Assembly (NCBI GenBank): GCA_902805555.1
Contig: CADCSY010000027.1
Coordinates: forward strand, 1-64,000
Direction: 5' to 3'
Source of the DNA: an uncultured Acidimicrobiales bacterium
Lineage (GTDB): Bacteria; Actinomycetota; Acidimicrobiia; Acidimicrobiales; CADCSY01
Length of the DNA stretch: 64,000 nucleotides
Part shown: piece by piece, positions 1-64,000 of the stretch
How positions within the stretch are numbered: position 1 is the stretch's first letter
Layout: each line of letters begins with the position of its first letter
Made by a program: the position numbers and the translations under genes
The notes under the pieces: generated by a model
Told to the model about the DNA's origin: nothing
Database searches by the model: none
Seen by the model: the letters and a program-made list of their open reading frames with translations, nothing else

Positions 1-733
<733 letters not shown>

Positions 734-1395
734 TCACATCGGTGGTCACGCCGTCGCGTCGGTGGGAATTGCGTAGGTGCGCCCGCGGTCACCGAGGGGA
801 GTGCGCTGCGAGAGCTGGTCGGTCATCGAGGTGACGTCGAGGAAGATCACCTCCTCTGGCGGCGACAGTTTCGTCACGGGCGCGGTCGGCCAAGATCCTC
901 AACGGCGTTCGCCCGACGACCTGGCGACTTTCTTTCTCCGGCCACCTGCGTCTTCGCAGGCCGGAACAACGGTTCCCGGGTTCCACACCCCGAAGATGCC
1001 GGGCGAGCCCATGCGGGTGCAGCCCAGCCGCGCGAGGCGCGCTACCAGCCAAGAGGAGTGATCCGACCGCCGAGCCCAGAGCAGGCGCCGCGCGCTTCGC
1101 CCGGCTCCCGGTTCGCCACTCATCCCTCGGAGAACCTCGGTCAACCTCCGCCGGAGCAGCCGCGGGCCGGCGACACCACCATCGGCTGCGGTCCGCAGTC
1201 CCCGCCGCGCCAGACGTGCTCCGGCGTGCTCCGGCGTGCCGCGGGTGGACGCGGCCGGGACACCTACGTAGCTCCCACCGATGCGAAGGCGCCGGGACCG
1301 ATGCGACGTTGGCGGTGCCGCAGAACGCCGGATCCACCAGACCTCCAGCCGGCGGCGGCGTAGTCGACCGATGACGTCGAGTCCAGGAGGACCGC

Positions 1396-1566
1396 ATGTC
1401 CCAGCCGGAGAAACACCCGACGCCACAGGGCTGGCAGGTAGCGCGGGGCTGCAGCCAGCTCGGAGCCGACGGGCTCGACCCCGAAGTGGAGGGCCGTCGT
1501 GACGGCGCGAGGACTCGCGCCGTCCTCGCGGCCGCGGGCTCGGTCGATCGGGTGGCCAACCCGTGA
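1396..1566 (+). CDS. putative 56-aa small ORF upstream of and overlapping the ABC ATPase start
   Basis: ATG 1396 with AGGAGG at 1385-1390; stop TGA 1564-1566 overlaps GTG start 1563 (GTGA). MSQPEKHPTPQGWQVARGCSQLGADGLDPEVEGRRDGARTRAVLAAAGSVDRVANP; no family recognised. Confidence 0.4.
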   Translation: MSQPEKHPTPQGWQVARGCSQLGADGLDPEVEGRRDGARTRAVLAAAGSVDRVANP

Positions 1567-2684
1567 GCACGGACACCCTCGGCGCCTCCACGGCCAACAC
1601 CTCCGGGACCGAGACCGCCGTCCGGCTGGTCGACGTCCACAAGACGTACGACGGCGCGACACCGGTCGCCGCCCTGCGCGGCGTGTCCCTGGACTTCGCC
1701 CGCGGCTCGCTGACCGCGGTGATGGGCCAGTCCGGCTCCGGCAAGTCGACGCTGCTCAACGTCGCGGCCGGCCTCGACGTGCCGACCCGCGGCCAGGTCG
1801 TGATCGGCGGCACGGACACCAGCAGCTTCTCGCCCGACGACCTCACCCGGTTCCGGCGCGACAACGTCGGTTTCATCTTCCAGTCGTACAACCTCATCGG
1901 CCATCTCGACGTCCGCACCAACATCGAGCTCCCGCTCGTCCTGGGCGGTCGCACCGCAGACCGCGCCTGGCTCGCGGAGCTCGTCACGACCCTCGGCATC
2001 GCGGGTCTCGAGGACCGCCTGCCCGGCGAGCTGTCCGGAGGGCAGGCCCAGCGGGTGGCCATCGCCCGCGCGCTGATGACCCGCCCCGCGGTGGTCTTCG
2101 CGGACGAGCCGACCGGTGCCCTCGACTCCCGCAGCGGTCAGCAGGTGCTGGAGCTGCTCTGCGACGCCGCCCGCAGGCTCGGCCAGACCGTCGTCGTCGT
2201 CACCCACGACAGCGTCGTCGCCGCTGCGACGGAGCGCGTCGTCTTCTTGTCCGACGGGCTGGTCGTCGACGACGTCAGTGCCCCGACGGCCGAGCAGGTC
2301 GCTTCGCGTCGCGGCGGCGGCCGCCGGGGTCGTCGTGGGCTCCCTCACGTCGTTCGGCCAATCCCACCTCGAGGGCACGCTGAACCCGCTGGTGAACTCC
2401 GCGAGCGCCTGGCTCGTCGTGCCCTTCCTGGTCGGTGCTCTGATGCGCTCGCCGTCGTCGGGGGCGCTGGCCGGCGTCCTCGCATGCTCACTGCAGGTCG
2501 TCGGCTACTTCGTCACGTCCGAGCTCCGAGGCTTCCCGGCGAGCAGCTCCTACGTCGTCTTCTGGATGGTGTGCGCGATCGTCGGCGGACCGGTCTTCGG
2601 TGCCGGCGGGCAGCTCTGGCGGGGCGGACGCGAGCGACTCACAGGTCCGGCATCCACGCTGTTGCCGGCAGTGTTCCTCGCTGA
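1563..2684 (+). CDS. ABC transporter ATP-binding protein (MacB/LolD type); C-terminal part after ~2307 looks out of frame
   Basis: Walker A GQSGSGKST, signature LSGGQAQRVAIARAL, Walker B VVFADEPTGALDS; after APTAEQVA the translation becomes Arg-rich shadow sequence. Confidence 0.85.
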   Translation: MSTDTLGASTANTSGTETAVRLVDVHKTYDGATPVAALRGVSLDFARGSLTAVMGQSGSGKSTLLNVAAGLDVPTRGQVVIGGTDTSSFSPDDLTRFRRDNVGFIFQSYNLIGHLDVRTNIELPLVLGGRTADRAWLAELVTTLGIAGLEDRLPGELSGGQAQRVAIARALMTRPAVVFADEPTGALDSRSGQQVLELLCDAARRLGQTVVVVTHDSVVAAATERVVFLSDGLVVDDVSAPTAEQVASRRGGGRRGRRGLPHVVRPIPPRGHAEPAGELRERLARRALPGRCSDALAVVGGAGRRPRMLTAGRRLLRHVRAPRLPGEQLLRRLLDGVRDRRRTGLRCRRAALAGRTRATHRSGIHAVAGSVPR

Positions 2685-2871
2685 GGGGATCTGGGTCTAC
2701 GGGACGGTGCTCGGCGACGCCGGGAGCGCCGTCCTGTGGTTGGCGATCGGTGTCGCGCTCGCCCTTGTGCTCACGTGGCGGGCGAGGGCGCTGCGGTGGC
2801 TGCCGGTGACCGTGTCCGTCGGCGTCGCATGTGAGGTGCTGCTCACGCAGGTCCTCAGCGAGCCGTTCTGA
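2308..2871 (+). CDS. DUF6518-like multi-pass membrane protein lacking an obvious start codon (5' truncated)
   Basis: Frame of ORF 2116-2871: VAAAAAGVVVGSLTSFGQSHLEGTLNPLVNSASAWLVVPFLVGALMRSP...; several hydrophobic segments; only GTG 2335 is a possible start and it falls inside the first TM segment. Confidence 0.55.
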   Translation, partial: VAAAAAGVVVGSLTSFGQSHLEGTLNPLVNSASAWLVVPFLVGALMRSPSSGALAGVLACSLQVVGYFVTSELRGFPASSSYVVFWMVCAIVGGPVFGAGGQLWRGGRERLTGPASTLLPAVFLAEGIWVYGTVLGDAGSAVLWLAIGVALALVLTWRARALRWLPVTVSVGVACEVLLTQVLSEPF

Positions 2872-2931
2872 GATCCCGCGTCCGCCCGGCCTCTCTGAGG
2901 CCCGGCCGCCAGCGTGGCCTACCTTCCCGAC

Positions 2932-3741
2932 ATGGACGACACCCTCCTGGAGCACCATCGCCGGCACCTCGACGAGCACGGCTACACGATCCTCGAAGAC
3001 GTCATCGACACGGCGCTCGTCGAGGCGATCGCGAGCGACCTGTGCCGCCTCGAGGATGAGCTCGGCATCGTGCCGGCCGGCAACAGCTTCGAGGGGGCAC
3101 GCACCGTCCGCATCTACAACCTGCTGGTGCACGGCCCGTCCTTCGAGGCGATCCCCGTGCACCCCGAGGTGCTCCCCGTGGTGCAGACCGTCCTGGACGC
3201 CGGTTGCCTGGTCTCGTCCCTCTCCTCCATCGCCATCGAGCCGGAGGAGGTGGCACAACCGATCCACGCCGACGATCAGCTCATCCCCATCGCCAAGCCC
3301 CACGTCGCCACGGTCTGCAACACGATGTGGGCCATCACCGACTTCACGGAGCCGAACGGGGCCACCCGGCTCGTCCCCGGCTCCCACAAGGCGGACCGCT
3401 CACCGACCTACGGGCAGCACGTCGACTCGGTGCCGGCCGAGATGTCGCGCGGCAGCGTCCTCGTGTGGCACGGCAGCCTGTGGCACGGAGGTGGAGCGAA
3501 CCGGACCGGCGAGCGGCGGGTCGGTGTGGCCATGAACTACTGCGCGGGTTGGATCCGTCAGCAGGAGAACCAGCAGCTGGGGATCCCACGAGAGCTGGTG
3601 CGGCGCTTCGACCCGACGCTGCGCCGGCTCGTCGGCTACGGCGTCTACAACGGCCTCATCGGCCACATCGACAAGCGCAGCCCCGAGCAGCTCCTCGACG
3701 CGGCCGGTGCGAGCCACGCCATGGTCTGGGACCGCTCCTAG
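2932..3741 (+). CDS. phytanoyl-CoA dioxygenase (PhyH) family protein
   Basis: LDEHGYTILEDVID...QPIHADDQ...NGATRLVPGSHK...WHGSLWHGGGANRT; Fe/2OG HxD...H arrangement. ATG 2932 preferred to GTG 2914 because TACCTT sits 6 nt upstream. Confidence 0.85.
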   Translation: MDDTLLEHHRRHLDEHGYTILEDVIDTALVEAIASDLCRLEDELGIVPAGNSFEGARTVRIYNLLVHGPSFEAIPVHPEVLPVVQTVLDAGCLVSSLSSIAIEPEEVAQPIHADDQLIPIAKPHVATVCNTMWAITDFTEPNGATRLVPGSHKADRSPTYGQHVDSVPAEMSRGSVLVWHGSLWHGGGANRTGERRVGVAMNYCAGWIRQQENQQLGIPRELVRRFDPTLRRLVGYGVYNGLIGHIDKRSPEQLLDAAGASHAMVWDRS

Positions 3742-3818
3742 GCGTCCTCGGCCGGCACGGTGACGTGGTGCAGGGCGCTCTGGTAGGACCGTCTCGGACG
3801 CGACGAGGAGGGGGAGGC

Positions 3819-5519
3819 GTGGGAGCCGAGGCAGCGGGCAGCACGAGCACGGGTGAGGAGCAGGCCGCCGAGGTGGCCGGGACAGCCGGAGGGGCCCCGG
3901 TGGTCGACCACTTCGCCAGCCTCTGGGAGCGCATCGCCGACGCCATCCCCGAGGCCCCTGCCGTCGTCCAGGGGCAGGTGCGCCGGAGCTGGGGCGAGCT
4001 GGAGGCGAGGGCGGCTCGGCTCGCCGGCGCCCTGCAGGCGTCCGGGTTGGGGGAGGGGAGCAAGGTCGGGCTGTTCCTCTACAACGGTCCTGAGTACATC
4101 GAGGCGACGTTCGCCGCCCTCAAGATCCGGGCCGTCCCGGTGAACGTGAACTACCGGTACCTCGACGAGGAGCTCCACTACCTGCTCGACAACGCCGACG
4201 CCGAGGCCGTCGTGTTCCACACGAGCCTCGGCGGCCGGATCGCTGCGGTGCAGGAGCGCCTGCCACTGGTCCGGCTGTGGCTGGCGGTGGACGACGGTCC
4301 TCCCGAGCAGGGTGGCCCCGGTGAGGTCGGCGAGCCGTACGAGGAGGTGCTGGCGGCGGCGGGGCCCGCGCCTCGGACCGAGCGCTCGGAGCACGATCTG
4401 ACGCTGCTCTACACCGGCGGCACCACCGGCATGCCGAAGGGGGTCATGGGCGAGGTCGGCAACGGCGTGCGGGCCGGCCTGGCAGGCCTCGGCCCGCTCA
4501 TCGGCATGGCGGCGGCCACGTCGGCGACGGCGGTGGAGGCCGCTGCCCGGCTGCACGCCGAGGGAGCACAGCTCGGCTCCGTCGTCCCGTGCCCCCTCAT
4601 GCACGGCACCGGCATGGGGATCGGGTGCACGCCTGCGCTGTCGCTCGGCGGCAAGGTCGTGCTGCTCGAGGGGAGGGGCTTCGACCCCCGCGAGGTCTGG
4701 TCCCTCGTCGAGCGGGAGCGGGCGACCGGCATCACCGTCGTCGGCGACGTCTTCGCCCGGCCGATGCTGCGGGCCCTCGAGGCACTCGAGGCGGAGGGGG
4801 CCACCCCCGACCTCTCGAGCCTCGCCCTCATCGCCTCGGCCGGGGCCATGTTCTCGACCGAGGTGAAGGACGCGCTGTGCGAGCGCATCCCGACCATGGT
4901 CATCGCCGATCTGATGGCTGCCAGTGAGGGCGCGATGGGCCAGTCGATCCACCACCGTGGCTCCTCGTCGACGACGGGCCGGTTCTCGGTCGGGACGCAG
5001 ACCAAGGTGTTCGACGAGGACGACCGCGAGGTCGAGCCGGGCTCGGGCGCCGTCGGCCGTGTCGCGGTGGCCGGGGGCATACCGCTCGGCTACTACAAGG
5101 ACCCGGAGAAGACCGCCGCCACCTTCCGGGAGGTGCAGGGGACCCGCTACAGCTTCCCCGGGGACTGGGCCACGGTCGAGGCGGACGGGACGATCACCCT
5201 CCTCGGCCGCGGCTCGCAGGTCGTGAACACCGGCGGCGAGAAGGTGTTCGCCGAGGAGGTCGAGGAGGTCGTCAAGACGCACGAAGCCGTCGACGACTGC
5301 CTCGTCGTGGGGGTGCCCGACGAGACGTTCGGCAACCGGGTGGTGGCGGTGGTGGCCCTGTCCGCCCCCGTCGAGGAGCGCGACCTCATCGCCCACACCA
5401 AGGCACACCTCGCCTCGTTCAAGGCGCCCAGGCAGGTGGTGGTGGCCGAGCGGGTGCCGCGCTTCCCCAACGGCAAGGCCGACTACAAGGCCGCCAAGGC
5501 GGTGGCCGAAGGAGCCTGA
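3819..5519 (+). CDS. AMP-dependent acyl-CoA synthetase (FadD-like)
   Basis: LLYTGGTTGMPKGV AMP-binding motif; GDWATVEADGTITLLGRGSQVVNTGGEKVFAEEVEE; PNGKADYK C-terminal Lys motif. GTG 3819 preceded by a GAGGAGGGGGAGG-like SD. Confidence 0.92.
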   Translation: MGAEAAGSTSTGEEQAAEVAGTAGGAPVVDHFASLWERIADAIPEAPAVVQGQVRRSWGELEARAARLAGALQASGLGEGSKVGLFLYNGPEYIEATFAALKIRAVPVNVNYRYLDEELHYLLDNADAEAVVFHTSLGGRIAAVQERLPLVRLWLAVDDGPPEQGGPGEVGEPYEEVLAAAGPAPRTERSEHDLTLLYTGGTTGMPKGVMGEVGNGVRAGLAGLGPLIGMAAATSATAVEAAARLHAEGAQLGSVVPCPLMHGTGMGIGCTPALSLGGKVVLLEGRGFDPREVWSLVERERATGITVVGDVFARPMLRALEALEAEGATPDLSSLALIASAGAMFSTEVKDALCERIPTMVIADLMAASEGAMGQSIHHRGSSSTTGRFSVGTQTKVFDEDDREVEPGSGAVGRVAVAGGIPLGYYKDPEKTAATFREVQGTRYSFPGDWATVEADGTITLLGRGSQVVNTGGEKVFAEEVEEVVKTHEAVDDCLVVGVPDETFGNRVVAVVALSAPVEERDLIAHTKAHLASFKAPRQVVVAERVPRFPNGKADYKAAKAVAEGA

Positions 5520-5690
5520 GCGACGGGGCCGGCCCTCCGGCGAGGGCGCGGTCGAGGCCGGAGCAGCCCGGCCACCCGGTCCGCAGGCGGGCGGCGTGCA
5601 GCGGGGTTCCTCCGGTGGAAGCGCGGCAGCAAGTCGGTAATCTCGATTGCACATCGAGGTCCGTCGATGCTGAGCTGCGAAGGGGTTCCT

Positions 5691-8096
5691 GTGCCCGAGA
5701 CCCAGACCACCGCCCTCCCCGTCCTCCCGTTGCACGCCGGCGTCGTCGGCCCCGCCATGGTGGTGACGATCGCCCTCGACACGCCCGAGGCCCGCACCGC
5801 GGCCGACGCCGCCCTCGCAGGGGTGGGCCGGCTGCTGCTCGTGCCGCAGCTCGACGACCGGTCCTCCCGCATCGGGACGATCGCCAAGATCGAGGACGTC
5901 GCCGACCTCCCCGGCGACCGGCGGGCGCTCGTCGTCCGAGGCCTGCACCGGGCGCGCGTCGGCGCCGGGGTGCCCGGCCAGGGCGCCGGCCTGTGGGTCA
6001 CCGCCGAGCCGATCGAGGACGCCGAGCCGCCGTCGGAGGCGGCGACCACTGCCGCCCGCCGCTACCTGGCCGTCGTCGAGGCCATCCTCGAGCGCCGTGG
6101 CGCGAGCCGGCTGGTCGAGGGGCTGCGCACCCTGACCGACCCGGGCGACATCGCCGACACCTCGCTCTACTCGCCCGAGCTCACCATGGAGCAGCGGGTC
6201 GCCGTCCTGGAGGAGCTCGACGTCGAGGCCCGGCTCGCGCTCGTCCTCGGCTACGCCGAGCGGACCCTGGCCGAGCTGGCCGTGAAGGACGAGGTCAACC
6301 GGTCCGTCGCCGACGGCATGGAGAAGTCGCAGCGCGAGGCCGTCCTGCGCCGCCAGATGGAGGCGATCAGGAGCGAGCTCGGCGAGGGTGGCGCCGACGA
6401 CGTCGAGGGCTACCGGTCCCGCCTGGCGGCCTCGGGCGCCCCCGAGGGGGTGCGCCAGGCCGTGGAGCGCGAGCTCGACAAGCTCGAGCGGACGAGCACC
6501 CAGAGCCCCGAGCACGGCTGGATCGTCACCTGGCTCGACACCGTGCTCGAGCTCCCGTGGGGCCACCGGGCCGACGAGCGCCTCGACCTCGACGCGGCCC
6601 AGGCGACCCTCGACGCCGACCACGCCGGCCTCGACGACGTCAAGGAGCGGATCATGGAGCTGCTGGCGGTCCGCAAGCTCAGGGCCGACCGGGCCGCCAC
6701 CCGCCCCCCCGCCGGGGCGGAGGGCGACGCCGGTGGGCCGGCACCCGGCGGGCGGGGGAGCGGCGCCATCCTCGCCCTCGTGGGTCCTCCCGGAGTCGGC
6801 AAGACCAGCCTCGGTGAGTCCGTGGCCCGCGCCCTCGGCCGACCCTTCGCACGGGTCGCCCTCGGCGGGGTGCGCGACGAGTCCGAGATCCGGGGCCACC
6901 GGCGCACGTACGTCGGCGCCCGACCCGGTCGCTTCGTGCGGGCCCTCACCGAGGCCGGGGCCATGAACCCGGTGCTGCTCCTCGACGAGATCGACAAGGT
7001 GGGCAGCGACTGGCGGGGGGACCCCTCCTCGGCGTTGCTCGAGGTGCTGGACCCGGCCCAGAACCACACGTTCAGGGACCACTACCTCGAGGTCGACCTC
7101 GACCTGTCGGACGTGCTCTTCATCGCCACCGCCAACGTCCTCGACACGATCCCGGGGCCGCTGCTCGACCGGATGGAGGTCGTCCGCCTCGACGGCTACA
7201 CAGAGGACGAGAAGGTCGCCATCGCCGCCGACCACCTCCTCGGCCGCCTGGTGGAGCGGGCCGGTCTCGACCCGGGCGAGGTGACCTTCGACGCCCCTGC
7301 GCTGCGGGCGGTCGCCACCGGCTGGACGCGGGAGGCCGGTGTCCGGGAGCTCGAGCGCCAGCTCGGCCGCATCCTCCGCAAGGTCGCCGCCAAGGTCGCG
7401 TCGGGGACGGTGACGACCCCGTTCGCCGTGGGCGAGGAGGAGGTGCGCTCCCTCCTCGGCCGGCCCCGGTTCGTCCCCGAGGCGCCGGAGCGCACGGCGG
7501 TGCCGGGGGTCGCAACCGGTCTGGCCGTCACCGGCGCCGGCGGGGACGTCCTCTTCGTCGAGACGACGTCGATGGCGGGCGACGCCGGGCTCACGGTGAC
7601 CGGCCAGCTCGGCGACGTCATGAAGGAGTCGGCGGAGATCGCCCGGTCCTTCGTGCGGGCCAACGCCGACGAGCTGGGCCTCGGCACCGAGGCGTTCGAG
7701 GGCAGGCGCTTCCACGTGCACTTCCCGGCGGGCGCGGTCCCCAAGGACGGGCCGTCCGCGGGGGTCACGATGACCACCGCCCTCGTCAGCCTGTTGACGG
7801 GCCGGTCGGTGCGCTCGGCCGTCGGCATGACCGGCGAGGTCACGCTGTCGGGACGGGTGCTCCCCATCGGAGGCGTCAAGCAGAAGGTGCTGGCTGCCCA
7901 CCGTGCGGGTCTGACCGAGGTCATCCTCCCGGCCCGCAACGAGCCCGACCTCGACGACGTGCCGGAGGCGGTCCGGTCGGAGATGACCTTCCACCTGGCC
8001 GCCGACGTGCGCCAGGTGCTGGAGTGGGCGCTGGAGCCTGCCGGCGCTGCGCTCGAGCCTGCCGGTACGACCGGCCAGGAGGCGGTCGCAGCCTGA
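5691..8096 (+). CDS. lon: endopeptidase La (ATP-dependent Lon protease)
   Basis: LALVGPPGVGKTSLGESVARALGRPFARVALGGVRDESEIRGHRRTYVGARPGR; catalytic PKDGPSAGVTM and GGVKQKVLAAHRAG. Start GTG 5691 or ATG 5667. Confidence 0.96.
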   Translation: MPETQTTALPVLPLHAGVVGPAMVVTIALDTPEARTAADAALAGVGRLLLVPQLDDRSSRIGTIAKIEDVADLPGDRRALVVRGLHRARVGAGVPGQGAGLWVTAEPIEDAEPPSEAATTAARRYLAVVEAILERRGASRLVEGLRTLTDPGDIADTSLYSPELTMEQRVAVLEELDVEARLALVLGYAERTLAELAVKDEVNRSVADGMEKSQREAVLRRQMEAIRSELGEGGADDVEGYRSRLAASGAPEGVRQAVERELDKLERTSTQSPEHGWIVTWLDTVLELPWGHRADERLDLDAAQATLDADHAGLDDVKERIMELLAVRKLRADRAATRPPAGAEGDAGGPAPGGRGSGAILALVGPPGVGKTSLGESVARALGRPFARVALGGVRDESEIRGHRRTYVGARPGRFVRALTEAGAMNPVLLLDEIDKVGSDWRGDPSSALLEVLDPAQNHTFRDHYLEVDLDLSDVLFIATANVLDTIPGPLLDRMEVVRLDGYTEDEKVAIAADHLLGRLVERAGLDPGEVTFDAPALRAVATGWTREAGVRELERQLGRILRKVAAKVASGTVTTPFAVGEEEVRSLLGRPRFVPEAPERTAVPGVATGLAVTGAGGDVLFVETTSMAGDAGLTVTGQLGDVMKESAEIARSFVRANADELGLGTEAFEGRRFHVHFPAGAVPKDGPSAGVTMTTALVSLLTGRSVRSAVGMTGEVTLSGRVLPIGGVKQKVLAAHRAGLTEVILPARNEPDLDDVPEAVRSEMTFHLAADVRQVLEWALEPAGAALEPAGTTGQEAVAA

Positions 8097-8101
8097 ACGG
8101 C

Positions 8102-8125
8102 CGGGTCGGGCCCGGGCCCGACCCG
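8102..8125. terminator. perfect 24-bp GC palindrome downstream of lon, possible terminator
   Basis: CGGGTCGGGCCCGGGCCCGACCCG immediately after the lon stop. Confidence 0.6.
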
Positions 8126-8186
8126 CCTCCGACCTGCCAGGGGCCCGATCGGTTTCCCGAGCCTGTCGCTCGGGGAGCCCCTCGGC

Positions 8187-8828
8187 ATGAGGCTCTACGC
8201 AGATGACCCCCGCACGGCTCGACGGCAGATGATCGGCGACGGGCTGCTGCTCGCGTGGATCGTGGTCTGGGTCGAGGTCGGCCAGCGCCTGACGTCGCTG
8301 GTCGACCGCCTCGGGGGGCCGGGTCGCACGCTGGCCACCGCCGGCTCCCGGCTGGAGGACGGCCTGGAGGGTGCGGCGGGAGGGGTCGGGAGGCTCCCGG
8401 TGGTGGGTGGCTCCCTCGAGGACGTCTTCGGCGAGACCGCCGGTGCCGGCAGCTCGCTGCGGGCGGCGGGCACCGAGCAGGCGGAGGTCGCGCACCAGGT
8501 GGGGGTGGCGCTCGGGTTCTTCGTGGCGGGCCTCGCCATCGCCTGGGCGCTCTCCCGCTACCTCCCGGGGCGGCTCCGCTGGATGCGTGACGCTGGTGCC
8601 GCAAGGGCGCTCGTGGTCGACGCCGTCGACCTCCGGCTGTTCGCGCTCCGGGCGGTGGTGAACCGGCCGCTCCACGAGCTGCGCGAGGTGAGCGCGGATC
8701 CGGGCGCCGACTTGGCCGCCGGGCGCTTCGACCGCCTCGCCGCACTCGAGCTGGCCGCTCTCGGGCTGCACCCCCCCGCCGCCCCCCGCGCGGGCGGTGC
8801 ACCGCCCCTCGGCGTCGGGCTGCCCTGA
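8187..8828 (+). CDS. hypothetical membrane protein
   Basis: MRLYADDPRTARRQMIGDGLLLAWIVVWVEVGQRL...; N-terminal TM and a second TM VGVALGFFVAGLAIAWALSRYL. Confidence 0.75.
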   Translation: MRLYADDPRTARRQMIGDGLLLAWIVVWVEVGQRLTSLVDRLGGPGRTLATAGSRLEDGLEGAAGGVGRLPVVGGSLEDVFGETAGAGSSLRAAGTEQAEVAHQVGVALGFFVAGLAIAWALSRYLPGRLRWMRDAGAARALVVDAVDLRLFALRAVVNRPLHELREVSADPGADLAAGRFDRLAALELAALGLHPPAAPRAGGAPPLGVGLP

Positions 8829-8841
8829 GGGTCGGCGCGGC

Positions 8842-10914
8842 TCAGGGGCGCCGCCAGAGGACGAGGGGGAGGACCGGCCCCGAACCTGCGGATCGCAGGG
8901 CCTCACCGGCCACCGTCATGGTCCAGCCCGACGCCCAGGTGTCGTCCACCACCAGGACGGGACCCGGCGGGAGCCCGTCGGTGTCCGCCACGAAGGCGTC
9001 GACCACGTTGGTGCACTGCCGCCAGGAGTTGGCCATGAGCCGCTGGGGAGGGTCGTCGGGCCTCGACCGCCGGAGCGCCTCGACGAGCGGCAGGTGGCCG
9101 AGCGCTGCCAGCTGCTCGGCCATGGACCGCACGAGGACGGGGTGGCCCCGGCTCGGGATCCACGTGATGCTGGTCGGCCGCTCCACCCACGGCCACCGCT
9201 TCAACACCGCGGCCAGCCCCTGGAGCAGCTCGTCGCCCAGGGGTCCGTCCTCCTCGAGCGCAGCGGTGACCACCGGGCCCCAACCGGGATCGTCGGCGAA
9301 GGCCAGCGCCCGCCCGGTGTCGACCTGCAGGTGGGGCTTGATGTTGCCGCGTCGCACCTCCACCCCTCGGGGCCACTGCTTGCGCGGCTCCAGCACGACG
9401 TCGGCACCTCGCAGGTGGGCCAGCGCGGCTGCCGTGCGGGCCGCGTCCGGAGGACGGGCGGCAGCCGAGCCGGTGCAGGAGTCGCACCGGCCGCAGTCCT
9501 GGGAGCCCGGGTCGTCGAGGGCGTCTCGCAGGAACCGCATGCGGCACCCCGTCGTGGTCGCGTAGGCGCGCATGGCGACCTGCTCCGCCTTGCGGTGCTG
9601 GTCGACCAGCGCCAGGCGCTCCTCGTCGTAGGCCCAGGGCTCGGTCGTGCGCACCCAGCCGGATCCCTGGCGCTCGACCGCGCCCTCGACGTCGAGGACC
9701 TTGAGCAGCGCCTCCAACCGGCCTCGCCGCAGGTTGACCACCTCCTCGAGGGCGGGCACGGTCACCGGCCCGTCGGCCTCGATCGCCCGCACCACGCGCT
9801 CCACCAGGTCGCGGGGCGGGAAGGCGGTGGCGTCGAAGTAGGCCCAGATGGCGCTGTCCTCCGCCGCCGGGAGCAGCACCGCTCTGGCGGTGGCGATGGC
9901 CCGCCCGGCCCGGCCCACCTGCTGGTAGTAGGCGATCGGGCTCGACGGTGAGCCGAGGTGGATCACGAACGCCAGGTCCGGCTTGTCGTAGCCCATGCCC
10001 AGCGCGGAGGTGGCGACGACCGCACGCAGCCGGTTGGCGGCGAGATCGGCCTCCACCTGCTCTCGCTGCTCGGGTGGCGTGTCACCGCTGTAGGCCGCGA
10101 CCGCGAGCCCCTGGGAGGCGAGGAAGGTCGCCACCCGCTCGACCTCGGCCACCGTGAGGCAGTAGACGATGCCTGCGCCGGGCTCGGCCGAGATCTCCTC
10201 CGCCAGCCAGGCGAGGCGCTCGGCGGTGGTGGGCAGTGGCACGACGGCGAGGCGCAGGCTCTCCCGATCGAGTGTGCCCCGCAGCGTCAGGGTGGTCGAC
10301 CCGATCTGGGCGGCGACGTCGGCCGTGACCCGCTCGTTGGCCGTGGCGGTGGTGGCGAGCACCGGCACGCCCGGTCCGAGGGACGCCAGGACCGTGGCGA
10401 TGCGGCGGTAGTCGGGTCGGAAGTCGTGGCCCCAGTCCGAGATGCAGTGGGCCTCGTCGATCACCAGCATGCCGACGGCGGCGCTGAGGCGGGGGAGCAC
10501 CGACGTGCGGAAGGAGGGGTTGTTGAGCCGCTCGGGGGAGATCAGCAGGACGTCGACGGCGCCCGCTGCGAGCTCGTCCTCGATCTCGCGCCACGCGTCG
10601 GCGTTGGTGGAGTTGATCGTGCGCGCCGCGATGCCCATGCGTGCCGCCGCGGCCACCTGGTCGCGCATGAGTGCGAGCAGGGGCGAGACGACCAGGGTTG
10701 GACCCGCCCCCTCGTCGCGCAGGAGGCGGGTGGCGATCCAGTAGACCGCCGACTTGCCCCAACCGGTCCGCTGCACGACGAGCACCCGGGCCCGGTCGAC
10801 CACGAGCGCCTCGATGGCGCGCAGCTGGTCGGCCCGCAGGACCGCCTCGGGGCCGGCCAGGTCGGCCAGCAGCTGGGCGGCGCGGTCGGCGAGCGGGGGG
10901 GCACCGGTGGTCAC
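8842..10914 (-). CDS. RecQ-family DEAD-box helicase with C-terminal phosphoribosyltransferase-like domain
   Basis: RTGWGKSAVYW, VIDEAHCISDWGHDFRPDY, ATTATAN, QQVGRAGR, CGRCDSC; C-terminal VLVVDDTWASGWTMTVAGEALRSAG resembles a PRPP-binding loop. Start GTG 10914. Confidence 0.9.
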   Translation of the reverse strand: MTTGAPPLADRAAQLLADLAGPEAVLRADQLRAIEALVVDRARVLVVQRTGWGKSAVYWIATRLLRDEGAGPTLVVSPLLALMRDQVAAAARMGIAARTINSTNADAWREIEDELAAGAVDVLLISPERLNNPSFRTSVLPRLSAAVGMLVIDEAHCISDWGHDFRPDYRRIATVLASLGPGVPVLATTATANERVTADVAAQIGSTTLTLRGTLDRESLRLAVVPLPTTAERLAWLAEEISAEPGAGIVYCLTVAEVERVATFLASQGLAVAAYSGDTPPEQREQVEADLAANRLRAVVATSALGMGYDKPDLAFVIHLGSPSSPIAYYQQVGRAGRAIATARAVLLPAAEDSAIWAYFDATAFPPRDLVERVVRAIEADGPVTVPALEEVVNLRRGRLEALLKVLDVEGAVERQGSGWVRTTEPWAYDEERLALVDQHRKAEQVAMRAYATTTGCRMRFLRDALDDPGSQDCGRCDSCTGSAAARPPDAARTAAALAHLRGADVVLEPRKQWPRGVEVRRGNIKPHLQVDTGRALAFADDPGWGPVVTAALEEDGPLGDELLQGLAAVLKRWPWVERPTSITWIPSRGHPVLVRSMAEQLAALGHLPLVEALRRSRPDDPPQRLMANSWRQCTNVVDAFVADTDGLPPGPVLVVDDTWASGWTMTVAGEALRSAGSGPVLPLVLWRRP

Positions 10915-10931
10915 CGGCCCACGATGGCAGA

Positions 10932-11063
10932 GCGGTGGGACACCGCTGGGTGCGGGGGCGGTGGGACACCGCTGGGTGCGGGGGCGGTGGGACACCGCTG
11001 GGGTGCGGGGGCGGTGGGACACCGCTGGGTGCGGGGCGGTGGGACACCCCTGTCGGGTGCGGG
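10932..11063. repeat. 5-copy tandem repeat, period 25-27 bp, each intact unit carrying a short inverted repeat
   Basis: Units at 10932, 10958, 10984, 11011, 11036: GCGGTGGGACACCGCTGGGTGCGGGG; GCGGTG-GGA-CACCGC is a perfect inverted repeat; last unit degenerate (GCGGTGGGACACCCCTGTCGGGTGCGGG). Confidence 0.9.
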
Positions 11064-12758
<1,695 letters not shown>

Positions 12759-12840
12759 CGGCGCCCTGTACCCGTCTACGCTCCCCTCGACCATCGTCGG
12801 CGGACCACGCTGCGATCGCCCCATCCCGAGGAGCCACCCA

Positions 12841-13830
12841 GTGAACAGCCCCGTCCGCGTCGCCGTCACCGGAGCCGCCGGCCAGATCGGCTACAGCCTC
12901 CTGTTCCGCCTCGCAGCCGGGGACCTGCTCGGGCCGGACCAGCCGGTGATCCTCCAGATGCTCGAGATCACGCCTGCGCTGCAGGGCCTCGAGGGCGTCG
13001 CCATGGAGCTCGACGACTGCGCCTTCCCGCTCCTGGCCGGCAGCGTCCGCACCGACGACGCCGAGGTCGCGTTCGCCGACGCCGACATCGCCTTCCTCGT
13101 CGGCTCCCGCCCCCGCAGCAAGGGCATGGAGCGGGCCGACCTGCTCGAGGCCAACGGCGCCATCTTCACCGTGCAGGGCAAGGCCCTGGCAGCAGCGGCC
13201 CGTCCCGACGTCAAGGTCCTGGTGGTGGGGAACCCCGCCAACACGAACGCCCTCATCGCCATGAGCAACGCCTCCGGCCTCGATCCCCGCCGGTTCACGG
13301 CGATGACCCGCCTCGACCACAACCGGGCCACGGCCCAGGTGGCGCACAAGGCCGGCGTCCACCAGAGCGACGTCACCAACATGACGATCTGGGGCAACCA
13401 CTCGGCGACGCAGTACCCCGACGTGTTCCACGCCCAGGTCGACGGCCGCAACGCAGCCGAGCGGATCGACGACCAGGCGTGGATCGAGCAGGACTTCATC
13501 CCCACCGTCCAGCAGCGGGGCGCCGCCATCATCGAGGCCCGGGGCAGCTCGTCGGCTGCATCGGCTGCGTCGGCGGCCATCGACCACGTGCGCGACTGGG
13601 TCAAGGGCACCCCCGACGGGCAGTGGGTCTCCATGGCCGTGCCCAGCGACGGCTCCTACGGCGTCCCCGAGGGCATCATCTCGTCGTTCCCCGTCGACTG
13701 CGAGGACGGCGACTGGGAGATCGTCCAGGGCCTCGGCATCGACGACTTCTCCCGGACCAGGATCGACGCGTCGGCCGGCGAGCTCGTCGAGGAGCGGGAC
13801 ACCGTGCAGGGCCTGGGCCTCCTGGGCTGA
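12841..13830 (+). CDS. mdh: malate dehydrogenase
   Basis: [31 protein letters not shown]...[11 protein letters not shown]...TRLDHNRA...[14 protein letters not shown] 12841. Confidence 0.96.
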
Positions 13831-13880
13831 GTCCCCCCGGGGTCCTCGTCCCGCCGCGGCCCGGGCCGGGCTCTGCGCCC

Positions 13881-14279
13881 TCAGTAGCTCGTCTCCTCCC
13901 GCACCTCGTCGAAGGCGTGGCTGAGGCCGGCGAGGGCGGGGGCCTGTGCCCTGAGGACGTCGATGTCGCCCCGCACCACGAGGCGCCCCGTCGTGAAGGC
14001 GTCGTGGGGGGCCAGGGCGCCGGTCGCGATCGAGACTGCGGTGTCCCATGTGGCCGCCAGGGTCACGTCGGCCGACACGTCGGGCCGCTCCGGCGCGATG
14101 AGCACCACCCCCCGCTCGGCGGTGACGAGGTACGAGACGTCGCCGTCGGGTCCTCCGGTCACCACCTGGAGCAGGCGCAGCGTCGAGTCCCGGGTGGCGT
14201 CCCGCACCGCGTCGCTCGCATCCAGCGCGGCCTGCACGGCATCGAACCACGCCGGGCTGAGGAACCGCACGGCTGGCAC
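13881..14279 (-). CDS. SCP2 sterol-binding-domain-like protein
   Basis: MPAVRFLSPAWFDAVQAALDASD...VTLAATWDTAVSIATGALAPHDAFTTGRLVVRGDIDVLRAQAPALAGL. Confidence 0.8.
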   Translation of the reverse strand: MPAVRFLSPAWFDAVQAALDASDAVRDATRDSTLRLLQVVTGGPDGDVSYLVTAERGVVLIAPERPDVSADVTLAATWDTAVSIATGALAPHDAFTTGRLVVRGDIDVLRAQAPALAGLSHAFDEVREETSY

Positions 14280-14342
14280 CTTCCCAGCCGCTGCTCGTGG
14301 CTACCGTCGAGCCGTGCACGACGTCGGTCGGACGGGGGCGTC

Positions 14343-15212
14343 CTGAGCGGGCCGTCGGCTGCCGACGAGGGTCGTCACCGCCCCGGTCCTGACCGCCTGT
14401 GGGAGGAGAGCTGGCACCTCGACTTCGCCGACGACGACGGATCCTTCGGGGGCTTCGTCCGCCTCGGGATCCTGGCGAACGAGGGCCTGAGCGCCGTCTG
14501 GGTGGGGGTGGTCGGCGACGGCCGGCGGTTGGTGACGGTGGTGGAGCAGCAGGCACCCGTCCCGCGGGCGGAGGCGCTCGACCTCCGGTCCGAGGCGCTG
14601 TGGCTCGACCTCGTGTGCGAGGCGCCGCTCGAGCACTGGAGCGTGGGGCTCGAGGCCTTCGGGGTGGCGCTCGACGAGCCCGGTGACGCGTTCCGCGGCC
14701 TGCGCGGCGACCGGATCGGGGTCGGGCTCGACCTCGGCTGGGAGTCGTCGGGCGAAGCGGTGGCGCTCGGCACCCAGGGCTACGAGCTGGCCTGCGAGGT
14801 GCACGGCGAGGTCCTCCTCGGCGACGAGGTGCTCACCTTCGACGGGTGGGGCAGCCGCCGCCACACCTGGGGCGTGAACGACTGGCGGGCCGGTGCCTCG
14901 TCCTTCGGGGCGGGGCAGCTCGACGACGGCAGCCGCTGGGCGGTGTCGGTCCCGGTGCCGGGCGGCGCGACGTCGCACCCGGTGGGCGCCTGGGTGCGCG
15001 ACGACGGCGCCGGACGGGCCGACGGCCTCCCGGGCGTGGTCACGGTCGGCTTCGACGGGCAGGAGCTCGTCAACGAGGTGCGCCACCTCTCGCCGGTGCC
15101 GCTCGACGACGGGGGTCGTTCCGCCCGTGCGGTCCATGCCCTCTGCCACAGCACGACCGGGGACGGGCGGGCGGGTGCCGCGTGGGTGGTGCTCGTGCGA
15201 CCCGGCAGCTGA
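14343..15212 (+). CDS. DUF7064/DUF7065-like protein; start codon uncertain (possible CTG)
   Basis: LWEESWHLDFADDDGSFGGFVRLGILANEGLSAVWVGVVGDGR...; no nearby in-frame ATG/GTG; CTG at 14343 overlaps TGA 14344-14346 of an upstream mini-ORF. Confidence 0.65.
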   Translation: MSGPSAADEGRHRPGPDRLWEESWHLDFADDDGSFGGFVRLGILANEGLSAVWVGVVGDGRRLVTVVEQQAPVPRAEALDLRSEALWLDLVCEAPLEHWSVGLEAFGVALDEPGDAFRGLRGDRIGVGLDLGWESSGEAVALGTQGYELACEVHGEVLLGDEVLTFDGWGSRRHTWGVNDWRAGASSFGAGQLDDGSRWAVSVPVPGGATSHPVGAWVRDDGAGRADGLPGVVTVGFDGQELVNEVRHLSPVPLDDGGRSARAVHALCHSTTGDGRAGAAWVVLVRPGS

Positions 15213-15236
15213 CGGGACCCGGGCCCGTTCGGCGGG

Positions 15237-15887
15237 TCAGAGGTGGTCGGCCAGCTCGACCACCGAGTCGAGGATGTGGGTGTGGGGGGCGGCCTCGAGC
15301 GCAGCTCGGTCGTGGGCACCGGTGAGGACGCCTGCCACGACCGACGCCCCGGCCCGCGTCCCGGCGAGCAGGTCGCTGGCGGTGTCCCCGGCGACCGCGA
15401 CGTCCCGCACGTCCTCTGCGCCGAGGCGCATGGCGGCGGTGAGCACGAGGTCGGGGAACGGACGGCCCCTGACCCCGTCACCCGGGGAGAGGGCCAGGTC
15501 GACCAGGTCGTCCCAGCCGAGCCGCTCGAGGAGCATCGAGCGGGTCGAGGCCGAGAAGCCGGTGGTCAGGCAGATGCGGGTGCCGCGTGCTCGGAGGTCG
15601 TCGAAGAGGGCCTCCACGCCGGGGATGGGACGCACGCCCTCCTCGCGGACCTGTCGGTCGTAGGCGGCCTCGAACGCAGTGGTCGCCCTCCGAGCCGCCT
15701 CGTCCTCACCGAGCAGCGCCCGGAAGACCTCGATCTTCGACTGGCCCATCGTCGTGCGGACGTGGTCGAGCTGCTCCCCGGTGGGTGTCAGCCCCAGGGT
15801 GGCGAAGGCGTCGTGGAACGACTGCTCGACCGCGCCGCCGTCGATCACGGTGGTGCCGGCCATGTCGAGCGCGACCACCGTGATCAT
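15237..15887 (-). CDS. HAD hydrolase, phosphonatase-like (PhnX-like)
   Basis: MITVVALDMAGTTVIDGGAVEQSFHDAFATLGLTPT...TTGFSASTRSMLLERLGW...VAVAGDTASDLLAGTRAGA. Confidence 0.88.
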   Translation of the reverse strand: MITVVALDMAGTTVIDGGAVEQSFHDAFATLGLTPTGEQLDHVRTTMGQSKIEVFRALLGEDEAARRATTAFEAAYDRQVREEGVRPIPGVEALFDDLRARGTRICLTTGFSASTRSMLLERLGWDDLVDLALSPGDGVRGRPFPDLVLTAAMRLGAEDVRDVAVAGDTASDLLAGTRAGASVVAGVLTGAHDRAALEAAPHTHILDSVVELADHL

Positions 15888-16996
15888 GCGACCTCCGCCA
15901 TCGTCGCCTCGGCGATGGCGGGTGACAGCGTCATCCCCCGGCCCCCGGGGCCGGTCACCAGCCACACGCCGGGCACGGGCTCGTCGCGGTGGCAGAGGGC
16001 GCCCTCGACGTGCTGGGAGTACACGCCCGACCACCGACGCACGACCGGGGGCAGCGGACGGCCCAGCAGCGCCTCCACCCGGCGGAGCAGCTCGGCGTAC
16101 GGCCGCTCGTCCAGGGCGAAGTCGAACGGCTCGTCGTGCCGGTGGGTGTCGCCGATGGTCAAGCCGCCGCCGGCGCGCTGCGAGACGAGCAGCTGCATGG
16201 CGAAGCCGGCGGCCAGCTCGTCCTGCGGGGGGAGCAGGTCGCGGGCGGGCACGTCGAAGGCCGGGTAGTAGCGCAGCGAGTCGCCGTCGGCCAGCGAGGT
16301 GGCGAGGCGCTGGCCGAGCGGTGCGGTCTCGAGCATCTGGAGCTGGACCCGTCGCAGCGGCGCCCCCGCCAGCAGCTCGGCCACGGGTCCGTCCGACACC
16401 GCTCCCGGGCAGACGATCACGAGGTCGCCGGAGTGGACCCGGCCCCGCTGGTCGACGACCCGTCCGCCGGTGATCGACGTCGCCATCGTCGCCGGGCACC
16501 ACTCGTAGCCGTCCCCGGCGAGGAGGGCGCTCCGGAGGGCGGGGAGGGCCGCCCGTGGCTCCACCACGGCGTCGGTCCGGCACCACAGCGCAGCCGTGAA
16601 CGCTCCTTGCAGCACCGGGTTCCGGGCGCGGGCGGCGGCCACGTCCAGCAGCTCGAAGCCCCGTACCCCGGCGTCGTCGCGGTCGCACACCTCGGTGAGG
16701 ACCGCCTCCTCCTCCTCGCTGGCCACGAGCGTGAGCGAGCCGTCGGCCCGGAACCCGACGCCAGGAGCGGTGACAGCCAGCTCCTCCCACAGCGCCCGGG
16801 CCCGCAGGGCGGCCTGCAGCTCCGGGCCGACGGCCCGGCCGCTCACCCACACGAGGCCGAAGTTGCGCACCGTGGCACCTCGGGGCTCCCCGTCCCTGTC
16901 GAGGTGGCGGACGTGCCAGCCGTGGCGGCGAGCCATCACCGCGTGCATCGTCCCGAGGATGCCGCCGCCGACGACGACGACCTGGGGCGCTCCCAT
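15884..16996 (-). CDS. FAD-dependent oxidoreductase of the type paired with phosphonatase-like HADs
   Basis: VVVVGGGILGTMHAVMARRHGWHVRHLDRDGEPRGATVRNFGLVWVSGRAVG...; N-terminal Rossmann motif GGGILG; C-terminal VTGPGGRGMTLSPAIAEATM. Confidence 0.88.
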   Translation of the reverse strand: MGAPQVVVVGGGILGTMHAVMARRHGWHVRHLDRDGEPRGATVRNFGLVWVSGRAVGPELQAALRARALWEELAVTAPGVGFRADGSLTLVASEEEEAVLTEVCDRDDAGVRGFELLDVAAARARNPVLQGAFTAALWCRTDAVVEPRAALPALRSALLAGDGYEWCPATMATSITGGRVVDQRGRVHSGDLVIVCPGAVSDGPVAELLAGAPLRRVQLQMLETAPLGQRLATSLADGDSLRYYPAFDVPARDLLPPQDELAAGFAMQLLVSQRAGGGLTIGDTHRHDEPFDFALDERPYAELLRRVEALLGRPLPPVVRRWSGVYSQHVEGALCHRDEPVPGVWLVTGPGGRGMTLSPAIAEATMAEVA

Positions 16997-17799
16997 CAGG
17001 CCCGCAGCTCGGCGAGCACGCCGAAGTGGTCGCTCGGCCACACCCCGTCCACCGGCTCGTCGCCGACGACCCGGCACCGCAGCGGCTGCCCCCGCCCGTC
17101 CTCCCGGCGCCAGCCGGCGAACACGTAGTCGATCCGCCGGTCGTGCTCGAACGCCGCTGCGGCGAAGGGGTTCTCGTTCGACCAGGTGCTGCCGTCTCCG
17201 GTGCGGTTGGTGGCGGCCCAGGCGTCGACGAACACCGTTCCGGCGGTGGGGACGGCGGCCTTGCCGGTCATCATCCGGATCTCCTCGGCGTCGGGGTCGG
17301 CGTTGAAGTCGCCGCAGACGATGGCCGGGTAGCTGCGCGGCCGCTTCGACGCCACCAGCGCACACACCTCCCGCACCTGCTGCTGGCGGGCCGCGCCGTG
17401 GTCGTAGCGCCAGTTCAGGTGGGTGGAGAAGACCTGCAGCGGGCCACCGGGCGCCTCGACGTCGACGGCCAGGACCAGTCGCTCCTCGTCTCGGTCCACG
17501 GCATCCGGGCTGAGCTCGGCGCTCCCGCTGCCCGTGATCGGCCAGCGGGAGAGGACCGCGTTGCCGAAGCCGACGTCGTCGAGCACCAGGCGGTGCGCCA
17601 CCGCCACGTGGTAGCCGAGGGCATCGGCGATGCGGTGCGCGCTCGACGTGCCGTCGGCCACCCACACCTCCTGCAGCCCGACGAGGTCGGGGTCGAGCCG
17701 CCCGATCGTCTCGGTGATGGCCGGGAGCCGCTGCTCCCACGGACCGAAGCGCCACCAGAGGTTCCAGCTCAGCACCGAGAGGGTCGGGTCGCCGGACAC
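16996..17799 (-). CDS. endonuclease/exonuclease/phosphatase family protein
   Basis: LSVLSWNLWWRFGPWEQRL...DLVGLQEVW...VCGDFNADPDAEE...RRIDYVFAGW...PSDHFGVLAEL. GTG 17799 preferred (TAGGGT 7 nt upstream). Confidence 0.88.
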   Translation of the reverse strand: MSGDPTLSVLSWNLWWRFGPWEQRLPAITETIGRLDPDLVGLQEVWVADGTSSAHRIADALGYHVAVAHRLVLDDVGFGNAVLSRWPITGSGSAELSPDAVDRDEERLVLAVDVEAPGGPLQVFSTHLNWRYDHGAARQQQVREVCALVASKRPRSYPAIVCGDFNADPDAEEIRMMTGKAAVPTAGTVFVDAWAATNRTGDGSTWSNENPFAAAAFEHDRRIDYVFAGWRREDGRGQPLRCRVVGDEPVDGVWPSDHFGVLAELRA

Positions 17800-17838
17800 G
17801 ACCGCCACCCTAGGTGCGGCTCCCATCGGCGCCGGGGC

Positions 17839-17856
17839 TCGGGGCTCGAGCCCCGA
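17839..17856. terminator. perfect 18-bp palindrome downstream of sdhB, possible terminator
   Basis: TCGGGGCTCGAGCCCCGA between the sdhB stop (17894) and the next gene on the same strand. Confidence 0.5.
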
Positions 17857-17893
17857 CCTGCGGCCGTCGGAGCCGCCCGGGCCCGCCCGGCTG

Positions 17894-18673
17894 TCAGACC
17901 CGGTCGTAGAGGATGGCCCGCTTCACCTCTTCGATGGCGTGGGTGACCTTGATGCCCCGGGGGCACGCGTTGGAGCAGTTGAACGCCGTGCGGCACCGCC
18001 ACACACCCGACTTCTCGTTGAGGATGTCGAGGCGGTCGGCGGAGCCCTCGTCGCGCGAGTCGAAGATGAAGCGGTGGGCCTGCACGATTGCCGCAGGACC
18101 CACGTAGGACGAGTTGCCCCAGTACACGGGGCACGACGTGGTGCACGCCGCGCACAGGATGCACTTGGTCGTGTCGTCGAACCGCTCCCGGTCCTCCGCC
18201 GTCTGGTGGCGCTCCTTGTAGCCGGGCTCGTCGCTCGTGATGAGGTACGGCAGCACGGAGCGGTACTGGGCGAAGAACGGCTCCATGTCGACCACGAGGT
18301 CCTTGATGACCGGCAGCCCCCGGATCGCCTCGAGGGTGATCGACGTGCCCACCTCCTGGATCAGCAGCTGGCAGGCGAGGCCGTTCTCCCCGTTGATGAC
18401 CATGGCGTCGGAGCCGCAGACGCCGTGGGCGCACGACCGGCGGAACGTGAGCGTCCCGTCCTGGTACCACTTCGCCTGGTGCAGCACGTCGAGCACCCGG
18501 TCGGTGCCCTCGACGCCGTCGACCACGAACTCCTGCCAGTGCGGCTTGTCGTCGGTCTCGGGGTTGAACCGCTTCACCTTCAGCGAGACGGTCATCCGCT
18601 CGACCGGGGTCGGGCCCTCCTCGCCGGTGGGCTCGGACTGCCCGCCCTCGCTCCGCTCCATGGTCGCTGCCAT
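17894..18673 (-). CDS. sdhB: succinate dehydrogenase/fumarate reductase iron-sulfur subunit
   Basis: RRSCAHGVCGSDAMVINGENGLACQ; CILCAACTTSCP; CRTAFNCSNACPRGI Cys clusters. Confidence 0.95.
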   Translation of the reverse strand: MAATMERSEGGQSEPTGEEGPTPVERMTVSLKVKRFNPETDDKPHWQEFVVDGVEGTDRVLDVLHQAKWYQDGTLTFRRSCAHGVCGSDAMVINGENGLACQLLIQEVGTSITLEAIRGLPVIKDLVVDMEPFFAQYRSVLPYLITSDEPGYKERHQTAEDRERFDDTTKCILCAACTTSCPVYWGNSSYVGPAAIVQAHRFIFDSRDEGSADRLDILNEKSGVWRCRTAFNCSNACPRGIKVTHAIEEVKRAILYDRV

Positions 18674-20412
18674 CAGTACTTCCTCTCCATGGGCACGTAG
18701 AGGTCCCCGTCGACCGGCTTGTAGTCGAGCGTCACGGTCCCGTCCGGCTGGCGGGTGACCATCGTGTGCTTCATCCAGTTGGCGTCGTCGCGGATCGGGT
18801 GGTCGTCGCGCCAGTGGGCGCCACGGCTCTCGGTGCGGGCCCGGGCGGAGACGACCACGGCCTCGGCCAGGTCGACGAGGTAGCCGAGCTCGAGCGCCTC
18901 GGTGATGTCGAAGTTGAAGACCTCGCCCTTGTCGTCGATGCCCACCCGCTCGACCCGCTCCTTCAGGTCGTCGAGGACGGTGACCATCTCCGACAGGCTC
19001 TCCTCGGTGCGGAACACCGAGGCCTTGTCCATCATGTGGTCCTGCAGCTCGGAGCGGATCTCGGCCGCCTTCTCCGTGCCGGTCGAGGCGAAGATCCGCT
19101 CGATCCGCTCCCGCACGTCGTCCGACGCGTCGGCCGGCAGGGGGGCGTGGTCGGCGGTCTTGACGAACTGCGCCATGCTGCGCCCGCCGCGCTTGCCGAA
19201 CACGACGATGTCGAGCAGCGAGTTGGTGCCCAGCCGGTTGGCGCCGTGGACGCTCACGCAGGCGCACTCGCCCGCCGCGTAGAGGCCGGGGAAGACGGTG
19301 CCCTCGGCGTCGACCACCACCTCGCCGTCGATGTTGGTGGGGATGCCGCCCATCGCGTAGTGCGCGGTCGGCTGGATCGGGATGCCCTGCGTCTTCGGCT
19401 CGAGGCCCATGTAGGTGCGCACGAACTCGGAGATGTCGGGGAGCTTGGCGTCGATCTGCTCGGGCGGCAGGTGGGTGAGGTCGAGGTGGACGTAGTCCTT
19501 GTTCGGGCCGATCCCCCGGCCCTCCTTGATCTCGGTGAGGATCGCCCGCGAGACCATGTCCCGGGGGGCGAGGTCCTTCACGGTGGGGGCGTAGCGCTCC
19601 ATGAACCGCTCGTTGTCGACGTTGCGGAGGATGCCACCCTCACCCCGGGCCGCCTCGGACAGGAGGATGCCGAGCTTGTAGATGCCGGTCGGGTGGAACT
19701 GGAAGAACTCCATGTCCTCCATCGGGATGCCCCGGCGGTACAGCAGCCCGGGCCCGTCGCCCGTGAGGGTGTGGGCGTTGGAGGAGACCTTGAACATCTT
19801 CCCGAAGCCACCGCTCGCGAACAGGATCGCCTTCGTGGCGAAGACGTGGAGGTCGCCGGTCGCCTGCTCGTAGGCGACGCAGCCGGCGACGCGACCCTCG
19901 CTGAAGGTGACGTCGAGGACCTGGAACTCGTTGAAGAAGTTCACGTCCCGCTTGACGCACTGCTGGTAGAGCGTCTGGAGGATCATGTGGCCGGTGCGGT
20001 CGGCCGAGTAGCAGGCCCGCCGGACGGGCGCCTCGCCGTGGTTGCGGGTGTGGCCGCCGAAGCGGCGCTGGTCGATCTCGCCGTCGGGCGTGCGGTTGAA
20101 CGGCAGCCCGTAGTGCTCGAGCTCGATGACGGCGTCGATCGCCTCACGGCACATCACCTGGGCGGCGGACTGGTCGACGAGGTAGTCACCGCCCTTCACC
20201 GTGTCGAAGGTGTGCCACTCCCAGCTGTCCTCCTCCACGTTGGCCAGGGCGGCGCACATGCCGCCCTGCGCCGCCCCGGTGTGCGACCGGGTGGGGTACA
20301 GCTTCGTGATCACCGCCAGCCGGCACTCGCCTGCAGCCTCGATGGCGGCCCGCAGGCCGGCGCCCCCTGCACCGACGATGACGGCGTCAAAGCTGTGGTG
20401 GTGGATTCGCAC
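18673..20412 (-). CDS. sdhA: succinate dehydrogenase flavoprotein subunit
   Basis: DAVIVGAGGAGLRAAIEA; TKLYPTRSHTGAAQGG (FAD-His region); FHPTGI; GECACVSVHGANRLGTNSLLD; GTG 20412. Confidence 0.96.
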   Translation of the reverse strand: MRIHHHSFDAVIVGAGGAGLRAAIEAAGECRLAVITKLYPTRSHTGAAQGGMCAALANVEEDSWEWHTFDTVKGGDYLVDQSAAQVMCREAIDAVIELEHYGLPFNRTPDGEIDQRRFGGHTRNHGEAPVRRACYSADRTGHMILQTLYQQCVKRDVNFFNEFQVLDVTFSEGRVAGCVAYEQATGDLHVFATKAILFASGGFGKMFKVSSNAHTLTGDGPGLLYRRGIPMEDMEFFQFHPTGIYKLGILLSEAARGEGGILRNVDNERFMERYAPTVKDLAPRDMVSRAILTEIKEGRGIGPNKDYVHLDLTHLPPEQIDAKLPDISEFVRTYMGLEPKTQGIPIQPTAHYAMGGIPTNIDGEVVVDAEGTVFPGLYAAGECACVSVHGANRLGTNSLLDIVVFGKRGGRSMAQFVKTADHAPLPADASDDVRERIERIFASTGTEKAAEIRSELQDHMMDKASVFRTEESLSEMVTVLDDLKERVERVGIDDKGEVFNFDITEALELGYLVDLAEAVVVSARARTESRGAHWRDDHPIRDDANWMKHTMVTRQPDGTVTLDYKPVDGDLYVPMERKY

Positions 20413-20462
20413 CTTCGAATCATCGCATCGCCCCCTTTCCTGCGCGCAATCGCTCCGAGGGG

Positions 20463-22625
20463 CTAGCCGGACCTCCGGGTGATGGTGGCGCAGTCCCGGT
20501 TCGACGAGTCGTGGCTCCCCCCGGCGAGGTCGAGGTCGACCTCCAGGTCGCCGGGCGCATCGGGCACCACCACCGAGAGCGTCCCGACCCGCACGACGGC
20601 GTCGGCAGGCACGTCCCCCTGCCAACGCCGGGTGTGGGACCCCCCGGGCCAGCGCAGCGTGGCCGTGACCACCGCCCCCTCGATGGCGACACGGAGGTCG
20701 GAGACGACGTGGACGTCGAGCGCCAGTGCGTCACCGGGGGTGACGACCGCAGGCAGCCGCTCGCTCACCACGATGACCGGGCGGCAGGCGGCGACGAGCG
20801 CGTGGAACCCGGCCTTCGGCACCCGGTCGTGGTCGAGCACCGACCACGACACCGCCGGGTGGGCGTCGGCGAGCATGAACGCCGCGAAGCCGCCCGCCGG
20901 CGCGTACTTCAGGCGACGGATGGCCTCGACGTGGTGCTTGAGCAGCGTGGCCTGGTACGCCTGGGTCGCTCTCGCCCACGACGCCAGGGTCGGGTGCCCG
21001 GTCGCAGGCACGTGGCGCTCGAGGATGGCTCGCTGCAGCCCGGCGGTCCGCTCGAGTCGGGCCCAGTCGAGGTCCGGCCACCGCGCCGGGTCGAGGAGCT
21101 CATGGGTGCTGGGGATGGCCTGCGCGCCGAACTCGCTGAGGAAGCGGGCCATGCGCGGCCACGCCCGCAGGAAGCCGGGCAGGTCCCGCTCGTGGCCGTG
21201 GTACCACCCGAAGTAGAGGTGGGCGTCGGTGCCCCCGGAGCCGGGGTGGGGGAGCACGCCCGAGTGGGCGATGACGGGACGGCTCCTGTCCGCCCCCTCG
21301 ATCGCCCGCTTCACGGTCCGGTCGAGCACCGTCTTGTTCCACGACGGGAGCTGCTGGGCGGCCATGAACCGCCCCCGCACCTTCGCCATCTCGGCCTGCC
21401 CCGTCGTGCGCCCCGGCTCGATGTCGAGCGCCAGCGGCTCGTTGTGCCCGCACCAGATGGCCACCGAGGGGTGGTGCCCGAGGTGGTCGACCATCGCCGC
21501 TGCCTGGACCGCAGCCTGCTTGCGGATGGTGCGGGCGTAGCCCCACTGGAGCGGGAAGTCCTGCCACAGCAGCAGCCCCGCCTCGTCGGCCGCCTCGTAC
21601 AGCTCGGGCCTGCTGACGTGGGCGTGCAGCCGGAGCAGGTCGAGCCCGGCGTCCTTGGCGAGGGCCACGTCCCGCCGGAGCTCGTCGACGGTCGCCTCCC
21701 CCAGGGCCATGCGGGTCGGCCCCTGGTTGGCCCCCTTCAGGAAGAGCTTCTCGCCGTTGACGGACAGGACCCAGCGCGCCATGGCCAGCGACCGCAGCCC
21801 GATCCTCCGGGTGAGGCGGTGGCTGCACGAGCCGTCCACCTGCACCTCGACGGCGACGTCGTGCAGCGTCGCCGGGCCCAGGGCGTGCGGCCACCACAGG
21901 GCTGGCCGGTCGACGGAGACCTGCCACTCGACGAAGTTGCTCCCCTCGGCGACGGGCCGGTCGACGACGTCGTCGATCTCCCCGACCGCCGTGTGCAGCG
22001 ACACCGTCCTGGCGGCGTCGCTGTCCAGCTCGGCCGAGAACGACACGACAGCCCGCTCGGTGGTCGCCTCGGTGCAGATCACCCGGAGGCTGCGCGCCCT
22101 GACGGGTCCGGTGTGCTCGAGGCGCACCGGCCGCCAGATCCCGCCCGGGTTCCAGTCCGGGTCGATGCAGTCCCAGTGCTGGAAGACGCCGGTGATGTTG
22201 CGCTTGGCCGTGCGGTCGTCCTGGCGGGCGCAGGTGACCTCGACCGCCAGCGTGTGCTCCGACCGCTCGGCCAGGGAGCCGGTGATCTCGAAGGAGTGGC
22301 GCACGAAGTAGCCCTCGGTGTCGCCCAGGTAGGCCCCGTCGAGCCAGACGTCGCCCTGGTAGAAGAGGCCGTCGAGCACGAGCCAGGCCCGGTCGCCGGC
22401 GGCCGGGGCGTCGCCCTCGAAGGTGCGGCGGTGCAGCACCGGGCCGTCGGTGAGGGCGAGCTCCGGGGTCGAGCGCCAGTGACCGGGGACCTGCACCTCG
22501 GCCCAGTGGTCGTCGCGGTGGTCGGGGTGGGCGAAGGCCCGGCGGAGCCCCTCGTCCGCCACCACCGCCCGCCACGGCCCGCCGAGGTCGAGCGGGTCGG
22601 GCCGGTGGTCGGGAGCCGGCGCCAT
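20463..22625 (-). CDS. glycoside hydrolase family 2 (beta-mannosidase-like)
   Basis: GGPWRAVVADEG...FYQGDVWLDGAYLGDTEGYFVRHSFEIT...VNGEKLFLKGANQGPTR...SVAIWCGHNEP (acid/base E)...FLSEFGAQAIPS (nucleophile E). Confidence 0.9.
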   Translation of the reverse strand: MAPAPDHRPDPLDLGGPWRAVVADEGLRRAFAHPDHRDDHWAEVQVPGHWRSTPELALTDGPVLHRRTFEGDAPAAGDRAWLVLDGLFYQGDVWLDGAYLGDTEGYFVRHSFEITGSLAERSEHTLAVEVTCARQDDRTAKRNITGVFQHWDCIDPDWNPGGIWRPVRLEHTGPVRARSLRVICTEATTERAVVSFSAELDSDAARTVSLHTAVGEIDDVVDRPVAEGSNFVEWQVSVDRPALWWPHALGPATLHDVAVEVQVDGSCSHRLTRRIGLRSLAMARWVLSVNGEKLFLKGANQGPTRMALGEATVDELRRDVALAKDAGLDLLRLHAHVSRPELYEAADEAGLLLWQDFPLQWGYARTIRKQAAVQAAAMVDHLGHHPSVAIWCGHNEPLALDIEPGRTTGQAEMAKVRGRFMAAQQLPSWNKTVLDRTVKRAIEGADRSRPVIAHSGVLPHPGSGGTDAHLYFGWYHGHERDLPGFLRAWPRMARFLSEFGAQAIPSTHELLDPARWPDLDWARLERTAGLQRAILERHVPATGHPTLASWARATQAYQATLLKHHVEAIRRLKYAPAGGFAAFMLADAHPAVSWSVLDHDRVPKAGFHALVAACRPVIVVSERLPAVVTPGDALALDVHVVSDLRVAIEGAVVTATLRWPGGSHTRRWQGDVPADAVVRVGTLSVVVPDAPGDLEVDLDLAGGSHDSSNRDCATITRRSG

Positions 22626-22690
22626 GACCGGGAGAGGCTAGGTGGTGGGCGGGCCCTCATCCGGGGGGCGGCAGGGATACGTTGGGCCAC

Positions 22691-24094
22691 ATGACGTCCC
22701 GACCCGCCACCCTCGGCCAGCTCCGCGACTCCGGCTGGGAGTCGGTGCCGGTGAAGGAGGAGGTCCGCCGCAACGCGGTGACCCGCATCCGAGCCGGGGA
22801 GCCGCTGTTCCCCGGTGTCCTCGGGTACGAGGACACCGTCCTCCCCCAGCTCGAGAACGCCCTCCTCGCCGGCCACGACATCATCTTCCTGGGCGAGCGG
22901 GGCCAGGCGAAGACCCGCATGATCCGGAGCCTGGTCGGCCTGCTCGACGAGTGGCTGCCGATCGTGGCCGGCTCCGAGATCAACGACGACCCGTACGCCC
23001 CGTCCTCCCGCTACGCCCGCGACCTCGTGGCCTCCAAGGGCGAGGAGGCGCCGGTCGAGTGGATCCACCGGGACACCCGCTACGGCGAGAAGCTGGCCAC
23101 GCCGGACACCTCGATCGCCGACCTCATCGGGGAGGTCGACCCCATCAAGGTGGCGGAGGGCCGCTACCTCTCCGACGAGCTCACGCTCCACTACGGCCTC
23201 GTCCCCCGCACCAACCGGGGCATCTTCGCCATGAACGAGCTGCCCGACCTGGCGGAGCGGATCCAGGTGGGCCTCCTCAACGTGCTCGAGGAGCGCGACG
23301 TGCAGGTGCGCGGCTACAAGGTGCGCCTCCCGGTCGACGTCCTGCTCGTCGCCTCCGCCAACCCCGACGACTACACGAACCGCGGGCGTATCATCACCCC
23401 GCTCAAGGACCGCTTCGGCAGCCAGATCCGCACGCACTACCCCCTCGACGTCGACACCGAGATGGCCATCGCCGACCAGGAGCGCGACGCCTACGCCGCC
23501 GACGGGATGCGGGTGGCGATGCCCGCCGAGCTGGCCGAGGTGGTGGCGACGATCTCCCACCTCGCTCGCGTGAGCCCCCACGTCAACCAGCGGTCGGGCG
23601 TGTCGGTCCGCCTCACCGTGGCCAACCACGAGACGCTGCTGGCCAACGCCACCCGCCGGTCCCTCCGCCTCGGCGAGACCGAGGTCGTCCCCCGCACGAG
23701 CGACCTCGAGGCCCTCGTCGCCTCCACGATGGGCAAGATCGAGGTCGAGACGATGGACGACGGCCGCGACGAGGTCGTCGTCGAGAACCTCGTGAAGGCA
23801 GCGATGCTCACCGTGTTCAAGCAGCGCTTCAACACCGGCCAGCTGGTGGGGATCGTCGCGGCCTTCGACGAGGGCCGCATCGTCCACGCCGGGGACGACG
23901 TGCCGTCGGCCACCTACGTCGACCTCGTGGCCACCGTCCCCGAGCTGCGGGAGCCCGTGGCCACCCTGACCGGCGACGACGAGAGCCCGGCGGCGGTGGC
24001 GTCGGCGGTCGAGTTCATCCTCGAGGGCCTCCACCTCTCGAAGCGCCTCAACAAGGACTCGGCCGGGGGCCGGTCGGCCTACCGGTCGCGCTGA
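22691..24094 (+). CDS. MoxR/magnesium-chelatase-type AAA ATPase
   Basis: DIIFLGERGQAKTRMIRSLVGLLDEWLPIVAGSEINDDP...NRGIFAMNELPDLAERIQVGLLNVLEERDVQVRGY...VASANPDDYTNRGRIITPLKDRFG. Confidence 0.92.
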   Translation: MTSRPATLGQLRDSGWESVPVKEEVRRNAVTRIRAGEPLFPGVLGYEDTVLPQLENALLAGHDIIFLGERGQAKTRMIRSLVGLLDEWLPIVAGSEINDDPYAPSSRYARDLVASKGEEAPVEWIHRDTRYGEKLATPDTSIADLIGEVDPIKVAEGRYLSDELTLHYGLVPRTNRGIFAMNELPDLAERIQVGLLNVLEERDVQVRGYKVRLPVDVLLVASANPDDYTNRGRIITPLKDRFGSQIRTHYPLDVDTEMAIADQERDAYAADGMRVAMPAELAEVVATISHLARVSPHVNQRSGVSVRLTVANHETLLANATRRSLRLGETEVVPRTSDLEALVASTMGKIEVETMDDGRDEVVVENLVKAAMLTVFKQRFNTGQLVGIVAAFDEGRIVHAGDDVPSATYVDLVATVPELREPVATLTGDDESPAAVASAVEFILEGLHLSKRLNKDSAGGRSAYRSR

Positions 24095-24213
24095 TGGTGG
24101 CGTCGCCCGGGCGCCGCGGGTCCCGCCCGGCGTGGGTGCGGGTGGTCGCCATCGTGGCCGTCGTCGCCATCGTCTCCTCGTTCGTCGCCGGCCTCATCAC
24201 GGCCCTCGTGTGA
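24094..24213 (+). CDS. 39-aa putative single-pass membrane protein, start overlaps upstream stop
   Basis: MVASPGRRGSRPAWVRVVAIVAVVAIVSSFVAGLITALV; TGATG overlap with the MoxR stop; positive N-terminus then one TM. Confidence 0.55.
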   Translation: MVASPGRRGSRPAWVRVVAIVAVVAIVSSFVAGLITALV

Positions 24214-24264
24214 CCGCCGCTGCCCGGCGGGTGGGGGCGTCCCGCCTATAGCGTGCCCGGTCCG

Positions 24265-24969
24265 ATGATCGAGACGATCGCCTTCGACGGCGACGACACG
24301 CTGTGGCACAACGAGACGCTCTTCTCGATCACCCAGGCACGCTTCGCCGAGCTGCTCGCGCCGTACGGCGACTTCGACGACCTGCCCGAGAGCCTGGTGG
24401 CGACGGAGCGCCGCAACCTCCTCGTCTTCGGCTACGGGATCAAGGGCTTCATCCTCTCGATGATCGAGACCGCCATCGAGGTCACCGACAGTCGGGTGGC
24501 GGCCGCTGACATCCAGGCGATCATCGACGCCGGCAAGGCCATGCGGGACCACCCCGTGGAGCTGCTCGACGGGGTGCGTGAGGTGGTCGAGGCGCTGGCC
24601 ACCGGGTCGCAGCGGCTCATGGTCATCACCAAGGGCGACCTCTTCGACCAGGAGAGCAAGCTCGCACGATCGGGCCTGGCCGAGCTGTTCGACGTGATCG
24701 AGATCGTCTCGGAGAAGGACACGTCGACGTACCAGCGGATCCTCGACCGCCACCACGTCGACCCGGCGGCCTTCCTGATGGTGGGCAACTCAGTGCGATC
24801 GGACGTCCTCCCCGTCGTCGAGGTCGGCGGCCGCGCCGTCCACGTGCCCTACGAGGTGACGTGGGCCATCGAACGGGTGGAGGCGGTGGACGGCGGGCGC
24901 CCGGGCGTCTGGGAGCTCGACAGCCTCAGCGCCCTGCCCGACCTGCTGTCCGAGCTCGACCACGCCTGA
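24265..24969 (+). CDS. HAD family hydrolase
   Basis: MIETIAFDGDDTLWHNETLF...VITKGD...MVGNSVRSDVLPVVEVGG. Confidence 0.9.
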   Translation: MIETIAFDGDDTLWHNETLFSITQARFAELLAPYGDFDDLPESLVATERRNLLVFGYGIKGFILSMIETAIEVTDSRVAAADIQAIIDAGKAMRDHPVELLDGVREVVEALATGSQRLMVITKGDLFDQESKLARSGLAELFDVIEIVSEKDTSTYQRILDRHHVDPAAFLMVGNSVRSDVLPVVEVGGRAVHVPYEVTWAIERVEAVDGGRPGVWELDSLSALPDLLSELDHA

Positions 24970-24999
24970 GGGTCGGCGCGCCCGCTCCGGGTGCGCTGC

Positions 25000-26022
25000 T
25001 CACGCCCGCCCCGTCACCAGCTGGCGGAGGGCGCCGAGCTGGGCCTCGGTGCCGATGGCGATGAGCACCTCGCCGGCGTCCATCACCTCGTTCGGGTCGG
25101 GGTTCGTGCGGAACGCCCCCCCGGCGTCGCGCATGGCGAGCACGAGGGCGCCGGTGGCGTCGCGGAGGTGGGCGTCGCGCAGGGAGCGTCCGACGACCGG
25201 GGTGCCGGCCGCCACCGTGAGCTCGGCCAGGCGGAACTCGAGGCCGGCGTCGTGCATGGCCACGTCGAGGAAGTCGGCGACGTGGGGCTGGTTGACGAGG
25301 GCGGCCATGCGGGCGCCGCCGATGGCCTGGGGGTTCACCACGCGGTCGGCACCGGCCTGCAGGAGCAGCGCCTCGGCGGCCTCCACCCTCGCCCGGGCCA
25401 CGATGAAGAGGTCCGACCGCAGCGCCCGCGCCGAGAGCGTGACGTAGACGTTGTCGGAGTCGCTGTCGAGGGCCGCCACGAGGGCCCGGGCGCGCTCCAC
25501 CCCGGCCATGCGCAGCACGCCGTCGTCGGTGGCGTCACCCTCCACGACGAGGTCGCCGACGGCGGCCACCCTGGCCGGGTTGCGATCGACCACGACGACG
25601 TCGCAGCCGTCGAGCCCCCGCAGGGCAGGGGCGATGGCCCGCCCCACCCGACCCCACCCGCACACGATCACGTGGTCGTGCAGCCCGTCGATCCTCCGTT
25701 GCATCCTCCTCCTCCCGAACCGCTCGGTGATGCGACCCTCGACGGCAGACTCGAGCAGGACGCCCAATGCGTACAGCACGCTGCCCACGCCGAGGAGCAC
25801 GAGCACGATGGTGAAGACCCGGAAGGCCGCGGTCGGCGCCCCGACCTCCCGGAAGCCGACCGTCGTGACCGTGGTGACCGACTGGTACAGCGCGTCGAGC
25901 GGTGACAGCCCGAGCAGCAGGTAGCCGAGCGTCCCCGCCGCGAGCACGGCCACCAGCAGGCCCAGCGCCCGCACCAGCCGAGATGCCGTCTCGTCACGTT
26001 GCTCCGCCGGGAGCCTCGTCAC
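25000..26022 (-). CDS. potassium channel family protein with TrkA-N (RCK) and TrkA-C domains
   Basis: VTTVTTVGFREVG pore-like segment between two TMs; DHVIVCGWGRVGRAIAPALRG...VVVVDRNPARV...GDATDDGVL RCK domain. GTG 26022 preferred to ATG 26112. Confidence 0.87.
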   Translation of the reverse strand: MTRLPAEQRDETASRLVRALGLLVAVLAAGTLGYLLLGLSPLDALYQSVTTVTTVGFREVGAPTAAFRVFTIVLVLLGVGSVLYALGVLLESAVEGRITERFGRRRMQRRIDGLHDHVIVCGWGRVGRAIAPALRGLDGCDVVVVDRNPARVAAVGDLVVEGDATDDGVLRMAGVERARALVAALDSDSDNVYVTLSARALRSDLFIVARARVEAAEALLLQAGADRVVNPQAIGGARMAALVNQPHVADFLDVAMHDAGLEFRLAELTVAAGTPVVGRSLRDAHLRDATGALVLAMRDAGGAFRTNPDPNEVMDAGEVLIAIGTEAQLGALRQLVTGRA

Positions 26023-26186
26023 CGGCCGGCTCTCACGGCGCCGCGCCCGGGCCGCACGACGCCGAGCGTAGGCGCTCGGTCCCGGGGGGTGGGGCGAGGA
26101 CGGGGGCGGCACCGCACGAGGATCCGACAGCGACGCTCGTCACGTCAACGTTCACCTCCTCGCCACGCGATCGCCTCGCGCTCAGC

Positions 26187-26519
26187 ATGCGGATCGGCCA
26201 CCATGGGGCGGTGCCCCAGGACGTCCTGCCGACCCCGGAGCGGCCTTCCGTCCTCGTGCACCTGGTCGGCGAGCTCGACCTGGCGGCAGCGCCCGACCTC
26301 AGGACCAAGCTGGCCGGCCTGCTCGATCAGGGCGAGCGGGACGTGGTCGTCGACCTCGGCGGGGTCACGTTCTTCGACACCAGTGCCCTCGAGCCCCTCG
26401 TGGAGGGCCACCACCGCGGTCTCTCGAGCGGGGTCAGGCTCGTCCTCTGCCACATCCCGCCGCACGTGCGCCGGGTCCTCGAGATCACCGGTCTCGACCG
26501 GGTCCTCGAGACCCGCTGA
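26187..26519 (+). CDS. STAS-domain anti-sigma factor antagonist
   Basis: VHLVGELDLAAAPDLRTKLAGLLDQGERDVVVDLGGVTFFDTSALEPLVEGHHRG. Confidence 0.88.
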   Translation: MRIGHHGAVPQDVLPTPERPSVLVHLVGELDLAAAPDLRTKLAGLLDQGERDVVVDLGGVTFFDTSALEPLVEGHHRGLSSGVRLVLCHIPPHVRRVLEITGLDRVLETR

Positions 26520-26544
26520 GGCCCGACCGGTGCCGGGGCGCAGC

Positions 26545-27294
26545 TCAGGACGGCTCCAGCACCCCTGCCCTGAGGTCCTCCAGGCAGGCGGGACCGACAC
26601 CGATCCCGGCGAGGTAGCCCTCCACCGAGCCGTGACGCTCCCGGAGCTGGCCGAGGAACCTCAGCATCGCCTCGGGCGGGCACGACAGGAAGGCCTTCGG
26701 CTGGCGGGCCATCTCCTCGCTCAGGTCGGGTCTGGTGGCGACGAGCCAGGCCACGAGCTGCTCGACGGCGGCGGCGCTCAGGTGGTAGTCGGCGGCCACG
26801 ACGTCGTCGGCCACGCCGAGCGCCGACAGCACCAGGGCGGCCAGGACGCCCGTCCGGTCCTTGCCGGCGGAGCAGTGGAACACCGCCGGGAGCCGGGCCG
26901 GCGAGGCCAGGATGGCGAACCCCGCGGCGATGGCGGCTGCACCCTCGTCGAGCATCTGGACGTAGTGGGTCGAGAGGAACGACACCGGCTCGACGTCGAC
27001 CTCCTCGGGGACGCCCCAGGTGGTCCGCAGGATCGGCAGGTGGATCACCTCGGGACCGACGGGTGCGAAGGCGCCGGCGTCGACCTCACCTGTCGTCCTG
27101 AGGTCGAGCACCGTCCGCCACCCCAGGTGGTCGAGCGACGAGGTGGCCTCCGCCGGGATGCGGTGGAGGCCGTCGGCCCGGTAGAGCACCTGCCAGCGGA
27201 CCGACCTCCCGTCCGCCGTCGGGTAGCCGCCGAGGTCACGGATGTTGAAGGCCCCATCGCAGCCGATGTGGCGAGCACGGGAGAGGACGGGCAT
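26545..27294 (-). CDS. tyrosine-protein phosphatase (dual-specificity/lipid phosphatase-like)
   Basis: FNIRDLGGYPTADGRSVRWQVLYRADGL...VFHCSAGKDRTGVLAAL (CX5R P-loop). Confidence 0.92.
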   Translation of the reverse strand: MPVLSRARHIGCDGAFNIRDLGGYPTADGRSVRWQVLYRADGLHRIPAEATSSLDHLGWRTVLDLRTTGEVDAGAFAPVGPEVIHLPILRTTWGVPEEVDVEPVSFLSTHYVQMLDEGAAAIAAGFAILASPARLPAVFHCSAGKDRTGVLAALVLSALGVADDVVAADYHLSAAAVEQLVAWLVATRPDLSEEMARQPKAFLSCPPEAMLRFLGQLRERHGSVEGYLAGIGVGPACLEDLRAGVLEPS

Positions 27295-27334
27295 GTTCGC
27301 GACGGTAGGGAGGGCGGGTGCACGGACGGCTCCC

Positions 27335-27356
27335 CCACGGTGAACGGGGCGCGAAC
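27335..27356 (-). promoter_or_regulatory. PHO-box-like 11-bp direct repeat, oriented to the tyrosine phosphatase
   Basis: Minus strand GTTCGCGCCCC-GTTCACCGTGG (GTTC starts 11 nt apart); lies upstream of TACCGT (27307-27302) and ATG 27294. Confidence 0.55.
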
Positions 27357-27393
27357 CTCTCGGGCCACGCCGGCCCGGACCGGCCGGCCGACC

Positions 27394-27426
27394 GGTCACC
27401 GAGCCTTCACCGGCCGTTCGACCAGC
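27394..27426 (+). promoter_or_regulatory. PHO-box-like triple 11-bp direct repeat, oriented to phoX
   Basis: GGTCACCGAGC-CTTCACCGGCC-GTTCGACCAGC upstream of GTG 27528. Confidence 0.5.
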
Positions 27427-27527
27427 GGCCATCTGCGAAGGCACGGCCGGACACCTGTCGTCACGACACTGCCCCGGGATCGACAGCCCACGAGGACCGC
27501 GCCGCGGACCATGGATGGAGGAGCAAC

Positions 27528-29483
27528 GTGACGACCACCGAGCAGCAGCACGATCCGGAGGACCGGGACGACGTCTACGGCAACGGCGAGACGCTCCAGG
27601 AGGTGGTGAGCCGGTTCAGCCGTCGCCGCGTGCTCGGTGGTGCGGCGGCCGCCGCCGTCGCCGCCGCCGTGAACCCCTTCACCGGGCTGACCCGGGCGGC
27701 CGCCGAGCCCGTGGGCCAGGGCCTGGGGCCCGGCCCGGCCGGCCCCGACAGCGGGTCGCTCGGGTTCGAGCCCGTGCCCCCGAGCACGGCCGACGGCCTG
27801 TTCCTGTCGCCGGGCCACGTCGGCAACGTGCTGATCGCCTGGGGCGACCCGATCTTCGCAGGGGTGCCGGCGAAGGACCCGCGCACGCTCACGCCTGGCG
27901 ACCAGGAGCAGCGCTTCGGGTACAACAACGACTACGTCGCGTTCATCCCCCTGCCCTACCAGGACGCCGAGCGGCGCGGCCTGCTGTGGGTCAACCACGA
28001 GTACACCGACGCCCAGAACATGTTCCCGGGCTACGACCCGGAGGCGCCGTCGCTCACCTTCGAGCAGGTGCTGGTCGAGCTCCACGCCCACGGCGGGTCC
28101 ATCGTCGAGGTCGAGCGCGTGGGGCCCGGGTGGCGACCCGTCCTCGGTGGCCGCTACAACCGCCGGATCACGGCGAACACGCCGATGGAGATCACCGGCC
28201 CGGCCGCCGGGCACCCCTGGCTCCAGACGAACGACGACCCGACCGGCCGGCGGGTCTTCGGCACCCTGAACAACTGCGCCGGCGGCCTCACCCCGTGGGG
28301 GACCGTCCTCACGTGCGAGGAGAACTTCAACGGGTACTTCGGGAACCTCTCGGCGGTGGAGGACCCGGTCCTCGCCGCCAGCTACCGGCGCTACGGGCTC
28401 AGCGACGCCGGGGCCGGCTACCAGTGGCCGTGGCACGTCCACCGGTTCAACCTGGGCATCGAGCCCAACGAGCCGAACCGCCACGGCTGGGTGGTGGAGA
28501 TCGACCCGCTCGACCCCAGCTCCACGCCGAAGAAGCGCACCGCCCTCGGCCGCTTCAAGCACGAAGGCGCAGCCGTCGCCATCTCGCGCGCCGGGAAGGC
28601 CTGCGTGTACTCCGGCGACGACGAGCGCTTCGACTACGCCTACAAGTTCATCTCCGAGCGCAGCTTCGACCCCGGCAACAAGGCGACGGGCAGGGACATC
28701 CTGGAGAGCGGGACGCTGCACGTGGCGAAGTTCAACGACGACGGCTCCGGCGAGTGGATCCCGGTGGTGCACACCGACCCCCGCCTCTCGGGCACGTTCG
28801 GCTCGCAGGCGGAGGTGCTGATCCGCACCCGCGAGGCCGCCGACCTCCTGGGCGCCACGAAGATGGACCGGCCGGAGGACTTCCAGCGGGACGCAGCGAC
28901 CGGACGGGTGTACCTCGCCCTCACGAACAACACGAACCGCGGGAAGGAGGGCTCGCCGGGTCCCGACGCCGCGAACCCCCGGCCGGCGAACGCCTACGGG
29001 CACATCATCGAGATCACCGAGCTGTTCGCGGATCCCGGGGAGCTCGGCTTCACGTGGGAGATCTTCATGCTGTGCGGACCCGAGGGGGACCCGAGCCGCA
29101 AGTTCGGCTCAGTCGACCCCGCCACGGTGGGTGACATCGCCAACCCCGACAACCTCACGTTCGACTCCTACGGCAACCTGTGGATCACGACCGACGGCCA
29201 GCCGGGCAGCCTCGAGCAGAACGACACGCTGCAGGCCTGTCCCACCACGGGTCCCGATCGTGGCCGGGTGAAGCGGTTCCTCACCGCACCGAAGGGCGCA
29301 GAGGTCACCGGGCCCTGCTTCACCCCTGCGAACACCACCTTGTTCGTGGCCATCCAGCACCCGGGTGAGAACGGCACGCTGGCCGAGCCGGAGAGCCGCT
29401 GGCCCGACTACGTGAACGGCTTCCCCCGCCCGGCGCTGTGGTGGGTGACCAAGCCGGAGGGGAACCCGAGGGTGGGCTCCTGA
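27528..29483 (+). CDS. phoX: PhoX/DUF839 family alkaline phosphatase, Tat signal
   Basis: Tat motif SRRRVLGGAAAAA; RFGYNNDYVAFIPLP...LLWVNHEYTD...NNCAGGLTPWGTVLTCEENFNGYFG...RPEDFQRDAATGRVYLALTNNT. Confidence 0.92.
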   Translation: MTTTEQQHDPEDRDDVYGNGETLQEVVSRFSRRRVLGGAAAAAVAAAVNPFTGLTRAAAEPVGQGLGPGPAGPDSGSLGFEPVPPSTADGLFLSPGHVGNVLIAWGDPIFAGVPAKDPRTLTPGDQEQRFGYNNDYVAFIPLPYQDAERRGLLWVNHEYTDAQNMFPGYDPEAPSLTFEQVLVELHAHGGSIVEVERVGPGWRPVLGGRYNRRITANTPMEITGPAAGHPWLQTNDDPTGRRVFGTLNNCAGGLTPWGTVLTCEENFNGYFGNLSAVEDPVLAASYRRYGLSDAGAGYQWPWHVHRFNLGIEPNEPNRHGWVVEIDPLDPSSTPKKRTALGRFKHEGAAVAISRAGKACVYSGDDERFDYAYKFISERSFDPGNKATGRDILESGTLHVAKFNDDGSGEWIPVVHTDPRLSGTFGSQAEVLIRTREAADLLGATKMDRPEDFQRDAATGRVYLALTNNTNRGKEGSPGPDAANPRPANAYGHIIEITELFADPGELGFTWEIFMLCGPEGDPSRKFGSVDPATVGDIANPDNLTFDSYGNLWITTDGQPGSLEQNDTLQACPTTGPDRGRVKRFLTAPKGAEVTGPCFTPANTTLFVAIQHPGENGTLAEPESRWPDYVNGFPRPALWWVTKPEGNPRVGS

Positions 29484-29615
29484 CGGCTCCGTGACGGCAC
29501 CGGGGGGAGGTGGCGGGGCAGGATCGCCGGCCGGCCCGACCTCGCCCCTCCCCCCCCGCTGAGCGGCGCCACCACGGCGGCCCGCCTCGCCCGCATTCCT
29601 GGCAACCTGTCGAGC

Positions 29616-31382
29616 GTGAGGATCCCGATGTTCGAACGACGCTCCGCCCGCCTCCTGGCCGGAGGTCTCGCCACCACCGTGGCCATGTCGGCGGCGGTGC
29701 TCACTGCGCCGTCCTCGGGCGCCGCGCCCGGCAGCGGCCGGGCGGCCGGTGGCCCGAAGCCCGTCGAGGTGCAGCTCCTCGCCCTCAACGACTTCCACGG
29801 CAACCTCGAGCCGCCGACCGGTTCCGGCGGGGTCACCCAGACGGGGGTCAGCCCGACGGGCACGCCGGTGACGGTCCCCTCCGGCGGCGCCGAGCACCTG
29901 GCCACGCAGCTCGCGCAGCTGGCGGCGCAGCAGAAGAAGCGCAACACGATCACGGTGGCAGCCGGCGACCTCATCGGCGCGTCGCCCTTGCTCTCGGCCG
30001 CCTTCCACGACGAGCCCGCCATCGAGTCCCTCGGCCTCGCCGGCCTCGACTACGCCAGCGTCGGGAACCACGAGTTCGACGAGGGCGCAGCCGAGCTGCT
30101 GCGCATCCAGGGTGGCGGCTGCCACCCCGTCGACGGCTGTGCGGACGGCACCCCGTACGAGGGGGCTGCCTTCCAGTACCTCTCCGCCAACGCCTTCGTG
30201 ACCGAGACCGGCCAGCCGCTCCTGCCTCCCTACGCCATCCACAAGGTGCAGGGCGTGAAGGTCGGCTTCATCGGCATGACGCTCGAGGGGACGAAGGAGA
30301 TCGTCAGCCAGCAGGGCGTGGCCGGCCTCGACTTCACCGACGAGGCCGACACGGCCAACCGGTACGCGGCGGAGCTGCGAGCGCAGGGGGTGGAGGCGAT
30401 CGTCGTCCTCCTGCACGAGGGCGGCTCCCAGACGGGGACCGACGCCTACCAGATCAACGGGTGCAACGGGTTGGCGGGGCCGATCGTCGAGCTGGCGGCC
30501 CGCATGGACGACGCCATCGACGTCGTGGTGAGCGGTCACACCCACCAGGCCTACAACTGCGAGCTCTCCGGCAAGCTCGTGACGAGCGCCAGCTCCTTCG
30601 GCCGCCTGGTGACCGACATCGACCTGCGGATCGACCGCCGCAGCGGCGACGTCCTGCACGCCGTCGCCGACAACGTGATCGTCACGCGCGACCTGGCCAA
30701 GGACCCGGTCCAGACGGAGCTCATCGCCCGCTACCGGGAGGCCCTCGGGCCGCTCGCCGCAGAGGTCGTGGGCACCACGACCACCGCGCTGACGCGCGCG
30801 CAGGAGACGCTCTTCGGCAACGTCAGAGGCGAGTCGTCGCTCGGCAACGTGATCGCCGACGCCCAGCTGGCCGCCACCGACGACGAGCAGGGCGCGGTGG
30901 CCGCCTTCATGAACCCGGGCGGGGTGCGGGCCGACCTCGACGCCGGGCCCGTCACCTACGAGGAGGCGTTCGCCGTCCAGCCCTTCGCCAACAACCTGGT
31001 GACGCTCGACCTCACCGGGACCCAGCTCCAGTGCCTCCTCGAGCAGCAGCTCCAGGTGGGGAGGACGCTGTACCCGTCGTCGACGGTCTCCTACGTCGTC
31101 GACCCCGCCGGGACCACCGCCGCCGCCGGGGCCGACCCGTGCAACGGGACCGTCGTGGTCGACGCCAGCGTCACGATCGGCGGCGTGCCCGTGGCACCGG
31201 CGAGCACCTACCGCATCACCGTGAACAGCTTCCTGGCCGGCGGTGGCGACGGCTTCACCGTGCTGCGGGCGGGCACGAACGCCGTCACGGGGGTCATCGA
31301 CCTCGACGCCCTCACCGCCCACCTCGGCGAGCGCTCGCCGTTGGCCGCCCCGACCGACGACCGCATCCGCACGGCGGGGTGA
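29616..31382 (+). CDS. secreted 5'-nucleotidase/UDP-sugar hydrolase-type metallophosphoesterase
   Basis: Signal peptide; LALNDFHGNLEPP; VGNHEFDEG; VVSGHTHQAYNC; C-terminal 5'-nucleotidase domain NPGGVRADL. Confidence 0.94.
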   Translation: MRIPMFERRSARLLAGGLATTVAMSAAVLTAPSSGAAPGSGRAAGGPKPVEVQLLALNDFHGNLEPPTGSGGVTQTGVSPTGTPVTVPSGGAEHLATQLAQLAAQQKKRNTITVAAGDLIGASPLLSAAFHDEPAIESLGLAGLDYASVGNHEFDEGAAELLRIQGGGCHPVDGCADGTPYEGAAFQYLSANAFVTETGQPLLPPYAIHKVQGVKVGFIGMTLEGTKEIVSQQGVAGLDFTDEADTANRYAAELRAQGVEAIVVLLHEGGSQTGTDAYQINGCNGLAGPIVELAARMDDAIDVVVSGHTHQAYNCELSGKLVTSASSFGRLVTDIDLRIDRRSGDVLHAVADNVIVTRDLAKDPVQTELIARYREALGPLAAEVVGTTTTALTRAQETLFGNVRGESSLGNVIADAQLAATDDEQGAVAAFMNPGGVRADLDAGPVTYEEAFAVQPFANNLVTLDLTGTQLQCLLEQQLQVGRTLYPSSTVSYVVDPAGTTAAAGADPCNGTVVVDASVTIGGVPVAPASTYRITVNSFLAGGGDGFTVLRAGTNAVTGVIDLDALTAHLGERSPLAAPTDDRIRTAG

Positions 31383-31472
31383 CGTCCGCCGCCCGAGACG
31401 CCGGGCGGAGCCCCACGCTGATGGGCCCCGCCCGCCGGGCCACCAGCGAGTCAGGCTCCTTCCGCCGGGCCG

Positions 31473-31498
31473 CCTGGCGGTGCGGCCCTGCCGCCAGG
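31473..31498. terminator. hairpin between convergent genes
   Basis: CCTGGCGG-N10-CCGCCAGG in the interval between stops at 31382 (+) and 31601 (-). Confidence 0.4.
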
Positions 31499-31600
31499 TC
31501 GCCTGCTGTCGGGGCCGCGCTTGCCGGGTCACGTGGCCGACGGGGGCCCCGCTCGCCGGGCCGCCTGCCGGTGGGGACCCGGCCCCGGTGGGGCGCCTCA

Positions 31601-33592
31601 TCAGGCGGGCGAGGTGGCGATCCGTGGGCGCAGGACGAAGGCAGCGCCGTAGAGCAGGGCCACCAGGATCAGCAGGCTCCGGTAGCCGGTGAGCAGGGAC
31701 GCGTACTCGAGCATCCCGCCCACCATGGCGCCGAGCAGGTTCGCCCCGAAGGCGGCGACCGACCGCTCGGTGTCCCGGAACCGTGACGCGAACACCAGGT
31801 TGGCCACGAAGATCGGGAAGAAGGCGAGGCTCACGGCCAGGACGAGGCGGGGGGGCGCGTCGAGCTCGAGCAGCGCATCGGCGGGGATCAGCCAGTTCAA
31901 CGCAACGCCGACGAGCAGGAGGGCGTAGAGGCCCGTCGTCGACCGGATGATCACCCGCTTGCTCAGCGCCACTGCCAGCAGCACCGAGATGAGCACGCCA
32001 CCGAAGACGAACACGTTCACGAACCAGGTCGTGCCGAACAGAAGTGCGAACTGGACCACGTTCTTGGTCTCGAGGAGCAGGAACGCCGCCCCCATGCAGA
32101 ACAGGTCGGCGAACGGCGCCATGCGCCGGAACGGACCCCCGGCCGCCCGCACGCCCAGGAGCGAGATCACGAGCATGAAGCCGAGGGCGAGCAGGTAGAA
32201 GCTCGGGATGCTCGGTGTGCGGAGGTAGGGGAAGGGGTGGTCGTCGGTGGCGGGCTCGGGCGCCCCGGACGCCGCTGAGAACGTCTGGCCGTCGGGACAG
32301 TCGATGCTCGCAGGATCCTCGCTCACCACGATGACCGAGCTGACTCCGTAGAGCGCGTCGACGCATGGGGCCGCGCCGAAGACCTCGTGGAGGGTGCCGG
32401 CGTACCGGTCGATCAGCCACGGCTCCCGGTAGTAGTTGTACATGGCGAACACCCCGCCGTCGGCCAGGTGCTCGCGGTACGAGGCCACCGCCTCCTCGGT
32501 GAAGAGGTAGCTCTCGAGGCGCACCGACGACTGGCCCTGGAGGAGCACGAGTGAGTCGGGGAGGGCCAGCAGTATCATGTCCCACCGCTCGTCCGAGGCC
32601 TCGAGGAACGCTCGCCCGTCGGTGACGTGGGTGTGCACGCTCGGGTCGTCGTAGGGCCGGTCGGGGTGACCCCGACCGAGCTCGAGCAGGTGCGGGTCGA
32701 TCTCGACGGCGTCGATCCGATCGGCGCCGCGGAGCCCTGCGAGCGACACGTCGTTGCCCGAGCCGGCGCCGATGATCAGCACGTCCCCGGGCTGCTCGGC
32801 TGCGAGGCGGTCGTAGATCGTCTGGTAGAGCGGGTTCGCCTCCGGCTCGTCCTCCTGCAGCCAGGTGGGGATGCCGTTCACCGTGGCGATCACGCCGCCG
32901 CTGGTGCCGGTCGGCTCCACACCCACCTTGTAGTACGGGGTCCAGACCGTGTCTGCTTCGGAAGACTCGACGGAGAGCACGCCGAGGAACGCCACCAGCG
33001 GCACGATGGTGAGGGCGATCGTGCCGGGACGTCGGGGGGCGATGGCCACGACGAGGCCGAGGGCGGTGGCGCCGGCCCACACGACCGGGTCGAGCTGCGC
33101 CAGGGAGAGCAGCGCGAAGGCGGCGACGCCGAGGATGCTGCCGATGAGGTCGAACTGGTATGCGTCGAGGTTGCTGAGGCGCTGGAACGACCGGGCGACC
33201 CCCTCGCCGAGGCAGGCCATGACCACGGCGACGGCGACGAACACCACGGGCAGCACGAGCCAGCGTGGAGGCCCTGACGTGTCCTGCCCGAAGAAGATGA
33301 GCTGGTCACCGGCGATGCCGACCTTCACGTCGAGCAGCCGCACGAGGACGACCAGCGTGGTGAGGGCGAGGGGAGCGAAGCGGTACAGCTGCACCTCGCT
33401 CCGACCCACCCAGAGGAAGCCGAGACCGATCCCGAGGAAGCTGCCGAGGAGGACGATGTTGGAGAAGTACGCGAGGTAGAGGACGTTGGCGCCGAGCCAC
33501 CGGATGAGGGCGAGCTCGACGAAGAGCATGAGGAACGCCGTCAGGACCAGCCGGGCGCGGAGCCCGAGCGCGCCCGGGGCCCCGACGGTCAT
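31601..33592 (-). CDS. polytopic membrane protein with spermidine-synthase-like methyltransferase domain
   Basis: TM-rich N- and C-termini around GDVLIIGAGSGNDVSLAGLRGADRIDAVEIDPHLLELGRGHPDRPYDDPSVHTHVTDGRAFLEAS. Confidence 0.85.
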   Translation of the reverse strand: MTVGAPGALGLRARLVLTAFLMLFVELALIRWLGANVLYLAYFSNIVLLGSFLGIGLGFLWVGRSEVQLYRFAPLALTTLVVLVRLLDVKVGIAGDQLIFFGQDTSGPPRWLVLPVVFVAVAVVMACLGEGVARSFQRLSNLDAYQFDLIGSILGVAAFALLSLAQLDPVVWAGATALGLVVAIAPRRPGTIALTIVPLVAFLGVLSVESSEADTVWTPYYKVGVEPTGTSGGVIATVNGIPTWLQEDEPEANPLYQTIYDRLAAEQPGDVLIIGAGSGNDVSLAGLRGADRIDAVEIDPHLLELGRGHPDRPYDDPSVHTHVTDGRAFLEASDERWDMILLALPDSLVLLQGQSSVRLESYLFTEEAVASYREHLADGGVFAMYNYYREPWLIDRYAGTLHEVFGAAPCVDALYGVSSVIVVSEDPASIDCPDGQTFSAASGAPEPATDDHPFPYLRTPSIPSFYLLALGFMLVISLLGVRAAGGPFRRMAPFADLFCMGAAFLLLETKNVVQFALLFGTTWFVNVFVFGGVLISVLLAVALSKRVIIRSTTGLYALLLVGVALNWLIPADALLELDAPPRLVLAVSLAFFPIFVANLVFASRFRDTERSVAAFGANLLGAMVGGMLEYASLLTGYRSLLILVALLYGAAFVLRPRIATSPA

Positions 33593-33732
33593 GCGTTCGA
33601 ACCCATGCGGTGGAACCGTAGGTGCGACTTTGACCCGGCTGACCGACCCTCATGCGAGAGCAGCCGACGGGTGGCCCCCGTCCCCCGATCGCGCACCCGC
33701 CACGATGGCGGCGCGCCCCGTAGCCTCGGCTC

Positions 33733-35745
33733 ATGCAGGCTCCCCGCTTCTCCTACTCGCGCTGGGACGGCACGCAGCGGGGCTTCGACCTCGACGCCGA
33801 GGCGATCCTGGCGGAGGTCACCGACGACCTGCTGTACCACGGGGACCTCAACGCCGCCCTCCGCCGGATGATGCAGACCGGCTTCCGCGACCGCAACGGC
33901 GAGCGGGTCCAGGGCATGCGGGACCTGCTGGAGAAGCTCCGCCGGCAGCGGCGCGAGCGCCTCGAGCAGCACAACCTCGGCGGCGTCTACGACGAGATCG
34001 CCGACGAGCTCCGTGAGGTGGTCGAGCAGGAGCGGGAGGGGATCGACGCCCTCGAGCAGGCGGCGCACGACTCGGGCGACCAGCGTCGGGAGGAGGTGGT
34101 GGGTGAGGCCGCAGCCGAGAAGCGCATGCACCTCGACCTGCTCCCGCCCGACCTCGCCGGCCAGGTCCGCTCGCTGAACGCCTACGAGTTCGCATCGGGC
34201 GAGGCGCGAGAGCGCTTCGAGGCGCTCATGGAGAAGCTCAAGCAGCAGCTGGCGAACCAGATGTTCGACCAGATGAGCTCGGCCATGCAGAGCCCCGATC
34301 CGGAGACGATGGCCCGGATGAAGGACATGCTGGCCGAGCTGAACCAGATGCTCGAGCAGCGGGCGAACGGCGAGGAGCCCGACTTCGACGGCTTCATGGA
34401 GCGCCACGGCGACTTCTTCCCGGAGAACCCGAAGGACCTCGACGAGCTGCTCGAGGCGATGGCGCAGCGCATGGCCGCAGCCCAGGCGATGCTCAACTCG
34501 ATGACGCCCGAGCAGCGGGCCCAGCTGCAGTCGCTGTCCGACCAGCTCATGGAGGACATGGACCTCGCCTTCCAGATGCAGCAGCTGGGCGACAACCTGC
34601 GGGGGCAGTTCCCCCAGGCGGGATGGGGGAGGGGGTACTCGTTCTCGGGGGAGGACGCGCTCGGCATGGCCGAGGCCCAGGGCCTCATGGGCGAGCTCGG
34701 CGACCTCGACCAGCTCGAGAACCTCCTGCGTTCGGCGGCGAGCCCCGGCGCCCTGGCCGAGGTCGACCTCGACCGTGCCCGCCAGCTCCTCGGTGACGAC
34801 GCCGCCGACTCGATCGAGCGCCTGGGGGACCTGGCGAAGATGCTCGAGGACGCCGGCCTCGTCGAGAACAAGGGCGGCCGCTACGAGATGACGCCGAGGG
34901 GGATCCGGGCGATCGGTCAGAACGCGCTCGGCGAGCTGTTCCAGCGGCTGGCGAAGGACACGCGTGGCAACCACGCCATCGAGGACCTCGGCACCGGGCA
35001 CGAGCGCAGCTACCAGGCCAAGCCCTACGAGTTCGGCGACCCGTTCAACCTCGACATCGAGCGCACGGTGCGCAACGCCATCCGCCGATCCGGCGGCGGG
35101 ACCCCGGTGCGGCTGTCGCCCGACGACTTCGAGATCGAGCAGACCGAGACGCTGACCAGCACCTCCACGGTGCTGATGCTCGACGTGTCGCTGTCCATGC
35201 CCATGCGCGACAACTGGCTGGCGGCGAAGAAGGTGGCGATGGCGCTGAACAGCCTCATCACGAGCCAGTTCCCCCGCGACTACATCGGCATGGTCACGTT
35301 CGGGCGCCTGGCCAGGGAGCTGCGGCCCGAGCGCCTGCCCGAGGTGAGCTGGGACTTCGACTACGGCACGAACATGCAGCACGGCCTGCTGCTCGCCCGC
35401 AAGCTGCTGGCGAAGCAGACCGGCACCAAGCAGGTGATCATGATCACCGACGGCGAGCCCACCGCGCACTTCGAGCCGGGGATGTCCGAGCCGTTCTTCA
35501 GCTACCCCCCGGTCCAGCCGACGGTCGACGCCACCCTGAAGGAGGTGATGCGGTGCACCCGGGAGGGGATCCGCATCAACACCTTCATGCTCGACGCCAC
35601 CGGCTACCTGAAGACGTTCGTCGAGCGGATGACCCAGCTCAACCGCGGCCGGGCGTTCTTCACGACGCCGGAGACCCTCGGGGACTACGTGCTGGTCGAC
35701 TTCCTCGACCAGCGCCGAGCCACCAGCCGCCGCCGCCCCGCCTGA
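33733..35745 (+). CDS. VWA-domain protein (magnesium chelatase/CoxE-like)
   Basis: VLMLDVSLSMPMRDNWLAAKKVAMAL MIDAS-like DxSxS; VIMITDGEPTAHF; long helical N-terminal region. Confidence 0.92.
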   Translation: MQAPRFSYSRWDGTQRGFDLDAEAILAEVTDDLLYHGDLNAALRRMMQTGFRDRNGERVQGMRDLLEKLRRQRRERLEQHNLGGVYDEIADELREVVEQEREGIDALEQAAHDSGDQRREEVVGEAAAEKRMHLDLLPPDLAGQVRSLNAYEFASGEARERFEALMEKLKQQLANQMFDQMSSAMQSPDPETMARMKDMLAELNQMLEQRANGEEPDFDGFMERHGDFFPENPKDLDELLEAMAQRMAAAQAMLNSMTPEQRAQLQSLSDQLMEDMDLAFQMQQLGDNLRGQFPQAGWGRGYSFSGEDALGMAEAQGLMGELGDLDQLENLLRSAASPGALAEVDLDRARQLLGDDAADSIERLGDLAKMLEDAGLVENKGGRYEMTPRGIRAIGQNALGELFQRLAKDTRGNHAIEDLGTGHERSYQAKPYEFGDPFNLDIERTVRNAIRRSGGGTPVRLSPDDFEIEQTETLTSTSTVLMLDVSLSMPMRDNWLAAKKVAMALNSLITSQFPRDYIGMVTFGRLARELRPERLPEVSWDFDYGTNMQHGLLLARKLLAKQTGTKQVIMITDGEPTAHFEPGMSEPFFSYPPVQPTVDATLKEVMRCTREGIRINTFMLDATGYLKTFVERMTQLNRGRAFFTTPETLGDYVLVDFLDQRRATSRRRPA

Positions 35746-35873
35746 ACCACACAGCAGCGCGACCGTCCCCGCCTGCGGCTTGGAGCCCCCTTTGCCCCCG
35801 CGCGCCCGTTGTCAAGGACCCCCCTTGCGCCGCGTGGCGGATGGGGCGATGATGACAGTGTTGTAATTACACG

Positions 35874-36200
35874 GTGATCGAGTGCCCTGCTCGCCACCAG
35901 AGGGGAGCTCCGATCGTGAGCATCATCAGCCACACCGGGTCGGACGAGCGGCTGGACGAGAAGACCTGGCAGGACTACGCCAACTGCCTCGGCGTCGAGC
36001 CCGACCTGTTCTTCCCCGAGCGGGGGGCATCCACGAGGGAGGCCAAGGAGGTGTGCCGGGGCTGCGTCGTGCGCGACGAGTGCCTCGAGTACGCCCTCGT
36101 CAACGGCGAGAAGTTCGGGATCTGGGGCGGCATGAGCGAGCGGGAGCGGCGCCGCATCCGCCGCGCCCGGGCGCTGGCCCGTCGCAGCGCCACCGCCTGA
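35874..36200 (+). CDS. WhiB family transcriptional regulator
   Basis: ANCLGVEPDLFFPERG...AKEVCRGCVVRDECLEYAL (4 Cys), GIWGGMSERERR turn. GTG 35874 or GTG 35916. Confidence 0.92.
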   Translation: MIECPARHQRGAPIVSIISHTGSDERLDEKTWQDYANCLGVEPDLFFPERGASTREAKEVCRGCVVRDECLEYALVNGEKFGIWGGMSERERRRIRRARALARRSATA

Positions 36201-36206
36201 CCCCCC

Positions 36207-37007
36207 TCAGCGCGGTGCCGCCCGCTCGTGGCGGGTGATGCGAGCTTCGACGGTCCTGTCAGCCGCCAGGTCGAGCTCCTCCCACCGGTCCTCCGGCACC
36301 GCGTCGAGCACCCCCCCGGGGACCAACCCCACCAGCTCGGCACCGGCGACCGCAACCCGTGCCGCCACGGCGTCGTGGGCGCCGGCGGGGCCGACCCGGA
36401 GCGGGTCGACCAGGTTCATCGACACCTGCACCCGGTCCCCCACGGCGAGTCCGAGGGCCCGCAGCGCCGGTCCCCTGACCGCCCTCGCCACCGTCCTCGC
36501 CAGCTCGAGGTCGGGGACGGCGAGCCACACGTTGTAGGCGACGAGTGGTCGCCGGGCCCCGACGGCGGTCGCACCCGCCGTCGGGTGCGGGAGACCGGGT
36601 CCGGCTGCCGGACGCAGCCACCGGTAGGCGCCTCGTCGGACCGACGGGAGATCGGGTGCCGCCCCCCCGTACCTGAACACCGGCACCTGGAGGCTGGCAC
36701 CGGACCAGGCGCAGTAGCGCTCCGCTGCCGCCTCCGCCAGGGCGTCGTGGCCGTCGAGGTCGACGAAGGGCACGACGTCGACCGCGCCGAGCCTCGGGTG
36801 CACCCCCGAGTGGCGCCGCAGGTCGATGGCGCCGAGCGCCGCGATGGCGACCCGGCGGGGCGCCTCCTCGCCGAGGAGGGTCAGGACGGACCGGTTGTGG
36901 TGCGGGTCGGCGTGCAGGTCGAGGAGGTCGTCCCCCGCAGCGGTCTCGACCGCGTGGAGGGCGGGGCCGGCGCGTCCGGCGCTGACGTTGACGACGCACA
37001 CGAGCAC
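36207..37007 (-). CDS. glutamate formimidoyltransferase-like protein
   Basis: VLVCVVNVSAGR...DLHADPHHNRSVLTLLG...IDLRRHSGVHPRLGAVDVVPFV...VQVSMNLVD. Confidence 0.87.
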   Translation of the reverse strand: MLVCVVNVSAGRAGPALHAVETAAGDDLLDLHADPHHNRSVLTLLGEEAPRRVAIAALGAIDLRRHSGVHPRLGAVDVVPFVDLDGHDALAEAAAERYCAWSGASLQVPVFRYGGAAPDLPSVRRGAYRWLRPAAGPGLPHPTAGATAVGARRPLVAYNVWLAVPDLELARTVARAVRGPALRALGLAVGDRVQVSMNLVDPLRVGPAGAHDAVAARVAVAGAELVGLVPGGVLDAVPEDRWEELDLAADRTVEARITRHERAAPR

Positions 37008-37071
37008 GGGCGAACCCTGGCGTGCGGACGGAGCGGGCACCCTCGGGCGGGCGCAGACGGGCCCGACGGGC

Positions 37072-37317
37072 TCAGGTCGTGGTCGCGCCGGCGGCCACGC
37101 GACGCCGCTTGAGGATCCGACGCCGCTCACGCTCCGAGGAGCCGCCCCAGACGCCGTGGTCGATCCGGTGCAGCAGCGCGTACTCGAGGCACGGCGCCTT
37201 CACCGGGCACGCAGCGCAGATCCGGCGTGCCACCTCCACACCCACCCCGTCGCTCGGGAAGAACGTCGTCGGGGGCTCCTCACGGCACAACCCCCGGTGC
37301 ATCCAGCTCTCATCCAT
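37072..37317 (-). CDS. WhiB family transcriptional regulator (second)
   Basis: MDESWMHRGLCREEPPTTFFPSDG...RRICAACPVKAPCLEYALLHRIDHGVWGGSSERERRRILKRRR. Confidence 0.92.
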   Translation of the reverse strand: MDESWMHRGLCREEPPTTFFPSDGVGVEVARRICAACPVKAPCLEYALLHRIDHGVWGGSSERERRRILKRRRVAAGATTT

Positions 37318-37502
37318 GTCCGCCTCCGTTCGCTGGTTGTACGGAGCAGACAGCCAGATGGTTCCATGGTCGTTCCCGACGGCTGCTTTCGCGCACGCCG
37401 TGGCGCTGCCACCACACTGTTGCAGTGTGCCGCAAGCTCGGCCCTCACACACCCATGTGTGGGACCGACGTGTCGGGAGCAGGGCTCAGGGAGAGGAGGA
37501 CG

Positions 37503-38993
37503 GTGGCACCAGGGAGCGAGTGGGGCGGCCCCGATCGGCCAGAGGGCCGTCGGCCGGCGTGGCTGGACGACCCCCTCGGGCCGCGCCCCGACGGGCGTCC
37601 CGGCTGGCCGGACGGCCCCCCGACGGGGGCGGCCCCGCCCTCGTGGGCCCCTCCCTGGCCCGCCTCCCCTCCGGGAGCTCCCTCTCCCGCTCCCACTCCA
37701 CCCGAGCCCCCCTCGCTCGCAGGGTCGGCGAGCCGGTGGTCGCCGAGCGCCGGTGGGCCACCCCTGGCGCCGCCCGCCGGCCAGCAGACCTCGTGGTCCC
37801 CGAGCGCCGGATGGCCACCGCTGGCGCCGTCGGGCCACTGGCGCCCCACGAGCGACGACCTGGTGCCGGGCCGGCGCCCGCCCGGTGCCCGGAGGCCCTG
37901 GCTGCTCCCGGCCCTCGTGGGCGCGGTGGTCGGCGCCCTCGTCGCCGTGGTGACGGGCCTCGGGCTGCTCGCCGCCACCGACGGCGACGACATCGGCGGG
38001 AGCGACGGGCGGGCCCTGTCGCTCAGCGGTGAGCTGCTCGACGTCCGGGGGGTCCTGGCGGCTGTGCGACCCGGTGTGGTGTCGATCAACGTCGAGGGCA
38101 CCACCGTGGACGAGGCCGGGAACCTGCGCCAGGGCCAGGGCGCCGGCAGCGGGATGGTCCTCGAGCCCGACGGGCTCGTGCTGACGAACGCCCACGTCAT
38201 CGCAGACGCCACCACGATCTCGGTCACGCTGGCCGACGGCAGCCGCCGGGCGGCCGACCTCGTCGGCAGCCTGCCCCAGGACGACGTCGCCCTCGTGCAG
38301 ATCCGTGGCGGGGGCTCCTTCGAGGTCGTGGAGCTCGGCCGCTCGGCCGACGCCCAGGTCGGCGACGACGTGGTGGCCGTGGGCAACGCCCTCAACCTCG
38401 GGGAGAGCCCGACCGTCACGACCGGGATCCTCTCGGCCACGGGGAGGACCGTCGGCGCGGAGAACGGGATCACCCTCGACCAGCTGCTGCAGACCGATGC
38501 CGCCATCAACCCCGGGAACTCCGGTGGGCCGCTCGTCGACGCCACTGGTCGCGTCATCGGTGTGAACACGGCCATCGCCGGCGGTGCGGAGAACATCGGC
38601 TTCGCCCTCAGCATCGACGCAGTGAGACCCCTCATCGAGGACCTGCGTGCGGGGGGCGGGGAGGTGCGGGGACGTGCTGCGCTCGGCGTCAGCACCGTCG
38701 ACCTCGGTGGCGTGGCCCCCGACGTGCTCGAGCGCCTCGGGATCGACGGGGACGACGGTGCCTTCGTGGTCACCGTGCTCCCGAGCGGCGGCGCCGAGGG
38801 GGCCGGGATCGAGGAGGGGGACGTGATCGTCGGGGTCGCCGGGAGGCCCGTCGCCGACGCGGCCGCGCTGACGGCGGCCATCGCCGACCTGCAGCCGGGT
38901 GAGGAGGTCGAGATCACCCTGGAGCGAGCGGGCGAGGAGCAGACCGTGCGGGCGACGCTCGGCTCCAGGGGCGTGGAGGGGGACGGCGGCTAG
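37503..38993 (+). CDS. S1C trypsin-like serine protease with PDZ domain, Pro-rich N-terminus and TM anchor
   Basis: GSGMVLEPDGLVLTNAHVI; DDVALVQI; TDAAINPGNSGGPLVDATGRVIGVNTAI; PDZ GAGIEEGDVIVGVAGRPV. Confidence 0.92.
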   Translation: MAPGSEWGGPDRPEGRRPAWLDDPLGPRPDGRPGWPDGPPTGAAPPSWAPPWPASPPGAPSPAPTPPEPPSLAGSASRWSPSAGGPPLAPPAGQQTSWSPSAGWPPLAPSGHWRPTSDDLVPGRRPPGARRPWLLPALVGAVVGALVAVVTGLGLLAATDGDDIGGSDGRALSLSGELLDVRGVLAAVRPGVVSINVEGTTVDEAGNLRQGQGAGSGMVLEPDGLVLTNAHVIADATTISVTLADGSRRAADLVGSLPQDDVALVQIRGGGSFEVVELGRSADAQVGDDVVAVGNALNLGESPTVTTGILSATGRTVGAENGITLDQLLQTDAAINPGNSGGPLVDATGRVIGVNTAIAGGAENIGFALSIDAVRPLIEDLRAGGGEVRGRAALGVSTVDLGGVAPDVLERLGIDGDDGAFVVTVLPSGGAEGAGIEEGDVIVGVAGRPVADAAALTAAIADLQPGEEVEITLERAGEEQTVRATLGSRGVEGDGG

Positions 38994-39061
38994 GCTCGTC
39001 GGGCCCCGCAGCGCCCGCCCCTGCAGGCGCACGATCTCGAAAGGCACGTGAGCGACCCCCG

Positions 39062-39364
39062 ATGTCGGACCACTCCACCGGAATCGACCACCAGCAGCCC
39101 CCCCAGGGCCACGTCCGCGTGGTGTACCTCGGCCCGGTGGCCCCCCACTGGGAGGTGCAGTCCAACTTCGGCAACGAGCGGTTCATCGACGAGTTCCGCC
39201 AGCGGGTCATGGCCAGGCTCGTGCTGCTCCCGCCCCACGACCCCCAGTTCCGTCGCAACCGCGAGCGCGTCGCCCGCGACGCCGAGCGCGAGAACTACCT
39301 CCTCGAGTGGGACCTCGGCCTGCCCGACGAGCAGGCCCCCTCCGACCCGGGCTACCGGGCGTAG
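39062..39364 (+). CDS. conserved hypothetical protein (100 aa)
   Basis: MSDHSTGIDHQQPPQGHVRVVYLGPVAPHWEVQSNFGNERFIDEFRQRVMARLVLLPPHDPQFRRNRERVARDAERENYLLEWDLGLPDEQ; protein-like composition unlike neighbouring shadow ORFs. Confidence 0.6.
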   Translation: MSDHSTGIDHQQPPQGHVRVVYLGPVAPHWEVQSNFGNERFIDEFRQRVMARLVLLPPHDPQFRRNRERVARDAERENYLLEWDLGLPDEQAPSDPGYRA

Positions 39365-39443
39365 GTCGGACCTGCACCCCGACCGCAGCGCTCGCGGGCG
39401 GGAGCGGGCATGCCCCGGCCCGGACGGGATAGGTTCGCAACGC

Positions 39444-41609
39444 ATGGCGGCCCACCTCGAGGACTTCATCGAGGGGGCCCACCGGCCCGGCGACCCCCGT
39501 CACGGTGCGTCCGACCAGATCAGGCTGCTCAACCGCGAGCTCTCCTGGCTCGACTTCGACGCCAGGGTCCTCTCGCTCGCGGACACCCCGAGCGTCCCAC
39601 TCCTCGAGCGGGCGAAGTTCCTCGCCATCTTCTCGTCGAACCTCGACGAGTTCTTCCAGGTGCGGGTGGCGGGGCTGAAGGACCAGCTGGCCGCGGGCCT
39701 CGGGCGGGTCTCCGCCGACGGGCTCGAGCCGGCGGAGCAGCTCGACGCCATCCGCACCCGCGTGGTCGAGCTGGGAGCGCACGTCGACCGGATCTTCCTC
39801 GGTGAGGTCGCCCCGGGGCTGGCCGACGGGGGGATCCGGCTGTCGGACTGGGCCTCGCTCGACGACGACGACCGCGCCTACCTCGTCGAGTTCTTCGAGC
39901 ACCAGGTGTTCCCGGTGCTCACCCCGCTGGCCGTCGATCCGAGCCACCCGTTCCCGTACATCTCGAACCTCTCGCTGAACCTCGCGGTCACGGTGCGCGA
40001 TCCCGAGACCCTCGAGCGCCGCTTCGCCCGTGTGAAGGTGCCGAACCTGCTCCCCCGCTTCGTGGTCATGCCCGACGGGGAGCGCTACGTGCCCCTCGAG
40101 CAGGTCATCGCCGAGCACCTCGGGGCGCTCTTCCCGGGGATGGAGGTGTCGTCCCACGAGGCGTTCCGCGTGACCCGCAACGCCGACCTCACCCTGGAGG
40201 AGGAGGAGGCCGACGACCTGCTCGCGGCGGTCGAGGTCGAGCTGCGCCGGCGCCGCTTCGGCCGAGCGGTCCGCCTGGAGACGTCGTCGAGCATCGACCC
40301 GGAGACCCTCGACCTGCTGCTCCCCGAGCTCGACCTGGAGGCTGCCGACGTCTACCGCTCGGAGAGCCCCCTCGACCTCGGCGGCCTGTGGGACGTGTGG
40401 GCGCTGCCCCGGCCCGACCTGAAGGACGAGCCCCACACGTCGGTCACCCAGCCGAGCCTGGCCGGGAGCGGTGCCGAGACCCCGAACCTGTTCGCCCGCA
40501 TCAGGCGGGGCGACATCTTCCTCCACCACCCGTACGACAGCTTCACCACCTCGGTCGGCGCCTTCATCCGCCAGGCGGCGATCGACCCGAAGGTCCTCGC
40601 CATCAAGCAGACGCTGTACCGGACGTCGTCCGACAGCCCCATCGTGGCGTCGCTGATCCGAGCGGCCGAGAGCGGCAAGCAGGTCGTGGCGCTCGTCGAG
40701 GTGAAGGCCCGCTTCGACGAGCAGGCGAACGTGACCTGGGCCCGGGCGCTCGAGCAGGCGGGGGTCCACGTCGTGTACGGCCTCGTCGGCCTCAAGACCC
40801 ACTCCAAGACCGCACTGGTCGTCCGCCAGGAGGACGACGGCATCCGCCGCTACTGCCACGTCGGCACCGGCAACTACAACGAGCGGACCGCCCGGCTCTA
40901 CGAGGACGTCGGCCTGCTCACCTGTGACCCCGAGATCGGCGCCGACCTCACCCAGCTCTTCAACTACCTCACGGGGTACGGGCGCCAGGAGCGGTTCCGC
41001 AAGCTCATGGTGGCGCCGGGCCAGCTGCGTCCCCGCCTGGCCGACCTGATCGCCCAGGAGGCGACGATGCCGGCGGGCACGGGCCGCATCATCATGAAGA
41101 TGAACAGCCTCGTGGACGTCGAGATGATCGACGCGCTGTACGCCGCGTCGGCGGGTGGCGTCGAGATCGACCTGATCATCCGCGGGATCTGCTGCCTCCG
41201 CCCGGGCGTGCCCGGGTTGTCGGACCGCATCAGGGTGCGCTCGATCGTGGGCCGCTTCCTCGAGCACAGCCGGCTGTTCCACTTCGCCAACGGGAACGGG
41301 ACCGGCCGGCCCGGCTACTGGTTCGGCTCGGCGGACCTCATGCCCCGCAACCTCGACCGCAGGGTCGAGGCGGTGGTGCCGGTCTCCCAGCCCCACCTCC
41401 AGGCTCGCGTCCACCAGGTGCTCGACGTCGCCCTCTCCGACGACGAGCTGGCGTGGGAGCTGCTGCCTGACGGTGCCTGGCGCAAGGTGCCGACGACGGT
41501 CGGCGTCAACAGCCACGTCACCCTCGCCCGCCTCGCCCGTGAGCGTGCCCGCACCCACACGAGCGAGCCAGGAAGCGACGCCAAGGACCTGCGGGGCAGC
41601 GCGTGGTAG
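39444..41609 (+). CDS. ppk: polyphosphate kinase 1
   Basis: LNRELSWLDFDARVLSLA; NLDEFFQVRVAGL; HHPYDSFTTSVGAFIRQAAIDPKVLAIKQTLYRTSSDSPIV; GLKTHSKTALVVR; HVGTGNYNERTARLYEDVGLLT. Confidence 0.97.
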   Translation: MAAHLEDFIEGAHRPGDPRHGASDQIRLLNRELSWLDFDARVLSLADTPSVPLLERAKFLAIFSSNLDEFFQVRVAGLKDQLAAGLGRVSADGLEPAEQLDAIRTRVVELGAHVDRIFLGEVAPGLADGGIRLSDWASLDDDDRAYLVEFFEHQVFPVLTPLAVDPSHPFPYISNLSLNLAVTVRDPETLERRFARVKVPNLLPRFVVMPDGERYVPLEQVIAEHLGALFPGMEVSSHEAFRVTRNADLTLEEEEADDLLAAVEVELRRRRFGRAVRLETSSSIDPETLDLLLPELDLEAADVYRSESPLDLGGLWDVWALPRPDLKDEPHTSVTQPSLAGSGAETPNLFARIRRGDIFLHHPYDSFTTSVGAFIRQAAIDPKVLAIKQTLYRTSSDSPIVASLIRAAESGKQVVALVEVKARFDEQANVTWARALEQAGVHVVYGLVGLKTHSKTALVVRQEDDGIRRYCHVGTGNYNERTARLYEDVGLLTCDPEIGADLTQLFNYLTGYGRQERFRKLMVAPGQLRPRLADLIAQEATMPAGTGRIIMKMNSLVDVEMIDALYAASAGGVEIDLIIRGICCLRPGVPGLSDRIRVRSIVGRFLEHSRLFHFANGNGTGRPGYWFGSADLMPRNLDRRVEAVVPVSQPHLQARVHQVLDVALSDDELAWELLPDGAWRKVPTTVGVNSHVTLARLARERARTHTSEPGSDAKDLRGSAW

Positions 41610-41745
41610 CCGGCGCCGGCCACTGGCAGCGCCACTGCGGCCGGTCGACCCGGACCACCGGGTCCGGTCCACGCCCGGTTCCCGTCGCCGTCGCCCGCCC
41701 GCAAGGGCGTGGTACGACGTTCCCGTCGACCCAGCCCCCGGAGGC

Positions 41746-43329
41746 ATGCACATGACCGACCTCGACCGCCGCGCGTTCCTCAGGCGGGGCGGTGTCTTCG
41801 CCGGCGCCGCGCTGGCGAGCACGACCGCCCTCGGCCGGTTGGACGCCCACGCCGCATGGGCCAAGGGGGCGTCGAGTGGAGGCCCCGGACGGGGGCGCAG
41901 AGGCAACCACCGTGGCAGGCCCCTCGGCGGCTACGGCGACCTCTCCCGGATGAAGGCCGTGAACGAACCGTCCGGCCCCGAGTACCTGGCGCTCCCGGCG
42001 GGCTTCTCCTACGTGGTGCTCGGCAAGCTCGGTGAGGTCATGACAGACGGCACGCCGACGCCGCGGAACCTCGACGGCATGGGCGCCTTCGCCCGCCCCG
42101 ACGGCTCGGTGCGCCTGATCAGGAACCATGAGAACCGCAACGCCCCGGGAGACCCGGCCCTCGGCGTGCTCGTCCCCGAGGGCGACGTCTCGAGGAAGTA
42201 CGACCCGCTGGCCTACGGCGGGACCACGACGCTCGACGTCGACGTCGCCTCGATGCGCCTCCTGCGCCACTTCGTGAGCAGCGCCGGCACCACGGTGAAC
42301 TGCGCGGGCGGCCTGGCGCTCGGCGGCGCCGGCTGGATCACCTCCGAGGAGACCGTGGCGGGACCGGACACCCCGTTCACCGGCACGGCCAGGTTCAGCC
42401 AGGAGCACGGGTACAACTTCATGGTCCCCGTCACGGCAGAGGGGGCCACCTTCCCCCAACCGCTGCGGGCGATGGGCCGCTTCGCCCACGAGGCGGTGGC
42501 GACCGACCCCCGCACCGGGATCGTCTACGAGACGGAGGACGCAGGGACCGAGAGCGGCTTCTACCGCTTCATCCCGGCGAACCCGGGCGACCTCGCCGCA
42601 GGCGGCAGGCTGCAGATGCTCGGCGTCGAGGGGATCGACCGCTACGACACGACGAGGGGACAGGCGGTCGGGCGCGAGCTCCCCGTCCGGTGGATCGACA
42701 TCCCCGACCCCGACCCCGACCTCGAAGCTGACGCCCGCAAGGTGGCCGGCCAGGGCCTCGACCGGGGGGCGGCCTCCTTCAACCGGCTGGAGGGGATCTG
42801 GTGGGAGGGCGACCACTGCTTCTTCAACTCGACCTCCGGCGGCAACGCCATGCAGGGCCAGGTGTGGGAGTACAGGACCGCCCTCGGGAACCGAGGACGG
42901 GGCAACAGCAACGGGAGGGGGAGAGGGCCCAACCCTGAAGGCGCCGGCACGCTCAGGCTCGTCTACGAGTCGACCGGCTTCGACCCGAACGTCGGCCGCT
43001 CGCCCCTCGACTCGCCCGACAACCTCAACATCACCCCTCGCGGAGGCGTCCTGCTGTGCGAGGACGACTCCAACGCCGCGCCCGGTTCGGACGGCGACAC
43101 CCACCCGCTGGCCCCCGGGATCACAGACGTCAACCGGCTCATCGGCCTCGCCGACGACGGCCTGCCGTTCGAGTTCGCGGTGAACACCCTCAACAGCACC
43201 GAGTTCGCCGGCGCCTGCTTCGCACCCAACGCACCCGAGGTCCTCTTCGTCAACATCTTCGGGGACGGCACGCCCGGCAGCGGGGCCACACTGGGCATCC
43301 GCGGCCCGTGGGGCACCGGGTCCCTGTAG
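41746..43329 (+). CDS. second PhoX/DUF839 family protein, Tat signal
   Basis: Tat motif DRRAFLRRGGVFAGAALA; VRLIRNHENRN; NCAGGLALGGAGWITSEETVAG; GRFAHEAVATDPRTGIVYETEDAG. Confidence 0.9.
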   Translation: MHMTDLDRRAFLRRGGVFAGAALASTTALGRLDAHAAWAKGASSGGPGRGRRGNHRGRPLGGYGDLSRMKAVNEPSGPEYLALPAGFSYVVLGKLGEVMTDGTPTPRNLDGMGAFARPDGSVRLIRNHENRNAPGDPALGVLVPEGDVSRKYDPLAYGGTTTLDVDVASMRLLRHFVSSAGTTVNCAGGLALGGAGWITSEETVAGPDTPFTGTARFSQEHGYNFMVPVTAEGATFPQPLRAMGRFAHEAVATDPRTGIVYETEDAGTESGFYRFIPANPGDLAAGGRLQMLGVEGIDRYDTTRGQAVGRELPVRWIDIPDPDPDLEADARKVAGQGLDRGAASFNRLEGIWWEGDHCFFNSTSGGNAMQGQVWEYRTALGNRGRGNSNGRGRGPNPEGAGTLRLVYESTGFDPNVGRSPLDSPDNLNITPRGGVLLCEDDSNAAPGSDGDTHPLAPGITDVNRLIGLADDGLPFEFAVNTLNSTEFAGACFAPNAPEVLFVNIFGDGTPGSGATLGIRGPWGTGSL

Positions 43330-43533
43330 CCGCCCCCCGCTGAGGCACGTCGGACGGCCTCTCGGGAGCCGCCAGCTCGAGGCCGGTTGGTAGACCCACC
43401 TCGTTCTGGCGGTTGGATCCGGTGCGGAACCGTCGATCTGGCCGCCAGTTCGGAGTCGGGGCGCGGTCCGGGCGCCAGGGGCTTCACTCGCCCGTCGGGA
43501 TCCGTGTCCCCAGCCTCCTCGTAGGCTGGCGGC

Positions 43534-45072
43534 ATGGGTGACGGTCGCGACGGCGAGGTGACCGGGGAGCACCTCGAGCGGGAGGTCAAGCTCGACGTCT
43601 GGCCGGGGTTCGTGCTCCCCGAGCTCGTGGGCGTGGCCGACGGGATCGCGGCGGTCCCCCCGGTGACGAGCCACCTGGTGGCCACCTACCACGACACCGC
43701 CGACCTCCGGCTCGCGCGCGCCGGCATCAGCCTGCGCCACCGCGAGGGGGACGGCACGGGTTGGACGTTGAAGCTCCCAGCGGACGTGCCGGCGGGAGGG
43801 GGCGCGGTCGCCCGCACCGAGACGACGTTCGCCGGGAGCTCGGAGGAGGTGCCGGACGAGGTGCGCCGGCGGCTCCTGGCCTGGACCCGCCGCGCCCTGC
43901 TCGTGCGCGTGGCCCGTCTCGAGAGCAAGCGGCGGACCGTCGTCCTCCGGGACGGTCCCGGCTCCACCTGCGCCGAGGTCGTCGACGACGAGGTGTCCGC
44001 CTACGAGCGCTCGCACCTCGCCATGCGGTTCCGCGAGGTCGAGGTCGAGGTCGACCAGCACGCGCCGGAGCACCTCGTCGAGGCCGTGGTGGCGCGGCTG
44101 CAGGAGGCCGGTGCCCGACCTGGCGCCCACCGCTCCAAGGTGGCCCGGGTGCTCGGCCCCCGCGCCTCCGAGCCGGGTGACCTCGACCTCCCGGCGCTGG
44201 GTGAGGACCCCACCGCCGCCGAGGTCCTCCAGGCAGGCATCGCCCGCTCGGTCCGCCTGATCGTCCGGCACGACGCGGTGGTCCGGGCCGGCGTCGACCC
44301 CGAGGGCGTGCACCAGGCGAGGGTGGGCACCCGCAGGTTGCGCTCCGACCTCCGGGCCTACGGGTCACTGCTGCTGCCGGCGTGGGCGACCTCGCTGCGC
44401 GACGAGCTGTCGTGGCTGGCGGACGCCCTGGGTGCGGTCCGTGACGGCGACGTGCTGCTCGAGCGCCTGGAGCGGAGGGTGTCGTCGCTCCCCGCGGGGG
44501 ACCGGGCCGAGGGCGAGGTGCTGGTGCGACGGCTCCGGACCGAGCGGGACGAGGCCCACCGCCGCCTGCTCGACGTCCTCGACGACCAGCGCTACCTCGA
44601 CCTGCTCGACCGCCTGGTCGACGCGATCCACCACCCGGCGGTCGTCGACCGGGCCGCGACGCCCGCCAGGAAGGTGCTCCCCGGGCTGGCTGCGGAGCCG
44701 TGGAAGCGGTTGCGGAAGGCAGTGGAGGCCCTGGGTCCGGACCCAGCGGACGAGCAGCTCCATGCGGTGCGCATCCGGGCCAAGCGGGCCAGGTACGCGG
44801 CGGAGGTGGCGGCCATCGCCGCCGGCAACCCGGCCCGGAGGTTCGCCAAGGCGGTGGCCGGGCTGCAGGAGGTGCTCGGCGGGCTCCAGGACGCAGCGGT
44901 GAGCGAGGCGTGGCTGAGGTCCGCCGCCACCGACCTGCCCGCCGGCCCGGCTGCCACCGCGCTGGTCCTGGCCGACGAGGAGCGAGACGAGGTCGAGCGG
45001 CTGCGCCACGCCTGGAGCGCGGCATGGGCCTCGGTGAGCGACAAGGACCTCCGGCGCTGGCTGCGGTCGTGA
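43534..45072 (+). CDS. CYTH and CHAD domain protein
   Basis: HLEREVKLDVWPGF; CYTH TYHDTADLRLARAGISLRHREG; CHAD VHQARVGTRRLRSDLRAY and LHAVRIRAKRARYAAEV. Confidence 0.93.
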   Translation: MGDGRDGEVTGEHLEREVKLDVWPGFVLPELVGVADGIAAVPPVTSHLVATYHDTADLRLARAGISLRHREGDGTGWTLKLPADVPAGGGAVARTETTFAGSSEEVPDEVRRRLLAWTRRALLVRVARLESKRRTVVLRDGPGSTCAEVVDDEVSAYERSHLAMRFREVEVEVDQHAPEHLVEAVVARLQEAGARPGAHRSKVARVLGPRASEPGDLDLPALGEDPTAAEVLQAGIARSVRLIVRHDAVVRAGVDPEGVHQARVGTRRLRSDLRAYGSLLLPAWATSLRDELSWLADALGAVRDGDVLLERLERRVSSLPAGDRAEGEVLVRRLRTERDEAHRRLLDVLDDQRYLDLLDRLVDAIHHPAVVDRAATPARKVLPGLAAEPWKRLRKAVEALGPDPADEQLHAVRIRAKRARYAAEVAAIAAGNPARRFAKAVAGLQEVLGGLQDAAVSEAWLRSAATDLPAGPAATALVLADEERDEVERLRHAWSAAWASVSDKDLRRWLRS

Positions 45073-45467
45073 GCGAGGCGGTGCACGCGGCCGGCGGCGT
45101 GGTGCGCCGCCCCGGCCCCGACGGGGGGTGGGAGGTCCTCCTCGCCCACCGTCCCCGCTACGACGACTGGACCTTCCCCAAGGGCAAGCGGGACCCGGGT
45201 GAGGACGACGAGGCGTGCGCGCTCCGGGAGATCGAGGAGGAGTGCGGCCTGCGCTGCGCGCTGGGAGCCGAGCTGCCGAGCACCCGCTACACCGACCAGA
45301 AGGGCCGACCGAAGGTCGTGCGCTACTGGGTGGCGACGGTGCTGTCGGGGGCCTTCGCCCCCAACGACGAGGTCGACGAGGTCCGCTGGGTGTCCCCGGG
45401 AGAGGCGAGGGACCTCCTCTCCTACGACCGGGACCTCGGCGTCCTGGCGGCTGCCACCGCACCCTGA
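45069..45467 (+). CDS. NUDIX hydrolase
   Basis: TFPKGKRDPGEDDEACALREIEEECGL NUDIX box; GTGA overlap with upstream stop. Confidence 0.93.
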   Translation: MSEAVHAAGGVVRRPGPDGGWEVLLAHRPRYDDWTFPKGKRDPGEDDEACALREIEEECGLRCALGAELPSTRYTDQKGRPKVVRYWVATVLSGAFAPNDEVDEVRWVSPGEARDLLSYDRDLGVLAAATAP

Positions 45468-45481
45468 CGCTGCGAGCGCCC

Positions 45482-45503
45482 GTTCACCCTGTGTTCGGTT
45501 GCG
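45482..45503 (+). promoter_or_regulatory. PHO-box-like 11-bp direct repeat upstream of aquaporin-arsC
   Basis: GTTCACCCTGT-GTTCGGTTGCG, GTTC starts exactly 11 nt apart. Confidence 0.55.
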
Positions 45504-45608
45504 ACGGCCAGCGGCACCGACGAAGGTCGCCGTGCATGGACGTCGCGGTGATGGGGTGAGGGCTGCTCCGGGTGGAGAGGACGAGGCGCCGTCGCGCCCG
45601 GCTCGCCC

Positions 45609-46310
45609 GTGACGGAGCCTCGCCCGCTCGGGGTGCGAGCCCTCGCCGAGGGCCTCGGCACCGGGCTGCTGGTGGCCGTCGTGGTCGGCTCCGGCATCGC
45701 CGCCGAGGCTCGCTCGCCGGACGACGTGGGCCTGCAGCTGCTGGAGAGCTCCACCGCCACCGCGCTGGCGCTCGTCTCCCTGATCCTCACGTTCGGACCG
45801 GTCTCGGGCGCCCACCTCAACCCTGCGGTCACCCTCGCCGAGCTGCTGACCGGCAAGGTCGACGGCCGCTCCGCTTCGGCCTACGTCGCTGCGCAGGTCG
45901 CCGGGGGCTGCGTCGGGACGGTGGTGGCCAACCTCATGTTCGAGCTCCCGGCGGTCGAGCTGGCCACGGAGGACCGGACGTCGCTGGCGCTCGCCTTCTC
46001 CGAGGTCGTCGCGACCTTCGGGTTGCTGACGGTCCTCTTCGGCGTGGTCCGCTCGGGACGGATGATGGCGGTGCCGGTCGCCGTCGCCGGCTACATCGGG
46101 GCCGCCTACTGGTTCACGTCGTCGACGAGCTTCGCCAACCCTGCGGTCACCGTCGCCCGGACGCTCACCAACACCTTCGCCGGCATCAGGCCGGCCTCCG
46201 CACCGCTGTTCGTCCTCGCCCAGCTCGTCGCGGTGGGCCTGGCCGTCGGCGTCGCCCGGATCCTCTTCCCCGACCCCGAGCCCTCGCTCCAGGAGGTCCT
46301 CGATGCCTGA
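45609..46310 (+). CDS. MIP/aquaporin family protein (AqpS-like by context)
   Basis: Two NPA boxes: GAHLNPAVTLAELL and SFANPAVTVARTL; six hydrophobic segments. Confidence 0.92.
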   Translation: MTEPRPLGVRALAEGLGTGLLVAVVVGSGIAAEARSPDDVGLQLLESSTATALALVSLILTFGPVSGAHLNPAVTLAELLTGKVDGRSASAYVAAQVAGGCVGTVVANLMFELPAVELATEDRTSLALAFSEVVATFGLLTVLFGVVRSGRMMAVPVAVAGYIGAAYWFTSSTSFANPAVTVARTLTNTFAGIRPASAPLFVLAQLVAVGLAVGVARILFPDPEPSLQEVLDA

Positions 46311-46749
46311 TCCCTCCCGCAGCGACGATCGCCTCCCGGACGGGCGGCCCGTCGTGGTGTTCCCGTGCACCCACGACGCCGGACGGTCGCAGATGGCCCT
46401 GGGCTGGCTCGACCACCTCGCCGACGGCCGGGCGGTGGGCTGGTCAGGAGGCTCCGACCCGGCGGTGGAGGTCAACCCGGCAGCCGCCGCCGCCATGGCC
46501 GAGGTGGGCATCGACATCGCGGGTGCCAGACCGGAGCGCTGGACCGAGGAGGTCTCGAGGGCCTCGGACGTCGTCGTCACGATGGGCTGCGGAGACGCCT
46601 GCCCGACCTTCCCCGGGAAGCGCGACCTGGACTGGGAGCTCGAGGATCCTGCCGGCCTGGCCGTCGAGGCGGTCCGTCCGATCCGTGACGAGATCGGGGC
46701 GCGGGTGCGGGCCCTGCTGGTGGAGCTCGGGGTCCCTCCAGCCGTCTGA
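46303..46749 (+). CDS. ArsC/low-molecular-weight phosphatase family (arsenate reductase-like)
   Basis: VVVFPCTHDAGRSQMALGWL (CX5R); VVVTMGCGDACPTFPGKRDLDWELEDPAG. Confidence 0.88.
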   Translation: MPDPSRSDDRLPDGRPVVVFPCTHDAGRSQMALGWLDHLADGRAVGWSGGSDPAVEVNPAAAAAMAEVGIDIAGARPERWTEEVSRASDVVVTMGCGDACPTFPGKRDLDWELEDPAGLAVEAVRPIRDEIGARVRALLVELGVPPAV

Positions 46750-46812
46750 CGGGGGTGCCCGCGGGCGAGTTCACCCACCCGACACCTCTTGCACCCCTCC
46801 CGCACCACGAAC

Positions 46813-46845
46813 GTTCCCCCCGTGTTCAGGCTCCGTTCACGCCTG
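46813..46845 (+). promoter_or_regulatory. PHO-box-like triple 11-bp direct repeat upstream of pstS
   Basis: GTTCCCCCCGT-GTTCAGGCTCC-GTTCACGCCTG, GTTC at 46813, 46824, 46835. Confidence 0.7.
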
Positions 46846-46957
46846 ATCCGGGCGGCTGTCACCTGCGGCTCCTACGGTCCGCCTCGGTCCTGACGCTGCG
46901 TGAGGACCAGCGACCCCGTCCAGGCGACCACCGTCGCCTCCACAGGAGGAACCCCCC

Positions 46958-47989
46958 TTGCGATTCCCACCGAGCCGCCTCGTGCGCCTCACCGCCATGC
47001 TCATGGCGCTGTCCCTGTTCGCCGCCGCCTGCGGGGACGACGAAGAGGACGACCCCGTCGCCGCCGAGGACACCGAGACGGAGGAGTCCTCGGACTCCGG
47101 GGCCAGCGAGGACCCGTCCGGGTCCGGAGCCACCGGCGGCGAGCTCTCCGGTGAGATCAACGTCTCCGGCTCGTCCACCGTGCAGCCCATCTCGGTGCGG
47201 GTGGCAGAGCTGTTCGAGGAGGTCGAGCCCGACGTGGTCGTGAACGTCGACGGTCCGGGCACCGGTGACGGCTTCGAGCTGTTCTGCAACGGCGAGACCG
47301 ACATCTCCGACGCCTCTCGGCCCATCGACGAGGAGGAGGTGGCGGCCTGCGAGGAGAGCGGCATCGAGTTCATCGAGCTCAAGGTCGCCTTCGACGGCAT
47401 CTCGGTGCTGACCAACCCGGCCAACGACGCCGTGACCTGCCTCACCTTCGAGGACCTGTACGCCCTCGTCGGCCCCGAGGCCGAGGGCGTCGAGAACTGG
47501 AGCGACGCACAGGCCCTGGCCACCGAGCTCGGTTCGACCACCGAGCTGCCCGACGCCCCGCTCGAGATCGTCGGCCCCGGCGAGGAGTCGGGCACCTACG
47601 ACAGCTTCATCGAGATCGTCTTCGGCGACATCGCCGAGGCGCAGCTCGAAGCCGGTGCGATCACCGAGGACCAGGAGGAGACGACCCGTCCCGACTACCA
47701 GTCCTCGCCCGACGACAACACGATCATCCAGGGGATCGAGGGCAGCGACACCTCCCTCGGCTGGGTCGGCTTCGCCTTCGCCGAGGAGGCCGGCGAGGGC
47801 GTCAAGGAGCTCGAGGTCGACGGCGGCGAGGGCTGCGTGGCCCCCACTGCGGAGACCATCGCAGACGGCAGCTACCCGATCTCCCGGCCGCTGTTCATCT
47901 ACGTGAGCACCACGGCCATGGAGGAGAACCCCGCCGTCGCCGCCTACGTCGAGTACTACCTGGGCGAGGGCATCAGCGCGGTCGAGTAG
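46958..47989 (+). CDS. pstS: phosphate ABC transporter substrate-binding lipoprotein PstS; in-frame TAG at 47987, homologous-looking reading continues to TGA 48074-48076
   Basis: Lipobox [56 protein letters not shown] start with AGGAGG at 46944-46949. Confidence 0.93.
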
Positions 47990-48104
47990 GTCGGCTACGT
48001 CGCCCTCCCCGAGGACCAGCTCAGCGAGAGCACCGGGGCGCTCGAGGCCATGACCACTGGCACCCGCGAGGGCTGACCCGCCGCCTGCACCCGAAGGTTC
48101 ACGA

Positions 48105-48132
48105 GGGGGCGGGCCGACCTCGGCCCGCCCCC
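48105..48132 (+). terminator. strong pstS-pstC intercistronic stem-loop (attenuator or mRNA-stabilising)
   Basis: GGGGGCGGGCCGA-CC-TCGGCCCGCCCCC, 13-bp perfect arms, no clear U tract. Confidence 0.6.
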
Positions 48133-48208
48133 GCCCCCTTCCAGCTGCACCTCACCTCCAGCTGCACCCACTTCCGACGGCCCTCGACGACAGGCGAGAC
48201 TGCGACAC

Positions 48209-49150
48209 ATGGCCACCGCCACACCCCCACATGCGGACCTGAGCCTCGCCTCGTTCCGCGGCGACGGCCGTCGCATGCGCAAGGAGCGGGGCATCCGCTA
48301 CCTCTTCCGCCTGGCCGCCGTGCTGAGCATCGTGATCAGCGGCCTGATCGTGCTCTCGCTCGTCCGGGAGGCGTGGACGTTCATCACCCAGGTCGAGTGG
48401 GCGTCGCTGCTCACCACCGGTTGGTTCCCCCGCCGGGGCCAGTACGACGTGCTCACCCTCGTGGTCGGCAGCCTGCTCGTGACCGGGGTCGCCATGCTCG
48501 TCGCCATCCCGATCGGGATGGGCGCCGCCATCTACCTGTCCGAGTACGCCACGTCCAGGGTCCGTCGCTACCTGAAGCCCGCCCTCGAGATCCTCGCCGG
48601 GATCCCGAGCGTGGTGCTCGGCTACTTCGCCCTCACGTTCATCTCGCCCGAGATCGTCGGTCGGATCGTGCCCTCCTCCAACCAGTTCAACCTGGCCGCC
48701 GCCGGCATCGGGGTCGGCATCCTCACCATCCCCCTGATCGCCTCGATCGCCGAGGACGCCATGCGCTCGGTGCCGAACGCCCTGCGGGAGGCGTCGTACG
48801 GGATGGGCGCCCGCAAGGTGACCACGTCGGTCAAGGTCGTGATCCCCGCTGCGGTGTCCGGCCTGGTCGCCGCCTTCATCGTCGGCGTCTCCCGGGCCAT
48901 CGGGGAGACGATGGTCGTCTTCATCGCCGCAGGAGCCAGCGGTGGCGCCCTGCGCAGCTTCGACCCGTTCGGCCAGGGCCAGACGATGACAGGGGGCATG
49001 GCCTCGCTGGCGTCGGGCACCGATCAGGTGAGGGGGGCCGCGCTCACGTTCCAGAGCCTGTTCTTCATCGGGATGCTGCTGTTCCTCATCACCTTGCTGC
49101 TCAACGTCTTCGCCGACCGCTTCGTCCGCCGCGTGCGGCAGAAGTACTAG
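48209..49150 (+). CDS. pstC: phosphate ABC transporter permease PstC
   Basis: [50 protein letters not shown] (EAA loop); position between pstS and pstA. Confidence 0.95.
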
Positions 49151-49159
49151 GAGCCAGCC

Positions 49160-50128
49160 GTGGCACTCGCCAACCCCGCCGTGACCGCCGACGCGGTGCG
49201 CGCCCGCCTCGAGCGCGGCCAGCTCGACATCGCGGGCGCCGTCTTCAAGGCCCTCATCTCGCTCGCCATCCTGCTCAGCCTCCTCGTGATCGGGGTGCTG
49301 CTCTACGACGTGGTCCACGACGGTTGGTCGGTGCTCGCCGACCGCCCGGTCGACTTCCTCAGCGGCACCCTGCGGTCGCAGGCGGGCGAGGCCGGCGTCT
49401 TCCAGGGCCTGCGAGGCACGTTCTGGATCGGCGTGTTCACGGTCGTCCTCGCCTTCCCGATCGGCATCGGCGCAGCGGTCTACCTCGAGGAGTACGCCCC
49501 CGACACCCGCTTCACCAGGTTCATCGCCATCAACATCCGCAACCTCGCCGGGGTGCCCTCGGTGGTCTACGGGATCCTCGGCTTCGCCATCTTCGTCAAG
49601 ACGCTCGCACTGTTCCCCGAGTGGCTGCCGTTCCTCGGGGGGCGCACGTTCACCGGTGGCCGCACCACGATGGCGGCCGGGATCACGCTTGCCGTGCTGG
49701 TGCTGCCGCTCGTCATCATCACCGCCTCCGAAGCCGTGCGGGCCGTGCCCGACAGCATCCGCGAGGCGGGCTTCGGCGTGGGCGCCACCAGGTGGGAGGT
49801 GGTCCGCAGCCACGTGCTGCCCTACGCCGCCCCCGGCATCATCACCGGGACGATCCTGTCCCTCGCCCGTGCGCTCGGCGAGGCGGCGCCGCTGATCCTG
49901 GTCGGGGCGGTCACGGGCCGCCTCGGGCAGTCAGGCGGCCTGCTCGACCCTGCGCAGCTGCACGAGCGCTTCACGGCGATGCCCATCATCATCACGGACT
50001 GGTCCGGCCAGCCCGGCGCGTTCCAGACGGAGAACGCGCCGGCGGCCATCCTCGTGCTCCTGGTCGTCGTGCTGTTCGCCAACACCGCGGCGATCCTGTT
50101 GCGGAACCGCTACGAGAAGAAGAGGTGA
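49160..50128 (+). CDS. pstA: phosphate ABC transporter permease PstA
   Basis: [57 protein letters not shown]. Confidence 0.95.
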
Positions 50129-50133
50129 GCGAC

Positions 50134-51009
50134 ATGTCGCCCGAGCAGCGGACGATCGACCAACCCAAGATCGACCTCGCCGCCCCCGATGTGGCGCCGG
50201 TGGTGCCGCGGAGCGAGCCGGCACCGCAGACGGACCCCGTCTTCGCGGTCGACGACCTGAGCGTGTACTACGGCGCCTTCCGTGCGGTCCGCGACGTGTC
50301 GCTGACGGTCAAGCAGCGCCAGGTGACGGCGTTCATCGGCCCGTCGGGCTGCGGCAAGACGACCGTGCTCCGCTGCTTCAACCGGATGAACGACCTCATC
50401 GACACCGCGCGGGTGGAGGGGTCGATCAAGTACCACGGGATCGACCTCTACGACTCGCAGGTGAACCCGGTCGAGGTCCGTCGGCGGATCGGGATGGTGT
50501 TCCAGAAGCCGAACCCGTTCCCCAAGTCGATCTACGACAACATCGCCTTCGGCCCCAGGATCGCCAAGCACAAGGGCGACATGGACGACCTGGTCGAGCG
50601 CTCGCTGCGGCGGGCGGCGCTCTGGGACGAGGTGAAGGACCGCCTGAAGTCCTCGGCGATGGGCCTCTCCGGCGGCCAGCAGCAGCGCCTGTGCATCGCG
50701 CGGGCGCTGGCGACCGACCCCGAGGTGATCCTGATGGACGAGCCCGCCTCGGCCCTGGACCCGATCGCGACCGGGCGCATCGAGGACCTCATGGCCGAGA
50801 TCAAGAGCGAGTACACCATCATCATCGTCACCCACAACATGCAGCAGGCTGCTCGTGTGAGCGACATGTGCGCCTTCTTCACGGCGGAGGTCAACGAGGT
50901 GAGCGACACCCGTACCGGCATCCTCGTGGAGTTCGACCGGACCGAGCAGATGTTCTCCAACCCGAGCGACTCCCGGACCGAGAACTACGTCACCGGCCGG
51001 TTCGGCTGA
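50134..51009 (+). CDS. pstB: phosphate ABC transporter ATP-binding protein PstB
   Basis: [77 protein letters not shown] 50134 or GTG 50125. Confidence 0.97.
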
Positions 51010-51014
51010 GCCCG

Positions 51015-51674
51015 GTGCGGGCCGGCTTCTCGGGAGAGCTGGAGCAGGTCCGGCTCCAGGTCGAGGTGACGGCTGTCCGCGTCGGAGAGGCGATCGGGCG
51101 CATGCGGTCGGTGCTCGCCACCGGCGACCTCGGCCTCGCTGCGCAGGCGCTCGCAGCCGACGACGAGATCGACGCCATGGTCGTGTCGCTCACGGAGCGG
51201 ACCTACGACCTCATCCGCCGCGAGGCACCGGTCGCCTCGGACCTGCGCTTCCTCGTCTCGGCGCTGCGCATGCTCGAGGAGCTCGAGCGGATCGGCGACC
51301 TGTCCCTGCGGGTCGTGAAGCAGGCGCCGGAGCAGCCCCTGCTCGCCTCGCAGCCGGACATCTTCCGTACCCTCGTGGACATGGCTGCGCTCGCCGAGGA
51401 CCTCTACCGCACGGCGCTCGGGGCGTGGTCGGCCCAGGACCTCGATGCGGCGCACACGCTGGCGGTCCGCAACCGGAGCATGGACGGCCACTACGCCGAC
51501 CTGCTCCGCCACATCCTCGAGCTCGAGGGGCCGGGCGCCACCCACCTCGCCGTCGCCGCCGTCCTCACCGGCCGTGCGCTCGAGCGCATCGCCGACCACG
51601 CCGTGATCGTGGGGGAGCGGCTCCGCTACCTCCTCACCGGCGATCCCGCCTACCTCGCCTCGGAGATCAGGTAG
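51015..51674 (+). CDS. PhoU-domain protein (first, divergent copy)
   Basis: SDLRFLVSALRMLEELERIGDLSLRVVK; GRALERIADHAVIVGERLRYLLTG. Confidence 0.88.
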   Translation: MRAGFSGELEQVRLQVEVTAVRVGEAIGRMRSVLATGDLGLAAQALAADDEIDAMVVSLTERTYDLIRREAPVASDLRFLVSALRMLEELERIGDLSLRVVKQAPEQPLLASQPDIFRTLVDMAALAEDLYRTALGAWSAQDLDAAHTLAVRNRSMDGHYADLLRHILELEGPGATHLAVAAVLTGRALERIADHAVIVGERLRYLLTGDPAYLASEIR

Positions 51675-51677
51675 CCC

Positions 51678-52454
51678 ATGGAGGACATCCGCAAGTCGTT
51701 CCACCACGACCTCGACCTCATCCGCGACGACATCGTGCGCCTCGCCTCGATGGTCACCGAGGCCCTCGGCAAGGCCACGATCGCGCTGCTCGACGGCGAC
51801 CTGCAGACGGCGAACGAGATCATCCAGGGCGACGACGTGCTCGACACCCTCTCCCTCGACATCGAGGAGCGGTGCTACCAGCTGCTCGCCCTGCAGCAAC
51901 CGATGGCCACCGACCTCCGGGCGCTCGTCGCGGCGCTGCGGATGGTGGCTGAGATCGAGCGGTCGGGCGACCTCGTCTCCAACATCATGAAGGCCGCCCG
52001 GCGGATGTACGGCGCGGAGCTCGACCCCAAGGTCAGGGGGCTCATCACCCGCCTCGGCCAGGAGGTCCACCGCCTGTTCCGCCTGAGCATCGACGCCTAC
52101 GTCGACCGCAACGACGGGCTCGCCGCTGCGCTCGACGACATGGACGACACCGTCGACGCGCTCCACGCCGACTACATCCAGTCCATCTTCGAGAGCCACG
52201 AGACGAGCGCCATGCAGCTCCAGACGGCCGTCCAGCTGGCGCTGGTCGGGCGCTACTACGAGCGCATCGCCGACCACGGCGTGAACATCGCCGAGCGGGT
52301 GCGGTACATGGTCACGGGCTGGCTGCCCGAGCACACGGGGGCCGCCCGCCTCGCTGCGCAGAACGCCCGCAGCGAGATGCTGTCGGTCGCCGTCGAGGTC
52401 GCGCAGGGCGGGGAGGAGGCCGCTGACGGCACGGCCGACGGTCGGGGAGCCTGA
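51678..52454 (+). CDS. phoU: phosphate transport system regulatory protein PhoU
   Basis: MEDIRKSFHHDLDLIRDDIVRLASMVTEAL...QQPMATDLRALVAALRMVAEIERSGDLVSNIMK; YYERIADHGVNIAERVRYMVTG. Confidence 0.94.
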   Translation: MEDIRKSFHHDLDLIRDDIVRLASMVTEALGKATIALLDGDLQTANEIIQGDDVLDTLSLDIEERCYQLLALQQPMATDLRALVAALRMVAEIERSGDLVSNIMKAARRMYGAELDPKVRGLITRLGQEVHRLFRLSIDAYVDRNDGLAAALDDMDDTVDALHADYIQSIFESHETSAMQLQTAVQLALVGRYYERIADHGVNIAERVRYMVTGWLPEHTGAARLAAQNARSEMLSVAVEVAQGGEEAADGTADGRGA

Positions 52455-52455
52455 C

Positions 52456-53250
52456 GTGCAGATCCTGGTGACGAACGACGACGGCATCGACGCGCCGGGC
52501 ATCGGACCGCTGGCGAGAGCGGTGGTGGCGGGCGGGCACGACGTCGTCGTCGCCGCCCCGCTCGACGACCGGAGCGGCAGCAGCGCGGCGCTCGGGCGCC
52601 TGCACGTCGACGACACGATCGTCCTCGAGGACCGCCAGCTCGACGGGCTGACCGGGATCCCCTGCTTCGGGATCGAGGGGCCGCCTGCGCTGTGCGTCAT
52701 GGCGGCACGCCTCGGTGGCCTCGGGCCTGTCCCGGACCTGGTGGTCTCGGGGATCAACCCCGGGCCGAACACCGGTCGGGCGGTGCTGCACTCGGGCACG
52801 GTGGGCGCGGCGCTGACCGGTGCGAACTTCGGCATCTCGGGTCTGGCCGTGAGCATGGGCGTCGGCGAGGTCTACCTCTGGGAGACCGCAGCCGAGCTCG
52901 CCGGGGGGGCGCTCGCCTGGCTCCTCGGGCAACCGGCCAAGACGGTCGTGAACCTCAACGTGCCGAACCTCCCCCTCAAAGAGGTGCGGGGCGTGCGGTG
53001 GGCGACGCTCGCCCCGTTCGGCACCGTGCGAGCCGCCCTGGTCGAGGCGCAGGGTGGCAGCGGGCTGCAGATGGAGCTGCGCGAGCACGGCGAGCAGCTG
53101 CCAGCCGAGTCCGACACCGCGCTCGTCAACGCCGGCTACGCCGCCGTCACCGTCCTGCAGGGCATCACGGCTGCGCCGGCATCCGACGTGGCCGACGTCG
53201 TCGAGCTGAGCACCCTCGCCCCCGCAGCAGGGTGGGAACGGACGCCATGA
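52456..53250 (+). CDS. surE: 5'/3'-nucleotidase SurE
   Basis: MQILVTNDDGIDAPGIGPLARAV; VVSGINPGPNTGRAVLHSGTVGAALTGANFG. Confidence 0.95.
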   Translation: MQILVTNDDGIDAPGIGPLARAVVAGGHDVVVAAPLDDRSGSSAALGRLHVDDTIVLEDRQLDGLTGIPCFGIEGPPALCVMAARLGGLGPVPDLVVSGINPGPNTGRAVLHSGTVGAALTGANFGISGLAVSMGVGEVYLWETAAELAGGALAWLLGQPAKTVVNLNVPNLPLKEVRGVRWATLAPFGTVRAALVEAQGGSGLQMELREHGEQLPAESDTALVNAGYAAVTVLQGITAAPASDVADVVELSTLAPAAGWERTP

Positions 53251-53309
53251 GCGACCAGCGGGAGCGTGGCCCGAGCGGCCCGGCCGAAGGCCGAGAGCGG
53301 CAGACGTGA
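53247..53309 (+). CDS. putative 20-aa linker ORF overlapping surE stop and kinase start
   Basis: ATGA overlap with surE stop (53247-53250) and GTGA overlap with the kinase start (53306-53309): MSDQRERGPSGPAEGRERQT. Confidence 0.35.
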   Translation: MSDQRERGPSGPAEGRERQT

Positions 53310-54574
53310 GCGGGGTGGCGGCCGCAGCACTGGTGGTGGCGCTGGTCGCCGTCGTGGTCCTGGCGCGGGCCAACCGGGAGTCCCGGGTGCTGCGCTCGGA
53401 GGTCCATCGGCTCAGGGCGTCGTCGACCGCGGACGCCGCGAGCGCGGCGGCGTGCTCCGCCGGTGTCGCCCGCCTCGAGCGGGCCCTGGAGGCCATCCCG
53501 CAAGGGGTCGTCGTGTGCGACGCCGACGGGAACGAGGTGTTCCGCAACGGTGCCGCCGCTGCGTTCGCCGGCGCCCGCCACGCCGACGCACTCGTGGAGC
53601 GGGCCATCGGCGACCACCTCAGCTCGGCGCTGGCCGGGGTGCCGCAGCGGCGCGAGCTCGACCTGTTCGGGCCCCCGCGACGCCTGCTGGTCCTCACCTC
53701 CGTCTGCCTCGACGACGGGACGGCGGTCGGCGGGGCCGTCGCCGTGATCGACGACGTGTCGGAGCGACGGCGGTTGGAGGCGGTGCGCCGTGACTTCGTC
53801 GCGAACATCAGCCACGAGCTGAAGACCCCCGTGGGAGCCCTCGGGCTGCTCGCCGAGACGATCGCCGCGGAGCCCGACGGAGCCGTGAACAACCGCCTCG
53901 CGCAGCGGATGACCGGCGAGGCCTTCCGGGTGGCCCGCCTCATCGACGACCTCCTCGACCTCAGCAGCATCGAGGCCGAGGAGACGGCGGTGCACGAGCC
54001 GGTGGCGGTCCACGCGGTGGTCACGGAGGCGGTCAACCGGGTCCGACCGATCGCCGAGTCGCGGAAGATCGACATCGACGTCAGTGGCGTCGCCCGCCGC
54101 CACACGCTGCGGGGCGACCGTCGCCAGCTCGTCTCGGCGGTGGGGAACCTCCTCGAGAACGCCTGCAAGTACAGCGACCTCGGGAGCAGCGTCGAGGTCA
54201 GCTCCAAGGTCCAGGCCGGGTGGGTCGAGATCACCGTGTTCGACCACGGGATCGGCATCCCGGAGAGCGACCTCGAACGGGTCTTCGAACGCTTCTACCG
54301 GGTGGACCGGGCCCGCAGTCGCGGGACCGGCGGGACGGGCCTCGGCCTCGCCATCGTCCGCCACGTCGCCACGAACCACCAGGGTGAGGTGCAGGTGCGT
54401 TCCGGCGAGGGTGTGGGTTCGACGTTCACGCTGCGGCTGCCGACCGGCACGGGCGCCATCCCATCCCAGCCCCTTCCGCCGCCCGTCGCAGGTGCGACCG
54501 CAGTCGGCTCGCCGGAGCCACCCGTCCTGGCGGCTCCGTCGACGGGCACGACACGGGAGGAGAAGACCGCGTGA
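53306..54574 (+). CDS. sensor histidine kinase (SenX3/PhoR-like)
   Basis: N-terminal TM, PAS-like region, RRDFVANISHELKTPVGALGLLAETI H-box, NLLENACKYSD N-box, GTGGTGLGLAIV G-box. Confidence 0.93.
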   Translation: MSGVAAAALVVALVAVVVLARANRESRVLRSEVHRLRASSTADAASAAACSAGVARLERALEAIPQGVVVCDADGNEVFRNGAAAAFAGARHADALVERAIGDHLSSALAGVPQRRELDLFGPPRRLLVLTSVCLDDGTAVGGAVAVIDDVSERRRLEAVRRDFVANISHELKTPVGALGLLAETIAAEPDGAVNNRLAQRMTGEAFRVARLIDDLLDLSSIEAEETAVHEPVAVHAVVTEAVNRVRPIAESRKIDIDVSGVARRHTLRGDRRQLVSAVGNLLENACKYSDLGSSVEVSSKVQAGWVEITVFDHGIGIPESDLERVFERFYRVDRARSRGTGGTGLGLAIVRHVATNHQGEVQVRSGEGVGSTFTLRLPTGTGAIPSQPLPPPVAGATAVGSPEPPVLAAPSTGTTREEKTA

Positions 54575-55302
54575 GCAGCTCGCCCCCGGAGCAGCGTCCC
54601 GTCATCCTCGTGGTGGAGGACGAGGAGTCCTTCGTCGAAGCGCTCGTGATCGGCCTCGACCGAGAGGGCTTCGGCGTCCAGGTCGCTCGCGACGGCGCCG
54701 AGGCGCTCGAGCGCTTCGATGCGGTGCAGCCCGACCTCGTGCTCCTCGACGTGATGCTCCCCCGCATCTCGGGCATCGACGTGTGCCGCCAGATCAGGAG
54801 CCGATCGCAGGTGCCGATCATCATGGTCACGGCCAAGGCGTCGGAGATCGACACGGTGGTGGGCCTCGAGGTCGGGGCCGACGACTACGTCGCCAAGCCG
54901 TACCGCCTCCGCGAGCTCGTCGCCCGCATCCGCGCCAACCTGCGCCGGGGCCACCGGGAGGACGGCCAGCCGTTCGACGACCTGGGGGGGGTCCTCGAGG
55001 TCGGCGACGTCGCCCTCGACGTCGAGCGCCACGAGGTCGTGATCCGGGGCGAGCACGTGAGCCTCCCGCTGAAGGAGTTCGAGCTCCTCGAGCTCCTCCT
55101 CGCAAACGCCGGCCGGGTGCTGCCGAGGGACACCCTCATCAGCCGGGTGTGGGGGGAGGACTACGTCGGGGACACCAAGACGCTCGACGTCCACGTCAAG
55201 CGCCTCCGCAGCAAGGTGGAGGACGATCCCGGCGCCCCCAGCCGCATCGTCACGATCCGGGGTCTGGGCTACAAGTACGAGCGGCCTCGCACCCTGTCCT
55301 GA
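54571..55302 (+). CDS. OmpR-family response regulator (RegX3/PhoB-like)
   Basis: LVVEDEESFVEAL; LVLLDVMLPRISG; VTAKASEIDTVVGLEVGADDYVAKPY; wHTH HVKRLRSKVEDDPGAPSRIVTIRGLGYKYE. Confidence 0.95.
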   Translation: MSSSPPEQRPVILVVEDEESFVEALVIGLDREGFGVQVARDGAEALERFDAVQPDLVLLDVMLPRISGIDVCRQIRSRSQVPIIMVTAKASEIDTVVGLEVGADDYVAKPYRLRELVARIRANLRRGHREDGQPFDDLGGVLEVGDVALDVERHEVVIRGEHVSLPLKEFELLELLLANAGRVLPRDTLISRVWGEDYVGDTKTLDVHVKRLRSKVEDDPGAPSRIVTIRGLGYKYERPRTLS

Positions 55303-55352
55303 GCACCTGCTGGCGTCCTGCGCACCTGCTGGGTGGTCGCAGGCGCCGGAGG

Positions 55353-55763
55353 TCAGCGGCGGCGGAGCCGCCCGCGACGCGTCGGTGCGGGGCCCTCGGC
55401 GGTGAGCACGGCCATCGTCGGCCCGGTGATGGGCTCAACCGAGGGGGTCGAGGCCGAGCCCCGGCGCCTCGCGTGCTTGCCTCCACGGTTCGGGAGGATG
55501 TCGTCGTCCTCGCGGGACCACCCACGGGTCGACCCGCCGGCGGACGGGAGCTGCTGCAGCGCCGTGGCGTCGTCATCCGGCGAGGTGTGCTCGCCGCTGC
55601 CCGGCTGCCCTGCGAACCACGCCTCGGTGGCGTCGTCGAGCGAACCGTCCGTCGGCCAGTCGGCGGGGCCGGGCGGCGACTGCGGGTCGGCGGGGGGTGG
55701 GGCGTCGACGTGCGCGCCCGGGTCGCCGTAGACGTCTTCGAGGAGGCGGGAGAGGTCGCTCAC
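55353..55763 (-). CDS. hypothetical protein
   Basis: MSDLSRLLEDVYGDPGAHVDAPPPADPQSPPGPADWPTDGSLDDATEAWFAGQPG...; acidic/Pro-rich then basic C-terminus. Confidence 0.55.
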   Translation of the reverse strand: MSDLSRLLEDVYGDPGAHVDAPPPADPQSPPGPADWPTDGSLDDATEAWFAGQPGSGEHTSPDDDATALQQLPSAGGSTRGWSREDDDILPNRGGKHARRRGSASTPSVEPITGPTMAVLTAEGPAPTRRGRLRRR

Positions 55764-55815
55764 GGAAGGTGCATCGGCGCCGGTTCGGCCCGACTTGAGC
55801 GCTACGGTCGTGGAG

Positions 55816-56544
55816 GTGGACGGGGACGCCGGGCCCGGGCAGCCGGGGGCCGGCGCCTACGGGGGCGTGACCCTCCCGCCGCTGCTCGCCGTCCAGGAGA
55901 CCGTGCTCGCCACGGACGTGTCGCTGCTCGAGGTGGCGACCTTCGCCGGGGTGATCCCCTGCATCCGCCACGGCGGGCTCGGCGACGGCGAGGTGGCGGT
56001 GGCCATCTTCGTGGGTGGCGCGCTCGGCGGGCTCTCGGGGCCGTCGGGTGGCCTCTACCAGCGGGTGGCGGAGCGGACCGGGGGGATCCGCCTGCACTAC
56101 CGGCGCCCGGGTGACCTCGATGCGTGCGTCGCCGACGTCGTGCTCCTCGCCGACCTCTTGATCCAGCGTGGCTGCCAGCGGGTCCTGACCGTCGGGCACT
56201 CCTTCGGTGGGGCGGTGGCCGTCAGCGCCGGCATCGCGCTGGCCGGGCGCTGCGCAGGGGTGGTCACGCTCGCCACCCAGGCTCCGGGTTGCGAGCGGGT
56301 CGACGAGCTCGAGGCGTCGATCCTCGTGATCCACGGCGAGGACGACGCCATCCTCCCGGACCTGGCGAGCCGGCTCGTCCACGACCTGGCGGGGGGCCCG
56401 AAGGAGCTCCTCCTCCTGCCAGGAGAGGGTCACCTCCTCTCGGGGGCCGCCGACCTGCTGGACGAGCGGGTGACCGGGTTCGCCCTCGCCGTGCTCGGCG
56501 GCGAGGCCGGTGGCGACGACGGCTCCGGTCCCCCGAGCGGGTAG
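55816..56544 (+). CDS. alpha/beta hydrolase
   Basis: VLTVGHSFGGAVAVSAG nucleophile elbow; ILVIHGEDDAILP; LLLPGEGHLLSG catalytic His. GTG 55816 with TACGGT 7 nt upstream. Confidence 0.85.
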   Translation: MDGDAGPGQPGAGAYGGVTLPPLLAVQETVLATDVSLLEVATFAGVIPCIRHGGLGDGEVAVAIFVGGALGGLSGPSGGLYQRVAERTGGIRLHYRRPGDLDACVADVVLLADLLIQRGCQRVLTVGHSFGGAVAVSAGIALAGRCAGVVTLATQAPGCERVDELEASILVIHGEDDAILPDLASRLVHDLAGGPKELLLLPGEGHLLSGAADLLDERVTGFALAVLGGEAGGDDGSGPPSG

Positions 56545-56553
56545 GGAGGGGGC

Positions 56554-57048
56554 GTGCGGGTCGTGGCCATCGCCGACACCCACCTGACGCCCAGGTCGGG
56601 ACGAGGCCTCCCTCCTCTCGCCCTCGAGCTGCTGGCGAGCGCAGACGCCATCGTGCACGCCGGCGACATCACGACCGGCGACCTGCTCGACGAGCTCGGC
56701 CGGCTCGCTCCCGTGCACGCCGTGCTCGGGAACAACGACCTGTCGCTCCGGGGCCGCCTGCCAGAGGCCCTGGAGGTGGAGCTCGGAGGGGTCAACGTCG
56801 CCGTCGTCCACGACAGCGGCCAGCGCAAGGGTCGCGAGGCCCGCATGGCGAGGCGCTTCCCCGACGCCGACCTCGTGGTCTTCGGCCACAGCCACATCCC
56901 GCTGCTCGCAGAGGGGGTCGAGGGCCAGCGCCTCTGCAACCCCGGTTCACCCACCCAGCGGCGGGCGCAGCCGCACCACACCGTGGCCGTGCTCGACCTG
57001 GTCGACGGCGAGATCAGGGGGGCGGAGCTGGTGGTCGTCGACCGCTGA
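56554..57048 (+). CDS. YfcE-type metallophosphoesterase
   Basis: VVAIADTHLTP; IVHAGDITT; VLGNNDLS; VVFGHSHIPLL; CNPGSPTQRR. Confidence 0.93.
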   Translation: MRVVAIADTHLTPRSGRGLPPLALELLASADAIVHAGDITTGDLLDELGRLAPVHAVLGNNDLSLRGRLPEALEVELGGVNVAVVHDSGQRKGREARMARRFPDADLVVFGHSHIPLLAEGVEGQRLCNPGSPTQRRAQPHHTVAVLDLVDGEIRGAELVVVDR

Positions 57049-57093
57049 CGCCGAGGCCGTCGGTGCCAGCGCGGGACCCGGGGGGCCCGCTCC

Positions 57094-58269
57094 TCAGAGG
57101 TCGATGCGGGCCAACCACAGGCCCGGGGCGTCGACCTCGGCCGGGGTCGGCAGCATCGCAGCCGACGACCAGAGGCGCTCGAGCCCGGCGGTGCCCGCTC
57201 GCTCGACCACGCCGGCCACGAACGCCGCACCCCGCTCGTACTGAGCCCGGCCCAGCTCGAGCCCGAAGAGGTGCTCCACGAAGCGGTCCCCCTCGGAGGC
57301 CTCCACCCGCCGCCGGTGCAGCGCCTCGGTGAGCATCCCGTACGAGCCGATGAGGGTGGTGCCGATCGTGTCGACCACCCAGTCCACGTAGCCGACGACG
57401 GTGTCGACGAGCGCCTCGATCCGGGGGACGAGCGCCCGCTGCTCGGGCGACTGGATGGCGCCGAGGAGCGCCGAGGGGTCGCCGAGCGCGCTCTGCAGAC
57501 CTGCGAGGTCGGTGGGGTCGACGCCGCCGATGCGGTCCTGGAGGGCGTCGGGGTCGACGCGGAACGCACCTGTGTGCTCGAGCACCAGCGCCTCGAGGGT
57601 GGCTCGAACGTGCGGCACGCCCAGCACGGCGTGGGTGGCGAGCTCCGACAGGCACAGCCAGAGCCGGAGGTCCTCCCCGGGCAGGCTCCACTCCTCGGCG
57701 AAGGCGTCGAGGTTGGCGCTGACGATCACGAGCTCGTCCGACGCGGGGCGGGGGAGGGGCAGGTCGTACTGGCCGAGGGACCGGCTGGCCAGCTGGCCGA
57801 CCATGGCCCCCGACTGCATCCCGAACAGCATGGGGCCCATCATCGAGAAGAGCCCACCCAGCATCGCAGCGGTCGGGTCGTCGTCCTCGTCGTCGGCGGC
57901 GGCGAGGGCCGCAGTGGACGACAGTGACTGCGAGAGGCGCTCGAGGAACGGCCGGTAGGCATCGAGGGTGCGGCGGGCCCACTCGGCCCGGGTGACGGGG
58001 ACGATGCTGACCGGGCGACCCGTGGTCGGGATGGGGAGGCCGGTCAGGTCGGCCACCCGCATCTCCGCCACCCGGGTCAGCGACTCGAGGCGGATGCGCT
58101 CGCCCGGGTCGGGGTTGGCCTCGGTCACGCCTCCGGAGGCGATCTGCTGGGCGAGCTGGCGGGCGGCGTCGAGGCCCATGCCGCCCTGGCCGCTCAGCAT
58201 CTTGGCCAGGTCCCCGAAGAACGGCACCCCCTCGAAGGGGTTGTTGCCAGTTGGACCGCCGTCTGCCAC
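57094..58269 (-). CDS. zinc-dependent metalloprotease family (DUF2342) protein with degenerate HExxH
   Basis: NPFEGVPFFGDLAKMLSGQG...RLWLCLSELATHAVLGVPHVRATLEALVLEHTGAF; family resemblance by overall pattern. Confidence 0.85.
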   Translation of the reverse strand: MADGGPTGNNPFEGVPFFGDLAKMLSGQGGMGLDAARQLAQQIASGGVTEANPDPGERIRLESLTRVAEMRVADLTGLPIPTTGRPVSIVPVTRAEWARRTLDAYRPFLERLSQSLSSTAALAAADDEDDDPTAAMLGGLFSMMGPMLFGMQSGAMVGQLASRSLGQYDLPLPRPASDELVIVSANLDAFAEEWSLPGEDLRLWLCLSELATHAVLGVPHVRATLEALVLEHTGAFRVDPDALQDRIGGVDPTDLAGLQSALGDPSALLGAIQSPEQRALVPRIEALVDTVVGYVDWVVDTIGTTLIGSYGMLTEALHRRRVEASEGDRFVEHLFGLELGRAQYERGAAFVAGVVERAGTAGLERLWSSAAMLPTPAEVDAPGLWLARIDL

Positions 58270-58286
58270 GAGGGCATCGTAGGCAG

Positions 58287-59387
58287 GTGAGGACCGGAAC
58301 CGACGCGGGACCCGACACCGTCGTGGTGGTGACGGGCGCGTCGGGGGTGCTCGGCCGCCGGGTCGTGCGCCTCCTCGAGGCCGATCCGGCGATCGCCCGC
58401 ATCGTGGCGGTCGACCTGCGCGAGCCCGAGGGGCCGGTCGGTCCGAAGGTGGAGCTGCGCAGCCTCGACCTCGCCACCGCCGCCGTCGACGAGGTCGTCG
58501 CAGGCGCCGACTCGGTGATCCACCTGGCGTTCACGGTGGGCCAGGAGCTCGACGACGAGGACACCGGCAGGGCCAACGCGGCGGCGACGAGCCGGCTCCT
58601 GCAAGCCGCTGGTGACGCGGGGGTGGCGCACCTCGTCGTGATGTCGAGTGCCACCGTCTACGGCGCCTGGCCGTCGAACCCGGTGCCCATCACCGAGGCC
58701 GCTCCCGTCCGGCCGAACCCCGAGCTCGCGTACGCCGTGCAGAAGGCGGAGATCGAGCGCCTGTGCCAGCTCTTCGCAGCCGGCCACCCGTCGACCACCG
58801 TGACGGTCCTGCGGCCTGCGGTGATGGTCGGCGGCGGCGAGGAGAGCTGGCTCGCACGGTCCCTCCGGGCCACGTCGGGCCTGCGCAGCGGCGTGGATGC
58901 CGCGCCGCTCCAGCTCGTGCACGTCGACGACCTCGCAGCGGCCGTCGACCTCGTGCGCCGGGTCCGCCTCGACGGGCCGTGCAACGTCGCCGCCGACGGC
59001 TGGCTCGACGCGCCGGCGGTGCGGGCGCTGGCCGGCGGTCCGCCCCGCCTGCCCCTTCCGGCTCCCGCGGCGCGGGCGCTGGCCTCGGTCAGCTGGCGGC
59101 TGCGGCTCGGGCAGACCCCGCCCGGGCTCGTCGCCTACACCGCGGCGCCTTGGGCCGTGGCCAACGACCGCATCACCGCAGCCGGCTGGCAGCCGACGCA
59201 CTCGAACGAGGAGGCCTACGTCGCGGGTACCCCCGGGACGCCGTGGTCCCGGTTGAGCCCCAAGCGCCGCCAGGAGCTCGCGCTCGGTGTCGCCGCGGCG
59301 TCGCTCCTCGCTGCCGGCGCCGGCCTCGCCGCGGTGGCCACCCGGAGGCTGCGGGCGCTCCGTCAGGTCGGGGGACGTCAGGCCTGA
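58287..59387 (+). CDS. NAD-dependent epimerase/dehydratase (SDR)
   Basis: VVVTGASGVLGRRVVRLLEADP; VIHLAFTV; VVMSSATVYGAWPSNPVPITEAAPVRPNPELAYAVQKAEIE. Confidence 0.9.
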   Translation: MRTGTDAGPDTVVVVTGASGVLGRRVVRLLEADPAIARIVAVDLREPEGPVGPKVELRSLDLATAAVDEVVAGADSVIHLAFTVGQELDDEDTGRANAAATSRLLQAAGDAGVAHLVVMSSATVYGAWPSNPVPITEAAPVRPNPELAYAVQKAEIERLCQLFAAGHPSTTVTVLRPAVMVGGGEESWLARSLRATSGLRSGVDAAPLQLVHVDDLAAAVDLVRRVRLDGPCNVAADGWLDAPAVRALAGGPPRLPLPAPAARALASVSWRLRLGQTPPGLVAYTAAPWAVANDRITAAGWQPTHSNEEAYVAGTPGTPWSRLSPKRRQELALGVAAASLLAAGAGLAAVATRRLRALRQVGGRQA

Positions 59388-59391
59388 CGAG

Positions 59392-60657
59392 CTAGGAGCG
59401 TCGCTCCTCGAGCGTGACCTGGTGCTCCCGCTCCTCGTCGCCACGGAGGACCCGGAGCGTGACCACCTGACCGGGCAGCCGCTCCCGCAGTGCCACGACC
59501 AGCCCTGACATCGACGGCACCGCCACGTCCCCGACGGCGGCGATGATGTCGCCGGACCGGAGGCCACCCGCCTCGGCGGGGCTGCCGGGAACGACGTCGG
59601 TGACCTCTGCGCCGCCCCGGAGGCCGGCGTCGACCGCATCGGCGGCGTCGAGGTTGCGCCCCTCGATCCCGAGCCAGACGTGCACGGCTCGGCCGTGGTC
59701 GATGAGCTGGGTGGCGATCCGCACGGCGAGGTCGATGGGCACCGCGAAGCCGAGGCCCTCCGACCCCACCTGCGAGACGGCGATGGCGGTCGTGATGCCG
59801 ATGACGGTCCCTCTCATGTCGAGCAGCGCTCCGCCGGAGGAGCCGGGGGCGATGGCGGCGTCGGTCTGGATCATGTCGAGCAGGGGTGGCCCGTCCTGGC
59901 TGGCGACCTCACGGCCGAGGGCGCTGACCACGCCGGTGGTGACCGACGACCCCCCGAGCAGGCCGAGCGGCGACCCGATGGCCACCGTCGGCTGGCCCAC
60001 GGCCAGGCCCGCAGCCGAGCCGACGAGCGCCGTCGGCATCGGCTCCGCCCGAGCCACCTTCACCACGGCCACGTCGGTGGTCTCGTCAGCCCCCACCAGC
60101 TCCGCCTCCAGCGCCGTCCCGTCGGCCAGGACGGCCATGATCCGCTCGGCATCGTCCACCACGTGGGCGTTGGTCAGCACGTGGCCGTCGTCCCGGAACA
60201 CCACGCCCGACCCGCTCCCGTCGACGTCGCCGCGCACCTCGATGCGGACGATGGCGGGGCTGACCTCCGCCGCGATGCGCACGACGCCCCCACCGGAGCC
60301 GGTGCCGGCACGGCCGACCCCGGCTGCCAGGGCCGGCATGGGGGCGACCGTCTCCTTCACGATCGTCTCGCGCACCCCGGGCTCGTCGGCCATCCCCCCC
60401 GACATGACGACGGCACCCACGGTCAGCACCGAGCCCACGAGCCCCGACGCGAGCGGCGTCAACCAGCGGCTCCCGCCCGGGGTGCGGCGCCGACCGGTCG
60501 ACCGAGGCTGCCCCCCGGACCGGTCGAGCTCCGAGGGGTGGCGCCAGATGCGGTCCTCCGGGGGCAGCGGGGTGCTGAAGACCGCATCGTCGAACCCGTC
60601 CTCGCCGCCGGTCCCCCGGGGGCCCTGGGCCGCATCGTCGGGGTCGGTCGGCTCCAC
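59392..60657 (-). CDS. S1C trypsin-like serine protease with PDZ domain (second)
   Basis: GSGSGVVFRDDGHVLTNAHVV; TDVAVVKV; QTDAAIAPGSSGGALLDMRGTVIGITTAI; PDZ EAGGLRSGDIIAAVGD. Confidence 0.93.
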   Translation of the reverse strand: MEPTDPDDAAQGPRGTGGEDGFDDAVFSTPLPPEDRIWRHPSELDRSGGQPRSTGRRRTPGGSRWLTPLASGLVGSVLTVGAVVMSGGMADEPGVRETIVKETVAPMPALAAGVGRAGTGSGGGVVRIAAEVSPAIVRIEVRGDVDGSGSGVVFRDDGHVLTNAHVVDDAERIMAVLADGTALEAELVGADETTDVAVVKVARAEPMPTALVGSAAGLAVGQPTVAIGSPLGLLGGSSVTTGVVSALGREVASQDGPPLLDMIQTDAAIAPGSSGGALLDMRGTVIGITTAIAVSQVGSEGLGFAVPIDLAVRIATQLIDHGRAVHVWLGIEGRNLDAADAVDAGLRGGAEVTDVVPGSPAEAGGLRSGDIIAAVGDVAVPSMSGLVVALRERLPGQVVTLRVLRGDEEREHQVTLEERRS

Positions 60658-60734
60658 GGCCTGAGGTTACGACCGGCGCGCGCCTCCACGCCCTCGGGTC
60701 CCGCCGCCGCCGCCCCACCCGTAGTGTGGCGCCC

Positions 60735-61235
60735 GTGCGGGCGGCGGGAGGCGGCGAGACCCCCGGTGGGGGCGACTGGGTCGCGCTGACGGGCGAGCCC
60801 CTGCCCGTGGGGGAGGTGGCAGCGTGGGTGGTCGTGCCCGGCTGCGGCGCGTCCGTCACCTTCAGCGGCACCGTCCGCGACCACGCCGAGGGTCGACCGG
60901 GTGTGACCTCCATCGAGTACGAGGCCTACGCCGGGCAGGTCGAGCCCCGCCTCGCGGCCATCGCCGGCGAGGCCAGGGCGCGTTGGCCGGCGCTCGGGCG
61001 GGTCGCACTGCTCCACCGCACCGGCCCGCTCCTGGTGGGCGAGTCCTCCGTGGTCGTCTCGGCCTCCGCCCCGCACCGGGGTGAGGCGTTCGACGCCGCC
61101 CGCTTCCTCATCGACACGCTCAAGTCGACCGTGCCGATCTGGAAGAAGGAGGCGTGGGACGGAGGCGAGGACTGGGGCCTCGACGCCAAGGAGCTGCGCG
61201 AGGTCTCCGACCTGGGTCGAGGGGAGCAGGCGTGA
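60735..61235 (+). CDS. moaE: molybdopterin synthase catalytic subunit MoaE
   Basis: GCGASVTFSGTVRDHAEGRPGVTSIEYEAYAGQVEPRLAAIAGEARARWPALGRVALLHRTGPLLVGE; LIDTLKSTVPIWKKE. Confidence 0.93.
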   Translation: MRAAGGGETPGGGDWVALTGEPLPVGEVAAWVVVPGCGASVTFSGTVRDHAEGRPGVTSIEYEAYAGQVEPRLAAIAGEARARWPALGRVALLHRTGPLLVGESSVVVSASAPHRGEAFDAARFLIDTLKSTVPIWKKEAWDGGEDWGLDAKELREVSDLGRGEQA

Positions 61236-61456
61236 CCAGCATCCTGTTCCTGGTGGCGGCGCTGGTGCTGAGCCTGGTGGGCTGCGCGGTGCTCCTGCTG
61301 CGGCACCGCAAGCCGACCTCCCTCGAGTACGGCATCGACGCCTTCAGCCGGGAGATGGCCGCCCTCGCACCCGAGCAGCAGGCGCCCGCGCCCCGCCGTC
61401 GGGGTGCGGCAGCGCTCGGCAGGCTCCGGTCGGCTCCCCACGCCCGCAGGCGGTAG
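61232..61456 (+). CDS. small membrane protein (74 aa)
   Basis: GTGA overlap with moaE stop; VTSILFLVAALVLSLVGCAVLLLRHRKPTSLEYGIDAFSREMAALAPEQQ. Confidence 0.7.
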   Translation: MTSILFLVAALVLSLVGCAVLLLRHRKPTSLEYGIDAFSREMAALAPEQQAPAPRRRGAAALGRLRSAPHARRR

Positions 61457-62471
61457 CGCCACGACCAGGGACCTCGCCATCGACCTCGGCACGGCGAACA
61501 CGCTGGTGTACGCGCGCGGGCGCGGCATCGTGCTCGACGAGCCCTCCGTCCTCGCCCTCGACGTCAACACGAACGACGTGCTGGCCATGGGGCACGAGGC
61601 GTGGCAGATGATCGGGCGGACGCCGGGCTACATCCAGGCGGTGCGTCCCCTCCGGCAGGGCGCGATCACGGACTTCGACGTGACGCAGCGCATGATCCGG
61701 CTGCTGCTGGCGCGAGCCGGCGTCAACCGCTTCAACCGACCCCGGGTGCTCATCTGCGTCCCCTCGGCCATCACCGAGGTGGAGCGCCGGGCAGTGACCG
61801 AGGCCGCCCGACGTGCCGGCGCAGCCGACGCCCAGCTCATCGAGCAGCCGGTCGCGGCGGCGGTCGGGGCCGGGCTCCCGATCAACGAGCCGCTCGGGAA
61901 CATGGTGGTCGACATCGGGGGCGGGACGAGCGAGACGGCGGTGATCAGCCTCGGGGGGGTGGTGGCCCTGCGGGCCATCCGCGTCGGCAGCTTCGACCTC
62001 GACGTCGCCCTCCAGGCCTGGGTCAAGCGCGAGTACGGCGTCGCCATCGGCGAGCGCACCGCCGAGCACATCAAGCTGGCCATCGGCTCGGCCTGTGCGT
62101 CCCCCGGCGAGGGACGAGCCGAGGTGCGGGGCCGCGACCTCACGAGCGGCCTTCCGCGGACCGTCGTGCTGGCCCCCGGGGAGGTGCGCGAAGCGATGGA
62201 CGAGCAGGTCAAGGCGATCTGCGACTCGGTCGTGTCCTGCCTCGGCCAGGCGCCGCCGGAGCTCGCCCAGGACCTCATCCAGCAGGGCGTCCACCTCGTC
62301 GGTGGCGGGGGGATGCTGCGGGGCCTCGACACGAGGCTCCAGCAGGAGACGGGTCTGCCGGTCCGCCTCGTCCAGGCCCCGCTCGAGTGCGTGGTCCTCG
62401 GCGCCGGCCGCTGCCTGGAGTCCTACGACTCCCTCAAGGTGATGTTCCTGGGTGCTCGCACCCGGGCGTGA
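61404..62471 (+). CDS. mreB: rod shape-determining protein MreB/Mbl family
   Basis: LAIDLGTANTLVYARGRGIVLDEPSVLAL; VPSAITEVERRAVTEAARRAGA; MVVDIGGGTSETAVISLGG; VHLVGGGGMLRGLD. GTG 61404 is the only clear in-frame start. Confidence 0.94.
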   Translation: MRQRSAGSGRLPTPAGGSATTRDLAIDLGTANTLVYARGRGIVLDEPSVLALDVNTNDVLAMGHEAWQMIGRTPGYIQAVRPLRQGAITDFDVTQRMIRLLLARAGVNRFNRPRVLICVPSAITEVERRAVTEAARRAGAADAQLIEQPVAAAVGAGLPINEPLGNMVVDIGGGTSETAVISLGGVVALRAIRVGSFDLDVALQAWVKREYGVAIGERTAEHIKLAIGSACASPGEGRAEVRGRDLTSGLPRTVVLAPGEVREAMDEQVKAICDSVVSCLGQAPPELAQDLIQQGVHLVGGGGMLRGLDTRLQQETGLPVRLVQAPLECVVLGAGRCLESYDSLKVMFLGARTRA

Positions 62472-62484
62472 CCTGCGGCTCGGG

Positions 62485-63096
62485 TCAGCTCCGCTGGTCC
62501 TCGGCGGCCTGGCGGACCTGCCAGTCCCGGTCACCGAGTGCCCGGTCGAGGGCAGCCTCCACCTCGGGCCCCTCGAACGGTGCGAGCGCGATGACGGCGC
62601 GACGCCGGACGGTCGCCTTGTCGTGCGTCGCGGCGAGCACGGCGGGCAGGCCCGCGGGGTCGCCGACCGCTCCGAGGGCGGCCACCGCTGCCTCGCGGCA
62701 CAGGGCGTCGTCGTGGTCGGTCGCCACCCGGGCGAGGGCCGCCACCGTCTCCGGTTCGGCGGCCTCCCGCTCGCCGCACGCCCACGCCGCCTGCTCCACG
62801 ACCGTGGGGTCTGCGTCGGCGAGGAGGGGGGCGATGGCCACCGCCGGGTGCGCGACCGCCAGCGCCAGCGCCCGGCGACGGACCGGGGGCTCGGGATCGC
62901 CGAGCGCCCGGTGCAGGTCGTGGGCGGTCGTGGCTCCGAGGCGGGACAGTGCGGCGAGGGCGCTCGCACGGACAGAGGGGGAGGGGTCGTCGAGCAGGGT
63001 TCGGGCCGTCACCTCGTCGCCGACGTGGCCGGCCACCACCGCCGCCTCCCGGCGGCCTGCGACCGCGGTCTCGACGTGGTCCCGGTCGGCGTCCAC
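62485..63096 (-). CDS. HEAT-repeat protein
   Basis: Repeated helical units: DPSPSVRASALAALSRLG, DPEPPVRRRALALAVAH, DPTVVEQAAWACGE, DDALCREAAVAALGAVGD, DKATVRRRAVIALAPF. Confidence 0.87.
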   Translation of the reverse strand: MDADRDHVETAVAGRREAAVVAGHVGDEVTARTLLDDPSPSVRASALAALSRLGATTAHDLHRALGDPEPPVRRRALALAVAHPAVAIAPLLADADPTVVEQAAWACGEREAAEPETVAALARVATDHDDALCREAAVAALGAVGDPAGLPAVLAATHDKATVRRRAVIALAPFEGPEVEAALDRALGDRDWQVRQAAEDQRS

Positions 63097-63177
63097 CTCA
63101 CGAGTGTGCCGGGAGCGGCGGGCGTGCCAGGGGCTGGGACGAGCTCGCTGCGGGTCCGCCTCCCGTCGTGGAGCGAA

Positions 63178-63993
63178 TCAGCTGCCGACCGCCGCCCGGA
63201 CGGCGAGCGACAGGAGCACCGCCGTCGCGCCGAGGGCGAGGGCGACCAAGGTCCCCACCAGGGCGAGGAGGGCGAGCAGCTTGAGCGCCCCGAGCGCCCT
63301 GGCGGTGAGCCGGCGCCCGAACGTGGGGCGGGGTGGCCGGGTGGAGAAGGTCCCGCTGGCCCGTCTCGCCGACACGAGGTGGGTGCGGTCCGGACCAGGG
63401 GGATCCCCCGCCTCGGTCGGGCGGTCCTCGACGAGCACGGTGGCGTCGGCGGTCTCCTCCTCCGGGGCACCCTGGTGCTCGACCGTCTGCCCGCTTCGCA
63501 AGCCGGACCAGGCGGACCGGGCCCGCACCGGCGCCACGCCGGGCGCCTCCGGGTCGACCTCGGTGCGACCGGCGTCGTCGTGGTCTGCGACCCGGTCGCC
63601 CCCGGCGGCCCTGTCCATGCCCGCCCCCGCTCCCGCGGCGGCACGGACCGGTGCCGGCTCGCGCCGGTCGTCGGCCTCGAGCGTGTCGGCGCCCGCCGGT
63701 CCTGTGGCCTGTCGGTGGGCGGCGGCCGGCACGGTGTCGTCCGGGTCTGCGCCGACTGGCGGGGTGCCACCGACCGCCTCGCCGTCCTGCGGGACGGCTG
63801 CTGGCGACACCACGTCCTGCGGACCGCTCGTCCCGCCGATCTGACCGGAGGGCTCGTCGGCAGGCGGATGTGCGGCCTCGCCGTCGGAAGGCGGGTCGTC
63901 CGTGGCACCCTGGAACGCATCCTGGAGCGTCACCCGCAGGATGAGGATCGATGCCCCCCCGACCACCACGAGGCAGACCAGGAACGTGACCAC
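63178..63993 (-). CDS. hypothetical protein with terminal TM segments and long low-complexity centre
   Basis: MVTFLVCLVVVGGASILILRVTL...; C-terminal LGALKLLALLALVGTLVALALGATAVLLSLAV. Confidence 0.65.
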   Translation of the reverse strand: MVTFLVCLVVVGGASILILRVTLQDAFQGATDDPPSDGEAAHPPADEPSGQIGGTSGPQDVVSPAAVPQDGEAVGGTPPVGADPDDTVPAAAHRQATGPAGADTLEADDRREPAPVRAAAGAGAGMDRAAGGDRVADHDDAGRTEVDPEAPGVAPVRARSAWSGLRSGQTVEHQGAPEEETADATVLVEDRPTEAGDPPGPDRTHLVSARRASGTFSTRPPRPTFGRRLTARALGALKLLALLALVGTLVALALGATAVLLSLAVRAAVGS

Positions 63994-64000
63994 GGTGACG

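Follow-up and report, generated by a model that had tools for sequence, protein, structure and literature searches.

The tandem hairpin repeats that separate two RecQ-family helicase genes in the 64 kb window (the whole stretch of DNA analyzed here) are very probably amplified, tandem copies of a -26 promoter element of the PafBC type (RecA-independent, RecA-NDp) that belongs to the downstream gene, recQ-B. The gene-proximal copy has the architecture of a DNA-damage promoter that recurs elsewhere in the same genome and throughout the phylum, and from this conservation and architecture recQ-B is predicted to be damage-inducible through the proximal box. An odd hairpin array thereby becomes an interpretable promoter, and recQ-B, uvrB, radA and others are predicted to take part in a RecA-independent damage response of an uncharacterized actinobacterial lineage.

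The existence of a tandem hairpin array between two RecQ genes, as described in the initial annotation, was confirmed by TRF and, for the flanking genes, by Pfam and NCBIfam (Table 1). TRF reported 4.7 copies of a 26-bp period with 95% matches and a score of 219, and the runner-up array in the window scored 69. The box-to-box spacing within the array (26, 26, 27 and 25) was the same as the unit lengths given originally, and unit 1 has the stated 7-bp arms (AGCGGTG-GGA-CACCGCT). As recQ-A and recQ-B are both encoded on the minus strand, the array has to be read on that strand, on which every unit carries TGTCCCACC. Read in this direction, the distal end reads GACAGGGG-TGTCCCACCGCCCC..., the next three units are CAGCGG-TGTCCCACCGCCCCCGCACC, and the gene-proximal end is CAGCGG-TGTCCCACCGCTCTGC-CATCGT-GGGCCG-GTG. 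All five boxes are identical, whereas spacers and flanks differ. In the fifth, promoter-distal copy one dyad arm is lost (GGGG for GCGG) but GGTGGGACACC is retained, a weak hint that the box rather than the hairpin may be the conserved part. Because the copies are non-identical and the array spans just 121 bp, its invention during assembly, a concern raised at the outset, is unlikely, and a collapse of copies is possible.

Table 1 Features of the array and its flanking genes in the window
Feature	Position	Strand	Basis
Whole tandem array, 26-bp unit, 121 bp	10932..11052	-	TRF
recQ-B, RecQ-family helicase, 690 aa	8842..10914	-	Pfam DEAD, Helicase_C, weak RecQ_Zn_bind; NCBIfam TIGR00614 over cut-off
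recQ-A, RecQ-family helicase, upstream of recQ-B	11064..12869	-	Pfam, NCBIfam
recQ-B GTG start, 6 nt past the -10, predicted leaderless	10912..10914	-	Own-genome and ortholog spacing
-10-like hexamer CATCGT, 8 nt past the 9-nt box	10921..10926	-	Sequence; TGTCNCACCN8ANNNT match
Proximal PafBC/RecA-NDp-type box GTGTCCCAC (within TGTCCCACC), putative -26 element of recQ-B promoter	10935..10943	-	Matrix, orthologs
Second box TGTCCCACC, unit 2, no -10	10960..10968	-	Matrix: box 13.0 bits, -10 part -1.5
Third box TGTCCCACC, unit 3, no -10	10986..10994	-	Matrix
Fourth box TGTCCCACC, unit 4, no -10	11013..11021	-	Matrix
Fifth, most distal box TGTCCCACC, intact, no -10, dyad arm broken	11038..11046	-	Matrix

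The gap between the recQ-A stop (11064) and the recQ-B GTG start (10914) is 149 bp. The array lies in this gap but is not free-floating there, since its last copy abuts recQ-B and is a component of its promoter. In mycobacteria, the RecA-NDp consensus (P1) is tTGTCRgtg-8 nt-TannnT (PMC5656591), and TGTCGG, TGTCAG and TGTCAC followed by 10N-TAnnnT have been described as variants in M. tuberculosis (PMC8151990). The proximal copy resembles such promoters of the recA P1 type in its TGTC core, its 8-nt spacing and its position just upstream of a start codon, as well as in the DNA-repair targets and the presence of pafBC in the genome; it differs in the box TGTCCCACC, in the -10 CATCGT and in the number of boxes (five instead of one). 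The TGTC core is present in all five copies, whereas the canonical 8-nt distance to a hexamer is found in the proximal copy only. After TTGTC, the array box has C instead of R and CAC instead of GTG, which lowers but does not exclude its membership because the consensus is degenerate; TGTC[ACG]CAC is the form at most other sites of this genome. Compared with TAnnnT, CATCGT retains A2 and the final T6 and lacks T1, which is also absent at several other own-genome sites. A start codon at +6/+7 is common to most of these sites and to the recQ-B orthologs. No LexA box was found at the recQ-B promoter and no sigma-70 promoter match at the array.

We then considered the same genome for further sites of this kind. 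The pattern TGTCNSACN8TANNNT had seven matches versus none in the reversed control, and the relaxed pattern TGTCNCACCN8ANNNT had 17 (array included) versus three, with a start codon 6-8 nt downstream at most sites. The genes behind them encode UvrB, RadA, an SbcD-like calcineurin-type phosphoesterase, AlkA-like, RmuC-like and DUF222-like proteins and a DUF559 protein; the names uvrB, AlkA-like, RmuC-like and DUF222-like were assigned by reading the sequences. In the product of radA, a gene likewise identified by sequence, Pfam recognized a KaiC-type ATPase, a LapB zinc ribbon and a Lon_C-type domain, whereas neither the AlkA-like protein nor the scanned DUF222-like fragment had a Pfam match. 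The array's own word TGTCCCACC also occurs ahead of the AlkA-like glycosylase gene (named by eye). A 22-position matrix built from 14 own-genome sites, all of them outside the window, ranked the proximal copy first among all positions on both strands of the window (13.98 bits); three further array copies took the second to fourth ranks (11.44), and the next window site scored 9.2.

A candidate regulator is also encoded in this genome, in which two proteins matched the HTH_PafC family over cut-off. The C120 locus has a Pup-ligase-like pafA and, 1-2 kb downstream with one further gene in between, pafB-pafC, a layout close to the known pafA-pafBC neighborhood (PMC5656591). A second, separate pafB-pafC pair lies at C85 (L202 and L203 denote the C120 and C85 loci). 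PafBC, for which single-stranded DNA is the activator, associates with RNA polymerase-sigma A at a -26 motif of the promoter (PMC11804915). By analogy, DNA damage would generate single-stranded DNA to which PafBC binds, at the proximal box this ssDNA-bound PafBC would join RNA polymerase-sigma A, and a leaderless recQ-B mRNA would be started from this promoter. In M. smegmatis, a RecQ, MSMEG_5935, which may or may not be the ortholog of recQ-B, was 1.9-fold lower without pafBC (PMC5656591).

The distribution of the motif in other genomes indicated to which gene it belongs. Enough upstream sequence was available for 107 recQ-B orthologs, of which 70 had a TGTC-box, the spacing, a -10-like hexamer and a start codon near the aligned start (0.7 expected from shuffles), and about a third had no recognizable motif at the aligned start. 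Streptomyces recQ-B promoters, for example TTGTCAGTGCCATCGGGTTGCAT-GGGGGC-ATG, come close to the published consensus; the closest named relatives of recQ-B itself are from Acidimicrobiia. A RecQ gene adjoins recQ-B in only one of 110 loci, that of the present genome, and recQ-A (40% identical to recQ-B) is not adjacent to the box in other genomes. Thus, the box goes with recQ-B and not with the pair, because a single-copy box tracks recQ-B across the phylum while the pair occurs here only. A link of the array to the helicase pair was considered and rejected on this adjacency. An amplified or tandem second box of the same kind was seen in none of the recQ-B orthologs examined. Upstream TGTC words were present in seven of them and were mostly TTGTCCACAG, which is DnaA-box-like; in the Streptomyces loci L085, L051, L057, L090 and L113, TTGTCCACAG (CTGTCCACAG in L090) precedes the PafBC-type box by ∼30-35 bp. 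As a separate observation, the C-terminus of recQ-B (8842-9200 of the window, minus strand) contains VLVVDDTWASGWTM, which resembles the PRPP loop of phosphoribosyltransferases. Matches were no more than weak, both to Pribosyltran (E 0.013) and to adenine phosphoribosyltransferase, and recQ-B could possibly be a RecQ-phosphoribosyltransferase fusion.

The repeats might act through structure, that is, as a cruciform, a G-rich structure or a hairpin array serving as helicase substrate or attenuator, which was in part proposed initially; we regard this as improbable. The 155-nt strand did fold more stably than shuffled sequences (z -4.2 as RNA and -3.0 as DNA) and a single hairpin reached -9.6 kcal/mol, but this stability arises because a short dyad is repeated, and at the orthologs the box is accompanied by neither tandem hairpins nor a second recQ. 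The same observation, with the pair confined to this genome, speaks against a repeat resolved by the helicases themselves. In addition, the array contains no canonical G4 (four G3+ tracts with loops of 1-7; one appears only if a loop of 8 is allowed), no intrinsic terminator (G+C hairpin followed by a T run) was found at it, and no Rfam family matched it. The suggested RNA attenuator is further unsupported since a leaderless start would put the array outside the recQ-B transcript.

Even less credible is an iteron-like or generic dispersed repeat (replication iterons or REP/BIME-like elements), although the array shares with replication iterons short direct repeats near a gene, here spaced about 2.5 helical turns apart. 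The unit is confined to one genomic site: the 2.9 Mb assembly contains exactly four occurrences of GCGGTGGGACACCGC, all within the array (none in the reversed control), matches with one mismatch are as frequent across the genome as those of the reversed pattern, and the array's pair of words is absent from 11 family relatives. Its neighbors are the recQ genes and a Lon-like gene (named by eye), and no replication initiator or plasmid gene was seen alongside. Unlike iterons, the repeats contain a promoter box. A binding-site array was nevertheless the closest of the three options offered by the initial annotation, with a promoter/activator element in place of a replication iteron.

With the array read as an amplified PafBC-type promoter element, the role of the four extra copies has to be considered separately. 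According to the matrix, they have a full box (13.0 bits) without a -10, and are therefore probably slippage duplicates that are unable to start transcription and most likely neutral or weakly modulating. They would have been generated by strand slippage, with the small dyad helping; slippage, already suspected from the length differences, is still their probable source. It has been reported that PafBC fails to bind promoter dsDNA by itself and associates only with polymerase that already occupies a PafBC promoter (PMC11804915); hence, neutral slippage copies are the default reading. In contrast, several PafBC-responsive elements might raise the local occupancy of activator and polymerase, so that copy number tunes the induction of recQ-B. 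Five identical boxes among variable spacers and flanks would fit such a function, which we consider unlikely: the upstream units lack a -10, no array was found at any recQ-B ortholog, and the identity of the boxes may be due to recent duplication rather than selection. As PafBC works together with polymerase at promoters that have a -10, the boxes without a -10 provide a clean natural test of whether an upstream PafBC element has any effect.

Small arrays that arose independently at unrelated genes also favor functional extra boxes. Three 16-bp box units precede a dgt-like gene (L172), and at least three 13-bp units precede a MazG-like gene (L196), with decayed copies further upstream; looser double boxes lie in front of radA (L177) and a LysM gene (L170), the latter with a LexA-like box upstream (all four genes named by eye). 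The dgt-like and MazG-like products both resemble nucleotide-pool enzymes. The L172 and L196 arrays resemble the recQ array in having in-register, head-to-tail boxes of which only the last has a -10 and a start, and differ in their genes, periods and smaller copy numbers. Because the periods differ (26, 16 and 13), there is no helical phasing in common, which weakens a shared function. Double boxes overall were not clearly commoner than chance. They appeared enriched (27 rows versus 7 in the reversed control), but about 24 distinct cases in 247 genomes compare with ∼17 calculated from single-site density alone (417 versus about 91 single sites, summed over 61 genomes), and a general enrichment, considered at first, is not claimed. 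It is more doubtful still that tandem PafBC-type arrays are a recurrent, slippage-evolvable device of Actinomycetota in which the number of -26 elements sets how strongly, or at what threshold, damage induces single genes, the recQ array being the largest example seen. No published description of small tandem boxes at PafBC-type promoters was found in the literature searched.

A different arrangement was observed in another genome of the same class (G157), in which a multicopy HNH-endonuclease family (DUF222/13E12-like by eye; L200, L201 and ∼30 further places) has a near-identical promoter, TGTCACACCCCTGTTTTATAATCGAACATATGTTCG, consisting of a PafBC-type box and a -10. A LexA-like palindrome, CGAACATATGTTCG, spans the start codon, which suggests that this dispersed family may be under double damage control.
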